The notes under the pieces were generated by a model. The model was not told where the DNA came from. It ran no database searches and saw only the letters and a program-made list of their open reading frames with translations. Below, piece after piece: positions 1 to 44,416 of a stretch of 44,416 nucleotides of DNA (within the stretch, counting starts at the first letter, position 1; each line of letters begins with the position of its first letter). Both the position numbers and the translations under genes were made by a program. The stretch comes from an uncultured Methylococcaceae bacterium (GTDB taxonomy: Bacteria; Pseudomonadota; Gammaproteobacteria; Methylococcales; Methylococcaceae). Where the stretch lies: NCBI GenBank assembly GCA_903859815.1, contig CAIOOA010000094.1, positions 1-44,416 of the forward strand, in the 5' to 3' direction.

Positions 1-1
1 C

Positions 2-61
2 CTCGACAAACCGGTCTACAAACGGCAATGGCTGGTTAAAAATGGCTGTCCACCAGAATAG
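2..61 (+). other. Possible 3' end of a gene entering from the left
   Basis: Frame 2 reads open from the window edge to a TAG at 59-61 and gives 19 residues (LDKPVYKRQWLVKNGCPPE). Frame 3 is also open, from the edge to a TGA at 111-113, so the reading frame cannot be decided. No family is recognised. It may be the tail of a gene to the left or chance. The stretch 62-281 shows no supported gene. It has a TTGACA at 152-157 followed 15 bases later by TATCAT, which is too short a spacing for a convincing promoter. Confidence 0.2.
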
Positions 62-281
62 TCAATCTTCGGAAAATGACGATTATACTTTCCGTCTGAT
101 TTCAAGTGGGTGAAACCCTCTAAAAACTTGAAGATCGAGTCTAACGTTGAAATTGACAGGGCTTTCAATGGGCTATCATATCAAAAGAGGGGCTAACTGC
201 TTTTTCTAGGAATATTCACAAAAACAGCCGGAAGAATTAAATTTTAATGCCTACTAAACAATTGATTTGTAGAGAGTACGG

Positions 282-395
282 CTAGGCTCTGAATTGCTGT
301 CGATCGACCAGCGCGAACTTTAGCCCAGCACCGCAGCCCTCGTCGGGGTGCAGTCCATGGCAATGATCCATGGCTTCGCCGACAACATAGATGTT
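282..395 (-). pseudogene. Remnant of a gene 3' end
   Basis: Directly downstream of the methyltransferase stop, a minus-strand frame reads 37 residues to a TAG at 282-284. It begins NIYVVGEAMDHCHGLHPDEG and ends VDRQQFRA. The composition is protein-like and the codon use resembles the neighbours. An in-frame TAG lies immediately before the first residue and no start codon is available, so this looks like the tail of a gene whose body has been lost. The family is not recognised. An alternative reading is an RNA structure, since CCATGG occurs twice with a 7-base gap inside a GTCGG/CCGAC pair. Confidence 0.35.
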
Positions 396-404
396 CTAAC
401 CAAA

Positions 405-986
405 TCAGCGCTTCTGACCGACAAAATACGCCTCATCCCGTCGGCCTAGGGACAAATCTCCTATCCTGCCCTCTTCCCGGTAGACCATCACTCGCAACCC
501 ACCAAACAACCCCAACAATTCATTTTCTGCCAGCAAATAATCGGGATTGCTGGGACCGGCAGGACTTAGCTTCTCCCGGACAAAGGTTTGGTAAAACAGC
601 AAACCACCGGGTTTCAAGCTATTGACAATGGCATCTGCCAATGAGCGGATCAGAAAACGACTGACCACAATCACATCGAATTGTTCGTGAGGAAAAGGTT
701 CCACATCCACATCCCTGACATCCGCTTCTATCGTCAACGCCGACCGACCCGCCAAAGCCTCCAACCGAGCTATCGCAACCGGGGAAATGTCCCATGCGGT
801 GACTCTCAAGCCTCTGCGGGCAAGAAATAGCGCATTGCCGCCCAGTCCGCAAGCCAAATCCAAGGCCAAGCCCGAATTAGGCAGTAGATGCCCATATTCA
901 GCCAACACCGTGGCAGGTTCGAGTTCATGGTTCGGTGATGACGAGTAGAAACGGTCCCATTTTTCACGCAGTGACTCAGCCGACAC
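405..986 (-). CDS. Class I SAM-dependent methyltransferase (TehB-like)
   Basis: The 193-residue protein carries the class I methyltransferase fold. SAM-binding motif I is LDLACGLGGNALFLARRG near residues 42-59. The motif II acidic residue is the Asp in TAWDISPVAI, followed by a conserved acidic turn EADVRDVD and the motif IV segment FDVIVVSRFL. C-terminal residues such as LKPGGLLFYQTF are typical of TehB/UbiE-like small-molecule methyltransferases. The substrate cannot be read from the sequence. It lies 2 bp after trkA and is the last gene of the def-to-trkA operon. The start is ATG and the length is normal for the family. Confidence 0.85.
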   Translation of the reverse strand: MSAESLREKWDRFYSSSPNHELEPATVLAEYGHLLPNSGLALDLACGLGGNALFLARRGLRVTAWDISPVAIARLEALAGRSALTIEADVRDVDVEPFPHEQFDVIVVSRFLIRSLADAIVNSLKPGGLLFYQTFVREKLSPAGPSNPDYLLAENELLGLFGGLRVMVYREEGRIGDLSLGRRDEAYFVGQKR

Positions 987-988
987 CT

Positions 989-2398
989 CTAATCCTCTTC
1001 CTCCGGGGGAGGCAATGGGGAGGTAATGACAGGTGTCGCACTGGCTTGGAACATTTTCTCGACCACCCGGATCAGTTTTTTGTCATGCAAGAATAGGATG
1101 ACATGGTCGCCATCTTCAATGATTGTGTCATGGTGAACCTGTAGCACCTCTTCGCCACGCACCAAAGCCCCCATGACCACGCCAAACGGTATTTTGATTT
1201 GGTCTATGCGCTGGCCGACAATCTCGGAGTGTCCCCTTGTGCCATGGGCAATCGCCTCTATCGCCTCGGCCTCGCCATGGCGCAAAGAATGAACCTGCAC
1301 GACATCGCCCTTGCGTACATGGCGCAATAAGCAGCCAATCGTGGATTGCTGCGGCGAGATGACCAAATCCACCAGACTCGCGTCGACAATGTCGGCATAA
1401 GCACTCTTGTTGACCAGGCTGATTACTCGCCTCGCCCCCAAGCGTTTGGCCAGCATCGCCGACAGAATGTTGGCCTCGTCTTCATTGGTGATGGCACAAA
1501 ACACATCGGTGCTTTCGATGTTTTCGCTAATCAGCAGTTCTTTGTCCGAAGCATCGCCCAACAACACCACGGTATTGCTCAATTCGGCGGCGATTTTCTT
1601 CGCACGACGCGGGTTTTTCTCGATCACTTTGACCTGGTAGCGGTTTTCCAAGGCTTGCGCAACGCGCTTGCCGATATGCCCACCCCCCGCAAAGATGAGG
1701 CGTTTGTAGGGTTTGTCCACCTCGCACAATTCGCTCATCACATCCTTGATCTCCTCGCTGGAAGCGACAAAAAACACATCGTCATCGGCCTCAATGATGA
1801 CTTTTCCATTGGGAATGATCGGCTGGCCCTTGCGAAATATGGCGGTGATGCGGGCATGGACATTCGGCATGTGTTGGTGCAACTCTTTGATTTCCCGTCC
1901 AACCAAGGGTCCGCCACGATGGGCGCGGACCGAGGCGAGGCGAACCTTGCCATCTGCAAAATCAAGCACCTGCGAAGCACCCGGATATTCCAGCAGACGT
2001 TCGATAAAGCGGGTGACAATCTGCTCCGGGCTGATGACCACATCGATTGAAATGGCATTGGGACCGAAAATTTCCGGGTAACTTAAATATTCGATGGCGC
2101 GGACACGGGCGATCTTTTTGGGGACTTTGAACAAAGTGCCAGCCACTTGGCATGCCAGCATATTGGTTTCGTCGTCACTGGTCACGGCAATCAACATGTC
2201 GGCTTCCGCCGCACCCGCCTTCGCCAATACTGTGGGATGGGCGGCATTGCCTTGCACGGTCGAGATGTCATAACGGTCTTGCAAATCCCGCAACACCGCT
2301 GGTTGTGTGTCAATCACGACTATGTCGTTGGCTTCGCTGGCTAGGCTGCCCAATACGCTGGAACCGACCTGCCCTGCACCTAGGATAATGATTTTCAT
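989..2398 (-). CDS. trkA: Trk system potassium uptake regulatory protein TrkA
   Basis: The 469-residue cytoplasmic protein gates the TrkH/TrkG K+ channel by binding NAD(H) or nucleotides. It has the duplicated RCK architecture: a Rossmann domain starting IILGAGQVGSSV at residue 3, a TrkA-C domain, a second Rossmann domain starting IFAGGGHIGKRVA near residue 235, and a second TrkA-C domain. The final residues (PLPPPEEED) form an acidic tail. No trkH lies in the window, so its channel partner is encoded elsewhere. The gene follows ntrX by 1 bp. The same linkage of trkA to ntrYX and rsmB-fmt-def occurs in other gammaproteobacteria, which supports the call. Confidence 0.95.
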   Translation of the reverse strand: MKIIILGAGQVGSSVLGSLASEANDIVVIDTQPAVLRDLQDRYDISTVQGNAAHPTVLAKAGAAEADMLIAVTSDDETNMLACQVAGTLFKVPKKIARVRAIEYLSYPEIFGPNAISIDVVISPEQIVTRFIERLLEYPGASQVLDFADGKVRLASVRAHRGGPLVGREIKELHQHMPNVHARITAIFRKGQPIIPNGKVIIEADDDVFFVASSEEIKDVMSELCEVDKPYKRLIFAGGGHIGKRVAQALENRYQVKVIEKNPRRAKKIAAELSNTVVLLGDASDKELLISENIESTDVFCAITNEDEANILSAMLAKRLGARRVISLVNKSAYADIVDASLVDLVISPQQSTIGCLLRHVRKGDVVQVHSLRHGEAEAIEAIAHGTRGHSEIVGQRIDQIKIPFGVVMGALVRGEEVLQVHHDTIIEDGDHVILFLHDKKLIRVVEKMFQASATPVITSPLPPPEEED

Positions 2399-2399
2399 G

Positions 2400-3773
2400 C
2401 TATTTCTTCTCCCGGAACTTAATCCCCAAGGAATTCAGCTTGCGATATAGATGGGTGCGCTCCAATCCTATGGCATGTGACAAACGTGCGACACTACCGC
2501 CGTATTTGTCCAAATGATATTCCAGATAATCCTTTTCAAAGCGCTCTCGTGCCTCTTTCAGGGGCAGTTCGTAATAATCAGGGGCTTGCTGAGTGCCGCT
2601 TGTCGGTGGTTCCGTCAAAGAGTCCCCCAAGGAAACTTTCACTTCATCTAGGGTAATCTCCTCACCCGAACCCAAAATCAACAGCCGTTGCACCAGATTT
2701 TTCAATTCGCGGATATTTCCGTACCATGGATAATGGCGGAGGAAATTCTGCACCGCCACGGGAAAACGCCGGAACGCCAACTTCTCCCGGGTGACATAAT
2801 AATCCACGTAAAAGCGAAGGAGTTCAGGGATGTCCTCGTTGTGTTCGCGCAAGGGCGGTATCTTCAATGTGACCACATTCAACAGATAATAAAGCTCGCG
2901 GCGGAAACGACCTTCGCGGACTTCTTCGTCAAGGGATTTTCGCGTGGACGCGATGACCCGCACATCCACGTTGATCGCCTCCCCCCCGCCCACTCGGGAA
3001 AAATTGTGGGACTCCAACACGCTCAACAGACGGACTTGGGTTTCCTCCTCCATGTCTGCCACTTCATCCAAGAACAGGGTTCCCCCATGCGCCTGTTCCA
3101 ATAGTCCTTCATGAACCCGCCCGGATTCTTCCCTGCCAAAAAATTCTATGGCCGAAAACTTGGGGGCTATTGCACCCACTCCGACATCAACGAAAGGCCC
3201 GTCGCGTCTTGGACTATGATTATGCAAGTAGCGAGCCATATTCTCCTTGCCACAGCCCGGTTCGCCTATCAATAATACTCTCGCATCATGTTGGCCCAAT
3301 CTGCGAGCCTGCTCCCTGAGCCTTTCCATGACGGCACTCTTGCCAATCGGCTCTACCAAGCCTTCGACGCGCCGTTTCAGGCCAATGTTTTCACGTTTGA
3401 GGCGGACATTTTCCAAGGCCCGCTCCACCGTGACCAACAGCTTTGCCAGCGATAAAGGCTTTTCAAGAAAATCGTATGCACCCAAGCGGGTGGCCTCCAC
3501 CGCCGTTTCCACCGTGGCATGACCCGACATCATGATCACCGGGCTGGCACTCTGCTCGTCATTCAACCAAAATTTCAGCAAAGTGATGCCGTCTTCATCG
3601 GGCATCCAGATGTCCAGCAAGATCAAATCTGGTCGGCGGGCAGCCCTCAAAGCGCGGGCAGTTGCACCATTTTCGGCAACAGCCACTTCATAATCTTCAT
3701 CTTCAAGAATTTCTTGCAACAATTGACGGATATCGGGCTCGTCGTCAACGACCATAATATAAGCTTTAGCCAT
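2400..3773 (-). CDS. ntrX: NtrX-family response regulator lacking the GAFTGA loop
   Basis: This 457-residue regulator has three domains. The receiver domain has acidic pocket DDE at 10-12, phosphoacceptor D54 in LILLDIWMPDEDG, and the switch Thr/Lys region. The AAA+ domain has Walker A GEPGCGKE at 170-177 and Walker B GTLFLDEV near 231. A Fis-type helix-turn-helix ends the protein (SVARLSHAIGLERTHLYRKL). The sigma-54 contact motif GAFTGA should lie near residues 214-221, but the sequence there reads REESGRVHEG, so classical sigma-54 activation is doubtful, as in some known NtrX proteins. It overlaps the cognate kinase gene by 8 bp. The closest alternative, NtrC, is less likely because the adjacent kinase is NtrY-like. 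Confidence 0.9.
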   Translation of the reverse strand: MAKAYIMVVDDEPDIRQLLQEILEDEDYEVAVAENGATARALRAARRPDLILLDIWMPDEDGITLLKFWLNDEQSASPVIMMSGHATVETAVEATRLGAYDFLEKPLSLAKLLVTVERALENVRLKRENIGLKRRVEGLVEPIGKSAVMERLREQARRLGQHDARVLLIGEPGCGKENMARYLHNHSPRRDGPFVDVGVGAIAPKFSAIEFFGREESGRVHEGLLEQAHGGTLFLDEVADMEEETQVRLLSVLESHNFSRVGGGEAINVDVRVIASTRKSLDEEVREGRFRRELYYLLNVVTLKIPPLREHNEDIPELLRFYVDYYVTREKLAFRRFPVAVQNFLRHYPWYGNIRELKNLVQRLLILGSGEEITLDEVKVSLGDSLTEPPTSGTQQAPDYYELPLKEARERFEKDYLEYHLDKYGGSVARLSHAIGLERTHLYRKLNSLGIKFREKK

Positions 3774-5943
3774 GGCTGACCCCTCCTAGCGGTGCATCCA
3801 TCATCGGCAACCGAATCACAAATCCGGCACCATCTTGTAAATTTAGGTTCAAATGGATATTACCTCCATGCTCTTCAATAATTTTTTTGACGATGGCAAG
3901 CCCCAAACCTGTCCCCTTGGTCTTGGTGGTGACGTAAGGGTCGAAAATGCGCTCGGCTTGTTCGGCGGCAATTCCGGGTCCATTATCATGCAGCAAAACT
4001 TCAATGAGAGAATTGCCGTTGACATGAGTGATATGGGTATCGATAGTCATAATTCCTACATTTCCTGGGTTTATCGCTTCCTGGGCGTTTTTGATCAAAT
4101 TGTGCAACACTTGGCGAAGGCGCACTGGGTCTGCGGAAATCTTCGGCAATTCTCGCTCCAAGGTCAAGTTGAACTCAATCCCTGATTGCGGCGGGTAAAG
4201 CGCGACCACCTCCTCGATCAATTGGCGAATATCAACGGGTTGCAAATGGATAATGGAAGGCTTGGCGTACTCGGCAAAGGCGTTGACCATGCTTTTCATG
4301 GCTTCCACTTGCTGGACGATGGTGCGCGTGGACTTGTCAAGCATTTCGGCATCGCTCTCGCCTAGGTTTTTTGACAATTTGTGCTTCAACCTTTCTGCGG
4401 ATAGCTGAATCGGTGTTAATGGGTTTTTGATTTCGTGGGCCAGTCTTTGGGCCACCTCCCCCCATGCCGCCCGACGCTGGGCTTGAATCAAGGCAGTGAC
4501 ATCGTCGAACACCACCACCGCGCCATGCCAGACACCTTCAACATCAAACAAGGGAGTGCCTCGACAAAACAAATCTTGCCGTCCAGAAGATCCATTGAAA
4601 TGGATTTCCTCCCGCCAAGGCTTTTCCCGGATCAGATGATCGCCGATGAACCGCATCAATTCGGCAAGATGGGGAAACGTTTCCGTCAATTTAGGCATCG
4701 GCGCATTCAACAATTCTCCAATGCCAGCATGGAGGATAGTGTCCACCGCATGGTTCGCCGTTTGCAAGCGCATATGGCTGTCGAAACTCATCACTCCCGA
4801 AGACAGATTGGCAAGGACAGTTTCCAGATAGGCCCGCTGGCGTTCGACCTCAAGCCTGGAATTTTGCGCCTCATCCCTAGCCCTGGCGATTTTGGCTGTC
4901 ATGGTATTGAACGATTCCACCAGAAAACCCAGTTCATCCTTGCTCTTCACCGGCAGGCGCTTTTCATAATTGCCTTCGGCGACAGCCCTAGTCCCCTCGG
5001 CCAAGCGTTGAACCGGGGCGACAATGCGCCGAATGCTGACAAATGCCACCCAGATGGCCGCCAACAAGCTCAGTAGTAAAATTAGGGACAACGTTAACGC
5101 AAAGGTGGCCTTGAGGGAACTACGCAGGTAATTCAACTCTTTGTAGTGGGCATGAGCAGCTTCGACAGTGACACCCAATTCTGCCAGACGCTTGGGCACG
5201 GGAAAAATGATTTGCAAATAATAAGTTTCATCCCGCCCATTCACCAACACAACCGCACGTACATTCATACCGGAACCGCCGGCTGGCTCCAAAGCCACAT
5301 AAGACTTGCCGTGCCTTAATTGCAATAACACGCCCTCGCCAGGCAAGTCAGGCACGATCCGGTCGGAACTTGAATCGCTGGAAACAATGATTCGCCCATT
5401 ATTGTTGAATACCGTCATTTCCCCTTCCCCCGTATTTTCATAGACCTCACTGAGTGTAATCGGAATCATGGAGGCTGGCATATTATCCAAATGGCTTGCC
5501 ACCTGCTCGGTTTGTTTCAACAGTGTCCTCATGCGTTCGTCCAAAGCCGAGCGGCCCAACTCCAGCGCGTCGTCCATGGCATTGTCAATGCGGACATCAA
5601 ACCAACTGTCGATGTTTTGTTGGAGGAACTGCATCGAATAATAAAAAACAATCGAAGCCGGGGCCAAAGCCAGCAAAATAAACAAAAACACCATTCTTGC
5701 GGTAAGTTGCGAACCCGCTGCCTTTCGTTTGATCTGTCGCAACAACCAATAGACATTGGCTCCCACCAAGCACAATAATAAAGCCGAACCCAAGGTGTTG
5801 ATCAACAACAGCCATGAGTACATCTTACCCAACTGCGAAGAATCCTGAGTGGCCGAACTCATCAGATGCAACGAGGCCACGATGGCCCCGAATAGCACCA
5901 GAACGGACAAACCCAAAGGCGGCTTTATTTTACGAATGTCCAT
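3766..5943 (-). CDS. ntrY: NtrY-family membrane sensor histidine kinase
   Basis: The 725-residue kinase partners with NtrX. The N-terminal third has several membrane segments (GLSVLVLFGAIVASLHL, LLINTLGSALLLCLVG, MVFLFILLALAPASIVFY) and an extracytoplasmic region. A further membrane helix, a HAMP linker (IVAPVQRLAEGTRAVAEGN) and a PAS-like domain follow. The HisKA box is HEIKNPLTPIQL. The ATPase domain shows NLIKNAQEAI (N box), DNGPGI (G1) and GTGLGLAIVKK (G2). The frame could open at a TTG at 5970, but the ATG at 5943 gives a better start and only a 19-bp overlap with DUF4390. Signals sensed by NtrY proteins include nitrogen state and redox; which applies here is not visible. Confidence 0.92.
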   Translation of the reverse strand: MDIRKIKPPLGLSVLVLFGAIVASLHLMSSATQDSSQLGKMYSWLLLINTLGSALLLCLVGANVYWLLRQIKRKAAGSQLTARMVFLFILLALAPASIVFYYSMQFLQQNIDSWFDVRIDNAMDDALELGRSALDERMRTLLKQTEQVASHLDNMPASMIPITLSEVYENTGEGEMTVFNNNGRIIVSSDSSSDRIVPDLPGEGVLLQLRHGKSYVALEPAGGSGMNVRAVVLVNGRDETYYLQIIFPVPKRLAELGVTVEAAHAHYKELNYLRSSLKATFALTLSLILLLSLLAAIWVAFVSIRRIVAPVQRLAEGTRAVAEGNYEKRLPVKSKDELGFLVESFNTMTAKIARARDEAQNSRLEVERQRAYLETVLANLSSGVMSFDSHMRLQTANHAVDTILHAGIGELLNAPMPKLTETFPHLAELMRFIGDHLIREKPWREEIHFNGSSGRQDLFCRGTPLFDVEGVWHGAVVVFDDVTALIQAQRRAAWGEVAQRLAHEIKNPLTPIQLSAERLKHKLSKNLGESDAEMLDKSTRTIVQQVEAMKSMVNAFAEYAKPSIIHLQPVDIRQLIEEVVALYPPQSGIEFNLTLERELPKISADPVRLRQVLHNLIKNAQEAINPGNVGIMTIDTHITHVNGNSLIEVLLHDNGPGIAAEQAERIFDPYVTTKTKGTGLGLAIVKKIIEEHGGNIHLNLNLQDGAGFVIRLPMMDAPLGGVSHG

Positions 5944-6494
5944 TTGTATTGCGGACTGTTCAGATGCCAAGCCGGGGTGACATAGGCCACCGGGCGCAAT
6001 GGCAGCGGAAGGGATTCGATATCCAAGCCCACAGACAGGCTTGCCCGGTAGCGCTCACCCTGGGATAGTTGGGAAGCCAATACAACAGGATATTCACGGA
6101 TGGAGCCCATGGATTCAAGCAAGGCATTAAAGCTGACGAAATTGATCGGCGGTTCGGTGTTCTCATAAATGATTTGGTATAACTTGGAAAGGGCATGGTA
6201 GCAGATGCGGAAAGAAATTTTGTCATCTAACAAGGCTTTCTCAAACCACCACTCGTTTTCTGGCTTGAGCTTCACTGCCAGCACCAAACTCAGGCAAACG
6301 CCGTTTCGCAGGGCTTCAATCGCCGGTTCACTGAACCGGAAATCAATATCGGCATCCAATAAATAAAGCTTGCCGTTATCGAATGCATGCAACTCGGCGT
6401 GTTGGATGATGAAGCCATAGTCGGTCGCAGCGGTGGCTGCCAAAGGTGAAAAAGCCATCCAAGCGGCAATCAGCATGAAACACCAAGGCTTCAA
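5925..6494 (-). CDS. DUF4390 domain protein with signal peptide
   Basis: The 189-residue protein begins with a secretion signal ([23 protein letters not shown]) with likely cleavage after ATAA. The mature part is a beta-rich DUF4390 domain of unknown function. The family typically sits between rsmB and ntrY in gamma- and betaproteobacteria, exactly as here. The TTG start at 6494 overlaps the rsmB stop as TTGA and includes the Lys needed in the signal-peptide n-region. The ATG at 6476 is the alternative start. Its position in front of a membrane sensor kinase suggests an envelope role connected with NtrY sensing, but this is only inferred from context. Confidence 0.8.
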   Translation of the reverse strand: MKPWCFMLIAAWMAFSPLAATAATDYGFIIQHAELHAFDNGKLYLLDADIDFRFSEPAIEALRNGVCLSLVLAVKLKPENEWWFEKALLDDKISFRICYHALSKLYQIIYENTEPPINFVSFNALLESMGSIREYPVVLASQLSQGERYRASLSVGLDIESLPLPLRPVAYVTPAWHLNSPQYKWTFVK

Positions 6495-7780
6495 GATGAT
6501 TTCACCAAGCGGGCGTAATAAAAACCGTCCATATTATCCTCCCCGCTCAGAATTTGCCGACCATAGGGACGAGGGCTACCCCACTCAGCCGCGATAACTA
6601 CTTCTTTCGCGTCAGAATGATGGTGAAGGAAACTCGAAATTTGAACCTCATTCTCTTCCTTCAGCAAGGAACAGGTTGCGTATACCAACAAACCATCCTC
6701 GGCAAGCAATGGCCAGATATTCTCCAAAATGCGGCGCTGCACCTCGACTAGTTTAGGCAGGTCGCTGGGCTTGCGCAGCAATTTAATATCGGGATGGCGA
6801 CGGATAACACCCGTGGCCGAACAAGGCGCATCCAACAAGATACGGTCGAATGGCTTGCCATCCCACCAAGTTTGGGGTTCCAAAGCATCCCCACAGAGAA
6901 CCTTGGCATTCAACTTGGCACGGGAAAGATTTTCGCTGACCCTTGCCAGCCTGTCGGAAGCGATGTCCAACGCCACAACTTCCGCCAAGTCGGCACGGCT
7001 TTCCAAAATATGCAGAGTTTTGCCACCGGGCGCGGCACAAACGTCCAAAACTCGCTGCCCCTGATCGAGTTCCAACAAACCAGCCGCCAATTGTGCGGAC
7101 TCATCCTGCACGGACACCAAACCCTCTGCAAATCCCGGCAGGGACTGCACTGAAACCGGGCTTTCCAGGGTGATTCCTGATTCTGCGAATGAGCAAGCAT
7201 AGGCCATCATGCCGGCCTGTTTCAATGTCAGCAGATACTCTTCACGGCTTGATTGCCTAAGATTAACCCGGACAGTCATGGGCGGTGGTCGATTGGACTG
7301 CTCGAAAACCTGCTCGCATTGACTAGGCCAATTCTTGCGGATTTTTCCTAGCAGCCAAGCAGGGTGGGACCATAAGGCGCACTCATCAATCTCGGCGAGC
7401 GCCAACAAGCGTTCCCTTTGTCTTTGGAAATTCCGTAAGACCGCGTTAATCAGAGGCTTGGCCCAAGCTTTATCCCCTAAGGCAGAAACCGTTTCCGAAA
7501 CTGCCGCATGGGGTTTTACCCGGGTGTACTCCAACTGATAAATGCCAATCATGGCTAATAGCCTGACTTCTTCGTGCCGTATGGGCTTTGGAACCAGTTG
7601 CGCAAGGATGAAATCCAGCTTGAAATACCATCGCGAAACACCAAAACACATCGCCTTCACAAAGGAACGGTCAATGTCCAAGGGAATTGACGGCAATTGT
7701 TCATCCAAGGCGTCATTAAGGGACCTTCCCTCAACGACCACTTGCATCAAGATAGATGCAGCCAGCTTACGCGTATTCAA
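6491..7780 (-). CDS. rsmB: 16S rRNA (cytosine-967-C5)-methyltransferase RsmB
   Basis: The 429-residue enzyme methylates C967 of 16S rRNA using SAM. The N-terminal third is the NusB-like RNA-binding domain ([20 protein letters not shown]). The C-terminal part is the Fmu/NOL1 Rossmann domain with SAM motif [14 protein letters not shown]. The two cysteines of m5C enzymes appear in [17 protein letters not shown] and [12 protein letters not shown]. Length and motif order are standard. The ATG overlaps the fmt stop (ATGA), implying translational coupling in the def-fmt-rsmB operon. Confidence 0.95.
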
Positions 7781-8709
7781 GAGAGGCTGCCAAAACGCAC
7801 ACCCACCATGGAATGTGCATTGAGAAAATCGGGGGCATTGAGTCGCCTGCCGCCGGGTAATTGAAGTTCTAACAAACGCAGCACACCCCTGCCAGTGGCG
7901 ACATCCAAGGTTTTTCGATTGGGCAGGACAACCCCGGGTGATTCATTTGCCTCATCATCCAAGGCTTGAGCAAGCCAAATACGCAGAATTTCCTCACGGT
8001 AAACAGTTTCAGCCACAGGCCATGGGTTAAACGCCCTAACCCGCCTTTCCAACACCGGGGCAGACAAGGTCCAGTCCATCATCCCCTCTGACTTGTCCAA
8101 CTTATTGGCATAGGTGACCAAGGCTTCGTCCTGCTTTTCTGCTTCAATCGAGCCATTTTCAATTCCTGGTAAACAATCGGCTAATGCCTTGGCACCAATA
8201 ATTGCCAGACGATCATACAAACCGGCAGAGGTTTCCAAGGGAAGGATGGGGGTGGAGACCCTCAACAACATGGGTCCGGTGTCCATTTGTGGCTCTAGAA
8301 ACATGATTGTCACGCCAGTTTCCTCGTCGCCAGCATAAATCGAACGCTGAATAGGGGCCGCTCCTCGCCAACGGGGCAATAATGACCCGTGGACATTCAC
8401 ACAGCCAAGCTTTGGCAGTTCCAGAAACGGCTTCGGTAAAATCAGCCCATAGGCGACTACGACCATCAAATCAGCCCCAAGGGCGCTTAGTTTATCCTGT
8501 TCATCGGCAGATTTCAGGCTGGCTGGCTGGAATACTGGAATGCCGTGAGACTGGGCCAGCACTTTCACAGGGCTGGGCCGGTCCTTTCGCCCCCTGCCGG
8601 CTGGGCGGTCGGGTTGAGTGTACACGCCAACCATCTGGTGCTTGGAAGCGAGCAACATTTCGAGGCTAGGCACGGCAAATTCAGGCGTGCCGGCAAAAAT
8701 GATTTTCAT
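7777..8709 (-). CDS. fmt: Methionyl-tRNA formyltransferase
   Basis: The 310-residue enzyme formylates Met-tRNAfMet with 10-formyl-THF for translation initiation. The N-terminal formyltransferase domain starts [16 protein letters not shown]. The catalytic region [17 protein letters not shown] contains the conserved Asn and His, and a downstream Asp lies in MDTGPMLL. The C-terminal tRNA-binding OB-like domain follows ([14 protein letters not shown]). Length is normal. The gene overlaps def upstream and rsmB downstream by ATGA, the classic def-fmt arrangement. Confidence 0.97.
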
Positions 8710-9239
8710 AGGACGGATTTCTTCTGGTCGGGATTAGTGGCTTTCTGGCGGCGATCTTTCTCCAGTTTTTTTCTGGCACGATGACGTTTTATCGGCGATA
8801 GGTAATCAACAAAAAGCTTGCCTTCCAGATGGTCTATTTCATGCTGGATGCAGACAGCAAGCAAGCCGTCAGTCTCCAGTTCAAAATAAGCCCCATCATA
8901 ACCCATGGCTTTGATCCTTACCTTTTCCGCACGCTTCACTTTTTCAAATATGCCGGGCACTGACAAACAGCCTTCGTCCATTTCCTCGTCCCCGCTGGTC
9001 CAGATGACTTCTGGATTGACCAAGCGCAACGGGGAGTTCTTTTCTTCTGTGATGTCAATGACAATGACCCGTTTCTGTTGATTGACTTGGGTCGCAGCCA
9101 AGCCTATGCCAGGGGCGGCGTACATGGTCTCCAGCATGTCATCCAACAAGGTGCGGATAGAGTCATCGACCACTGCCACGGGCAGGGCTTTTTTCCGCAA
9201 TCGGGGGTCTGGGTATTCGAGAATAGAGAGAATGGCCAT
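8706..9239 (-). CDS. def: Peptide deformylase
   Basis: The 177-residue metallo-hydrolase removes the formyl group from nascent proteins. All three active-site motifs are present: GIGLAATQV (motif 1), EGCLSVPG with the metal-binding Cys (motif 2), and QHEIDHLEG with two His ligands and the catalytic Glu (motif 3). The start chosen is the ATG giving [16 protein letters not shown], where family members begin. The frame is open further upstream to 9311, but that extension is not conserved-looking and would run into the promoter region. It is the first gene of the minus-strand operon and is divergent from the LysM gene. Confidence 0.96.
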
Positions 9240-9347
9240 GGTTTCAAGACAAGCGCAGGTTCTAGGAATTTTGAATTCTAGCCGAATTCGACTAGACTTT
9301 GAATGTTTCAAATTATCGTGGTGTCGGTATGACCGGGCATTCCCATT

Positions 9348-9375
9348 ATTATTTCCGGCGAAACCTCCTTGTCAA
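9348..9375 (-). promoter_or_regulatory. Sigma-70 promoter for the def operon
   Basis: On the minus strand a perfect -35 TTGACA (9375-9370) is followed after 16 bases by AATAAT (9353-9348), five of six matches to the -10 consensus. Transcription would start near 9341, leaving a leader of about 100 bases before def. This promoter would drive def through trkA, which are joined by overlaps or gaps of 1-2 bp. Confidence 0.6.
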
Positions 9376-9378
9376 CGC

Positions 9379-9384
9379 TATAAT
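9379..9384 (+). promoter_or_regulatory. Putative -10 box for the LysM-dprA operon
   Basis: A perfect TATAAT lies 61 bases before the LysM start, next to the -35 of the divergent def promoter. No good -35 is seen at 16-18 bases spacing (CGGCGA region). If active, the two divergent promoters would share the interval 9370-9384, so RNA polymerase could hardly occupy both at once. Confidence 0.4.
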
Positions 9385-9444
9385 TTCAGCTTGGCCGGGT
9401 GCATTGCGGCTGGTCATACACTGAAAAGCAAGACGGTGGCATTT

Positions 9445-10500
9445 ATGAAATTGAGGATATTGAGCGGTTTTTGTGCATTATTGATAGCAAGTTTAGCCTT
9501 AGCCGAAGAAGTTGAGTTAAGGGAGGGCCATCCTGAGCATTATACCGTGATTAACGGGGATACGCTGTGGAGCATTGCCGACAAGTTTCTAGCCAAACCT
9601 TGGCAATGGCCTGACATCTGGCAGGAAAACCCGCAAATCCAAGACCCCCATTGGATTTATCCGGGTGACGAATTGGTTTTGCATGCCGCAGGAGGCAGAC
9701 CGTTCATACGTGTGGAAAGCCGGGCAGCCCAACCTTCTTATTCAATGGAACGGCCCGACGAAGTCAAACTTTCCCCGACGATCAGGGTGGAGCCACTGAC
9801 CCAAGCCATACCAACGATTCCACTCAATGCGATCCAGCCTTTTTTGATGCAAAGCCGGGTCGTTGATGCGGGTGTCATGCAAACAGCACCCTATGTGATC
9901 GAGTTTGCCGACGAACACATCGCTGGTGGTGCCGGAGACCGGCTTTATGTGCGAGGACTACCGGATAGTCAATTGACAGGATACACTGTGTTCCGCGGGG
10001 GAGCCCCCTACAAAGATGCCGAAACGGGAGAAATCCTTGGCTACGAGGCGCTATACGTGGCAGATGTGAGCTTCCAATCGGCTGGCGACCCTTCCACATT
10101 CCTGATAACAAAGAGTAACCGTGATGTCAGAATCGGCGACAATATCTTACCGGTGGCAAGTGAACAAGTGCAAATGTCCTATCGCCCCCACCCACCGTCA
10201 TTCCCGGTGCAAGGGCATATCATCGCGGTGGTGGACGGCGTGTCACAAATCGGACAATATAACGTCGTGACAATTGATCGTGGCAAGGCGGACGGTATTG
10301 AAACGGGCCATGTGTTAGAAATACGTAGAAGCGGAAAAGAACGAGTCTACCGAGCCGGCGTTGAAGAAAATTTCACTATCCCTGGTGAAAAAGAAGGTTA
10401 CCTGATGATTTTCCGCGCCTATGACAGGGTTAGCTATGGCTTGGTCATGAATGCGATTCGCTCCATACAACTCAACGATATTGTGCAGACACCCCTTTGA
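9445..10500 (+). CDS. Secreted LysM-domain protein
   Basis: The 351-residue protein starts with a signal peptide (MKLRILSGFCALLIASLALA) and then one LysM peptidoglycan-binding domain (YTVINGDTLWSIADKFLAKP to IYPGDELVL, about residues 32-75). The rest is a beta-rich region without a recognised catalytic motif. LysM proteins of this type regularly precede dprA in gammaproteobacteria. The frame is open upstream to 9082, but the ATG at 9445 has a GGTGG ribosome-binding sequence 6 bases upstream and gives the signal peptide. Its stop overlaps the dprA TTG start. Confidence 0.88.
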   Translation: MKLRILSGFCALLIASLALAEEVELREGHPEHYTVINGDTLWSIADKFLAKPWQWPDIWQENPQIQDPHWIYPGDELVLHAAGGRPFIRVESRAAQPSYSMERPDEVKLSPTIRVEPLTQAIPTIPLNAIQPFLMQSRVVDAGVMQTAPYVIEFADEHIAGGAGDRLYVRGLPDSQLTGYTVFRGGAPYKDAETGEILGYEALYVADVSFQSAGDPSTFLITKSNRDVRIGDNILPVASEQVQMSYRPHPPSFPVQGHIIAVVDGVSQIGQYNVVTIDRGKADGIETGHVLEIRRSGKERVYRAGVEENFTIPGEKEGYLMIFRAYDRVSYGLVMNAIRSIQLNDIVQTPL

Positions 10501-11603
10501 GCCCTGTAGTGAACACAACGGAACTAGGCTTCCAACTTGCACTGCTTCGGACACCCCGGGTGGGTCCCCGGACTTATCGAACACTGACCGGACACTTCGG
10601 TTCGGCTAGAATGGTATTCGGGGCAAGCCTGGCAAACCTCTCCGGCTTGGGCTTGGGCAAGGAAACTTTGGAATGGCTGAAACAACCGAATTGGAAGACC
10701 GTGGAAAACGACTTGCGTTGGCTTGAATGCGAGGGTCATCATTGCTTGGACGAAAAAGACCCGCGCTACCCAACAAACTTGGCTGAAATTCCTGACCCGC
10801 CGCCATTGCTGTTTGTCCGTGGCAATGCTGACGCATTAGCCAACAAACAAATTGCCGTGGTGGGGAGCCGCAACCCTTCAATTTTCGGGGAAAAGCTCGC
10901 CCGTGATTTTTCGTTGGCGCTGACAGAAACGGGTTTCACAGTGACCAGTGGCTTGGCACTGGGCATTGATGCCGCAGCGCACCAAGGTGCATTGGACGGC
11001 GGTGGGATTACCGTGGCCGTCGCCGGCACGGGGCTGGATCAAGTCTATCCACGCCGCCACGCGGGACTGGCTGATGCCATTGTTGAGCGTGAAGGCGCGT
11101 TGGTTTCTGAATTTCCAACCGTCACCCCGCCGCAGGCAATGAACTTTCCCCGACGCAATCGGATCATTAGCGGCCTTTCCCTTGGGGTCTTGGTCGTGGA
11201 AGCGGCCATGCGAAGTGGTTCGTTAATCACTGCCCGCATGGCACTGGAACAGGGGCGTGAAGTGTTTGCCCTGCCCGGGTCCATCAACAACCCGCTGGCC
11301 CGTGGCTGCAATGCATTGATCAAACAAGGCGCAAAATTGGTGGAAACAGTCGACGACATTTTAGACGAATTTGACATGTCCAGATTGCCATCCAAACCTA
11401 ACCCCCAATGGCAAGCCCCTACCGAGGAAACTGACGATGAATGCCGAAGACTATTGAAATATATTGCGTATGCCCCAACGTCCGTGGATACTCTTGTAGC
11501 GGCGACGGGAAATGCACCGGAGGACTTAGCGTCTTTGCTGCTATCACTGGAACTACAAGGCCATATTGTGTCCGCCGACGGCGGCTATAGCAGGATACGG
11601 TGA
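10497..11603 (+). CDS. dprA: DNA-processing protein DprA
   Basis: The 368-residue protein loads RecA on incoming single-stranded DNA during natural transformation. It has an N-terminal SAM-like region (ALLRTPRVGPRTYRTL) and the Rossmann DprA/Smf domain with VGSRNPSIFGEKLARDF, TSGLALGIDAAAHQGAL, RRNRIISGLSLGVLVVEA and SLITARMALEQGREVFALPG. A C-terminal winged-helix domain (DTLVAATGNAPEDLASLLL) ends it. The TTG at 10497 overlaps the upstream stop as TTGA; a GTG at 10509 is the alternative start. It is followed by smg and topA, the usual neighbours. Confidence 0.95.
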   Translation: MSPVVNTTELGFQLALLRTPRVGPRTYRTLTGHFGSARMVFGASLANLSGLGLGKETLEWLKQPNWKTVENDLRWLECEGHHCLDEKDPRYPTNLAEIPDPPPLLFVRGNADALANKQIAVVGSRNPSIFGEKLARDFSLALTETGFTVTSGLALGIDAAAHQGALDGGGITVAVAGTGLDQVYPRRHAGLADAIVEREGALVSEFPTVTPPQAMNFPRRNRIISGLSLGVLVVEAAMRSGSLITARMALEQGREVFALPGSINNPLARGCNALIKQGAKLVETVDDILDEFDMSRLPSKPNPQWQAPTEETDDECRRLLKYIAYAPTSVDTLVAATGNAPEDLASLLLSLELQGHIVSADGGYSRIR

Positions 11604-11635
11604 ATATACCTGCCCCAATTCTATCGAGACTGAGA

Positions 11636-12103
11636 ATGAAAGAGAACGTTTTTGATGTGCTGATTTATCTCTTTGAAAATTATATGGATGATGAAACTGA
11701 CATGAGCCCGGACCCGGATGCCATCCGCACTGAACTGCTGGAGGCCGGATTTCCACACAAAGAAATAAACAAGGCATTTGACTGGCTTGAATCTCTGTCC
11801 GAGCAAAAGCCCATTCAATCGTCGTCCCTGCCCGCGTTTCGCGTTTATTCGGCGCAGGAGTGTGTAAAATTGGACACTGAATGCCGCGGGCTATTGATGT
11901 TCCTTGAGCAGTCAACCATCCTAACACCCGCTTGCAGGGAACTGGTGGTTGATCGAGTCATGGCATTGAATGATGAATCCATTTCGTTGGAAAATCTGAA
12001 ATGGATCGTGTTGATGGTGCTTTTTAGCCAACCCAACGAGGAAATCGCTTTTGCACGCATGGAAAACCTGGTTTACGAATCCATGCCTAGCTATTTGCAT
12101 TGA
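11636..12103 (+). CDS. smg: Smg family protein (DUF494)
   Basis: The 155-residue protein matches the Smg/DUF494 family in length, in its opening (MKENVFDVLIYLFENYMDDE) and in the SLENLKWIVLMVLFSQPNEE segment near the C-terminus. Its molecular function is not established; it is conserved downstream of dprA. The frame is open from a GTG at 11600 that overlaps dprA, but the ATG at 11636 matches the family start and was chosen. It is followed by topA after 55 bp. Confidence 0.9.
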   Translation: MKENVFDVLIYLFENYMDDETDMSPDPDAIRTELLEAGFPHKEINKAFDWLESLSEQKPIQSSSLPAFRVYSAQECVKLDTECRGLLMFLEQSTILTPACRELVVDRVMALNDESISLENLKWIVLMVLFSQPNEEIAFARMENLVYESMPSYLH

Positions 12104-12158
12104 GCCTCATCCATTATTAAGCCTAATCCTGACCCTCACACGCATACGCAAGTGACAC

Positions 12159-14462
12159 ATGAGCCATAATCTCGTCATCGTTGAATCACCGGCCAAAGCC
12201 AAGACCATCGAAAAGTATCTGGGCAAGGATTTTCACGTCCATGCCTCCTACGGTCATGTGCGCGACCTAGTGCCAAAGGAAGGTGCCGTCGACCCCGAAC
12301 ATGACTTCTTCATGAAATACGAAATCATCGAGAAAAATCAAAAACATGTTCAGGCCATAGCCGCCGCAGCCAAGAAAGCCGATGCGATTTATCTGGCGAC
12401 CGACCCTGACCGCGAAGGTGAGGCGATTTCTTGGCATCTCCTCGAAATTCTTAAGGAAAAAGACTTGCTCGGTGACAAGCCCGTGCATCGGGTGGTGTTC
12501 CATGAAATCACCAAGCGGGCCATCACCGAAGCTATTGAAAATCCGGGCAAACTGTCGGCGGCGCTCATCAATGCCCAACAAGCGCGACGCGCTTTGGATT
12601 ATTTGGTCGGCTTCAAATTATCCCCGCTGCTGTGGAAAAAAATCCGCCGGGGACTTTCCGCTGGCAGAGTGCAAAGCCCTGCCTTGCGCATGATCGTGGA
12701 AAGGGAATTGGAGATAGAAGCCTTCAAAACCCAAGAATACTGGTCCATCGAAGCGACTGCCCGAACCGAGAGCCAAGGTTTCAACGCAAGGCTGACCCAC
12801 TACGCTGACACCAAGCTGGAACAATTCAGTATAACCAACGAAGAACAGGCCCACACGGTTCGCGATGCCTTGCTCAAGGCAAGCCAAGGCAAACTCGATG
12901 TGCTGAAGGTCGAGGAGAAGGAACGCAAGCGCAATCCGGCGGCTCCGTTCATCACCTCAACCTTGCAGCAAGAAGCCGCACGCAAGCTAGGCTTCACCAC
13001 CCGCCGCACAATGACCGTGGCACAACAATTATACGAAGGCATTGACCTAGGCGGCGAAAGTGTCGGTTTGATCAGCTACATGCGCACCGACTCGGTCAAT
13101 TTGGCTAATGAAGCCGTGCAAGAGATTCGAGAATTGATTACCGCCCGTTTCGGACAAGACAAACTGCCGGAACAACCCCGCATTTACAAAACCAAGAGCA
13201 AGAATGCCCAAGAGGCTCATGAGGCGATCCGCCCCACTTCCGCACTGAGGGCACCTGAATCGGTCAAGCCCCACCTGTCCACCGACCAATTCAAACTCTA
13301 TACCCTGATCTGGAAGCGCACCGTGGCTTGTCAGATGATCCATGCCACCATCGGCACCGTGGCAGTGGACTTGGGTTGCGGCAAAGGGAATGTGTTCCGT
13401 GCCAATGGTTCGACAGTCATCGAGCCAGGGTTCATGGCGGTCTATTTGGAGGGCCGCGACGATGAAAAGTCGAGCGAAGACGATGAAAGCTACCTCCCCC
13501 CCCTCAAGGAAGGTCAACAAGTTGATCTGGAGGAAATCATCGCAGGACAACACTTTACCGAGCCACCACCGCGCTACACCGAGGCCAGCTTGGTCAAAAC
13601 CTTGGAAGAATACGGCATCGGCAGGCCATCCACCTATGCGTCGATCATTTCAACCTTGCAACAGCGGCATTACGTGGTGCTGGAAACCAAACGGTTCTCC
13701 CCTACCGACGTGGGCCGTATCGTCAACAAATTTTTGACCGAGCATTTCACCCGGTATGTCGATTACAATTTCACCGCCAACCTCGAAGATGAGTTGGATG
13801 CCATTTCGCGTGATGAAAAGGCATGGAAACCCTTGCTGGCCGAATTCTGGGGCCCTTTCATTGCGTTGATCGAAGACAAGGACGAGTCGCTGAAACGTTC
13901 CGACGTGACCCATGAGGCCATTGAGGAAAAATGTCCCGAATGTGACAGCCCTTTGTCTATTCGCTTGGGCCGCAATGGCCGTTTCATCGGCTGCACCAAT
14001 TACCCGACTTGCAAATACACCCGCAACCTCGACGGGGATGCCAAGCAAGCAGAACCTGAAATTGTCGAAGGTAGGACTTGCCCCAAATGCAATTCCCCTC
14101 TCGTGCTGAAAACCGGGCGCTTTGGCAAATTTGTCGGGTGCAGCGGCTACCCAAACTGCAAACACATTGAACCACTGGAAAAACCGGAGGATTCCGGCGT
14201 GCAATGCCCGGAATGCAAGAAAGGCACCCTAATCAAGCGTAAATCACGATTCGGCAAGCTGTTCTACTCCTGTTCCACCTATCCTACGTGTAGTTATGCC
14301 GCATGGAACCCGCCTTTGGCCGAACCTTGCCCAAATTGCGGCTGGCCGATATTGACCGTTAAAACCACCAAACGGCGTGGCGTGGAGAAAGTCTGCCCAC
14401 AAAAAGAATGCGGCTACGCCACGCCCTACGAGGGTGACCCGGCAGACGCAAACATAGCTTGA
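12159..14462 (+). CDS. topA: DNA topoisomerase I
   Basis: The 767-residue type IA topoisomerase relaxes negative supercoils. The Toprim domain opens with NLVIVESPAKAKTIEKYLG and has the acidic triad in ATDPDREGEAISWH (about 80-93). The active-site tyrosine is Y307 in GLISYMRTDSVNL. The C-terminus carries zinc ribbons of the topoisomerase type, with CPECDSPL, CPKCNSPL and CPECKKGTL followed by paired Cys, and a fourth CPNCGWPI to CPQKECGY. Length is slightly below the 865 residues of E. coli, as in many gammaproteobacteria. It lies between smg and tsaC on the plus strand. Confidence 0.98.
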   Translation: MSHNLVIVESPAKAKTIEKYLGKDFHVHASYGHVRDLVPKEGAVDPEHDFFMKYEIIEKNQKHVQAIAAAAKKADAIYLATDPDREGEAISWHLLEILKEKDLLGDKPVHRVVFHEITKRAITEAIENPGKLSAALINAQQARRALDYLVGFKLSPLLWKKIRRGLSAGRVQSPALRMIVERELEIEAFKTQEYWSIEATARTESQGFNARLTHYADTKLEQFSITNEEQAHTVRDALLKASQGKLDVLKVEEKERKRNPAAPFITSTLQQEAARKLGFTTRRTMTVAQQLYEGIDLGGESVGLISYMRTDSVNLANEAVQEIRELITARFGQDKLPEQPRIYKTKSKNAQEAHEAIRPTSALRAPESVKPHLSTDQFKLYTLIWKRTVACQMIHATIGTVAVDLGCGKGNVFRANGSTVIEPGFMAVYLEGRDDEKSSEDDESYLPPLKEGQQVDLEEIIAGQHFTEPPPRYTEASLVKTLEEYGIGRPSTYASIISTLQQRHYVVLETKRFSPTDVGRIVNKFLTEHFTRYVDYNFTANLEDELDAISRDEKAWKPLLAEFWGPFIALIEDKDESLKRSDVTHEAIEEKCPECDSPLSIRLGRNGRFIGCTNYPTCKYTRNLDGDAKQAEPEIVEGRTCPKCNSPLVLKTGRFGKFVGCSGYPNCKHIEPLEKPEDSGVQCPECKKGTLIKRKSRFGKLFYSCSTYPTCSYAAWNPPLAEPCPNCGWPILTVKTTKRRGVEKVCPQKECGYATPYEGDPADANIA

Positions 14463-14475
14463 GGTAAATATAGTG
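14461..14475 (+). promoter_or_regulatory. Ribosome-binding site that fixes the tsaC GTG start
   Basis: GAGGT at 14461-14465 overlaps the topA stop codon and stands 7 bases before GTG 14473. This supports the GTG over the ATG at 14503, which has no Shine-Dalgarno sequence, and indicates coupling of tsaC to topA translation. Confidence 0.6.
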
Positions 14476-15045
14476 ATACGCGGCAACACTTGGATTTCGG
14501 ATATGCGACTTAAACTGTCGGCGCAACAATTGCGCGAAGGCAAGCTTGTCGCTTATCCAACCGAAGCAGTGTGGGGTTTAGGGTGTGACCCGCTTAACCC
14601 GCACGCCGTCTCCGATCTGCTTGCCTTGAAAGGCCGGTCTGCCTCAAAGGGTTTCATTTTGATTGCCGCCGATTTTGGGCAAATCGAACCCTTTTTAGAC
14701 ATAGCCTCGGAACCGATGAAAAACAAGTTGTTAGCCAGTTGGCCAGGCCCGGTGACATGGATTGTCCCCACAGCCCCGGAAACGCCAACTTGGCTGCGTG
14801 GTGACCGCAACACCCTCGCCGTCAGGGTGACCGCTCACCCGGTCGCTGCGGCCTTGTGCAATGCCTTCGGGGGGGCAATCGTATCCACTAGCGCCAACCC
14901 TAGCGGGGTAAAACCAGCCAAAACCCAACTCAAGGCACGAATCTACTTCCACGGTGTCCAATTAAACTTTTTACCGGGTTCTGTAGGTGGCTTGGATCGG
15001 CCCACCGCCATTTTTGATGCCCGAAATGGAAGCAAATTGCGCTAG
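14473..15045 (+). CDS. tsaC: Threonylcarbamoyl-AMP synthase TsaC
   Basis: The 190-residue YrdC/Sua5-fold protein makes threonylcarbamoyl-AMP from Thr, bicarbonate and ATP, for the t6A37 modification of ANN-decoding tRNAs. The nucleotide-binding signature is present: LVAYPTEAVWGLGCDP, then LKGRSASKGFILIAA with the KxR...K basic residues, and the conserved GAIVSTSANPSG. It is the short TsaC form without the Sua5 C-terminal domain. The start is GTG with a Shine-Dalgarno sequence; the ATG at 14503 would also leave the fold intact. Confidence 0.93.
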   Translation: MIRGNTWISDMRLKLSAQQLREGKLVAYPTEAVWGLGCDPLNPHAVSDLLALKGRSASKGFILIAADFGQIEPFLDIASEPMKNKLLASWPGPVTWIVPTAPETPTWLRGDRNTLAVRVTAHPVAAALCNAFGGAIVSTSANPSGVKPAKTQLKARIYFHGVQLNFLPGSVGGLDRPTAIFDARNGSKLR

Positions 15046-15070
15046 AATAATGCAATATTGTCAAATAAAC

Positions 15071-15099
15071 TTGACACAAGGGAAGCGGATTCTTAGGAT
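15071..15099 (+). promoter_or_regulatory. Sigma-70 promoter for ispB
   Basis: TTGACA at 15071-15076 is followed after 17 bases by TAGGAT at 15094-15099 (4 of 6). Transcription would start near 15106, about 54 bases before ispB. The -10 lies in a near-palindrome GCGGATTCTTAGGATTCGC (15085-15103). In the leader, CCGCT (15132-15136) and AGCGG (15141-15145) form a small hairpin that takes in the first bases of the GGAGA Shine-Dalgarno. Confidence 0.55.
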
Positions 15100-15159
15100 T
15101 CGCTCATTTGAAAATAATAAATACTGGATAACCGCTCGCAAGCGGAGACAATTGTAACG

Positions 15160-16176
15160 ATGACAAGCCCCCAACAAACTCATTCGACGGCGGCCAAAGG
15201 GCCAAACCAAGCCTATGTCGGCATTAAACAGCTCGTCGAAGCGGAAATGGCCGAGGTTAACCAACTGATCATCCGTGAACTGAGTTCCGATGTGGTGTTG
15301 ATCAACCAGATTGGCAACTACATCGTCACCAGTGGCGGCAAACGGTTGCGCCCGGTGCTGCTGCTGCTCGTTGCCAAGGCTTTAGGCTACCAAGACGAAG
15401 AACACATCACCCTTGCCGCCGTGATCGAATTCATCCACACCGCGACATTGCTGCACGACGACGTGGTGGACGAATCCTCCAAGCGGCGAGGCCAGGACAC
15501 CGTCAACGAGCTTTGGGGCAATTCCGCCAGTGTATTGGTTGGGGATTATCTCTATTCACGCTCGTTCGAACTGATGGTCAGCGTAAAAAAAATGCGCATC
15601 ATGGAAATCCTCTCCCGCACCACCACTGCGATAGCCGAAGGCGAGGTTTTGCAATTGCTCAATTGCAACAACCCATCCACCAACGAAGAAAAATATCTGC
15701 AAGTCATTTCCCGCAAAACCGCCATTTTATTCAGTGCAGCGGCGCAACTTGCCGCCGTGTTGGTCGGTGCTGACGAGGACACTGAAACCAATCTGAAAGA
15801 ATACGGCCTGAGGCTAGGCATTGCCTTTCAATTGATTGACGATGCCCTAGACTACAAAGCCGACCCGGAAGACTTGGGCAAGAACCTTGGTGACGATTTG
15901 GCTGAAGGCAAACCCACCCTCCCCCTGATCTACGCCATCGAACACGGCACAGAGCAACAGGCTGCATTGTTGCGACACACCATAGAGGAAGGCGACCGTG
16001 AGCGTTTCAAAGAAGTCTACGATATCATTGAGTCCACACGGGCAATCGAGTATACTATCTGTCGCGCTCGGGAAGAAGCCGATAATGCCATTCGTGCATT
16101 AGTCTGCTTGCCTGCTTCCGATTACAAAGAAGCCCTGATCCGGCTTGCTCAATTTTCAGTCGAGCGTAGTTACTAA
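15160..16176 (+). CDS. ispB: Octaprenyl diphosphate synthase (trans-polyprenyl)
   Basis: The 338-residue enzyme elongates farnesyl diphosphate with isopentenyl diphosphate to make the ubiquinone side chain. The first aspartate-rich motif is LLHDDVVDESSKRRG and the second is LIDDALDYKADPEDLGKNLG, both complete. The bulky residues upstream of the first motif (FIHTATLLHDD) fit a long-chain synthase rather than IspA. Quinone supply agrees with the complex-I-like and oxidoreductase genes elsewhere in the window. It has its own promoter and is followed after 13 bp by tRNA-Pro. The exact chain length cannot be read. Confidence 0.93.
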   Translation: MTSPQQTHSTAAKGPNQAYVGIKQLVEAEMAEVNQLIIRELSSDVVLINQIGNYIVTSGGKRLRPVLLLLVAKALGYQDEEHITLAAVIEFIHTATLLHDDVVDESSKRRGQDTVNELWGNSASVLVGDYLYSRSFELMVSVKKMRIMEILSRTTTAIAEGEVLQLLNCNNPSTNEEKYLQVISRKTAILFSAAAQLAAVLVGADEDTETNLKEYGLRLGIAFQLIDDALDYKADPEDLGKNLGDDLAEGKPTLPLIYAIEHGTEQQAALLRHTIEEGDRERFKEVYDIIESTRAIEYTICRAREEADNAIRALVCLPASDYKEALIRLAQFSVERSY

Positions 16177-16189
16177 ATATCCATCATCA

Positions 16190-16266
16190 CGGGGTGTAGC
16201 TCAGCCTGGTAGAGCACTGCTTTCGGGAGGCAGTGGCCGGAGGTTCGAATCCTCTCACCCCGACCA
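16190..16266 (+). tRNA. tRNA-Pro (anticodon CGG)
   Basis: The 77-base cloverleaf is complete with encoded CCA. The acceptor stem pairs CGGGGTG with CACCCCG. The D arm is GCTCAGCCTGGTAGAGC. The anticodon stem CTGCT/GGCAG closes a TTCGGGA loop, anticodon CGG, reading CCG. The T arm is GGAGG-TTCGAAT-CCTCT. The initial C1 and discriminator A are typical of bacterial tRNA-Pro. Confidence 0.97.
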
Positions 16267-16298
16267 ATCAAATCATATAGTTACGACAACCCCGTAAT

Positions 16299-16550
16299 TT
16301 AGTTACGTGACATTTTGCGTAAATCCTTTTTTACCCAACAATCCTCTTGCAGAAGCGTAAATGGTTTGATTCGCCCAAATGTGTGCTTCAGGCTGCGCGG
16401 GCCACGGCAAAATTTTGGATCGGTAAGAATACCCACTTTACGCCATTCTTTTTTCCAAGCGGTGTTATGCATACCTTGAGCGTCAAAGCCTGTCCGCTGC
16501 ATAACATCAGTAACAAAAAAACACCAGAACCGCACCATTTGTAACATCAA
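16299..16550 (-). other. Weak hypothetical ORF downstream of tRNA-Pro
   Basis: An 83-codon frame (MMLQMVRFWCFFVTDVMQRT...) runs through the spacer between tRNA-Pro and nadA. Its C-terminal half (GRIKPFTLLQEDCWVKKDLR) reads like protein, but no family is recognised and no Shine-Dalgarno is evident. The whole spacer 16267-16850 has no other convincing gene. It may be a decayed mobile-element cargo gene left beside the tRNA. Confidence 0.2.
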
Positions 16551-16563
16551 AACAGTGCGGTTC
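16527..16563. repeat. Inverted repeat, possible weak terminator
   Basis: GAACCGCAC (16527-16535) and GTGCGGTTC (16555-16563) form a perfect 9-bp stem with a 19-base loop, followed by GTTTTCCTT. The long loop and interrupted T-run make it a poor intrinsic terminator. A protein-binding site or the scar of a small element are equally possible. Confidence 0.35.
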
Positions 16564-16624
16564 GTTTTCCTTAATGTCAGTTGTGCATTTTAAGCCAAGC
16601 TTAAAAACAACTTGACGCTTCTAA

Positions 16625-16720
16625 TCACACCCCCAACACCGCCTTCTGCACCGCACTCCATTCGCCATGGGGTGCGCTCTTGTCCCACCAACGCATCCGG
16701 TATTCACGGGTTTCGCTAAG
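16625..16720 (-). pseudogene. Remnant of a gene C-terminus
   Basis: On the minus strand a frame preceded by an in-frame TAA reads 31 residues (beginning LSETREYRMRWWDKSAPHGE, ending AVQKAVLGV) to a TGA at 16625-16627. The segment looks like the end of a real protein, but the body is missing. The family is not recognised. Together with the ORF at 16299-16550 it suggests gene decay downstream of tRNA-Pro. Confidence 0.35.
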
Positions 16721-16850
16721 TTAATGCAAGTAACGGACACCGTGGGAGCGATGTCATGCTTGAATGCAGTTGATTTTTCTATGCTAAGCCCCATAATAAA
16801 AAGATTGAATCAATCGCCATGCAACCAGAACCATTGTAATTCCATCCATC

Positions 16851-17948
16851 ATGACGCCAAAATCCATCCCATTTGAAAACTATGCCTTGTTGGAAGACGA
16901 GGAATGCGAAGCCCGTATTGTCGCCGCCAAGGCCAAGCTCGGTAAACGCTGTGTCATCTTAGGCCATCATTATCAACGCGACGAGGTGTTCCGCCATGCC
17001 GATTTCACTGGCGACTCCCTAAAATTGTCCCGCCTCGCCAGCCAGTCTGAAGCGGAATATATCGTCTTTTGCGGTGTGCATTTCATGGCGGAAGTGGCAG
17101 ACATCTTATCCCGTCCCGAACAGGTTTCCATCCTGCCCGATCTCGCTGCCGGTTGCTCCATGGCCGACATGGCGAACTTAACCGCCGTTGAACGCTGTTG
17201 GAAAGAACTGTCCGAGGTGCTAGACCCGGATGAAACCATCACGCCCGTTACTTACATCAACTCCGCTGCCGATTTGAAAGCCTTCTGCGGACGGCACGAG
17301 GGGATTGTCTGCACGTCCAGCAATGCCAAGAAAATTTTGGAATGGAGTTTTGCCCGCAAAGAGAAAGTGCTGTTTTTCCCGGATCAGCACTTAGGCCGCA
17401 ATACCGGCTATCGCATGGGCATTCCATTGGATGAAATGGTGTTATGGGATTTCACCCAGCCTTTAGGCGGCTTGTCGGTTGAAGCTATCCGCAAAGCCAA
17501 GATCATTTTGTGGAAGGGGTTTTGCTCGGTGCATCAGATGTTCAAGCCCGAACACATTGACAAGTTTAAGGAGCATTACCCCGATACTCTGGTCATCTCC
17601 CACCCGGAAGCGCCTTTCGAGGTCTGTGAGAAATCCGATTATATCGGCTCCACCGAGTCCATCTTGAAGATTGTCCATGAGGCGGAACCCAATACCCGTT
17701 GGCTGGTGGCGACCGAACTCAATCTGGTGAATCGTCTGCATGAACAAGTCAAACATCAAGGCAAGAACGTGCATTTCATGTCGCCCACGATTTGTATGTG
17801 TTCGACAATGTTCCGCACCGATCCGCAACATTTGTCTTGGGTTTTGGAAAACCTAGCCGAAGGTATCGTCGTCAATCAAATCAAGGTGAATGAGGCCGAT
17901 GCCAAACCCGCCAAGTTGACTTTGGATAATATGTTGAGTGTGGCTTGA
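16851..17948 (+). CDS. nadA: Quinolinate synthase NadA
   Basis: The 365-residue 4Fe-4S enzyme condenses iminoaspartate with dihydroxyacetone phosphate to give quinolinate for NAD synthesis. Cluster cysteines appear in IVFCGVHFMAE, GIVCTSSNAKK and TICMCSTMFRT. The triplicated NadA fold is indicated by LGHHYQRDEV near the N-terminus, FFPDQHLGRNTGYRMG and STESILKIVHE. Length fits the long bacterial form. No clear Shine-Dalgarno precedes the ATG. nadB is not in the window. It converges with the permease gene 12 bp away. Confidence 0.96.
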   Translation: MTPKSIPFENYALLEDEECEARIVAAKAKLGKRCVILGHHYQRDEVFRHADFTGDSLKLSRLASQSEAEYIVFCGVHFMAEVADILSRPEQVSILPDLAAGCSMADMANLTAVERCWKELSEVLDPDETITPVTYINSAADLKAFCGRHEGIVCTSSNAKKILEWSFARKEKVLFFPDQHLGRNTGYRMGIPLDEMVLWDFTQPLGGLSVEAIRKAKIILWKGFCSVHQMFKPEHIDKFKEHYPDTLVISHPEAPFEVCEKSDYIGSTESILKIVHEAEPNTRWLVATELNLVNRLHEQVKHQGKNVHFMSPTICMCSTMFRTDPQHLSWVLENLAEGIVVNQIKVNEADAKPAKLTLDNMLSVA

Positions 17949-17960
17949 TGGCTTAGTTGT

Positions 17961-19331
17961 TTACTTCTGTCCCCAGCGCTTATGCCAGTAATAATAAGGT
18001 ATCCCCGCAGCCAGTATCGCCAAACCGATCAGAGCATGTTTTTGTTCTACGGGATTGAGCAATAAAGTCACAATAAAGCCAATCGTGACCAAGATAAACA
18101 GCGCCGGCGTGACTGGATAGCCGCCGCAGCGATAAGGGCGGGGATGGTCTGGGCGGGTATGACGCAAGCGGTAGACTGCTGCGACCGTGAGTCCGTAAAA
18201 CACGAAGCTATCAAACACGACAAACGCGGTAATGTCATGAAACTTTTGCAAATACAATATGATGAAGACGGCCCAAATGGCTTGGGTCCATATGGCTATC
18301 GTCGGTGTTCCGTATTTTGGATGCACCCAATCTAGCGCCTTCGGTACAAGCTTGTCTTCGGCCATGGCATAAAATGCCCTAGTCGAAGACAGCAAGTTCG
18401 GATTGGCCGCGCCCAAGATGGAAATCGCCACGAGCAGGGTCAGATAATTGGCAACCTGTGGTGAGAATATTCGGGCAACCGTCAGATAAGGGACTTGTTG
18501 GTTGGAACCTGCCGGCAATCCGCGCATTTCCTGGAAAGGCACGGCTTGCAAATAAATGGCATTGATGGCGAGGTAGATGCCGATGACGATCAACATTCCC
18601 CCGATCAAGCCCATCGGCAAGTTTCGCTCGGGTCGCTTCAATTCAGCGGAATTGAACGGCAGTTGATACCAACCTTCATAGGCCCAGAATATGCCGATGA
18701 AAGCCGTCAACACACCAGCAAGGCTCAAATCCATGGGTGGACTGGGTTGAGACAACACGGTAGTGGTTTGCCCTTGATGGGCAACGAGCAAACCTCCAAT
18801 GACGATCAAGCCTAAGGAACCCAGTTTGGCGAAGGTTGATAGGTTTTGCACCATCGCGCCAAATGACACGCCAAAATGATTGACTAAGGCAAGCAGCAAG
18901 ATCATCGACGAAGCGATTAAGGAAGGCAATAGTGAGTGGGATTCAAGCTGCGCAGGCGTGAGATGCAGCAGTGGCAGCATATATTCGGCAAATGCGGCCG
19001 CCAAAGCCGCCATAGTGCCACTATTGATGCCCCAGAAAAACACCCATCCATATAGGAAAGCCGTTTCCTCACCCCAAGCCTCCCGCAAGAACACATATTG
19101 TCCGCCTGCCGAAGGGAACATCGCCCCTAATTCGGCATAAGCGAAAGCCCCGCATAAACACACCAATCCCAACGCAAACCATAGCCCAAAAATCCAACTG
19201 ACCGATGGCAAACTTTGAGCGATGACCAAGGGCTTTAGAAAAATCCCCGAACCAATGACTGCACCAGCGGTAATGGAGATCGCGCTGGTCAGTCCGAGAC
19301 GGCGCTGTAGGTGTCCGGGGTTTGCTTGCAT
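17961..19331 (-). CDS. APC-family amino acid permease
   Basis: The 456-residue inner-membrane protein has about 12 hydrophobic helices and the APC signature in TM1, SITAGAVIGSGIFLKP, where the unwound GSGIF segment binds the substrate amino group. TM2-3 (GLVCLCGAFAYAELGAMFPS) and TM6 (GIFWAYEGWYQLPFNSAELK) match the LAT/YfnA-like branch of amino-acid or polyamine transporters. The substrate cannot be assigned. The frame begins at a TTG (19343), but the ATG at 19331 gives the usual N-terminus and was chosen. It follows the glycosyltransferase gene by 74-86 bp on the same strand, with no clear functional tie. Confidence 0.88.
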   Translation of the reverse strand: MQANPGHLQRRLGLTSAISITAGAVIGSGIFLKPLVIAQSLPSVSWIFGLWFALGLVCLCGAFAYAELGAMFPSAGGQYVFLREAWGEETAFLYGWVFFWGINSGTMAALAAAFAEYMLPLLHLTPAQLESHSLLPSLIASSMILLLALVNHFGVSFGAMVQNLSTFAKLGSLGLIVIGGLLVAHQGQTTTVLSQPSPPMDLSLAGVLTAFIGIFWAYEGWYQLPFNSAELKRPERNLPMGLIGGMLIVIGIYLAINAIYLQAVPFQEMRGLPAGSNQQVPYLTVARIFSPQVANYLTLLVAISILGAANPNLLSSTRAFYAMAEDKLVPKALDWVHPKYGTPTIAIWTQAIWAVFIILYLQKFHDITAFVVFDSFVFYGLTVAAVYRLRHTRPDHPRPYRCGGYPVTPALFILVTIGFIVTLLLNPVEQKHALIGLAILAAGIPYYYWHKRWGQK

Positions 19332-19417
19332 GGTGTTGGTCAAATTGAGAGGAAAAAAAGAAAGACCGACTCCATGATTGAAACCGGGCCAGTTTACGTG
19401 ACAAGGAAAAAGAAAAA

Positions 19418-20524
19418 CTAATCTTCACCCACTTCTTTGAATGTCCAGTAAGAATTCAGGAAATAATTCAACAAAGTCGCAGGAATAATACCCACCAACT
19501 GATGTAATTGGGGCTGCTCATCGGGGAAAAAAATTGATAATGCTACAAAGGTTCCATAACTAACCCCTAATGCCAGAAAAGAGACAGCATTGAATTTCAG
19601 ACCTTTTATTCTTATCCTGTCTTTGGTCTTGCGAGAACGGAAAGTCCAAAAGTTGTTTAGCAAAAAGTTGGAGATAATGGATATTTCAATGGCTATCGGC
19701 GAGGCGATATATTTGTTCAAACCCGCCATCAGGAATAATGTAAAGAAACCAAGGTTGACGACCACACCCGATGCGCCGACCACGGCAAATTGGAGGAATG
19801 TCTTCAAGCTGTTAAAGCGAATCCACCAAGCATTGAGTATGAACTCGATAATATCTCTTATACCCAGTTTAGACTCGCCTTTCGTCCGGTCAATGAAATC
19901 CACAGGGATTTCTACAATCTTAGCCTTTAACACCACGGCTTGGTGGAGTAGCGCGACTTGAAACGCATAACCTTTCACGCCTAATTCGGAAAAATCAATA
20001 TTCTGCAAAATGGTTGTGCGTATTGCCCGAAAACCCGCCGTGCAATCCCGAATAGGGTAAATGCCTGCAAGATAGCGAGCCACTATATTACCAAATTTAG
20101 AGTTCATCCGCCGACGGAAACCCCATTCCATGGGTATGCTACCGCCCGGCACATAACGGCTGCCGATGACAAAATCCGCGCCTTTGTCTATCTCTGCCAT
20201 TAGCCTAGGCACGTCCTCAGGCTTGTGGGAGAAATCAGCATCCATTTCAAAAACTGCGTTTGCACCCAAGGTATGCATGGCATAGGTCATGCCACGTGAA
20301 TAGGCAACCCCTAAACCAGCCTTGTCCCCCATCAATAAATGCACATTGTTGAATCGAGTTTGTAGTGTCTTGACTACTTCAGCGGTCCCATCGGGAGATT
20401 TGTCATCAACGACGAGGATATGCATATCGTGCTTAATTTGTTGAAATGTTTCTTGCAGTTTTTCAACAAGCTGTAATATATTGCCACTCTCATTATAAGT
20501 GGGAATTATTATGACTACTTTCAA
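19418..20524 (-). CDS. Family 2 glycosyltransferase fused to a GtrA membrane domain
   Basis: Residues 1-235 form a polyprenyl-phosphate mannosyltransferase-like GT2 domain: VVIIPTYNESGNI, the nucleotide-binding DDKSPDGT, the DAD motif in EMDADFSHKPED, and RDCTAGFRAIR. Residues 240-368 form a four-helix GtrA domain (FLQFAVVGASGVVVNLGFF and LLNNFWTF). Such fusions transfer a sugar to a polyprenyl phosphate and flip it for glycan or lipid modification. The TTG start is supported by AGGAG at 20535-20531, 6 bases upstream. It begins 32 bp after the last NuoM-like gene, so it may be cotranscribed with the carbon-uptake cluster. Confidence 0.88.
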   Translation of the reverse strand: MKVVIIIPTYNESGNILQLVEKLQETFQQIKHDMHILVVDDKSPDGTAEVVKTLQTRFNNVHLLMGDKAGLGVAYSRGMTYAMHTLGANAVFEMDADFSHKPEDVPRLMAEIDKGADFVIGSRYVPGGSIPMEWGFRRRMNSKFGNIVARYLAGIYPIRDCTAGFRAIRTTILQNIDFSELGVKGYAFQVALLHQAVVLKAKIVEIPVDFIDRTKGESKLGIRDIIEFILNAWWIRFNSLKTFLQFAVVGASGVVVNLGFFTLFLMAGLNKYIASPIAIEISIISNFLLNNFWTFRSRKTKDRIRIKGLKFNAVSFLALGVSYGTFVALSIFFPDEQPQLHQLVGIIPATLLNYFLNSYWTFKEVGED

Positions 20525-20556
20525 AGTAAGCTCCTAAATAGTTTATAGATTAATTA

Positions 20557-22101
20557 TTATTGTGGGTGCGGGGATATTAAACTCATTGCCAATGTCGGCG
20601 AGTGGCCGGCTTCAAGCCGTGCGACCCAAACTTGCAAGGGCTTTAGATTGAAAGATAAAACCGATTGGGGGAAAACCCCTAAACCTAGGCTCAACAACAC
20701 CAAAGTCGCGGCTATGCCTAATTCCCTAGGCTGTAAGTCGACAGCAGATTTGACATCGTTACGCAATAATGGCCCTAGAAACCCACAGCGGAAAGCATTC
20801 ATAAAATAGGCAGCGCCTATTATCATGGCGATCAACGCGGCTATCCCAACGCCGACATGTGATTGAAATGCACCGATGACAATCAAATTTTCGGAGACGA
20901 AGCCATTGCTGCCGGGAACGCCCATGGATGCCAAGCCAAGTATGAATAACAGGCTAGTCAATACTGGCATGGTTCGTGCCAAACCCCCCAAAGCGGTGAG
21001 ATCGGTCGAGCCTACACGCTGATGGAGAAATCCAGTCAACAGAAAAACTCCACCCGCCACGATGCCAAAGTTGAACAATTGAAACACTGCGCCTTGAATG
21101 CCTTGTAGGTTAATGGCCGTAATGCCAATCAACACCAAACCGACATGACTGACGCTTGAATAAGCGAGCATCCGCCGCAGGTTGGTTTGCCTAAGGGCGA
21201 TCAATGCCCCATACAATGCGCAAAATGCCCCTAATCCGGCCAAAATTTTGGAATATTGTTGAGTGGCCTGGGGTGCAAACGGCACTGCAAAGCGAATGAT
21301 GCCATAAAGACCAAGCTTCAAACCCATCAACAAGGTCGTGACCCCAACCGGGCCTTGCATGGCCACGGTTGGCAACCATCCATGAAAAGGAAACAAGGGG
21401 GCCTTGACGGCAAATCCAAGGAAAATCAACACAAAAATCGTCGACTGCATCGTTAACGGAATAGGGGTTTCCAGCAAGGTGAAATAATCAAAACTTAAGC
21501 CTGCGGGAACATCCGTTGAGGTTTCCCTGGCATTGTTCAATGCCATCAAAATAAAGCCCAATAATAGGGGAACCCCACCAGCCAGCATGAATAATGTGTA
21601 TTTGATGGCAGCATGGCGGCGTTGCGGACCCACCCCCCACAGGCTAATCAAAAAGTAAATCGGTGGCAGAGTCAATTCCCAAAACAGAAAAAACAAGCCC
21701 AAATCCAATGCGCAAAAGACACCCATGGTGACACCTTCCAACCAGAGCAAAAGTGCTAGATAAAGGCGTGGCAGGGAATGGATGGCATTCCAAGATGCCG
21801 CCATGACGCAGACACTCATCAGCGCGGTTAGCGGCAGAAAAATCACCGAGATGCCGTCTATACCCAACAGATATTGAATGTGCAGGGTGGGTATCCATTC
21901 CATACGCTCAATGAACTGCATATCGGCCGTCGAAGATTGAAAAGCGAACATCAACACACCCGTCGCCAACAGTTCGAGCAAAGCCACAGACAATGCAAAC
22001 CGACGGGCTGAGCGTTCGTTCCCAAAGACGAATAGTGACATGCCGGCCACTAGAGGCAACAAGACCAGTAGGCTAAGAATGGGGAAATGATTGATCGCCA
22101 T
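20557..22101 (-). CDS. NuoM-like proton channel subunit with intact key residues
   Basis: The 514-residue membrane protein belongs to the Mrp-antiporter/complex I ND4 family (PF00361). All residues expected for proton transfer are present: E142 in LFWELTLPP (TM5), K233 in AVKAPLFPFHGWLP (TM7), K262 in MGLKLGLYG (TM8) and E404 in GFVSENL (TM12). About 14 hydrophobic helices are visible. No other nuo genes (A-K, N) are nearby, so it is unlikely to be part of respiratory complex I. Its place 31 bp behind another antiporter-like gene in the dabA cluster suggests a cation-translocating module of a DIC-accumulating complex. Confidence 0.88.
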   Translation of the reverse strand: MAINHFPILSLLVLLPLVAGMSLFVFGNERSARRFALSVALLELLATGVLMFAFQSSTADMQFIERMEWIPTLHIQYLLGIDGISVIFLPLTALMSVCVMAASWNAIHSLPRLYLALLLWLEGVTMGVFCALDLGLFFLFWELTLPPIYFLISLWGVGPQRRHAAIKYTLFMLAGGVPLLLGFILMALNNARETSTDVPAGLSFDYFTLLETPIPLTMQSTIFVLIFLGFAVKAPLFPFHGWLPTVAMQGPVGVTTLLMGLKLGLYGIIRFAVPFAPQATQQYSKILAGLGAFCALYGALIALRQTNLRRMLAYSSVSHVGLVLIGITAINLQGIQGAVFQLFNFGIVAGGVFLLTGFLHQRVGSTDLTALGGLARTMPVLTSLLFILGLASMGVPGSNGFVSENLIVIGAFQSHVGVGIAALIAMIIGAAYFMNAFRCGFLGPLLRNDVKSAVDLQPRELGIAATLVLLSLGLGVFPQSVLSFNLKPLQVWVARLEAGHSPTLAMSLISPHPQ

Positions 22102-22132
22102 GAGTTAAATTAAGTTGCTTGAGATTTTGTTG

Positions 22133-23635
22133 TTATTTGGTTCGGGAGTCAATTTTGTTGGCAAGCTTGACCAGCGAACCGTCTACAATTTCCAACCATG
22201 GTTCCGTATAAAACCCCACGACTATCTGCACTGAACATAGCGCCCCCACCAACACAATTTCCGGCAGGCTGAGCCGGATTTTTTCGGGCCGTAAGGCCGC
22301 ATCGCGCCGACTGGCCAAAAACACACGCTGGAAGGCCCACAATAAAAATGCCGCGGAAGCAACGCTACCCGAGGCCATGGCGACGGCGACGCCCCAGTTA
22401 TGCGTTTCGATGGCTCCTTCTAGCATGAGATGGGCAGCGTCAAACCCCGGGGTTCCAGGCATTGCCATGGTACTCAGTGCAGCCAACAAAAAGGTCAAGC
22501 CTAACAGGGGCAAGGTGTCAAACATGCCACCTAGCCGTGGCAACAGTGTGGTGTGGGTGCTACGATACAGCACACCGGTGACAAACAACAAAGCACTTGC
22601 CGCCACTCCGAAATCAATCCCCAATAGCAAACTACCCTGAAGACCTTCCCGATTGAGACAAAACACACCGATTACCAGCATTCCAGTCTGACTGATGGCA
22701 GAAAAAGCCAGTAACCGGCGTAAATTGATCTGCATCAGCGCCAGCAAAGCCCCATAGAACAACCCGACGATTGACAATCCTACGATAAAAGATTTCCACT
22801 GGTGGGCTGCTTCGGGGAATAACGGCAGGACAAAGCGTAATAGGGCATAAATGCCGACTTTAAGGCCAACCAAAAACACGCAAACCGTGGTTAGCGGCCC
22901 ATGTTGAGCGACAACAGGCAACCAAGCATGGAATGGAAACAAAGCCATGCGCACTGAGAGCGCATAAAAAAAAAGGATGAAACTCAAGGACTGTTGGGAT
23001 CGGGAAAGTGGGGTATTCAACAAATCCGACAAGGCGAAAGACCATGACCCGGAGTTTTCCGCATGTTGCCATCCGACAATCAGCACAGCAGCCAGCATCA
23101 AAAACAATCCACCCGCCATGTTCACCAAATAACGCATCAAGGCCAGAGACTTCCCGTACCCGGAACCCCAGCGCTGAAGTATGAACGCCGCTGGAATCAG
23201 TTCCAATGCGGATGCCACCCAAAATTCAAGCAAATCAATGCTGAGGAATAGCCCCATTAACACGGCTTGAAAGGCAAATACGCTGGCTACATAAATGCCG
23301 GCTGGGCTTTCATCGACAATTTCCCCGTAGAGGATCACCAACAAGGTCAACAAGGCGGTCAAGGCAACAAATAGGATGCTGATCCCATCCACCCCGACAT
23401 GATAGGATAGGAAAGGGGTGACCGGGATTCGTTCGATGAACTGAAGCTCTGGCGAAGTGGTGTCAAAAATCACGAACAAGCCGACGGACAAGCCTAATTC
23501 GGTAGTGGCTGCGATGACACCCAGCAAAAAAGCCTGTTCTGCGGAGCGCACCGTCCAAGCCAAAGACATGGCGAGCAGGGGTAACACAATCAGTGCGCTC
23601 AAGATATGCTGAGACCAGATGTGTTCTGCCATCAT
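22133..23635 (-). CDS. Degenerate NuoM-like membrane subunit
   Basis: This 500-residue PF00361-family protein aligns over its length with the 514-residue neighbour, but three channel residues are changed. The TM5 Glu is A143 (LLEFWVASALELIP, with Glu at 137 and 145 instead). The TM7 Lys is R229 (SVRMALFPFHAWLP). The TM12 Glu is A401 (GFDAAHLML). Lys259 of TM8 is kept. The helices and the GVDGISI motif are intact, so the gene is not simply decaying. A structural or non-pumping subunit is a reasonable inference. It follows the ND5-like gene by 10 bp; ATG 23632 is an alternative start. Confidence 0.8.
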   Translation of the reverse strand: MMAEHIWSQHILSALIVLPLLAMSLAWTVRSAEQAFLLGVIAATTELGLSVGLFVIFDTTSPELQFIERIPVTPFLSYHVGVDGISILFVALTALLTLLVILYGEIVDESPAGIYVASVFAFQAVLMGLFLSIDLLEFWVASALELIPAAFILQRWGSGYGKSLALMRYLVNMAGGLFLMLAAVLIVGWQHAENSGSWSFALSDLLNTPLSRSQQSLSFILFFYALSVRMALFPFHAWLPVVAQHGPLTTVCVFLVGLKVGIYALLRFVLPLFPEAAHQWKSFIVGLSIVGLFYGALLALMQINLRRLLAFSAISQTGMLVIGVFCLNREGLQGSLLLGIDFGVAASALLFVTGVLYRSTHTTLLPRLGGMFDTLPLLGLTFLLAALSTMAMPGTPGFDAAHLMLEGAIETHNWGVAVAMASGSVASAAFLLWAFQRVFLASRRDAALRPEKIRLSLPEIVLVGALCSVQIVVGFYTEPWLEIVDGSLVKLANKIDSRTK

Positions 23636-23645
23636 CGCCTTGAAC

Positions 23646-25211
23646 TCAGAAAACAGCCAACAAAGTGGCGAGGATGAACACGATCAAATAACGTGGTTGA
23701 TTCAGCATCCTTTCAAATTCGTTCAAGCGGGTTCCCAATCTCCTACCCCACAATAGCATATTCGGACCCAAGCCTTGCAAAACCAATTTTTCCTCAAACC
23801 AATATGAAGCATTGGCACTAGTCCGCATGAGCAAACCGAATAAACCGCTCACTCGGAGCACTTCGGGATCGACAATTCCACTGCCCTCCCCGCCCTTGAA
23901 ACCGACAGTGGATTGGATTGAAAGGTTCGCCATCGGCGCCGGCAGGCCAAAGACAGGGTCGATGACCTGATGATCAAAGGCATTCAAATCGGCCCCCAAC
24001 TGCTGCACTGGCTTCACCACCAACTGGTCACCGATGTTTTCTAACCAAAGGCGTTGCAATGCAGCCAAGTATAGTAAGCGATGCTTGCCTAGCCATGGGG
24101 TGGCAGGCCGCTGCGAAATGCCGATGACGCCATGCATCAGTGAGGGCGAAGCGAGGAACTGGTAACCACGGAACAGGGCATGGGCGCAAAGATGAAACAG
24201 TGCCAAACGCCAAAACCCTAAACCTGCGGCAAGAAACATCAGGCCAAGTTGTCCTGTCGTCGAAAAAATCAGGGAGCTTTTTACGTCTGATTGCACCAAC
24301 CCACAAAAATAACCATAAAAGGCAGTCAATAAGCCTATGACCGCCATTAATCCCATCACGAACGGAGCCTGTTCAAACAAACCTTGCAGTCGCAGCACGA
24401 GATAAACCCCGGCATGAACCATGACCACACCATAGAAAATAGCACTGGAGGGAGTTGGCCCTTCCATTGCCCTTGCCAGCCAAGGCGCCAACGGGACAAG
24501 GGCTGATTTGGCAATGGCAGCCATCAGGAAACAGCATGCCAACACCCCCGCTTGCCATTCCTCCAAATGTGAATCCAATCCGGTAATGCTAGACCATGAA
24601 AGATCACCCACCCACAAGAACGAAAACACAATGCCTAGGATAAAACCAGCATCACCGATGCGATTGGTGATTAGGGCACGGGTTGCGTTGAGTGCCGCAG
24701 TCGAGCGATCAAACTGATAGGCGATCAACAGGAAAGAGCATACCCCCGCCAATTCCCATCCGACAAAACATAATGCGGCATTGCCAGCCGTGGCCAGCAC
24801 CAGCATGGCCGCCGAGAACAAGCAAAGCACTAAAAAAAATCGATGGAATCCGCCTTCCCTATGCATATAGTTGATGGAAAAGCGCATCACCAACGCCGCA
24901 AAAAGTGCGGTCAACCCGGCGAAGGCCAAGCTCAGACCATCGAGATTAAACGCCAAATCTATGTGATAGCTGCCGCTTTTTATCCACGTGCCGAAAACAA
25001 TCCGATCTGTTAGCGGGTCTTCGGAATTGAATCGGAAAATGGTGGCGATGATTATCAGCAGTAACGACAGAGAGACCGACCAAAATCCAAGTCGGCTGGT
25101 GAATCGCTCGCTCGCTTCGCCCTTGACCACCCCTGCCAACATGCCACAGCCAATCATTACGGCTGCCAGTAATGGGGGCATAGGTGAAAGGGCTAGAATC
25201 TCAGGCAGCAT
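23646..25211 (-). CDS. dabB: Short ND5/NuoL-like subunit, DabB candidate
   Basis: The 521-residue protein is ND5-like (proton-conducting PF00361). It has INYMHREGGFHRFF, E153 in GWELAGVCS, K235 in AKSALVPLAPWLARAMEGPT and the VMVHAGVYLVLRL helix. The second-half Lys of NuoL is R348 here (HALFRGYQFL). After about residue 365 it leaves the NuoL pattern: a 120-residue polar stretch precedes a single last helix (YLIVFILATLLAVF), and the long amphipathic C-terminal helix of NuoL is absent. DabB is the known partner of DabA, and the direct overlap with dabA supports this role. The start at 25211 has AAGGAGG 9 bases upstream; the alternative ATG at 25232 has no such signal. Confidence 0.85.
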   Translation of the reverse strand: MLPEILALSPMPPLLAAVMIGCGMLAGVVKGEASERFTSRLGFWSVSLSLLLIIIATIFRFNSEDPLTDRIVFGTWIKSGSYHIDLAFNLDGLSLAFAGLTALFAALVMRFSINYMHREGGFHRFFLVLCLFSAAMLVLATAGNAALCFVGWELAGVCSFLLIAYQFDRSTAALNATRALITNRIGDAGFILGIVFSFLWVGDLSWSSITGLDSHLEEWQAGVLACCFLMAAIAKSALVPLAPWLARAMEGPTPSSAIFYGVVMVHAGVYLVLRLQGLFEQAPFVMGLMAVIGLLTAFYGYFCGLVQSDVKSSLIFSTTGQLGLMFLAAGLGFWRLALFHLCAHALFRGYQFLASPSLMHGVIGISQRPATPWLGKHRLLYLAALQRLWLENIGDQLVVKPVQQLGADLNAFDHQVIDPVFGLPAPMANLSIQSTVGFKGGEGSGIVDPEVLRVSGLFGLLMRTSANASYWFEEKLVLQGLGPNMLLWGRRLGTRLNEFERMLNQPRYLIVFILATLLAVF

Positions 25212-28200
25212 TACGGCCGCCCTCCTTGGCATCGGGCAAACGAATTAAAGCCGGAGGCCGAGGTTCGATATGACCGTCATACCAATCTCGGGAGCGTTCC
25301 ACCAACGGCAATTCATTCGTTTCAAAAGCCCATTCAACGAACCCCCGCTCCGGTTCAAAGTAGGCTATGGCTCCGGTCTCTGGATGCAGGCTACTGAGCA
25401 GCAACCAACCATTGCCTATCAATTCGCGAAGGCTGGGTTGTCGATGGTAAATAGCGTTTAGTACATCCGCGTCAGCCTCGACCACGACCTGCAAGCGCAT
25501 GGCTTCATGTATTTCTATCATCTGTTTTGGCAGACCCGTGCGCAAATCACTGCTGGCTCCCTCCATCACTCCAAATAAACCGGCAACGTTGTGGGGTACT
25601 TTTGAGCCGCAGCCGTACTTGTCATTGTTTACCGTGGAAAAATAATATTCCAAATTAATGCCAGCACCCACCGGTCCAACCGCCAATAATATGCCTTCAA
25701 GAATTTGTCCATCTGGGTCTTGGGATGCATCATAAGAAATCAAAAATATTCGACGGTCAAAAAACACGCCACGGGTGACCGCCCGCCGACCAATTAGAGC
25801 CGCAGCGTTGGTGGCATGGCCCAATTCTGGCCGGGCCTGGCTAAAATCGACCGAGCGGCCCACCACATGATTCAATGCTTTGATTAGGCTGGGCTTGCGC
25901 GGTGCTAATGCGAAGCGACGGCAGCGTTCATGGGCGGAAAGCTGAAGCGCCCGCCCCAAGTCAGTACGCAAAGATGCCAAAGCATCCAAAAAATGCTGGG
26001 GAATGCCATCCAAATCGTACCAAGTGAAAGTCTCGTCACAGGTGTTGTGTTCGGTGCCAAGGAACCAGGTATCCTTGGGGATTTGTATGTTCCGCTCAAG
26101 CAAACCGTCGCGCACTTCGGCGTTATTCGCCATGGCTGCGAAAACACGGGCATTGGGACCACCATGGCGGCCCGAACAAGCCCCGCAATCATACGCGGCA
26201 AGATGAGGGTTGTTTTGACTCGTGGAACCATGCCCACTCAGCACCACCAGCGGGGCAAAATTGGAGGTCAAACCGACATTACGCAAGAATGCCGCAACCC
26301 GGTCCGCTTGCTCGGCAATTGTTAGACCTAAACGAGGTTTGTCAGGCGTTGCCGTCGTACCGTCTTCGACTGCTGTGAGTTGAAGTCGGGTCGGAACAAG
26401 CGGGACAAATATTTGTTTGGCATGGCTTTTAAGTGCTTCAAAATGACGCGGGAAAAACAGTTTGCCTGCTAAAACGGCCAATGCCCCTGGTGCCAGCAAA
26501 TAAATTAGCGCACTCGACACCGTCAGGTTTCGGCGTACTTCCTGATTCACTAAGCGAGTCAATTTGTCTTTCCAAGACCTGCCCCGGTCATGCCGAGTCC
26601 GCAAAGCGTCCTGTCCCGTCTGGGGTTGCTCCCGAACATCATGAGAAGGTGTCACCACCACCGGACACAAAGGTGTCGGCTGGCTGTCATCCAAGCCATA
26701 CCAATTTATCGGCACGCCAAAGAAACCAGCCGCCCCCAAAGTCTCAATGTCAGGATTGAGTTCCTCAAGATGGCGTCGAATGCTTTCCTCACGGTCATCC
26801 ATGCAAAAAATCACCTGCGCTTGAGGCCGGGTATGGCGTACCAACCAACGGCCCCTCCCGTGATTCTGGGAGAGGGCTGCAAACAACTCATGCCGGTAGT
26901 GATTCTCGTAGGCAATCAACCATAGTTGCCCTTTCTCGCTAGGTTTCAGATCATCCACCCAACCCAAAAGCCTCTCGGCCTCTGCCAGCGGCAAACCTCG
27001 CAAGGAATCTGCGTCTAGCCCTAAATGTTGACAGATGCGAAATAATCGCCAAACACTTCGATAAACCGTATGAATTTCAGACTGTTCTGCCGATTGGCTA
27101 TGCTTCCATGTCCAGATCATATCCGCCAATGCCTGCCACTTTTCACGGTGGGATCGCTCGGTCCAAGACAATCCGATCAATTTTTGGACAGCATTGGCTA
27201 GCCACTCGGGCAACTCGTTGGCGAACAACATTCGCCTTGCCAAAAACTCCGACGGATGACGTTGGAAATAATCATTGATCGCGTCCAGCCTACCTACATG
27301 GCCCCACGTTTCCCGGCAAATGCGTTCAATCCAGACACTATCCAAAAACAGCCGAATAGCAAGGTAATCCATCAGTGAAACAGGACCCTCTCGGTTGGCC
27401 GCATAACTGCGATGTTGGACTCGCCAATTGATAATGCCCGACCATCCCGGCAACTCCAAGGCTATTCTTTCAAGATAAGATTCCCAACACGATTCCGGAA
27501 TGTCCAAACCTCGCATTAACGCAATCACCGCGTCGACAGATTCTTCGGGCAACTCAGACAATTCAGCGCGCCAACCGGTCAGTTCTGTCAATGACAACGA
27601 GACATCGGCTGATGCTGCACGTTTCCAAGCGGCATAGAGTCCCAGGCTTCTATCCGGCGAATGCAAGGCAGCCAAACCTTCGTCCAAATGGGATGCACAG
27701 AATCGAATCAACACCGGACGCACTTGTTCTAGCAAATCCACCCCCGTCAATTGCAGCAACAGGGTGCGCAAACTAAGGTCCGTCCCAACAGATTCCAGCA
27801 TGGCCGCGAGAGTTGCCTTGGATTCGGCACACATCAACTGATGAACCCCTGGATTAATGGCGCATACTGTGCCATCGTGGGTTCTGGCATCGAATTCCGC
27901 CAACATCTCCGCTACCTTTTCTAGCGGGATTGTGGTCAACTCCTCAGGATGCAATTGGTAATTTTCCAAACCGAAGACATCCAAACAAGCATTCCAGAGT
28001 CCTCTCACGGCTTGCCATTCGGTAATGCCACCTCGCAACAATTCAGACTTTACCGGCGCAGGCACATCGGCTTGGAATCGATGCAACACGTCCATCTCTT
28101 CCATCTGCCAGTTAAACTGATTGGGTGTGATTGAATGGATGCCAAACAGCAATGCGATTCGGTAAACTTCCAGACAATCAATAGCCCTTTCACCAATGCT

Positions 28201-28536
28201 TATTGGTTGACAAGATAGATGCCCGTACATCCGATCAAAGGCTACTGCAAGGTCATTGTCATTGATGCGGCCTTGGGCATGAAACCGGCGAAACTCATCC
28301 TCTGACTGGTATCCATGGATTCCAGTCAACTTTTCCGCCGCATCCAACCCTTGCGCAAACGGCAAGTGCTGAAAGCCATGTAAAGTATTGTGGTGTACAA
28401 AATTTAAAATGGGGGCTTGACCGGGCAGGACATGATCCAAGTGATCTACAGCGGCCTGAAGCCTATGCCTGATAGCTTCCGTTCGGGAGTCTTCGGGAAT
28501 TTTCTGGGATGTCCCCGACCCAACATTAATATCCAT
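25201..28536 (-). CDS. dabA: DabA inorganic carbon transporter subunit (DUF2309)
   Basis: The 1111-residue protein belongs to DUF2309/UPF0753 (PF10070). In Halothiobacillus, DabA is the beta-carbonic-anhydrase-like subunit of the DAB bicarbonate-accumulating system. The zinc-site residues are present: C578 and D580 in VIFCMDDREES, H769 in LSGHGSTSQNNP and C784 in YDCGACSGRHGGPNARV. The H-to-C spacing of 15 equals that of the characterised enzyme. The N-terminal LNFVHHNTLHGFQHLPF is the usual opening. At 1111 residues it is of the long type. The gene overlaps the upstream NuoM-like gene by 11 bp and dabB by 11 bp. Coupling of CO2 hydration to cation flow through the membrane partners is the expected function. 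Confidence 0.95.
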   Translation of the reverse strand: MDINVGSGTSQKIPEDSRTEAIRHRLQAAVDHLDHVLPGQAPILNFVHHNTLHGFQHLPFAQGLDAAEKLTGIHGYQSEDEFRRFHAQGRINDNDLAVAFDRMYGHLSCQPISIGERAIDCLEVYRIALLFGIHSITPNQFNWQMEEMDVLHRFQADVPAPVKSELLRGGITEWQAVRGLWNACLDVFGLENYQLHPEELTTIPLEKVAEMLAEFDARTHDGTVCAINPGVHQLMCAESKATLAAMLESVGTDLSLRTLLLQLTGVDLLEQVRPVLIRFCASHLDEGLAALHSPDRSLGLYAAWKRAASADVSLSLTELTGWRAELSELPEESVDAVIALMRGLDIPESCWESYLERIALELPGWSGIINWRVQHRSYAANREGPVSLMDYLAIRLFLDSVWIERICRETWGHVGRLDAINDYFQRHPSEFLARRMLFANELPEWLANAVQKLIGLSWTERSHREKWQALADMIWTWKHSQSAEQSEIHTVYRSVWRLFRICQHLGLDADSLRGLPLAEAERLLGWVDDLKPSEKGQLWLIAYENHYRHELFAALSQNHGRGRWLVRHTRPQAQVIFCMDDREESIRRHLEELNPDIETLGAAGFFGVPINWYGLDDSQPTPLCPVVVTPSHDVREQPQTGQDALRTRHDRGRSWKDKLTRLVNQEVRRNLTVSSALIYLLAPGALAVLAGKLFFPRHFEALKSHAKQIFVPLVPTRLQLTAVEDGTTATPDKPRLGLTIAEQADRVAAFLRNVGLTSNFAPLVVLSGHGSTSQNNPHLAAYDCGACSGRHGGPNARVFAAMANNAEVRDGLLERNIQIPKDTWFLGTEHNTCDETFTWYDLDGIPQHFLDALASLRTDLGRALQLSAHERCRRFALAPRKPSLIKALNHVVGRSVDFSQARPELGHATNAAALIGRRAVTRGVFFDRRIFLISYDASQDPDGQILEGILLAVGPVGAGINLEYYFSTVNNDKYGCGSKVPHNVAGLFGVMEGASSDLRTGLPKQMIEIHEAMRLQVVVEADADVLNAIYHRQPSLRELIGNGWLLLSSLHPETGAIAYFEPERGFVEWAFETNELPLVERSRDWYDGHIEPRPPALIRLPDAKEGGRNAA
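25211..25227 (-). promoter_or_regulatory. Shine-Dalgarno of dabB inside the end of dabA
   Basis: AAGGAGG (25227-25221, minus strand) lies within the last codons of dabA and stands 9 bases before the ATG at 25211. The dabA stop TGA (25203-25201) falls just inside the next gene. This decides the dabB start and implies that the two proteins are made in coupled amounts. Confidence 0.75.
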
Positions 28537-30016
28537 GAATAACCTGATGGTTTTTTTGTGTCTGGCTCATTGCGCTTAGATTTACCACAGACGCATCAAT
28601 CATCTTTAACACCGGAAAAGGCATGATGCCTAAAGCGACAACACCCATGCTCAACAAACCTACGGCAGCCAATTCCAACCCACGCAAATCAGCCACGTCA
28701 CTCATGCGAGGACTGACTGGGCCAGTAAACAATCTGCCTATGGTCCGCAAAGCATAAGCCCCGCTGATGAGGATACCGATGCTGAGTCCAACCACCCACC
28801 AACCCCAACGCTCGAACCCACCCACCAGCGTATGCAATTCTGCGATGAACCCGACGGTTCCGGGCAAACCCATTGCCGCAAGCAACGCCAGGGTGGTGAA
28901 TACAGCGAACCTAGGAGTCACCATGACCAAGGAACTGTAATCACTGATTTCCCGCGTGTGGGTGCGTTCATACAGAAGACCAATCAACAGAAACAGGGCC
29001 GCCGCAACCAAGCCATGGGCGGACATTTGCAAAGTCGCCCCCAACAGCCCGGTTTGATTCATCGTCGATAGTCCGAGCATCACCACACCCATGTGACTGA
29101 CAGATGAATAAGCCACCATGGCCTTAAGATCACTCTGCCGCCAAGCCAACAACCCGCCATAGACGATACTGACCAAGGCCAAGCCGACCAACAAGGGTTG
29201 CAAGGCGACCATCGCCATAGGCAACATGCCAGAGGCGCGCAACATGCCATAAGCCCCCATTTTCAATAATGCGCCAGATAGCAATATGCTCACTGGACTA
29301 GGCGCTTCAACATGGGCCAACGGTAACCAACCATGCAGGGGGAAAATTGGAATCTTGACCCCAAAACCGATCAACAACCCGGTAAAAACCAAAATTTGGC
29401 TATCGCGTGGCAACGCATTCGCCGTCTTGTTCATGGCTTCCATGGTGGTGGAGTGATCAGCAGATGAGGTGTAAATGACCAATAGTGCAATCAGCATAAA
29501 CACTGACCCACCCATGGTGTAAAGCACAAAATTCAGGCTGGCGGTGTGCCTACGCTTCCCCCCCCACTGATCAATCAGGAAAAACAGTGGGATAAGCGTC
29601 ATTTCCCAAAAAACATAAAATAAAACCCAGTCTTGGGCCATGAAGACACCCAACATGCCGGATTCCAAGATCAAAAGGCTGACATGGTAGCCTTTGACCC
29701 GTTCCTTCAAACTAAAGGAGGCTAAAAAGGCCACTAAGGACAACAGTGTGGCTAACAAAACCATAGGCAAGGAAAAGCCATCCACACCCAGCGCGTAATA
29801 GCTTCCCAACTCCGAATTCCAGATGGTCGATTCGGAGAACTGCAAGGCAAAAGAGTGACTGTCGAAGCCTAGGGTCAGGGACCATGCGAGAACCAAGGAA
29901 CCCACAATCCCCGTTAAGGCTACACCCCTCACCCAATTCGGATGATTGTCCGGTATCAGCGAAGTGATTAGCGCAGCGACAGCAGGCGTCCAAAGTATCA
30001 AGCTCAGAGTATGCAT
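28526..30016 (-). CDS. NuoM-like proton channel subunit, first gene of the dab cluster
   Basis: The 496-residue protein is the most NuoM-like of the set. It has GVDGFSLPMVLL, E138 in VFWEMTLIPLF, K221 in GVKIPIFPLHGWLPLAHVEAPS, K252 in LLKMGAYGMLR and E393 in GFIAEL, so all proton-path residues are kept. It stands at the head of the five-gene cluster, 78 bp after an extended -10 promoter, and overlaps dabA by 11 bp. It could be mistaken for a respiratory complex I subunit, but no other nuo gene flanks it and dabA follows immediately. Confidence 0.9.
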   Translation of the reverse strand: MHTLSLILWTPAVAALITSLIPDNHPNWVRGVALTGIVGSLVLAWSLTLGFDSHSFALQFSESTIWNSELGSYYALGVDGFSLPMVLLATLLSLVAFLASFSLKERVKGYHVSLLILESGMLGVFMAQDWVLFYVFWEMTLIPLFFLIDQWGGKRRHTASLNFVLYTMGGSVFMLIALLVIYTSSADHSTTMEAMNKTANALPRDSQILVFTGLLIGFGVKIPIFPLHGWLPLAHVEAPSPVSILLSGALLKMGAYGMLRASGMLPMAMVALQPLLVGLALVSIVYGGLLAWRQSDLKAMVAYSSVSHMGVVMLGLSTMNQTGLLGATLQMSAHGLVAAALFLLIGLLYERTHTREISDYSSLVMVTPRFAVFTTLALLAAMGLPGTVGFIAELHTLVGGFERWGWWVVGLSIGILISGAYALRTIGRLFTGPVSPRMSDVADLRGLELAAVGLLSMGVVALGIMPFPVLKMIDASVVNLSAMSQTQKNHQVIHGY

Positions 30017-30093
30017 TGTCCGTTTATGCGATTAGGATTTTGGAGCGTTCGGGCATCAGTGAAGGTGGTACAACATAGAATTAAGATTTCTGA

Positions 30094-30102
30094 ATTATAA
30101 CA
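30094..30102 (-). promoter_or_regulatory. Extended -10 promoter of the dab cluster
   Basis: TGTTATAAT on the minus strand (30102-30094) is a perfect extended -10 box. No good -35 (TTTCCG region) is seen, as is common for extended -10 promoters. Transcription would start near 30087, leaving a leader of about 70 bases before the first NuoM-like gene. No CbbR or LysR-type palindrome was recognised in the leader. Confidence 0.6.
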
Positions 30103-30107
30103 TAAGC

Positions 30108-30132
30108 AAAAAAAGCCGGAAAAACAGAGGCT
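30108..30132 (-). terminator. Possible intrinsic terminator downstream of the PilZ-like gene
   Basis: On the minus strand AGCC (30132-30129) and GGCT (30117-30114) pair, extended by one G-T, around a T-rich loop. A run of seven T (30114-30108) follows. The stem is short. It lies just upstream of the dab promoter and would insulate the cluster from the PilZ-rnd side. Confidence 0.4.
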
Positions 30133-30193
30133 CGTTAAACATCTGACTTTGATTGGACTCCTATGCCTTATCACCACAGGATTGTCGGGCTGT

Positions 30194-30535
30194 TCAATCT
30201 TTTGATTTCAACAAATCGATATAACGGTCTCTCTGGCGGGAGTTTAGTGTCTGCACGTTAATGCTGACAGTGACGATGAGCGAACTAACCAAATTGATAT
30301 GGCATGGCATTCGCAAAGTTTCCCTAGGGTTTCCATACGTGATTAACTCGAAGGTCAACATGCCCGACGAGCCTACTTTAGGCTTTCTTGCCCCCGGATA
30401 GGCAAGATTGGGGATTTGCATCGAAACCTCATGCCCCGTTAATTCGCGAGTACGTCCCGACAACATACCGCAACCGGAGACTTCGAGCATACAAGGTAAC
30501 TCGATTTTTTTTGCTCTATTGGGATCTTTATCCAT
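30194..30535 (-). CDS. Small PilZ-like protein
   Basis: The 113-residue protein resembles divergent PilZ domains: basic RAKKIELPC near the start, RTRELTGHEVSMQIPN where PilZ proteins carry the RxxxR and (D/N)xSxxG motifs, and a beta-rich GMLTFEL with VSSLIVTVSINVQ. The Arg motif is partly kept, but the second motif is degenerate (no G after S), so c-di-GMP binding is uncertain. It ends in a charged helix (RQRDRYIDLLKSKD). It is preceded by the P-loop kinase gene by 98 bp on the same strand. Confidence in the fold is moderate and in ligand binding low. Confidence 0.5.
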   Translation of the reverse strand: MDKDPNRAKKIELPCMLEVSGCGMLSGRTRELTGHEVSMQIPNLAYPGARKPKVGSSGMLTFELITYGNPRETLRMPCHINLVSSLIVTVSINVQTLNSRQRDRYIDLLKSKD

Positions 30536-30633
30536 CGGTCAAATCAATTAAGCGAAATAACAAACTCTATTGCAGTTTGTTGGCTCACCATGGAAAAATC
30601 AAGCATTCTTTTTTGCTAGCAGGCACCCTTGAC

Positions 30634-32271
30634 TTAGCAAGCAACCAATTTACGCAACACCTCGTCGATATCAGCACCATCAGTCGTATTCACCTTCAAG
30701 ACAAAAGGAACTTCCTGCGCGTCCAGTGGATCGGCCCTGTTTAGCTGCAATGCCAACACGCCAAGATCGGCATCGGAGGGATCGCCTCCTTGCTGCTGCC
30801 GGTGAACGATGCGCTCAGACAATAGCTCTGCGGATGCTGGAAAATCCAAGATGAAGAAACGCACCCCCAAGCGTCCAGCCAATTCCATGCAATGGCGGCG
30901 GTGGGCCGCCGCTAAAAAGCTTGCATCCAGTAACACATTGTAACCAGAATTTAACAAAAGCTCCGCATGATCGGACAACACCTGATAATTCTGGCGAGTC
31001 ATGGTATCTGAATAAAGGTCATTCGAGGCTACCGTTGTGTCCGTTGTGCCCAGACCGATACGCACCTTCCGTTTGCGTTCTATGTCGGATGAGATGCGGA
31101 TCGCTGGCAGGCGCTCTGCCAACCATTTGGAATGAAATGACTTACCACTGCCGGAAAAGCCATGGGTGATTAGCAGGGTTGGGTTGCGCGCTTGGGGCTT
31201 GCAGGCGTAATCCAAATAACGATGGCATTTTTCCTGCCACAATCGACGTTCTGTAGACTCTATCGACTTCTCCAAAGCCAGTGCGCCCACTTTGGCTCGC
31301 ACCAAAGCCCGATAGACCGTATAAAAATGCAACACTTCAAGACCTGCATAATCGCCGTTAATCTCCAAATACCGGTTCAGCAGTCGCCACGCCAAGTTAA
31401 CTTGCCCACGCTCTTCGAGGTCCATGAAGAGAAAAGCGATTTCACTCATGCAATCGATCCATCGCAAGTCTTGGCTAAATTCAATGCAATCAAAAGGAAC
31501 CAAGCGTCCATCAATAAGAACGAGATTTCCACTGTGTAAATCCCCGTGGCATTCACGGACTAAACCGGCCAGTTTTCTGGCTTGAAAAACACCGGAAAGC
31601 CTTTGGAATTCAGAACGGGTCCAAGCCAGTAAAGAGTTCAACTGATGTAAGTTTGAATCCCCATCACTATCGGCTGAACCCCCTCCTTGGCTGCGGATCG
31701 TATCAGGTGATGGAGCTTTATTTGCCGGGCCTAGCTCACCGCAAAGACGCAGTAGGTGGTCGAAGTTATGCTCAGCAGCGGCCAAAACGGTTTCAGGGAT
31801 GCCATAGTGTTCATCTGAGCCGGAACACTGGGCTACATCGTGAAATGCAGCCAAACATTGCGCCAATTCGTCTATATGCTTTGCGGTGATGCGATTCTCA
31901 GCGATTAAGCGGTCGGCTAGGCCAGTTTCGTCGAATTGTTTCAGTTTGACGGCAGATTCCACCACTACCCCCTTACCGTCGATCTCGAAATGACCGTCTT
32001 CCTGGGTGATGGCAACGACATCCACATAGAGGGAAGGGGCAAGCCGTCGATTGAGCCTAAGTTCATCAACACAAAACTGGTGTCGTAAGGCCAAAGTGGA
32101 ATAATCCAGAAAGCCAAAATTCACTGGCTTTTTGATTTTATAAGCATATTTACCCGTTAAGACCACCCATGAAATATGAGTCTCAACCAATCTGACACTT
32201 TCAGCCAGATTGCCATGAATGGCTGGGTCGCATAAGGCTTGGACAAACAGGGGCAGAGGCGGTTCAGGCAT
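30634..32271 (-). CDS. Fused aminoglycoside-phosphotransferase-like and P-loop kinase protein
   Basis: The 545-residue cytoplasmic protein has two kinase modules. The first is APH/choline-kinase-like, with the catalytic loop ECHGDLHSGNLVLID and the following acidic residue in PFDCIEFSQDLRW. The second, from about residue 365, is a P-loop kinase with Walker A THGFSGSGKSFHSK and a zeta-toxin/gluconate-kinase-like arrangement (SSDIERKRKV, then DASFLAAAHRR). This pairing is a recurrent bacterial architecture annotated as bifunctional APH/ATP-binding protein with unknown substrate; it is not evidence of drug resistance. The ATG overlaps the rnd stop by 8 bp, so the two are cotranscribed. Confidence 0.85.
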   Translation of the reverse strand: MPEPPLPLFVQALCDPAIHGNLAESVRLVETHISWVVLTGKYAYKIKKPVNFGFLDYSTLALRHQFCVDELRLNRRLAPSLYVDVVAITQEDGHFEIDGKGVVVESAVKLKQFDETGLADRLIAENRITAKHIDELAQCLAAFHDVAQCSGSDEHYGIPETVLAAAEHNFDHLLRLCGELGPANKAPSPDTIRSQGGGSADSDGDSNLHQLNSLLAWTRSEFQRLSGVFQARKLAGLVRECHGDLHSGNLVLIDGRLVPFDCIEFSQDLRWIDCMSEIAFLFMDLEERGQVNLAWRLLNRYLEINGDYAGLEVLHFYTVYRALVRAKVGALALEKSIESTERRLWQEKCHRYLDYACKPQARNPTLLITHGFSGSGKSFHSKWLAERLPAIRISSDIERKRKVRIGLGTTDTTVASNDLYSDTMTRQNYQVLSDHAELLLNSGYNVLLDASFLAAAHRRHCMELAGRLGVRFFILDFPASAELLSERIVHRQQQGGDPSDADLGVLALQLNRADPLDAQEVPFVLKVNTTDGADIDEVLRKLVAC

Positions 32272-33424
32272 GCTTTTCTATGCTGAGTCTGCCATCGGTA
32301 ATGCTAAGAGCCACCTCCCCACGCAAAACCGCCGACAACTCTTCACCGACCATGGTTTTCCGCCATCCATGCAGCAAACGGGCAAACGGGTCGCCGTCGA
32401 ACAATTGCTCCAAGTCTTTGCGGCTGGCTAAAATGCTCGAATTAATGGTATTTTGCGCTGCACGAAGACGGACAACAGCCATCAGCAAATCCAATACGGC
32501 CTCTTGTTCGACAGACTTCTTACCGGAACGGCTCTTTTGTTCCAAGGCTTGCGGCGTCCGTCCCAGTGCCTCTTGGATCATTCGGCAAATGATGGCGCCA
32601 TGGCGCTTGACCACTCGCTCGTCAATTCCCCGCACCAATTTGAGTTCGTCTATATTGGCTGGCTGCTGACGAGCCAGATCGAGAAGCGCGTCATCCTTGA
32701 GCACCCAACCTCTTGGCAAATCTTGGCTGCGGGCGGTTTGTTCGCGCCATGCCGCCAGCGTTTGCACAATTGAAAGCGGTTTGCTTTTGAGCTGATGGAC
32801 TCCGCCAATACGTTGCCAAGCCAGTTCAGGAGGGTTTTCATAGTTGCTTGGATCAAGCAATTCCTGAAAGTCCCCTTCCAGCCAAGACAAACGGCGTAGT
32901 TTTTCCAAGCGCGGAAGCATGAAAAGATAAGCTTTTTCCAGATAAATCACGTCATCCGCTGCATAGCGGATTTGCTCAGGACTGAGCGGTCTGCGTGTCC
33001 AGTCGGTGCGGCTGTGGGATTTGGTCAAATTGACGCCAAGCAACTCCGCCACCAAGCCGGCATAGCTGATCTGCTCCCCCAAACCTAGCAAAGGCGCGGC
33101 GATCTGTGTATCGAATACAGGACCCGGCAGTTTTCCATACAAATTATAAATAATCTCCAAATCTTGCCTCCCCGAATGAAAAACTTTTGTAATCCGAGGG
33201 TTGAAAATGATCTCGAACAACGAATCCAGAGACTCTAGCGCCAGTGGGTCCACACAGGCTACGATATCATTAGCTGCAATTTGCAACAGGCAAAACTTGG
33301 GGAAATAAGTCTTTTCGCGCAAGAACTCCGTGTCTAAGACGATCCAAGAAACGTTGGTGAGTTTGGCACATAGTTCGCTCAACTGTTCGGGCGTATCTAC
33401 ATAAACGGGGGGAGGGATTGGCAT
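32264..33424 (-). CDS. rnd: Ribonuclease D
   Basis: The 386-residue 3'-5' exonuclease matures tRNA 3' ends. The DEDD residues appear as WIVLDTEFLREKTY (D, E), FHSGRQDLEIIYN (D) and IRYAADDVIYLEKAY (DEDDy Tyr region). Two HRDC domains follow (LAAWREQTARSQDLPRGWVL, then the C-terminal helices with VRLRAAQNTINSSILASRKD). Length is as in E. coli (375). It heads a transcript that includes the APH/P-loop protein. No clear promoter was picked out upstream. Confidence 0.95.
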   Translation of the reverse strand: MPIPPPVYVDTPEQLSELCAKLTNVSWIVLDTEFLREKTYFPKFCLLQIAANDIVACVDPLALESLDSLFEIIFNPRITKVFHSGRQDLEIIYNLYGKLPGPVFDTQIAAPLLGLGEQISYAGLVAELLGVNLTKSHSRTDWTRRPLSPEQIRYAADDVIYLEKAYLFMLPRLEKLRRLSWLEGDFQELLDPSNYENPPELAWQRIGGVHQLKSKPLSIVQTLAAWREQTARSQDLPRGWVLKDDALLDLARQQPANIDELKLVRGIDERVVKRHGAIICRMIQEALGRTPQALEQKSRSGKKSVEQEAVLDLLMAVVRLRAAQNTINSSILASRKDLEQLFDGDPFARLLHGWRKTMVGEELSAVLRGEVALSITDGRLSIEKHA

Positions 33425-33518
33425 GTTTAAAATTCACGGTTGATGGCAAGTGGGCCAGATTATAAACGGCTGTCTTCTGAACCCTTTAGTTAAACTACGG
33501 CAAAGCCCGACTTGGTTT

Positions 33519-33541
33519 AAAAAAAGACCAAGCCAGTCTTT
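33519..33541 (-). terminator. Intrinsic terminator of cysB
   Basis: On the minus strand AAAGAC (33541-33536) pairs with GTCTTT (33528-33523) around a 7-base loop, and the T-run continues to 33519. It begins 11 bases after the cysB stop codon. The stem is short but the T-run is clean. Confidence 0.6.
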
Positions 33542-33552
33542 CTGTTAACGCT

Positions 33553-34527
33553 TCACCTGACCGGCAAGGTTATGGGTTTGAATAGCTCTTCGACTTCATG
33601 TCTTTCCCTCAGCGCAAGAGCCTGAGAGATGAGGTCTTGGGTCAAATGCGGGGCGAATATGCGGATGAAATCATAAATGAAGCTACGTATGAACATGTCA
33701 CGCCGCAAACATATTTTGGTGACGCTGCGACCGAACAAGTGTTCAGCATCAATGGGCACCAAATCATCATCCACAATCGGATCGTAAGCCATTCTCGCCA
33801 CAATTCCCACACCTAGACCCAAGCGCACGTAGGTTTTGATGACATCGGCATCTACCGCCGTCAATACCACTTGGGGGTGAATGCCCAGTTTTTCAAAGGC
33901 CCTATCCAACTGCGAACGCCCTGTAAACCCAAAAACATAGGTGACAATCGGGTATTGTGCAACATCCGGCAGGCTAATACTGGCCAATTCAATCAGTGGA
34001 TGCCCTTTAGGGACTAGAATACAGCGATTCCATTCGTAGCAAGGCAGCAACACCAAATTTTCAAAATGGTCAACGGTTTCTGTCGCGATAGCCATATCCA
34101 CCAAGCCATGCGATGCCAGTTCTGCAATTTGGGTGGGGGTGCCTTGGTGAAGGTTTAATTTCACCCTAGGATAATGACCCATGAATTCACGCACCACCGA
34201 CGGCAAGGCATAGCGCGCCTGAGTATGGGTGGTTGCAATGGCTATCGTGCCCGCTTTATTGTCCTTGTGGTCTTGGGCAATGTTCCTGATATCCTGCGTT
34301 TTGCCTAAAATTTCACCGGCAATCGCAACAATCTGCTTTCCAGCTTCAGTAATTTCTGTCAGATGTTTGCCATTACGGGCAAAAATCAGCACACCCAACT
34401 CGGCTTCCAGCATCCTCACTTGTTTGCTGATGCCGGGTTGGGATGTATACAAGCTATCCGCTGTAGCGGAAACATTGAGTTCATGCTGGGCGATTTCCCA
34501 AATATAGCGTAATTGCTGTAACTTCAT
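33553..34527 (-). CDS. cysB: LysR-type regulator CysB
   Basis: The 324-residue LysR regulator controls cysteine biosynthesis and sulfate assimilation, with N-acetylserine as the inducer. The opening [20 protein letters not shown] and the HTH with [19 protein letters not shown] are typical of CysB. The effector domain contains [14 protein letters not shown], the CysB sulfate/NAS pocket segment, and [19 protein letters not shown]. CysB rather than Cbl or CbbR is preferred on overall sequence, since CbbR lacks TTHTQARY. It overlaps the ferredoxin gene as ATGA, indicating coupled expression. Confidence 0.93.
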
Positions 34528-34847
34528 CGTTTCAGATGCTGCAATTTATCCGGCTTGCCTTTCCATTCATCCGCATCTTTTTCAGGCTTTTTAACTTCAG
34601 TGATTACCGGCCATAATTTGGAGAGTTCTTTGTTAAGTTCGATAAAGCTTTGTTGCGCATCGGGCACTTCGTCTTCGGAAAAAATCGCATCGGCTGGGCA
34701 TTCCGGTTCGCAAAGTGAACAATCAATGCATTCGTCGGGATCAATCACAAGGAAATTTGGACCCTCATGAAAACAATCGACGGGGCATACGTCAACGCAA
34801 TCAGTGAATTTGCACTTAATGCAATTTTCGGTCACTACGAAAGTCAT
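34524..34847 (-). CDS. fdxA: 7Fe ferredoxin (FdxA-type)
   Basis: The 107-residue protein is a seven-iron ferredoxin. The cysteines C9, C12, C17, C21 and C25 in [20 protein letters not shown] and [12 protein letters not shown] bind one 3Fe-4S and one 4Fe-4S cluster, as in Azotobacter FdI. The C-terminal extension [20 protein letters not shown] is typical of the family. Start ATG has AGGA about 10 bases upstream. Its gene precedes and overlaps cysB, an arrangement that could link electron transfer with sulfur regulation; the linkage is seen, its meaning is inferred. Confidence 0.95.
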
Positions 34848-35038
34848 CTTTATGGTTTCCTAAAATCTAGTCAGTCAAAGTAATGGGCGGTGCATTGGAG
34901 CGTCATCGGTTTCCGACGATAGCGCTCAATGTAATCCGGCTAGTGAGGGGGCATTTTACATGGACACGGGAAATATTTCCAAAAGCCAATCTTGCCAACG
35001 GAGGAAAAATGTTGACAAGGACTCAAGTCGAACGGAAA

Positions 35039-35830
35039 TCACCTGGTTTTATGATGGCACAACCAGTTTTTCCAGTCGGCAAATAAGACCGGGTCACAGG
35101 CGGCGACAGCGGAACTAGGTTGCAAACTAGACGAAAAAATGGGTCCGCCGTCCAAGTTTTCCATGCAACCCCCTGCCTCGGAAAATATCAAGGCCCCAGC
35201 CGCATAATCCCATAACATTTGCCTTCCATGCAGATACACATGGATACGTCTGGCTGCCAACCAAGACCATTCCAAAGCCACTGAGCCGAAATTTCGCTGC
35301 GAACAATACGGTGGGTGCGCAACCAACTCGCCGGCCAGTAGCGGCGCTAGGCGTTTGAAATCAACCACGGCAAGCGCATTGCGCAGGGGCAGCCGAATCG
35401 GCTCACTCACCAACGCCTTGCCGTTCAACATGGCTCCTTGGCCTTTAGCGGCTGTGAAACACTCGTCTCGAATTGGATCGTAGACCAAACCTAGCATGGG
35501 TTTCCGGTCAATCAGCAAACCTAACGACACCGAGAAAAATGGAATCCCGCTGGCAAAATTGCTCGTTCCATCCAGGGGGTCCAGACACCATAAGCCATTA
35601 TCACTGCAATTGAGCAAGTCGGCTTGCTCTTCAACCGTCATTTCCTCACCCAACAGCCGGTATTCGGGCGCAAAAACGGCCAGATCCTTTGTCATTCGCC
35701 TTTGCATGGCAAAATCAGCCTCGGTGACGATGCTTCCGTCAGATTTATAACGCCGTTCGGCTTCGGCAAACAGTGGGAGTAGTTCCTCACGGGCGGCAGT
35801 TCTGACGATGTTGGCAAGCGCTTCGAGCAT
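35039..35830 (-). CDS. Inositol monophosphatase family protein
   Basis: The 263-residue Mg-dependent phosphatase has the family metal motifs: GEEMT (E), CLDPLDGTSNFASGIPFFSV, and WDYAAGALIFSEAGG near the C-terminus. The fold fits inositol-1-phosphatase, CysQ or histidinol-phosphatase members, and the substrate cannot be decided from the motifs. The gene stands 191 bp from fdxA and is divergent from the quinone oxidoreductase gene. Because cysB is nearby, a CysQ-like 3'-phosphoadenosine phosphatase role is tempting, but the sequence lacks enough evidence for that symbol. Confidence 0.88.
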   Translation of the reverse strand: MLEALANIVRTAAREELLPLFAEAERRYKSDGSIVTEADFAMQRRMTKDLAVFAPEYRLLGEEMTVEEQADLLNCSDNGLWCLDPLDGTSNFASGIPFFSVSLGLLIDRKPMLGLVYDPIRDECFTAAKGQGAMLNGKALVSEPIRLPLRNALAVVDFKRLAPLLAGELVAHPPYCSQRNFGSVALEWSWLAARRIHVYLHGRQMLWDYAAGALIFSEAGGCMENLDGGPIFSSSLQPSSAVAACDPVLFADWKNWLCHHKTR

Positions 35831-35899
35831 GGCGGTTAAGCGGGTAAGGGTTGAGTAAAGCCATTAGTTTACGCCAAGGGAATGCCAAGTTGTATAGCT

Positions 35900-35917
35900 A
35901 GACGTTAAGGAACGTCT
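35900..35917. promoter_or_regulatory. Palindromic site in a divergent promoter region
   Basis: AGACGTT (35900-35906) and AACGTCT (35911-35917) form a perfect 7-bp inverted repeat with a 4-base gap, between the phosphatase gene (minus) and the quinone oxidoreductase (plus). There is no T-run, so it is a candidate operator rather than a terminator. No protein is assigned. Confidence 0.35.
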
Positions 35918-36005
35918 GATCGTCTTAACTGTCCTTATTAAGATTATCCGCAGCCACTGCAAAATGGCCAGGGAGTCGCTCGGCGTTTCTGCTGACCAGT
36001 CGGGT

Positions 36006-36011
36006 TATAAT
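36006..36011 (+). promoter_or_regulatory. -10 box for the quinone oxidoreductase gene
   Basis: Perfect TATAAT at 36006-36011; no convincing -35 at 16-18 bases (GCGTTT region). A start near 36018 would give a leader of about 23 bases before ATG 36041, which supports that start over the in-frame GTG at 36029. Confidence 0.45.
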
Positions 36012-36040
36012 TCAAACAAATCCTGAGAGTGCCTCAATCC

Positions 36041-37030
36041 ATGAACACGATGACCGCGATCAAATTGCATGCCTTCGGTGAACCGGACTGTTTATGTCCA
36101 AGCCAGATGGACAGGCCACAACCCAGTATGGGGGAGGTGTTGATAAGGGTCGAAGCTGCCGGAGTGAATCGCCCCGATATCATGCAACGCAAGGGGCTAT
36201 ATCCTCCTCCCCCCGGCGCATCGGACATACTCGGCTTGGAAGTCGCCGGAACCGTGGCGGCAGTGGGAGAACAGGTTTCAAGCCCCCAGGTGGGCGATGA
36301 TGTTTGTGCCTTAGTCACCGGTGGAGGATATGCGGAATATTGCATTGCAGCCGCCCCGTTATGCTTGCCTATCCCTAGAGGCTTGAATTACATTCAAGCC
36401 GCCTCATTGCCCGAAACTTTCTTCACCGTATGGACGAATGTGTTCGAACGAGGAAAACTACAAGCACGGGACAGCATTCTAATCCATGGCGGCACTAGCG
36501 GCATCGGTGTAGCGGCTATACAATTGGCCCGCTGTTTTGGCAGCAAGGTGTTTGCCACCGCAGGCACTGAAGAAAAATGTCGTTTTTGCACAGACTTAGG
36601 TGCGCAGGCCATCAATTATCATGAACAAGATTTTGCCGCTTCCATCCTAGAACTGACCGATAATCGGGGGGTGGATGTCATTTTGGATATGGTCGGCGGA
36701 GATTATCTGCAACGCAATCTGTCCTGTCTGGCCATGGAGGGTAGGCTGGTGCAAATCGCCGTCATGAATGGCCCAAAAGCCAACATCAATTTGCCAACCA
36801 TCATGCTCAAACGCCTGACATTGACTGGTTCCACCTTGCGCCCTCGCAGTGTGGATGAAAAAGCCCGCATCGCACGGGCATTGTTGGCACAGGTCTGGCC
36901 TTTGCTAGAATCAGGCGAGATCAAGCCGATAGTCCACGCAGTTTTCAAACTTGAAAAGGCAGCCGACGCTCATTCCTTGATGGAAAGCGGCAGACATATT
37001 GGTAAAATAATCCTTACAACTGGATCTTAA
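36041..37030 (+). CDS. NAD(P)H-quinone oxidoreductase (zeta-crystallin/PIG3 family)
   Basis: The 329-residue medium-chain dehydrogenase-like protein lacks the structural zinc cysteines and carries AAGVNRPDIMQRKG and the nucleotide-binding HGGTSGIGVAAIQLA, with the conserved DMVGGDYLQRNL segment. PIG3-type enzymes reduce quinones using NADPH, but the exact substrate is not visible. The start is taken at ATG 36041, consistent with the promoter; ATG 36050 and GTG 36029 are alternatives. The Sel1 gene begins immediately after the stop codon, so the three plus-strand genes to 39504 probably form an operon. Confidence 0.9.
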   Translation: MNTMTAIKLHAFGEPDCLCPSQMDRPQPSMGEVLIRVEAAGVNRPDIMQRKGLYPPPPGASDILGLEVAGTVAAVGEQVSSPQVGDDVCALVTGGGYAEYCIAAAPLCLPIPRGLNYIQAASLPETFFTVWTNVFERGKLQARDSILIHGGTSGIGVAAIQLARCFGSKVFATAGTEEKCRFCTDLGAQAINYHEQDFAASILELTDNRGVDVILDMVGGDYLQRNLSCLAMEGRLVQIAVMNGPKANINLPTIMLKRLTLTGSTLRPRSVDEKARIARALLAQVWPLLESGEIKPIVHAVFKLEKAADAHSLMESGRHIGKIILTTGS

Positions 37031-37879
37031 GTGAACAATTTGCGGTATTTATTCTTCATCATTGCATTGCTGTCCCCGATTGCCGCAACAGCCGACTTTC
37101 ATCAAGGTCTGATTGCCCTGCTTAACCGGGATTATGAAACCGCGATGAAAATGTTCAAGCCCTTGGCGGACAAAGGCAATGCCGCCGCACAGGTAAATGT
37201 AGGCAATCTATACATGAAAGGCTTAGGGGTGGACTCAAATTACTCATTAGCCCGCCATTGGTATCTGAAAGCCGCCGAACAAGGAGAGCGCATGGCCCAA
37301 TCAAAATTGGGCATTATCTACTACTATGGATTGGGAGTGGAAAAAAATGCCCCGGAAGCGTTTAACTGGTTCCAAAAAGCCGCCGAACAGGGCGATAGCA
37401 GCGCCCAAACCACCCTAGCTTCGCTCTATGCATCCGGCGAAGGCGTGCTTATCAACAAGGCAATGGCATTTTACTGGTACACGATGGCAGAGGAACAAGG
37501 CAACAAAGAAGCTGCTAGGGGGCGCGAGAGTTTGGAAGAAGAACTGACTCCGGGCGATAGGGACGAAGCCTTGCGCTTAATGTCAGAAACCCGCAAGCTG
37601 AGGGCTGAAAAGGATGAAAAAGCCTTTGAGTCCGCCACGGCGGGGATTGGAAACCCAAGCCAACCCAGCCCCACTGAACCAAGCACCGGGTCCGAAGCCA
37701 AATCATCACACACCTTGGAGAAATCGAAGAAAAAGACCGTCCACCCATCAAAAACCGACTTGCCGGGCAAACCTTCTGCACCCAAAGACGGCCCGGCGGT
37801 AAAGCCAGAAAAGGCAAAGGCACTACAAAGTCCAAAAGCCATGACAAAAACTCAATCTCCAACCAAACCATTGCCATGA
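37031..37879 (+). CDS. Secreted Sel1-repeat protein
   Basis: The 282-residue protein has a signal peptide (MNNLRYLFFIIALLSPIAAT) and three Sel1-type repeats at about 38-155 (LADKGNAAAQVNVGNLYMKG, then AAEQGERMAQSKLGIIYYYG, then AAEQGDSSAQTTLASLYASG). A long Lys/Pro/Ser-rich tail follows (about 190-282), likely disordered. Sel1 repeats mediate protein-protein contacts, often in envelope assembly. The start is GTG, directly after the oxidoreductase stop. The stop overlaps the L,D-transpeptidase ATG (ATGA), so a role with that enzyme at the cell wall is a fair inference. Confidence 0.85.
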   Translation: MNNLRYLFFIIALLSPIAATADFHQGLIALLNRDYETAMKMFKPLADKGNAAAQVNVGNLYMKGLGVDSNYSLARHWYLKAAEQGERMAQSKLGIIYYYGLGVEKNAPEAFNWFQKAAEQGDSSAQTTLASLYASGEGVLINKAMAFYWYTMAEEQGNKEAARGRESLEEELTPGDRDEALRLMSETRKLRAEKDEKAFESATAGIGNPSQPSPTEPSTGSEAKSSHTLEKSKKKTVHPSKTDLPGKPSAPKDGPAVKPEKAKALQSPKAMTKTQSPTKPLP

Positions 37880-39504
37880 TCCAAATTTTTCTGACTTCAC
37901 TGGGCAGACTGACTGTCGGCTTTCTGCTCGTCGGCTTCTTATCCAGTTGCGCCCAAATCTATCACCCTAATCAATATGATTCATACACCCCGCTTGAATC
38001 TTGGGAAGTCCCCCAACCGGACGAGACCGAATCCGAACAAACCAAGGCAATCGTCACCGATAATCTGGAAAAACATAATTTCCAATTTAACGGCAAGGAT
38101 AGTTTAATCGGAAAGTTGGCTACCGTGAAACTGCGCGAAGGCGACACTTTGCTGGACATCGCCCGTCATTTTGGCCTTGGTTATCAACATATCGTCGAAG
38201 CCAACCCTGGAGTCGATATCTGGGTTCCGCAAGAGGGAGCCCGCGTGATCCTGCCTTTACAGTTTGTCATGCCTGAAGCCAAGCATGAAGGTGTGGTCAT
38301 CAACCTTGCAACCATGCGTTTGTTCTACTTCAAACCCGGCAAGGAATCCGCTCTGTCCACCTGGCCCGTGGGCATTGGACGCGAAGGCCGCTCCACACCA
38401 TTGGGGGCCATGGCTGTGGAACGCAAGATGCAGCATCCGACCTGGTATGTACCGGAATCCATCCGCAGAACCCATGCGGAACAAGGCGACCCCTTGCCTT
38501 CGATTGTGCCTCCCGGCCCTGACAACCCCTTGGGCGACTTTGCGCTCTATCTGAGCAAGGCGAGTTATCTCATCCATGGCACTAACAAACCCTTCAGCAT
38601 TGGCTTACGCGCCAGCAATGGCTGCATACGCCTATATCCCGAGGATATCGAGCTTGCCTTCAAAGCGATACCCGCCAAAACCCCGGTGCAAATCGTCAAC
38701 CAGCCTTATGTGTTGGGCTGGCTCAATGGCGAGCTTTACTTGGAAGCCCATGATCCCTATGAAGAGGTTGATGCGGATGCTGAAAAGAAAGGCATCAAGG
38801 GTAAAATTCAAGCCATCGAAAAACAATCCCAACACAAAATTGATTGGCCTAAAGTTGAAGAAATATTGAAACAACAGCGGGGAATCCCAATCCCTATCTT
38901 CGTCAACACCCCGTCGGTTAAAGAGATGATCGCTTCTGCCACTGTGCTGGAACGCCCAACTCAACTGTTAGGCCAACCCCCAAAGGCAGAACAAGGCAAA
39001 GCGGGCTGGTTTATCCGTACCGAACAAACCGGGGATGAGTATCGGGCGAAGAAACTGGTTGCCCAATTGAATCATCTAGGGCCCAGAATTCCCGCCTACA
39101 CCGTCGGGCAAAAAAATCAGTATCAAGTCGTCGGCGGGCCTTTCACGCAAGAGCAAGCCGCCCGCAGAGCACAGAATGCGCTGCTGGAAGATTTCAGCAC
39201 AAAAAGTGAAATCATCCAACCCGACAAGGACTATGTCCCACCTAAACCAGCCGTCACCACCGTGGCAAAAAACACCGACAAACCCTTACCTGCCAAGCCG
39301 GCTAAACCCGTTTCGGCTCAACCCACCACTGCCGAACAGGCAAAAACCACAAAGCCTGAAACCAATAAACCTGAGGTCATAAAACCCGTCAAAGCCGAAC
39401 CTACGCCATTGGATTGGATCGAGCAAGAAAAAGCCAAGAATCCAGTCAAGCCTGTGGAAAAGAAACCCAAGACGTTTATCTTGAAATTGCCGAGTCCGTT
39501 TTAG
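37876..39504 (+). CDS. L,D-transpeptidase lipoprotein with LysM and SPOR domains
   Basis: The 542-residue envelope enzyme starts with a lipoprotein signal whose lipobox ends at C25 (LVGFLSSC). A LysM domain spans about 81-127 (LREGDTLLDIARHFGLG...). The YkuD catalytic domain follows at about 138-275, with H234 in IHGTNKP and the nucleophile C250 in ASNGCIRLYPED. A SPOR-like domain lies near 376-440 (GWFIRTEQTGDEYRAKKLVA), then a Pro/Lys-rich tail. YkuD enzymes make 3-3 cross-links or attach lipoproteins to peptidoglycan. The SPOR domain suggests recruitment to septal denuded glycan, an inference from the domain. Confidence 0.92.
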   Translation: MIQIFLTSLGRLTVGFLLVGFLSSCAQIYHPNQYDSYTPLESWEVPQPDETESEQTKAIVTDNLEKHNFQFNGKDSLIGKLATVKLREGDTLLDIARHFGLGYQHIVEANPGVDIWVPQEGARVILPLQFVMPEAKHEGVVINLATMRLFYFKPGKESALSTWPVGIGREGRSTPLGAMAVERKMQHPTWYVPESIRRTHAEQGDPLPSIVPPGPDNPLGDFALYLSKASYLIHGTNKPFSIGLRASNGCIRLYPEDIELAFKAIPAKTPVQIVNQPYVLGWLNGELYLEAHDPYEEVDADAEKKGIKGKIQAIEKQSQHKIDWPKVEEILKQQRGIPIPIFVNTPSVKEMIASATVLERPTQLLGQPPKAEQGKAGWFIRTEQTGDEYRAKKLVAQLNHLGPRIPAYTVGQKNQYQVVGGPFTQEQAARRAQNALLEDFSTKSEIIQPDKDYVPPKPAVTTVAKNTDKPLPAKPAKPVSAQPTTAEQAKTTKPETNKPEVIKPVKAEPTPLDWIEQEKAKNPVKPVEKKPKTFILKLPSPF

Positions 39505-39507
39505 GCA

Positions 39508-39867
39508 TTAATTATTACGCCGCCATTGCATCATAAAGTACTTATCCATTTCTATGGCTAATAAGGGATTTTCTGGACAGTGAGCCAAATCAAAAACTCT
39601 TTTCGCGTGGGTCTCGATGAGATACCTAGGCTTTGGTTCACTGCCATTAAGTTAAGGATTTCCCGTTTGCCAGAGTTGGAGTGCAAGATTTATCTTGCAC
39701 GTATTTTCAAGAGTTAGCGCCCTTTGCAAGATAAATCTTGCACTCCAGTTTTGGCTTAACTTAATGGTAGTAAGGCTTAGGTTTCGATCCCCGTCGTCAT
39801 ATCCGACATTGAAGTTTTGGGCAATGCTATCACCTGCCTTATAATCAATGAACAAAATGAAGCCCAT
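39508..39867 (-). pseudogene. Small ORF split by a MITE-like element
   Basis: The 5' part begins at ATG 39867 (MGFILFIDYKAGDSIAQNFN), preceded by an in-frame TAA, and reads 32 codons to 39772. The 3' part reads from 39639 to a TAA at 39508-39510 (HAKRVFDLAHCPENPLLAIE, ending MMQWRRNN). Removal of exactly 39640-39771 joins the two in frame to a 75-residue protein. As it stands, the frame stops inside the element at 39652-39654. No family is recognised. The ORF is convergent with the L,D-transpeptidase gene, the two stops being 3 bp apart. Confidence 0.55.
39640..39771. mobile_element. 132-bp MITE-like element
   Basis: The element has near-perfect terminal inverted repeats ACTRCCATTAAGTTAAG (39640-39656 and 39771-39755, one difference). 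An inner pair of 22-bp perfect inverted repeats (39679-39700 region and its complement at 39724-39745) is centred on TGCAAGATTTATCTTGCA, itself nearly palindromic. It has no coding capacity. A target duplication could not be identified with certainty. It interrupts a small minus-strand ORF. The mobilising transposase is not in the window. Confidence 0.7.
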
Positions 39868-39890
39868 AGATTTTTACTCAGACAAAATAG

Positions 39891-40199
39891 ATGATTACCC
39901 GAATTTTTCGAGTCCGAGTCCCAACCCCGTTACATAGTGAATTTGAGTTAAAGTTCGCTTCGATTTCTGTGGATGCGGTTAAATCGCAGCCTGGTTTAAT
40001 TTCAGTGTCGATTGGGCGACCTACCCAATGGACACCCGAAGAATACGCTATGATGACGACTTGGGAAAACGAGCAGAGCCTTTGTGAGTTTGCAGGAGAC
40101 AATTGGAATCAGGCTGTAATTCCATTAGGCATGGAAAAATTTGTGTCCGAATGTTGGATTCATCATTATGAAAACTATGACATTGGCGAGAAAAACTGA
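39891..40199 (+). CDS. ABM-domain (antibiotic biosynthesis monooxygenase-like) protein
   Basis: The 102-residue protein has the dimeric ferredoxin-like ABM fold pattern: MITRIFRVRVPTPLHSEFEL as the first strand and helix, SVDAVKSQPGLISVSIGRPT, then YAMMTTWENEQSLCEFAGDN, with the Trp and Trp-Glu of ABM proteins. Such proteins act as small cofactor-less monooxygenases or heme-degrading enzymes; the role here is not determined. No strong Shine-Dalgarno is seen. It lies between the split ORF and lpxB, 42 bp before the latter. Confidence 0.75.
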   Translation: MITRIFRVRVPTPLHSEFELKFASISVDAVKSQPGLISVSIGRPTQWTPEEYAMMTTWENEQSLCEFAGDNWNQAVIPLGMEKFVSECWIHHYENYDIGEKN

Positions 40200-40241
40200 T
40201 CATGTTGGAAACCTTGACTGCCTGATTATTCGACTTAGCTC

Positions 40242-41402
40242 ATGACGACTACAACCAAAGCCCCTCTTGTTTTGCTCTCCGCTGGTGAAGCCTCTGGCGA
40301 CCAACATGCTGCCAGCCTTTATCTCGAATTGAAAAAGCTGATGCCGAATGTAAAGGCCATTGGCATGGGCGGGGCAAAAATGCGAGAAGTTGGTGTGGAC
40401 ATTCGCTACGACTCCACATCCATTGCCGTCATAGGTGTGGTGGAGGTCATCAAGCATTATGGTGAAATTCGCCGAGCCTTGAACTTGATGAAAACCATCG
40501 TCAAACAGGAAAAACCAGATTTATTGATCTGCGTGGATTATAAGGAATTCAATTTCCAACTGGCACGTGCCGCCAAAGTGACCGGTGTCAAGGTGCTGTT
40601 CTATGTCAGTCCTCAGGTATGGGCATGGCGACCGGGGCGGGTGAAAAAATATGGCGAGGCGGTGGATCATATGGCTGTCATCTTCCCTTTTGAGGTTTCC
40701 TTCTACGAGGCTCATCATATTCCTGTCACCTATGTCGGCCATCCTTTGGCTGGCAAAGTTGTCCCATCCATTTCCAAAGCGGAAGCCTTGCACGAATTCG
40801 GATTAGAGGGGGAAGGACCCGTCATCGGCTTATTGCCCGGTAGCCGAGCCAATGAAATCAAACGACTCCTGCCAGTCATTCTAGAAACGGTTGAACGTTT
40901 GGCAAGCCATTTCCCTAATGCCCGCTTTGTCCTTAATCAAGCGAGCTCGGTCACTGACACGGTGCTGGAACCGTATAGGGCCAATTGCAAGGTGGCGATT
41001 AAGACCATAAAAGGGAGAAATTATGATGTGTTACAGTGTTGCGATGCGGTGATTACCGTTTCGGGGACGGCGACACTGGAAGTGGCGCTGGCGGGTGTGC
41101 CGATGGCGATCATTTACAAACTAACCCCCATCACTTATTGGTTGGGGCGCTTGCTCATCAACATCAAATTCATCGGACTACCCAATATTTTGGCTGGCAA
41201 AGGCATTGTTCGGGAATACATTCAACACGAAGCCAATGCCGATAATATTGCAGCGGAAATTGTCAAAATCATAGAAGACAAAGACTATGCCAGACAAATC
41301 TGTGAAGAGTTGCAAACCGTCAAAGCCTTGCTTGGGGAAGGTGGCGGGTCTGTCAAATTGGCGCTCTTGGCAAAACAAATGCTAAGCGATTGCATAACTT
41401 GA
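40242..41402 (+). CDS. lpxB: Lipid-A-disaccharide synthase
   Basis: The 386-residue peripheral membrane glycosyltransferase (family GT19) condenses UDP-diacylglucosamine with lipid X. The opening LLSAGEASGDQHAASLYLEL, the FYVSPQVWAWRPGRVKK segment, the YVGHPLAG site and GLLPGSRANEIKRLLP are family hallmarks, and AVITVSGTATLEVALAGVPM lies near the C-terminus. Length is standard. lpxA and fabZ, its usual neighbours, are not adjacent, so the gene is isolated here. It is followed by the DnaA-box region. Confidence 0.97.
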   Translation: MTTTTKAPLVLLSAGEASGDQHAASLYLELKKLMPNVKAIGMGGAKMREVGVDIRYDSTSIAVIGVVEVIKHYGEIRRALNLMKTIVKQEKPDLLICVDYKEFNFQLARAAKVTGVKVLFYVSPQVWAWRPGRVKKYGEAVDHMAVIFPFEVSFYEAHHIPVTYVGHPLAGKVVPSISKAEALHEFGLEGEGPVIGLLPGSRANEIKRLLPVILETVERLASHFPNARFVLNQASSVTDTVLEPYRANCKVAIKTIKGRNYDVLQCCDAVITVSGTATLEVALAGVPMAIIYKLTPITYWLGRLLINIKFIGLPNILAGKGIVREYIQHEANADNIAAEIVKIIEDKDYARQICEELQTVKALLGEGGGSVKLALLAKQMLSDCIT

Positions 41403-41441
41403 CCGGGCATTATTGAGCGACGATTTCAAGCTTACAGAAAG

Positions 41442-41687
41442 TTATCCACTGTCAACCCCTTGACATGGAAAAAGCTTCAGGCAACATTAAAAAACTGTGA
41501 CAAGACAGTGACTTATCATTTATAAAATAAAATAATGCATAAAAATCAATAACATGATAAATTTTTAAGTTAATGGCTTAGGTATTGGTCATTATTTGCC
41601 AATCCTTCAAACCGGTAGCCAGAATGCTGGTTCTGAGACTAAATCCACATAGTTATCCACAGCTTTTTCCACTAACTCTGTGGATGA
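41442..41687. other. Candidate replication origin or other DnaA-binding locus
   Basis: Perfect DnaA box TTATCCACA at 41653-41661. Near-matches are TTATCCACT (41442), TTTTCCACT (41665) and, on the other strand, TGTGGATGA (41679, reverse TCATCCACA). AAATCCACA (41641) is weaker. The boxes at 41641, 41653 and 41665 are spaced exactly 12 bp. An AT-rich stretch (about 41511-41577, TATAAAATAAAATAATGCAT and onward) lies between the first box and the cluster, as in a DNA unwinding element. It is flanked by lpxB and the cytochrome gene, not by dnaA or mnmG, so a titration site of datA type is an alternative. A TGTCAA-CCCC-TTGACA palindrome lies at 41450-41465. Confidence 0.5.
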
Positions 41688-41735
41688 ATGGCAAGATGGA
41701 ATTTACCAGAACGGCATAAAAGGACTAAAATTGAC

Positions 41736-42107
41736 ATGAAAAAAATAGAATGGAAATTCAGCATGAATTTGAACTTGAAGCTTGCATTAATTGTGGTTGG
41801 ACTATTGTCACTTTGGGGTTGCTCCACGACAAAACCGGTAGACCAAAAGCCAGATTTTGGGAAGGGCAACAAAATTTTCAACGGCTATTGTGCGGAATGT
41901 CATTTGAACGCTGACAATGAAGCGCCGCAATTGGACGAGTCCGACGATTGGGACGTGCGGAAGCCGCAGTGGGGAGCGGTTTGGAAAGATCATGTCAAGA
42001 GCGGTTTCTTGTCAATGCCAGCCAAAGGGGGGCACTCCGAATTGACCGAGCAGGATATAAACGATGCCTTATATTTTATGGAAGTGAAAATCCGCTCTTT
42101 GCCTTGA
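41736..42107 (+). CDS. Small c-type cytochrome lipoprotein
   Basis: The 123-residue protein has a lipoprotein signal (MNLNLKLALIVVGLLSLWGC, lipobox LSLWGC) and one heme-binding CxxCH motif, NGYCAECHLNADNEAP. The axial Met is probably in SGFLSMPAKGG. It resembles small cytochrome c5-like electron carriers. The start is taken at ATG 41736, which has AGGAC about 10 bases upstream; ATG 41763 also gives the signal peptide, and the frame is open to 41688. The cytochrome would be anchored in the periplasm. No partner gene is adjacent. Confidence 0.85.
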   Translation: MKKIEWKFSMNLNLKLALIVVGLLSLWGCSTTKPVDQKPDFGKGNKIFNGYCAECHLNADNEAPQLDESDDWDVRKPQWGAVWKDHVKSGFLSMPAKGGHSELTEQDINDALYFMEVKIRSLP

Positions 42108-42210
42108 TGGGGGAAAGGCGGCAATGACCCCTTTCAGCGCGCCTTAGGTTACGCATTAAAGCAGATGGATGCTTTGGGTTATGACAGCAATTCTCATTAT
42201 GGCTAAAACG

Positions 42211-42351
42211 CCGTCATTCCGGCATGGACTGCCGGAATCCAGTGCCATGGACGGTAACTTGTCGGTGCATAAGTGTTTGATTAAACATGACTGGCAAATC
42301 CTAGTTTCACGTCCATGTGACTGGATTCCTGCTTCCCGGCAGGAATGACGG
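42211..42351. repeat. 141-bp palindromic intergenic repeat
   Basis: The two ends (CCGTCATTCC and GGAATGACGG) are perfect inverted repeats, and the arms GGAATCCAGTGCCATGGACG and CGTCCATGTGACTGGATTCC pair with few mismatches around an AT-rich centre. Each arm also contains a small CCGGC-type hairpin. Repeats of this CGTCATTCCGGC type are widespread between genes in proteobacteria. It has no coding capacity. The rest of 42108-42476 holds nothing recognised. Confidence 0.75.
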
Positions 42352-42476
42352 GTTATACATCAACGCTTTGCCTCATAATGAGAATTGCTGGGGTTATGAG
42401 CTTTGTCTAGCAATGCAAAGCCTGACAGTGCTAAAATGCCCTTACGATATAGAAGCTTCATGCGTTGAACATTATT

Positions 42477-42553
42477 GCCCCGGTAGCTCAGTAGGATAGA
42501 GCATCCCCCTCCTAAGGGGAAGGTCACACGTTCGAATCGTGTTCGGGGCACCA
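42477..42553 (+). tRNA. tRNA-Arg (anticodon CCT)
   Basis: The 77-base cloverleaf includes encoded CCA. The acceptor stem is GCCCCGG/TCGGGGC with one G-T pair. The D arm is GCTCAGTAGGATAGAGC. The anticodon stem TCCCC/GGGGA closes a CTCCTAA loop, anticodon CCT, reading AGG. The T arm is ACACG-TTCGAAT-CGTGT. Confidence 0.97.
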
Positions 42554-42559
42554 CATATC

Positions 42560-42593
42560 AAAGCCTTACGGCATTTTAACTGTAAGGCTTTTT
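42560..42593 (+). terminator. Intrinsic terminator after tRNA-Arg
   Basis: AAAGCCTTAC (42560-42569) and GTAAGGCTTT (42582-42591) pair perfectly around a 12-base loop and run into TTTTT. It begins 7 bases after the tRNA CCA end. Confidence 0.85.
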
Positions 42594-42627
42594 AATTGGC
42601 GCTACGCTGGTACTTCATTACCAAATC

Positions 42628-42732
42628 ATGCATAGCGAAGCCCGCACACGAATAAACCGCATCAACCAACAACTGGCTAAAGCTGGCTGGCCGGTTTCTT
42701 CGCGCCAAGTCACATGGTCTTCTCGCTGTTAA
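42628..42732 (+). pseudogene. Fragment resembling the start of a type I restriction R subunit
   Basis: A 34-codon frame begins with ATG 42628 and SEARTRINRINQQLAKAGW, which resembles the N-terminus of HsdR/DEAD-box restriction subunits. It ends at a TAA inside the left inverted-repeat arm (42713 onward), so it appears cut off by that block. There is no other coding in 42554-42870. The family call rests on a short stretch only. Confidence 0.3.
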
Positions 42733-42939
42733 TGAGAAGCCATTTTGCAATGTTTTAGGCGGGGGGAGTGTTTGGAAAGATGGGCTAGGATTGAATCATT
42801 CCGGGGCTACTGGGTGAACTAGAATAATCGGCGGCTGGGCAAAGTCTGCCTTGCGTTACGAAAGCATTGTCTAAAACAACGATTCCAGCCGATAGGTGGG
42901 CATTATCCCGCCTGCCAGCGTCGCCCCCGACACGCCGCC
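42713..42939. repeat. Left arm of a ~225-bp inverted repeat flanking the HAD gene
   Basis: The arm pairs with 43831-44053 in inverted orientation, with a perfect 45-base block (42864-42908 against 43905-43861) and high identity elsewhere by eye. It contains the last ~23 codons of the HAD gene and its downstream region, ending in a small hairpin (CTTCTC...GAGAAG, 42719-42739). Confidence 0.85.
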
Positions 42940-43701
42940 AACCACCAAGGCCGAATCCAAGCCCGCCCCTGCCGCGCCACGGATGTCCGTTTCCACCTGA
43001 TCCCCAATCATCACTACATTATTAGTACCCAAGCGGCGGACTGCCTCAACAAAGAGGCTAGGCTCCGGTTTCCCAAGGCGCACGAAGGCCACATCCTCGC
43101 GGTCAGGAAAGCGTTGCCTGAGCGCGGTTTCGATCATCAGGGCCACCATGCCGGAGGTGATGCCGAAACCCGAGGATTTTGGGTAGATCAGGTCTGGGTT
43201 GGGCAGGATCAGGGGGACGGTTTCGCCCCTGTCCAGCTTCGCAATCAGTCGGCTCAGCACCGCGTCCACCCCGTCCAAGAAAGGGAAGCCCACTTGGTCG
43301 CCAATCAGCACCAAGTCAAAGTCCTCGAAAGGGGATGCCGGTCGCGCTCCGGCGTCTTCGGCATAAATGAAGCTGTCTTCTGGCCCCAGCACGGCGCAGC
43401 GCAGCCCTTGGTAGCCCTTGGCTTCAAAATACGGCTTGATCAGCAAACCAGCGGTGAGGATGCGTTCGGGGGCCAGGTCGAGTCCAAATGCCCTGTAACG
43501 GATAGCGGCATTTTCTGGCAGATGCCCCGCCGTGTTGGACACCAGATAATAGGGTTTGCCCAGCCGGTTTAGCTTGGAAATGAGTTCCGCCGCCCCGGGC
43601 AATGCGCCTTCCTTGTTCACCAGCACACCATAGGCATCCAGCAGCAGTGCGTCGTAGCGGGCGATGAGTTCGTCGGTGGTAACGGCAGGGATTGTATTCA
43701 T
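42871..43701 (-). CDS. HAD-superfamily IIA hydrolase
   Basis: The 276-residue protein has HAD motif I at LLLDAYGVLVN, where the usual second Asp (DxD) is Tyr, as the DxWG/DxYG variants of the TIGR01459-like group show. The cap-II type layout includes motif II YYLVSNTAG, motif III Lys in LGKPEPSLF and motif IV GDQVETDIRGAAGAG. Substrates of this group are poorly known. The start is ATG 43701; the frame is open up to 43902 but that extension is low-complexity and has no support. A TATAAT lies only about 11 bases upstream (43712-43717). The gene's last codons are duplicated in the right inverted-repeat arm. Confidence 0.88.
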   Translation of the reverse strand: MNTIPAVTTDELIARYDALLLDAYGVLVNKEGALPGAAELISKLNRLGKPYYLVSNTAGHLPENAAIRYRAFGLDLAPERILTAGLLIKPYFEAKGYQGLRCAVLGPEDSFIYAEDAGARPASPFEDFDLVLIGDQVGFPFLDGVDAVLSRLIAKLDRGETVPLILPNPDLIYPKSSGFGITSGMVALMIETALRQRFPDREDVAFVRLGKPEPSLFVEAVRRLGTNNVVMIGDQVETDIRGAAGAGLDSALVVGGVSGATLAGGIMPTYRLESLF

Positions 43702-43711
43702 GGATTGGCGC

Positions 43712-43717
43712 ATTATA
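43712..43717 (-). promoter_or_regulatory. -10 box very close to the HAD start codon
   Basis: Perfect TATAAT on the minus strand, with a weak -35 (TTTAAC, 43740-43735) 17 bases upstream. Transcription would start about 4 bases before ATG 43701, giving a nearly leaderless message. Confidence 0.4.
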
Positions 43718-43830
43718 CACGTTAGGCAAGCCCAGTTAAATTTGCAAGGCCGATTGAAATATTTGCCCTGATTGCCCCCCCTCACTTGAGGGCAAGGTTT
43801 CGGCCTTGTGCTGCACTTTGTACCCCGAAT

Positions 43831-44053
43831 GCGGCGTATCGGGGGCGACGTTGGCAGGCCGGATAATGCCCACCTATCGGCTGGAATCGTTGTTTTAGAC
43901 AATGCCTTCGTGACGGCAGGCTGGCTTTGACCCGCCGCCGATTTTTCTGATTCACCCGGCAGACTCGGAATGATTCCATCCTAGCCCATCTTTCCAAACA
44001 CTCCCCCGCCTAAAAGTGGACAATGGCTTCTCACTTTCAGTGAGAAGACCATG
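43831..44053. repeat. Right arm of the inverted repeat, with a copy of the HAD 3' end
   Basis: On the plus strand the arm reads GVSGATLAGRIMPTYRLESL-F-stop, identical to the HAD C-terminus except Gly to Arg. Upstream of this, similarity to the HAD gene fades (SALCCTLYPEC against SALVVG) but the frame stays open. The outer end again carries the CTTCTCAC/GTGAGAAG hairpin. The region from 43702 to 44337 otherwise has no supported gene; a 66-codon frame at 44051-44251 (opening MLPRLLIIYCGKVQKQMDAL) is not convincing. Confidence 0.85.
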
Positions 44054-44337
44054 CTACCAAGACTGCTTATCATCTACTGCGGCAAGGTGCAAAAACAAAT
44101 GGACGCACTCAAAAGCCAATACACCTTCAAACTGGTTCCGATTCCAGTCTTGGGTTCAGAATCACAAAGTCTGGTGGTGAAAATCGGCTGTCTGCTGCAA
44201 ACCCAATCCAAAGGCATGGCATTTGGGTTGACCCTGCGCGACCAAGGATAGTCTATTGGAATCGGCACGTCATATCGGGTGTGATTAAAAGTGATGCGGG
44301 TATAGAATTCCCTATAAATTTCTGCCATCCAACTCCT

Positions 44338-44416
44338 ATGAAGCCCACCATGCCTACCCTTGATGAACAAGATATCGTCTTATTGCAACGGATCAAACGC
44401 CATCCGCTGTTGCGCG
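44338..44416 (+). CDS. Possible start of a gene running off the window
   Basis: ATG 44338 opens a frame (MKPTMPTLDEQDIVLLQRIK) to the window end; ATG 44350 is the alternative. The composition reads like a protein N-terminus, but there is no Shine-Dalgarno and no family can be named from 26 residues. Confidence 0.35.
   Translation, partial: MKPTMPTLDEQDIVLLQRIKRHPLLR

Follow-up and report, generated by a model that had tools for sequence, protein, structure and literature searches.

Results

The product of the five-gene operon described here is probably a membrane machine for making bicarbonate, with a carbonic-anhydrase-like enzyme mounted on a row of four subunits that resemble those of respiratory complex I, where one is usual. 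It lies in a stretch of 44,416 nucleotides from an uncultured Methylococcaceae bacterium (contig CAIOOA010000094.1 of assembly GCA_903859815.1), henceforth referred to as the window. The genes and a candidate promoter element are listed below with the evidence for each.

28526..30016, minus strand: M1, NuoM-like, 496 aa (ORF call, Pfam, residues, tree)
25201..28536, minus strand: DabA, beta-carbonic-anhydrase-like zinc subunit, 1111 aa (ORF call, Pfam, alignment, model)
23646..25232, minus strand: B, ND5/NuoL-like DabB, 528 aa (ORF call, Pfam, residues, model)
22133..23635, minus strand: M2, NuoM-like, 500 aa (ORF call, Pfam, residues, tree)
20557..22101, minus strand: M3, NuoM-like, 514 aa (ORF call, Pfam, residues, tree)
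30094..30102, minus strand: extended -10 element TGTTATAAT, 5' of M1 (a candidate promoter, not above chance expectation)

All five open reading frames of the original prediction are present on the minus strand in the order M1, dabA, dabB, M2, M3 (20557-30016). The predicted spacing held for the 11 bp overlap of M1 with dabA and for the gaps of 10 and 31 bp, but dabA and dabB overlap by 32 bp with an ATG start. This spacing suggests one transcript across the five genes. The extended -10 element was found as described; however, 0.65 occurrences of it are expected by chance in the window, and no promoter-like pair at this site upstream of M1 was among the pairs listed for the window. Being no more than chance, it was dropped as evidence for the operon. 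DabA matched the whole PF10070 profile at 837 bits, PF00361 was found in B, M1, M2 and M3, and PF00662 was additionally found in B.

A genome search for PF10070 beside PF00361 genes, proposed as a check of the prediction, recovered the same gene set and order in 134 non-identical clusters. A chance array of open reading frames was set aside on this ground, since chance comes nowhere near explaining such shared content and order. The clusters are related by descent, and the counts are therefore not independent events. The clusters occur in Methylococcales, Nitrosomonadales, Thiotrichales, Acidiferrobacterales and Magnetococcales, and the arrangement is common to many methane-, ammonia- and sulfur-oxidising bacteria rather than a local oddity. 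The complete set was present in 53/80 named loci, and 19 of the remaining 27 have less than 4.7 kb of contig downstream of dabA. One locus (L075), with a long DabA bearing Leu and with other partners, was left out of the five-gene count.

The proposed membership of the additional NuoM-like subunits in the DabA system is supported by this shared order, by gene fusion and by the genomes with split operons. B and M2 form one reading frame of 1039-1045 aa in four loci (L136, L187, L193 and L195), with two PF00361 stretches in each fusion scanned (L136 and L187). M2 was present elsewhere in the genome in seven of the eight genomes with split or unusual operons that were searched, in six of them beside a second NuoM-like gene; this search of lone or broken sets left out G528 (L150) and G709 (L168, little contig). 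One searched genome (G188) also carries a second, intact five-gene cluster. A plasmid search with M2 returned 126 records, all below 60% identity, the ten listed being at 32-34%. Mutual information between different subunits did not rise above that within subunits (Neff about 77 at 80% identity); of the between-subunit pairs, B-M2 showed the highest top-20 mean, but this is not counted as evidence. When fused B-M2 was aligned jointly with the separate chains, the columns conserved over all rows sat in the B half, the M2 rows lying on B, and the alignment was discarded.

The zinc site of DabA is complete, as originally described, with C578, D580, R582, H769 and C784 conserved. In the alignment of five-gene DabAs, for which long ORFs were trimmed to the last 1110-1150 aa, the C, H and C residues were found in 134/134 and D and R in 133/134. 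Both marks of the DAB superfamily, a PF10070 subunit with a complete zinc site and an adjacent PF00361 ND5-like partner, are present. His occupies the position of DabA2 Leu658 in all 134 sequences (His907 in the window). At the position of the DabA2 finger residue Glu444, where the hairpin alignment is uncertain by a few positions, Glu occurs in 0/134, the residues being Asp (45), Asn (24), Ala (15), Tyr (11), Leu (11) and others (28). The window DabA has Tyr there and no acidic residue in 667-698.

In the predicted model of DabA, helices span 643-669 and 671-694 (block pLDDT 63-93), a possible transmembrane hairpin where the DabA2 finger is expected. The first 18 of the 50 structural matches listed are beta-carbonic anhydrases, the best among those listed being CsoSCA (Z 9.1, rmsd 4.6, 310 aligned), and no DAB2 entry was among the 50 (fold library to 2026-04-08). 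The DabA tree, also proposed as a check, placed the five-gene DabAs and three short His-type DabAs in one clade (support 100); this tree and that of the membrane subunits are quick searches with SH-aLRT support only and long-branch warnings. Loci L077, L078 and L226, which have His and TM5 Glu as in the five-gene form and Gln at the finger position, were set apart.

B had been called short and ND5-like, and the two best NuoL models indeed match it only to residue 369; the NdhF3 model scored 127 bits against a cut-off of 588.7. The structural model of B tracks NuoL at low rmsd over about the first 370-420 residues, a NuoL-like N-terminal portion similar to that of DabB2, whose TM1-11 align with NuoL according to PMC13144422. 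B retains TM5 Glu, TM6 Arg/Asp and TM7 Lys. Residues were read in subunits of 440-620 aa, giving rows for M1 (132), B (128), M2 (127) and M3 (125) out of the 134 clusters. TM5 Glu and TM7 Lys were present in 128/128 five-gene B rows, whereas TM5 Glu was present in 3/52 rows of other DabBs, all three from one related lineage (L077, L078, L226), in 0/49 without that lineage and in 0/6 named two-gene DabBs. Among the DabBs read here, TM5 Glu is kept only in five-gene B and that lineage. The 52 rows, in which one gene is counted twice (L006 and L013), were split into two- and three-gene systems by distance to DabA and are counted pooled because four of the assignments seem mistaken (L014, L022 and L096 as three-gene, L123 as two-gene).

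TIGR01972 scored 484 bits for M1, 450 for M3 and 328 for M2. TM5 Glu, TM7 Lys, TM8 Lys and TM12 Glu were found in 132/132 rows of M1 and 125/125 rows of M3. In 127/127 rows M2 lacks both TM5 Glu and TM12 Glu, and its TM7 Lys is replaced by Arg, which agrees with its description as degenerate. The proposal of four ion-moving subunits is not supported by this result: because M2 has lost three of the four path residues in all 127 rows, these are not four equal antiporters, and at most three paths (B, M1 and M3) look competent. M2 is probably a non-conducting spacer. In the tree, M1 grouped with NuoM and M2 and M3 were sisters; all three fell with NuoM and away from MrpD- and Hyf-like rows, and an Mrp antiporter identity was set aside on this basis.

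No complex I core gene lies within the operon. Since PF00346 and PF00361 searches of the window's draft genome found no nuoLMN or canonical NuoD gene, M1-M3 are unlikely to be complex I subunits encoded outside their own operon. PF00346 occurs only on one contig (C8), beside hydrogenase-4-like genes, and the other PF00361 genes of the genome are Hyf-, Mrp- or DabB-like. A RuBisCO search of this genome gave no match; four beta-carbonic anhydrase matches were found, and these enzymes could dissipate accumulated bicarbonate. Across the methanotroph order, 61/79 genomes with a five-gene-type DabA likewise gave no RuBisCO match, which raises the question of why they keep such a device.

Discussion

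We give about even weight to the reading that the operon encodes one proton-driven (vectorial) CO2 hydratase complex of the PF10070 superfamily, with a complex-I-like arm, up to three proton paths and possibly more than one proton per bicarbonate. What the sequences show is gene content and order, their conservation, the residue patterns, the natural fusion and the fold class of the DabA and B models; how the complex assembles, in which direction it runs, how proton flow is tied to catalysis and at what stoichiometry we infer as follows. DabA would hydrate CO2 at its beta-carbonic-anhydrase-like zinc site, and its helical hairpin (about 643-694) would plug into B. The retained TM5 Glu of B would join B to its NuoM-like neighbours, with a full proton path in each of M1 and M3 and with M2 as a conserved non-conducting spacer adjoining B. 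Protons flowing inward by up to three routes (B with DabA, M1 and M3) would drive one-way bicarbonate formation, so that each bicarbonate may cost more than one proton, a low gear suited to cells whose protonmotive force is weak.

More tentatively, the five-gene form may represent a class of its own among vectorial carbonic anhydrases, a redox-free complex-I-like machine in which lateral charge transfer by TM5 Glu couples up to three paths to a DabA with a carbonic-anhydrase-type His, and M2 is a built-in insulator. Because NuoL has the TM5 Glu as well, the loss may have happened in single-subunit DABs, together with that of their neighbours. Some points weigh against the favoured reading of one proton-driven complex. 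Should M2 sit between B and M1/M3, a possible meaning of the fusion, the charges it lacks would interrupt lateral transfer, and M1 and M3 might not couple to DabA. Glu444 of the finger is required in DAB2 (PMC13144422) and is never Glu here, though often Asp. The lack of a covariation signal between subunits and, in the window's genome, the beta-carbonic anhydrase matches and the lack of a RuBisCO match also count against it. Leu658 of DAB2 can be replaced with no loss in vivo, so the His of five-gene DabAs may not matter.

A rival that we consider rather doubtful is a five-subunit CO2 hydratase whose coupling protons pass only through B and the DabA finger, one per bicarbonate; M1-M3 would then serve as a structural or regulatory arm, gating the enzyme or sensing the membrane potential. 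The invariable loss of path residues in M2 would fit this, as would the adjacency of M2 to B if the fusion reflects packing, and a single DabB suffices in DAB2 (PMC13144422). The four path residues invariably kept in M1 and M3 nevertheless suggest conduction, and B has a TM5 Glu that is absent from the single-subunit DabBs read here.

It is improbable that M1-M3 form a separate Mrp-like cation/proton antiporter or part of another respiratory complex, merely co-transcribed with a normal DabAB. All are PF00361 proteins, any contact with DabA and B is conjectural, and hydrogenase-4-like and MrpD-like genes also occur in the genome; yet the failure of the searches to find complex I genes there, the tree position of M1-M3, the B-M2 fusion, the strict conservation of a path-less M2 and its persistence in split genomes, in six of them beside a second NuoM-like gene, all speak against this reading. 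We give similarly little credence to an ordinary DAB with redundant NuoM paralogues of no mechanistic weight. DabA and B alone look like a full DAB pair, but the active-site His, TM5 Glu and finger residue depart together from the pattern of two- and three-gene DABs, and the NuoM-like trio is retained across several orders. CO2 hydration yields about 1 kJ/mol near physiological concentrations (an estimate). Because this is too little for even one proton, the reading in which hydration powers proton export, proposed in general terms by the COGNAT authors, was rejected.

A multi-path hydratase would bear on the way in which DABs use ion flow to make CO2 hydration one-way, and on whether extra coupling ions come with antiporter-like subunits. 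The two forms amount to a natural experiment, in which one enzyme type comes with either one or four membrane subunits and a set of residues changes in concert. The H+/HCO3- ratio of two- and five-gene systems bears on the idea of one proton per antiporter-like subunit, disputed for complex I too, and the energy cost per bicarbonate of the five-gene form is now open to measurement.

Comparison with known systems

The cyanobacterial NDH-1MS complex (NdhD3/NdhF3/CupA) joins NuoM- and NuoL-type subunits to a CO2-hydrating soluble subunit. It is driven by ferredoxin electron flow through the NDH-1 core, whereas the window operon has no NDH-1 core subunit. NDH-1MS is also mentioned in PMC13144422.

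The arrangement and the ion-count idea have been in print in outline since 2017, before the function was known, in the COGNAT paper (PMC5700660). It described a COG3002 'clade C' with ybcC/DUF2309 upstream of a nuoL homologue, frequently with NuoM genes; its authors suggested that subunit number sets ion number and, the function then being unknown, proposed exergonic ion export. The residue pattern, fusion and exact gene set are not in the accessible text of that paper. A literature search for a five-gene DAB found, in accessible text excluding supplements, no other description of NuoM genes beside DabA; the accessible parts of PMC12628692, PMC7784846 and PMC11338360 do not describe this gene set, and that of COGcollator 2.0 (PMC13399641) mentions COG3002 beside MpsA only.

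The three-gene DAB1 (hneap_0907-0909) shares PF10070 and PF00361 with the window operon, and its third gene encodes a small membrane protein according to PMC13144422. Loci classed as DAB1-like by a B-gap-DabA order have DabAs of about 1040 aa, similar in length to that of the window, which form a clade separate from the five-gene DabAs. They have Leu658 and Glu444 (29/29 each), in contrast to His and no Glu in the five-gene form, and their DabB lacks the TM5 Glu of five-gene B.

DAB2 of Halothiobacillus neapolitanus (PDB 9rd0; PMC13144422) has the same C/D/R/H/C site and a PF10070 subunit with a PF00361 ND5-like partner; DabA scored 276 bits to 9rd0_A and B 114 bits to 9rd0_B. Leu658 was reported there as strictly conserved in 150 homologues. 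The five-gene form lacks the DAB2-type traits of Glu444 (0/134), Leu658 (His in 134/134) and a TM5 without Glu at Ile151 (Glu in 128/128). Gene order also differs, with dabA before dabB in the window operon and dabB first in the genome's own DAB2-like pair (L013). Compared with DAB2, the window DabA is longer, with His for Leu658 and no finger Glu444, and its partner B carries TM5 Glu and is accompanied in the operon by three extra NuoM-like subunits.

The five-gene cluster

The cluster and the neighbouring features of the window are:
20557-30016, minus strand: M1 (NuoM-like, 496 aa), dabA (zinc subunit DabA, 1111 aa), dabB (ND5/NuoL-like product B, 528 aa), M2 and M3 (NuoM-like, 500 and 514 aa), in transcript order
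30194-30535: 113 aa ORF between M1 and the next upstream gene, without Pfam or NCBIfam match
33553-34527: CysB-type LysR regulator (NCBIfam), upstream of the cluster
34524-34847: short ferredoxin-like ORF (judged by its Cys motif), upstream of the cluster, overlapping the LysR-type gene by 4 bp

The gene set and order of the original prediction were recovered as five same-strand ORFs, with DabA matching PF10070 and M1, B, M2 and M3 matching PF00361 (B also PF00662). Consecutive ORFs are spaced by -11, -32, +10 and +31 bp; the predicted 11 bp overlaps and 10-31 bp gaps hold at three junctions, but dabA and dabB overlap by 32 bp. The extended -10 element proposed as a promoter is present, but its single occurrence compares with 0.65 expected by chance in the window. 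All three NuoM-like subunits exceeded the 263.8-bit cut-off of the NCBIfam NuoM model (M1, 484; M2, 328; M3, 450 bits), and the best NCBIfam NuoL models covered B up to residue 369 only. The zinc site of DabA is complete, as predicted, its residues aligning with C351, D353, R355, H524 and C539 of Halothiobacillus neapolitanus DabA2, whose roles are described in PMC13144422.

The AlphaFold model of DabA (pLDDT 80.6, pTM 0.78, 55 sequences) returned beta-CAs as the first 18 of 50 structural matches listed, CsoSCA being the best (Z 9.1, rmsd 4.6, 310 aligned); Foldseek alone gave a weak CsoSCA match (E 4.6e-3). Helices 643-669 and 671-694 lie at the place of the DabA2 finger, and the loop bearing His907 is of low confidence (<50 at 900-907). 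The model of B (pLDDT 83.3, pTM 0.77) tracks NuoL over approximately the first 370-420 residues; its low confidence at 434-462 would be expected if DabA orders the end of B.

Distribution and phylogeny

The original prediction had proposed a search of other genomes for PF10070 beside several PF00361 genes and a tree of DabA. Of the 201 genomes in the window's kin sample, 124 contain PF10070; among the 80 DabA loci fetched from it as long, 79 score as five-gene type (78 without the odd locus L075) and 66 carry the whole set in order. In samples taken more widely from the class and phylum, 30 of 60 loci have a five-gene-type DabA and 23 the complete set. Among named loci the set is complete in 53 of 80, and in 19 of the remaining 27 the contig continues for <4.7 kb past dabA on its downstream side; since these 80 are the best of at least 570 confirmed stretches, the taxonomic range may be wider. 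Named and unnamed locus sets overlap in some genomes; with clusters of identical DabA ends counted once, at least 134 non-redundant five-gene clusters are left. Named holders among the matches listed include Methylobacter, Methylomonas, Methylococcus, Crenothrix, Nitrosomonas, Nitrosospira, Nitrosovibrio, Candidatus Nitrotoga, Sulfurimicrobium, Cocleimonas, Acidiferrobacterales and Magnetococcales. The set is no local oddity; it is a real, widespread five-gene variant of PF10070 systems.

In quick tree searches (SH-aLRT support, both with long-branch warnings), the five-gene DabAs formed a single clade alongside three short DabAs (100). M1, B, M2 and M3 formed one clade each; M2 is the sister group of M3 (99), all three NuoM-like subunits group with NuoM (100), and B groups with other DabBs (90).

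Linkage of the subunits and their proton-path residues

M1, DabA, B, M2 and M3 appear to be parts of one system. B and M2 are fused into a single ORF of 1039-1045 aa (B at ~6-524, M2 at ~541-1033) in L136, L187, L193 and L195, of which the three with names come from Contendobacter or Competibacteraceae; the two fusions scanned contain two PF00361 stretches each. When eight genomes with separate M1-dabA or dabA were searched, M2 was found elsewhere in seven (40-44% identity, E at most 1e-106), and in six of these it has another NuoM-like gene as a near neighbour. One of the seven (G188) also carries an intact cluster, and the eighth genome (G045) has a different set, L075.

A Thiothrix sp. locus (L252:7484-21156) reads M1-dabA-B-dabA-B-M2-M3, with the dabA-dabB pair doubled, a lower-scoring second DabA and an M3 truncated where the locus stops.

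The TM5 Glu, TM7 Lys, TM8 Lys and TM12 Glu are all kept in M1 (132/132) and M3 (125/125). The degenerate subunit of the original prediction is M2, the lowest-scoring of the three against the NuoM model: across 127/127 sequences it has neither the TM5 nor the TM12 Glu, carries Arg for the TM7 Lys, keeps the TM8 Lys and has a His adjoining the TM12 site. A loss this uniform suggests that M2 has a fixed, non-conducting role rather than being in decay.

Physiological context

In the window's genome (5.8 Mb, 99% complete) another contig (C100) carries a second, DAB2-like pair, and there are four beta-CA matches. Searches of this genome returned no match for the RuBisCO large subunit or the AMO family and no complex I; one of four same-genus genomes searched alongside has an AMO match. 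A hydrogenase-4-like set and two MrpD-like genes were found on contigs C8 (L003, L004, L181) and C59 (L005, L009). No RuBisCO match was obtained in 61 of 79 kin-sample genomes with five-gene-type DabA, and the 18 with a match may include RuBisCO-like proteins. Because the window's genome and these 61 give no match, the five-gene system is not simply a Calvin-cycle feeder.

Proposed mechanism

The TM5 Glu of complex I sits where one antiporter-like subunit meets the next, so the TM5 Glu of B, kept where NuoM-like partners occur, would fit a side-by-side arm. A complex-I-like arm is likely for the five-gene system. If B, M1 and M3 are all competent, as many as three protons could pass per turnover. 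One proton is estimated to support a ~350-fold gradient at 150 mV and ~10-fold at 60 mV, and three protons ~1000-fold at 60 mV; extra paths would therefore pay mainly at low force. M2 is the weak point of this proposal: placed next to B by the fusion, yet lacking the lateral-chain charges, it could be an insulator leaving M1 and M3 uncoupled.

The central idea of the original prediction, that extra NuoM-type subunits would allow more cations per bicarbonate or another coupling ratio, had been put forward before: the COGNAT paper (PMC5700660) describes ybcC/DUF2309 genes that lie upstream of a nuoL homologue and are often accompanied by further NuoM genes, and proposes that membrane subunit number is related to ion number. 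In the literature searched, to which two key papers do not belong, no description was met of this residue pattern, of a fused B-M2, of an M2 lacking its path or of the active-site His. Schmid (2021) reportedly described DACs built from one, two or three subunits.

Comparison with known DABs

In DAB2 the beta-CA-like DabA2 sits on just one NuoL-like DabB2, and its activity is proposed to depend on protonmotive force (PMC13144422). At the TM5 position (NuoL Glu144), Glu is found in B of 128/128 five-gene rows, whereas DabB2 has Ile151, and a Glu placed there halved growth yield (PMC13144422). Other DabBs have this Glu in 3/52 rows (two- and three-gene loci pooled, one gene counted twice), all three from a single related lineage whose DabAs are short; it occurs in 0/6 named two-gene systems, which range from Mesorhizobium to Haloarcula. 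One Mesorhizobium plasmid (L263:1774-6865) carries a two-gene DAB that cysD follows directly, overlapping it by 4 bp.

At the Leu658 position (DabA2 numbering), His occurs in 134/134 five-gene DabAs and Leu in 29/29 three-gene and 20/23 two-gene DabAs; the three exceptions, all His, are the loci with TM5 Glu in DabB. In beta-CAs, Gln or His at this position is thought to stabilise the transition state; Leu658 is strictly conserved in 150 homologues but replaceable in vivo without loss (PMC13144422), so the five-gene His need not change function.

Another long DabA, with Leu at this position, precedes genes for a 683 aa ND5-like and two NuoM-like proteins (L075:8302-16778), another multi-antiporter arrangement, from a different family of the order.

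The three exceptional loci (L077:1754-6261, L078:1379-5904 and L226:2145-6625; DabA ~867-874 aa, DabB 626-675 aa) combine the His and TM5 Glu with Gln at the finger position, and may represent an intermediate type. Replacement of the finger residue, Glu444, abolished DAB2 activity (PMC13144422). Glu is present there in 29/29 three-gene and 20/23 two-gene DabAs, whereas five-gene DabAs have it in 0/134 (Asp 45, Asn 24, the remainder mostly non-polar), although this hairpin alignment is the weakest of the residue comparisons. Judged by the tested residues, the five-gene variant is distinct from both the DAB2 and the three-gene DAB1 types.
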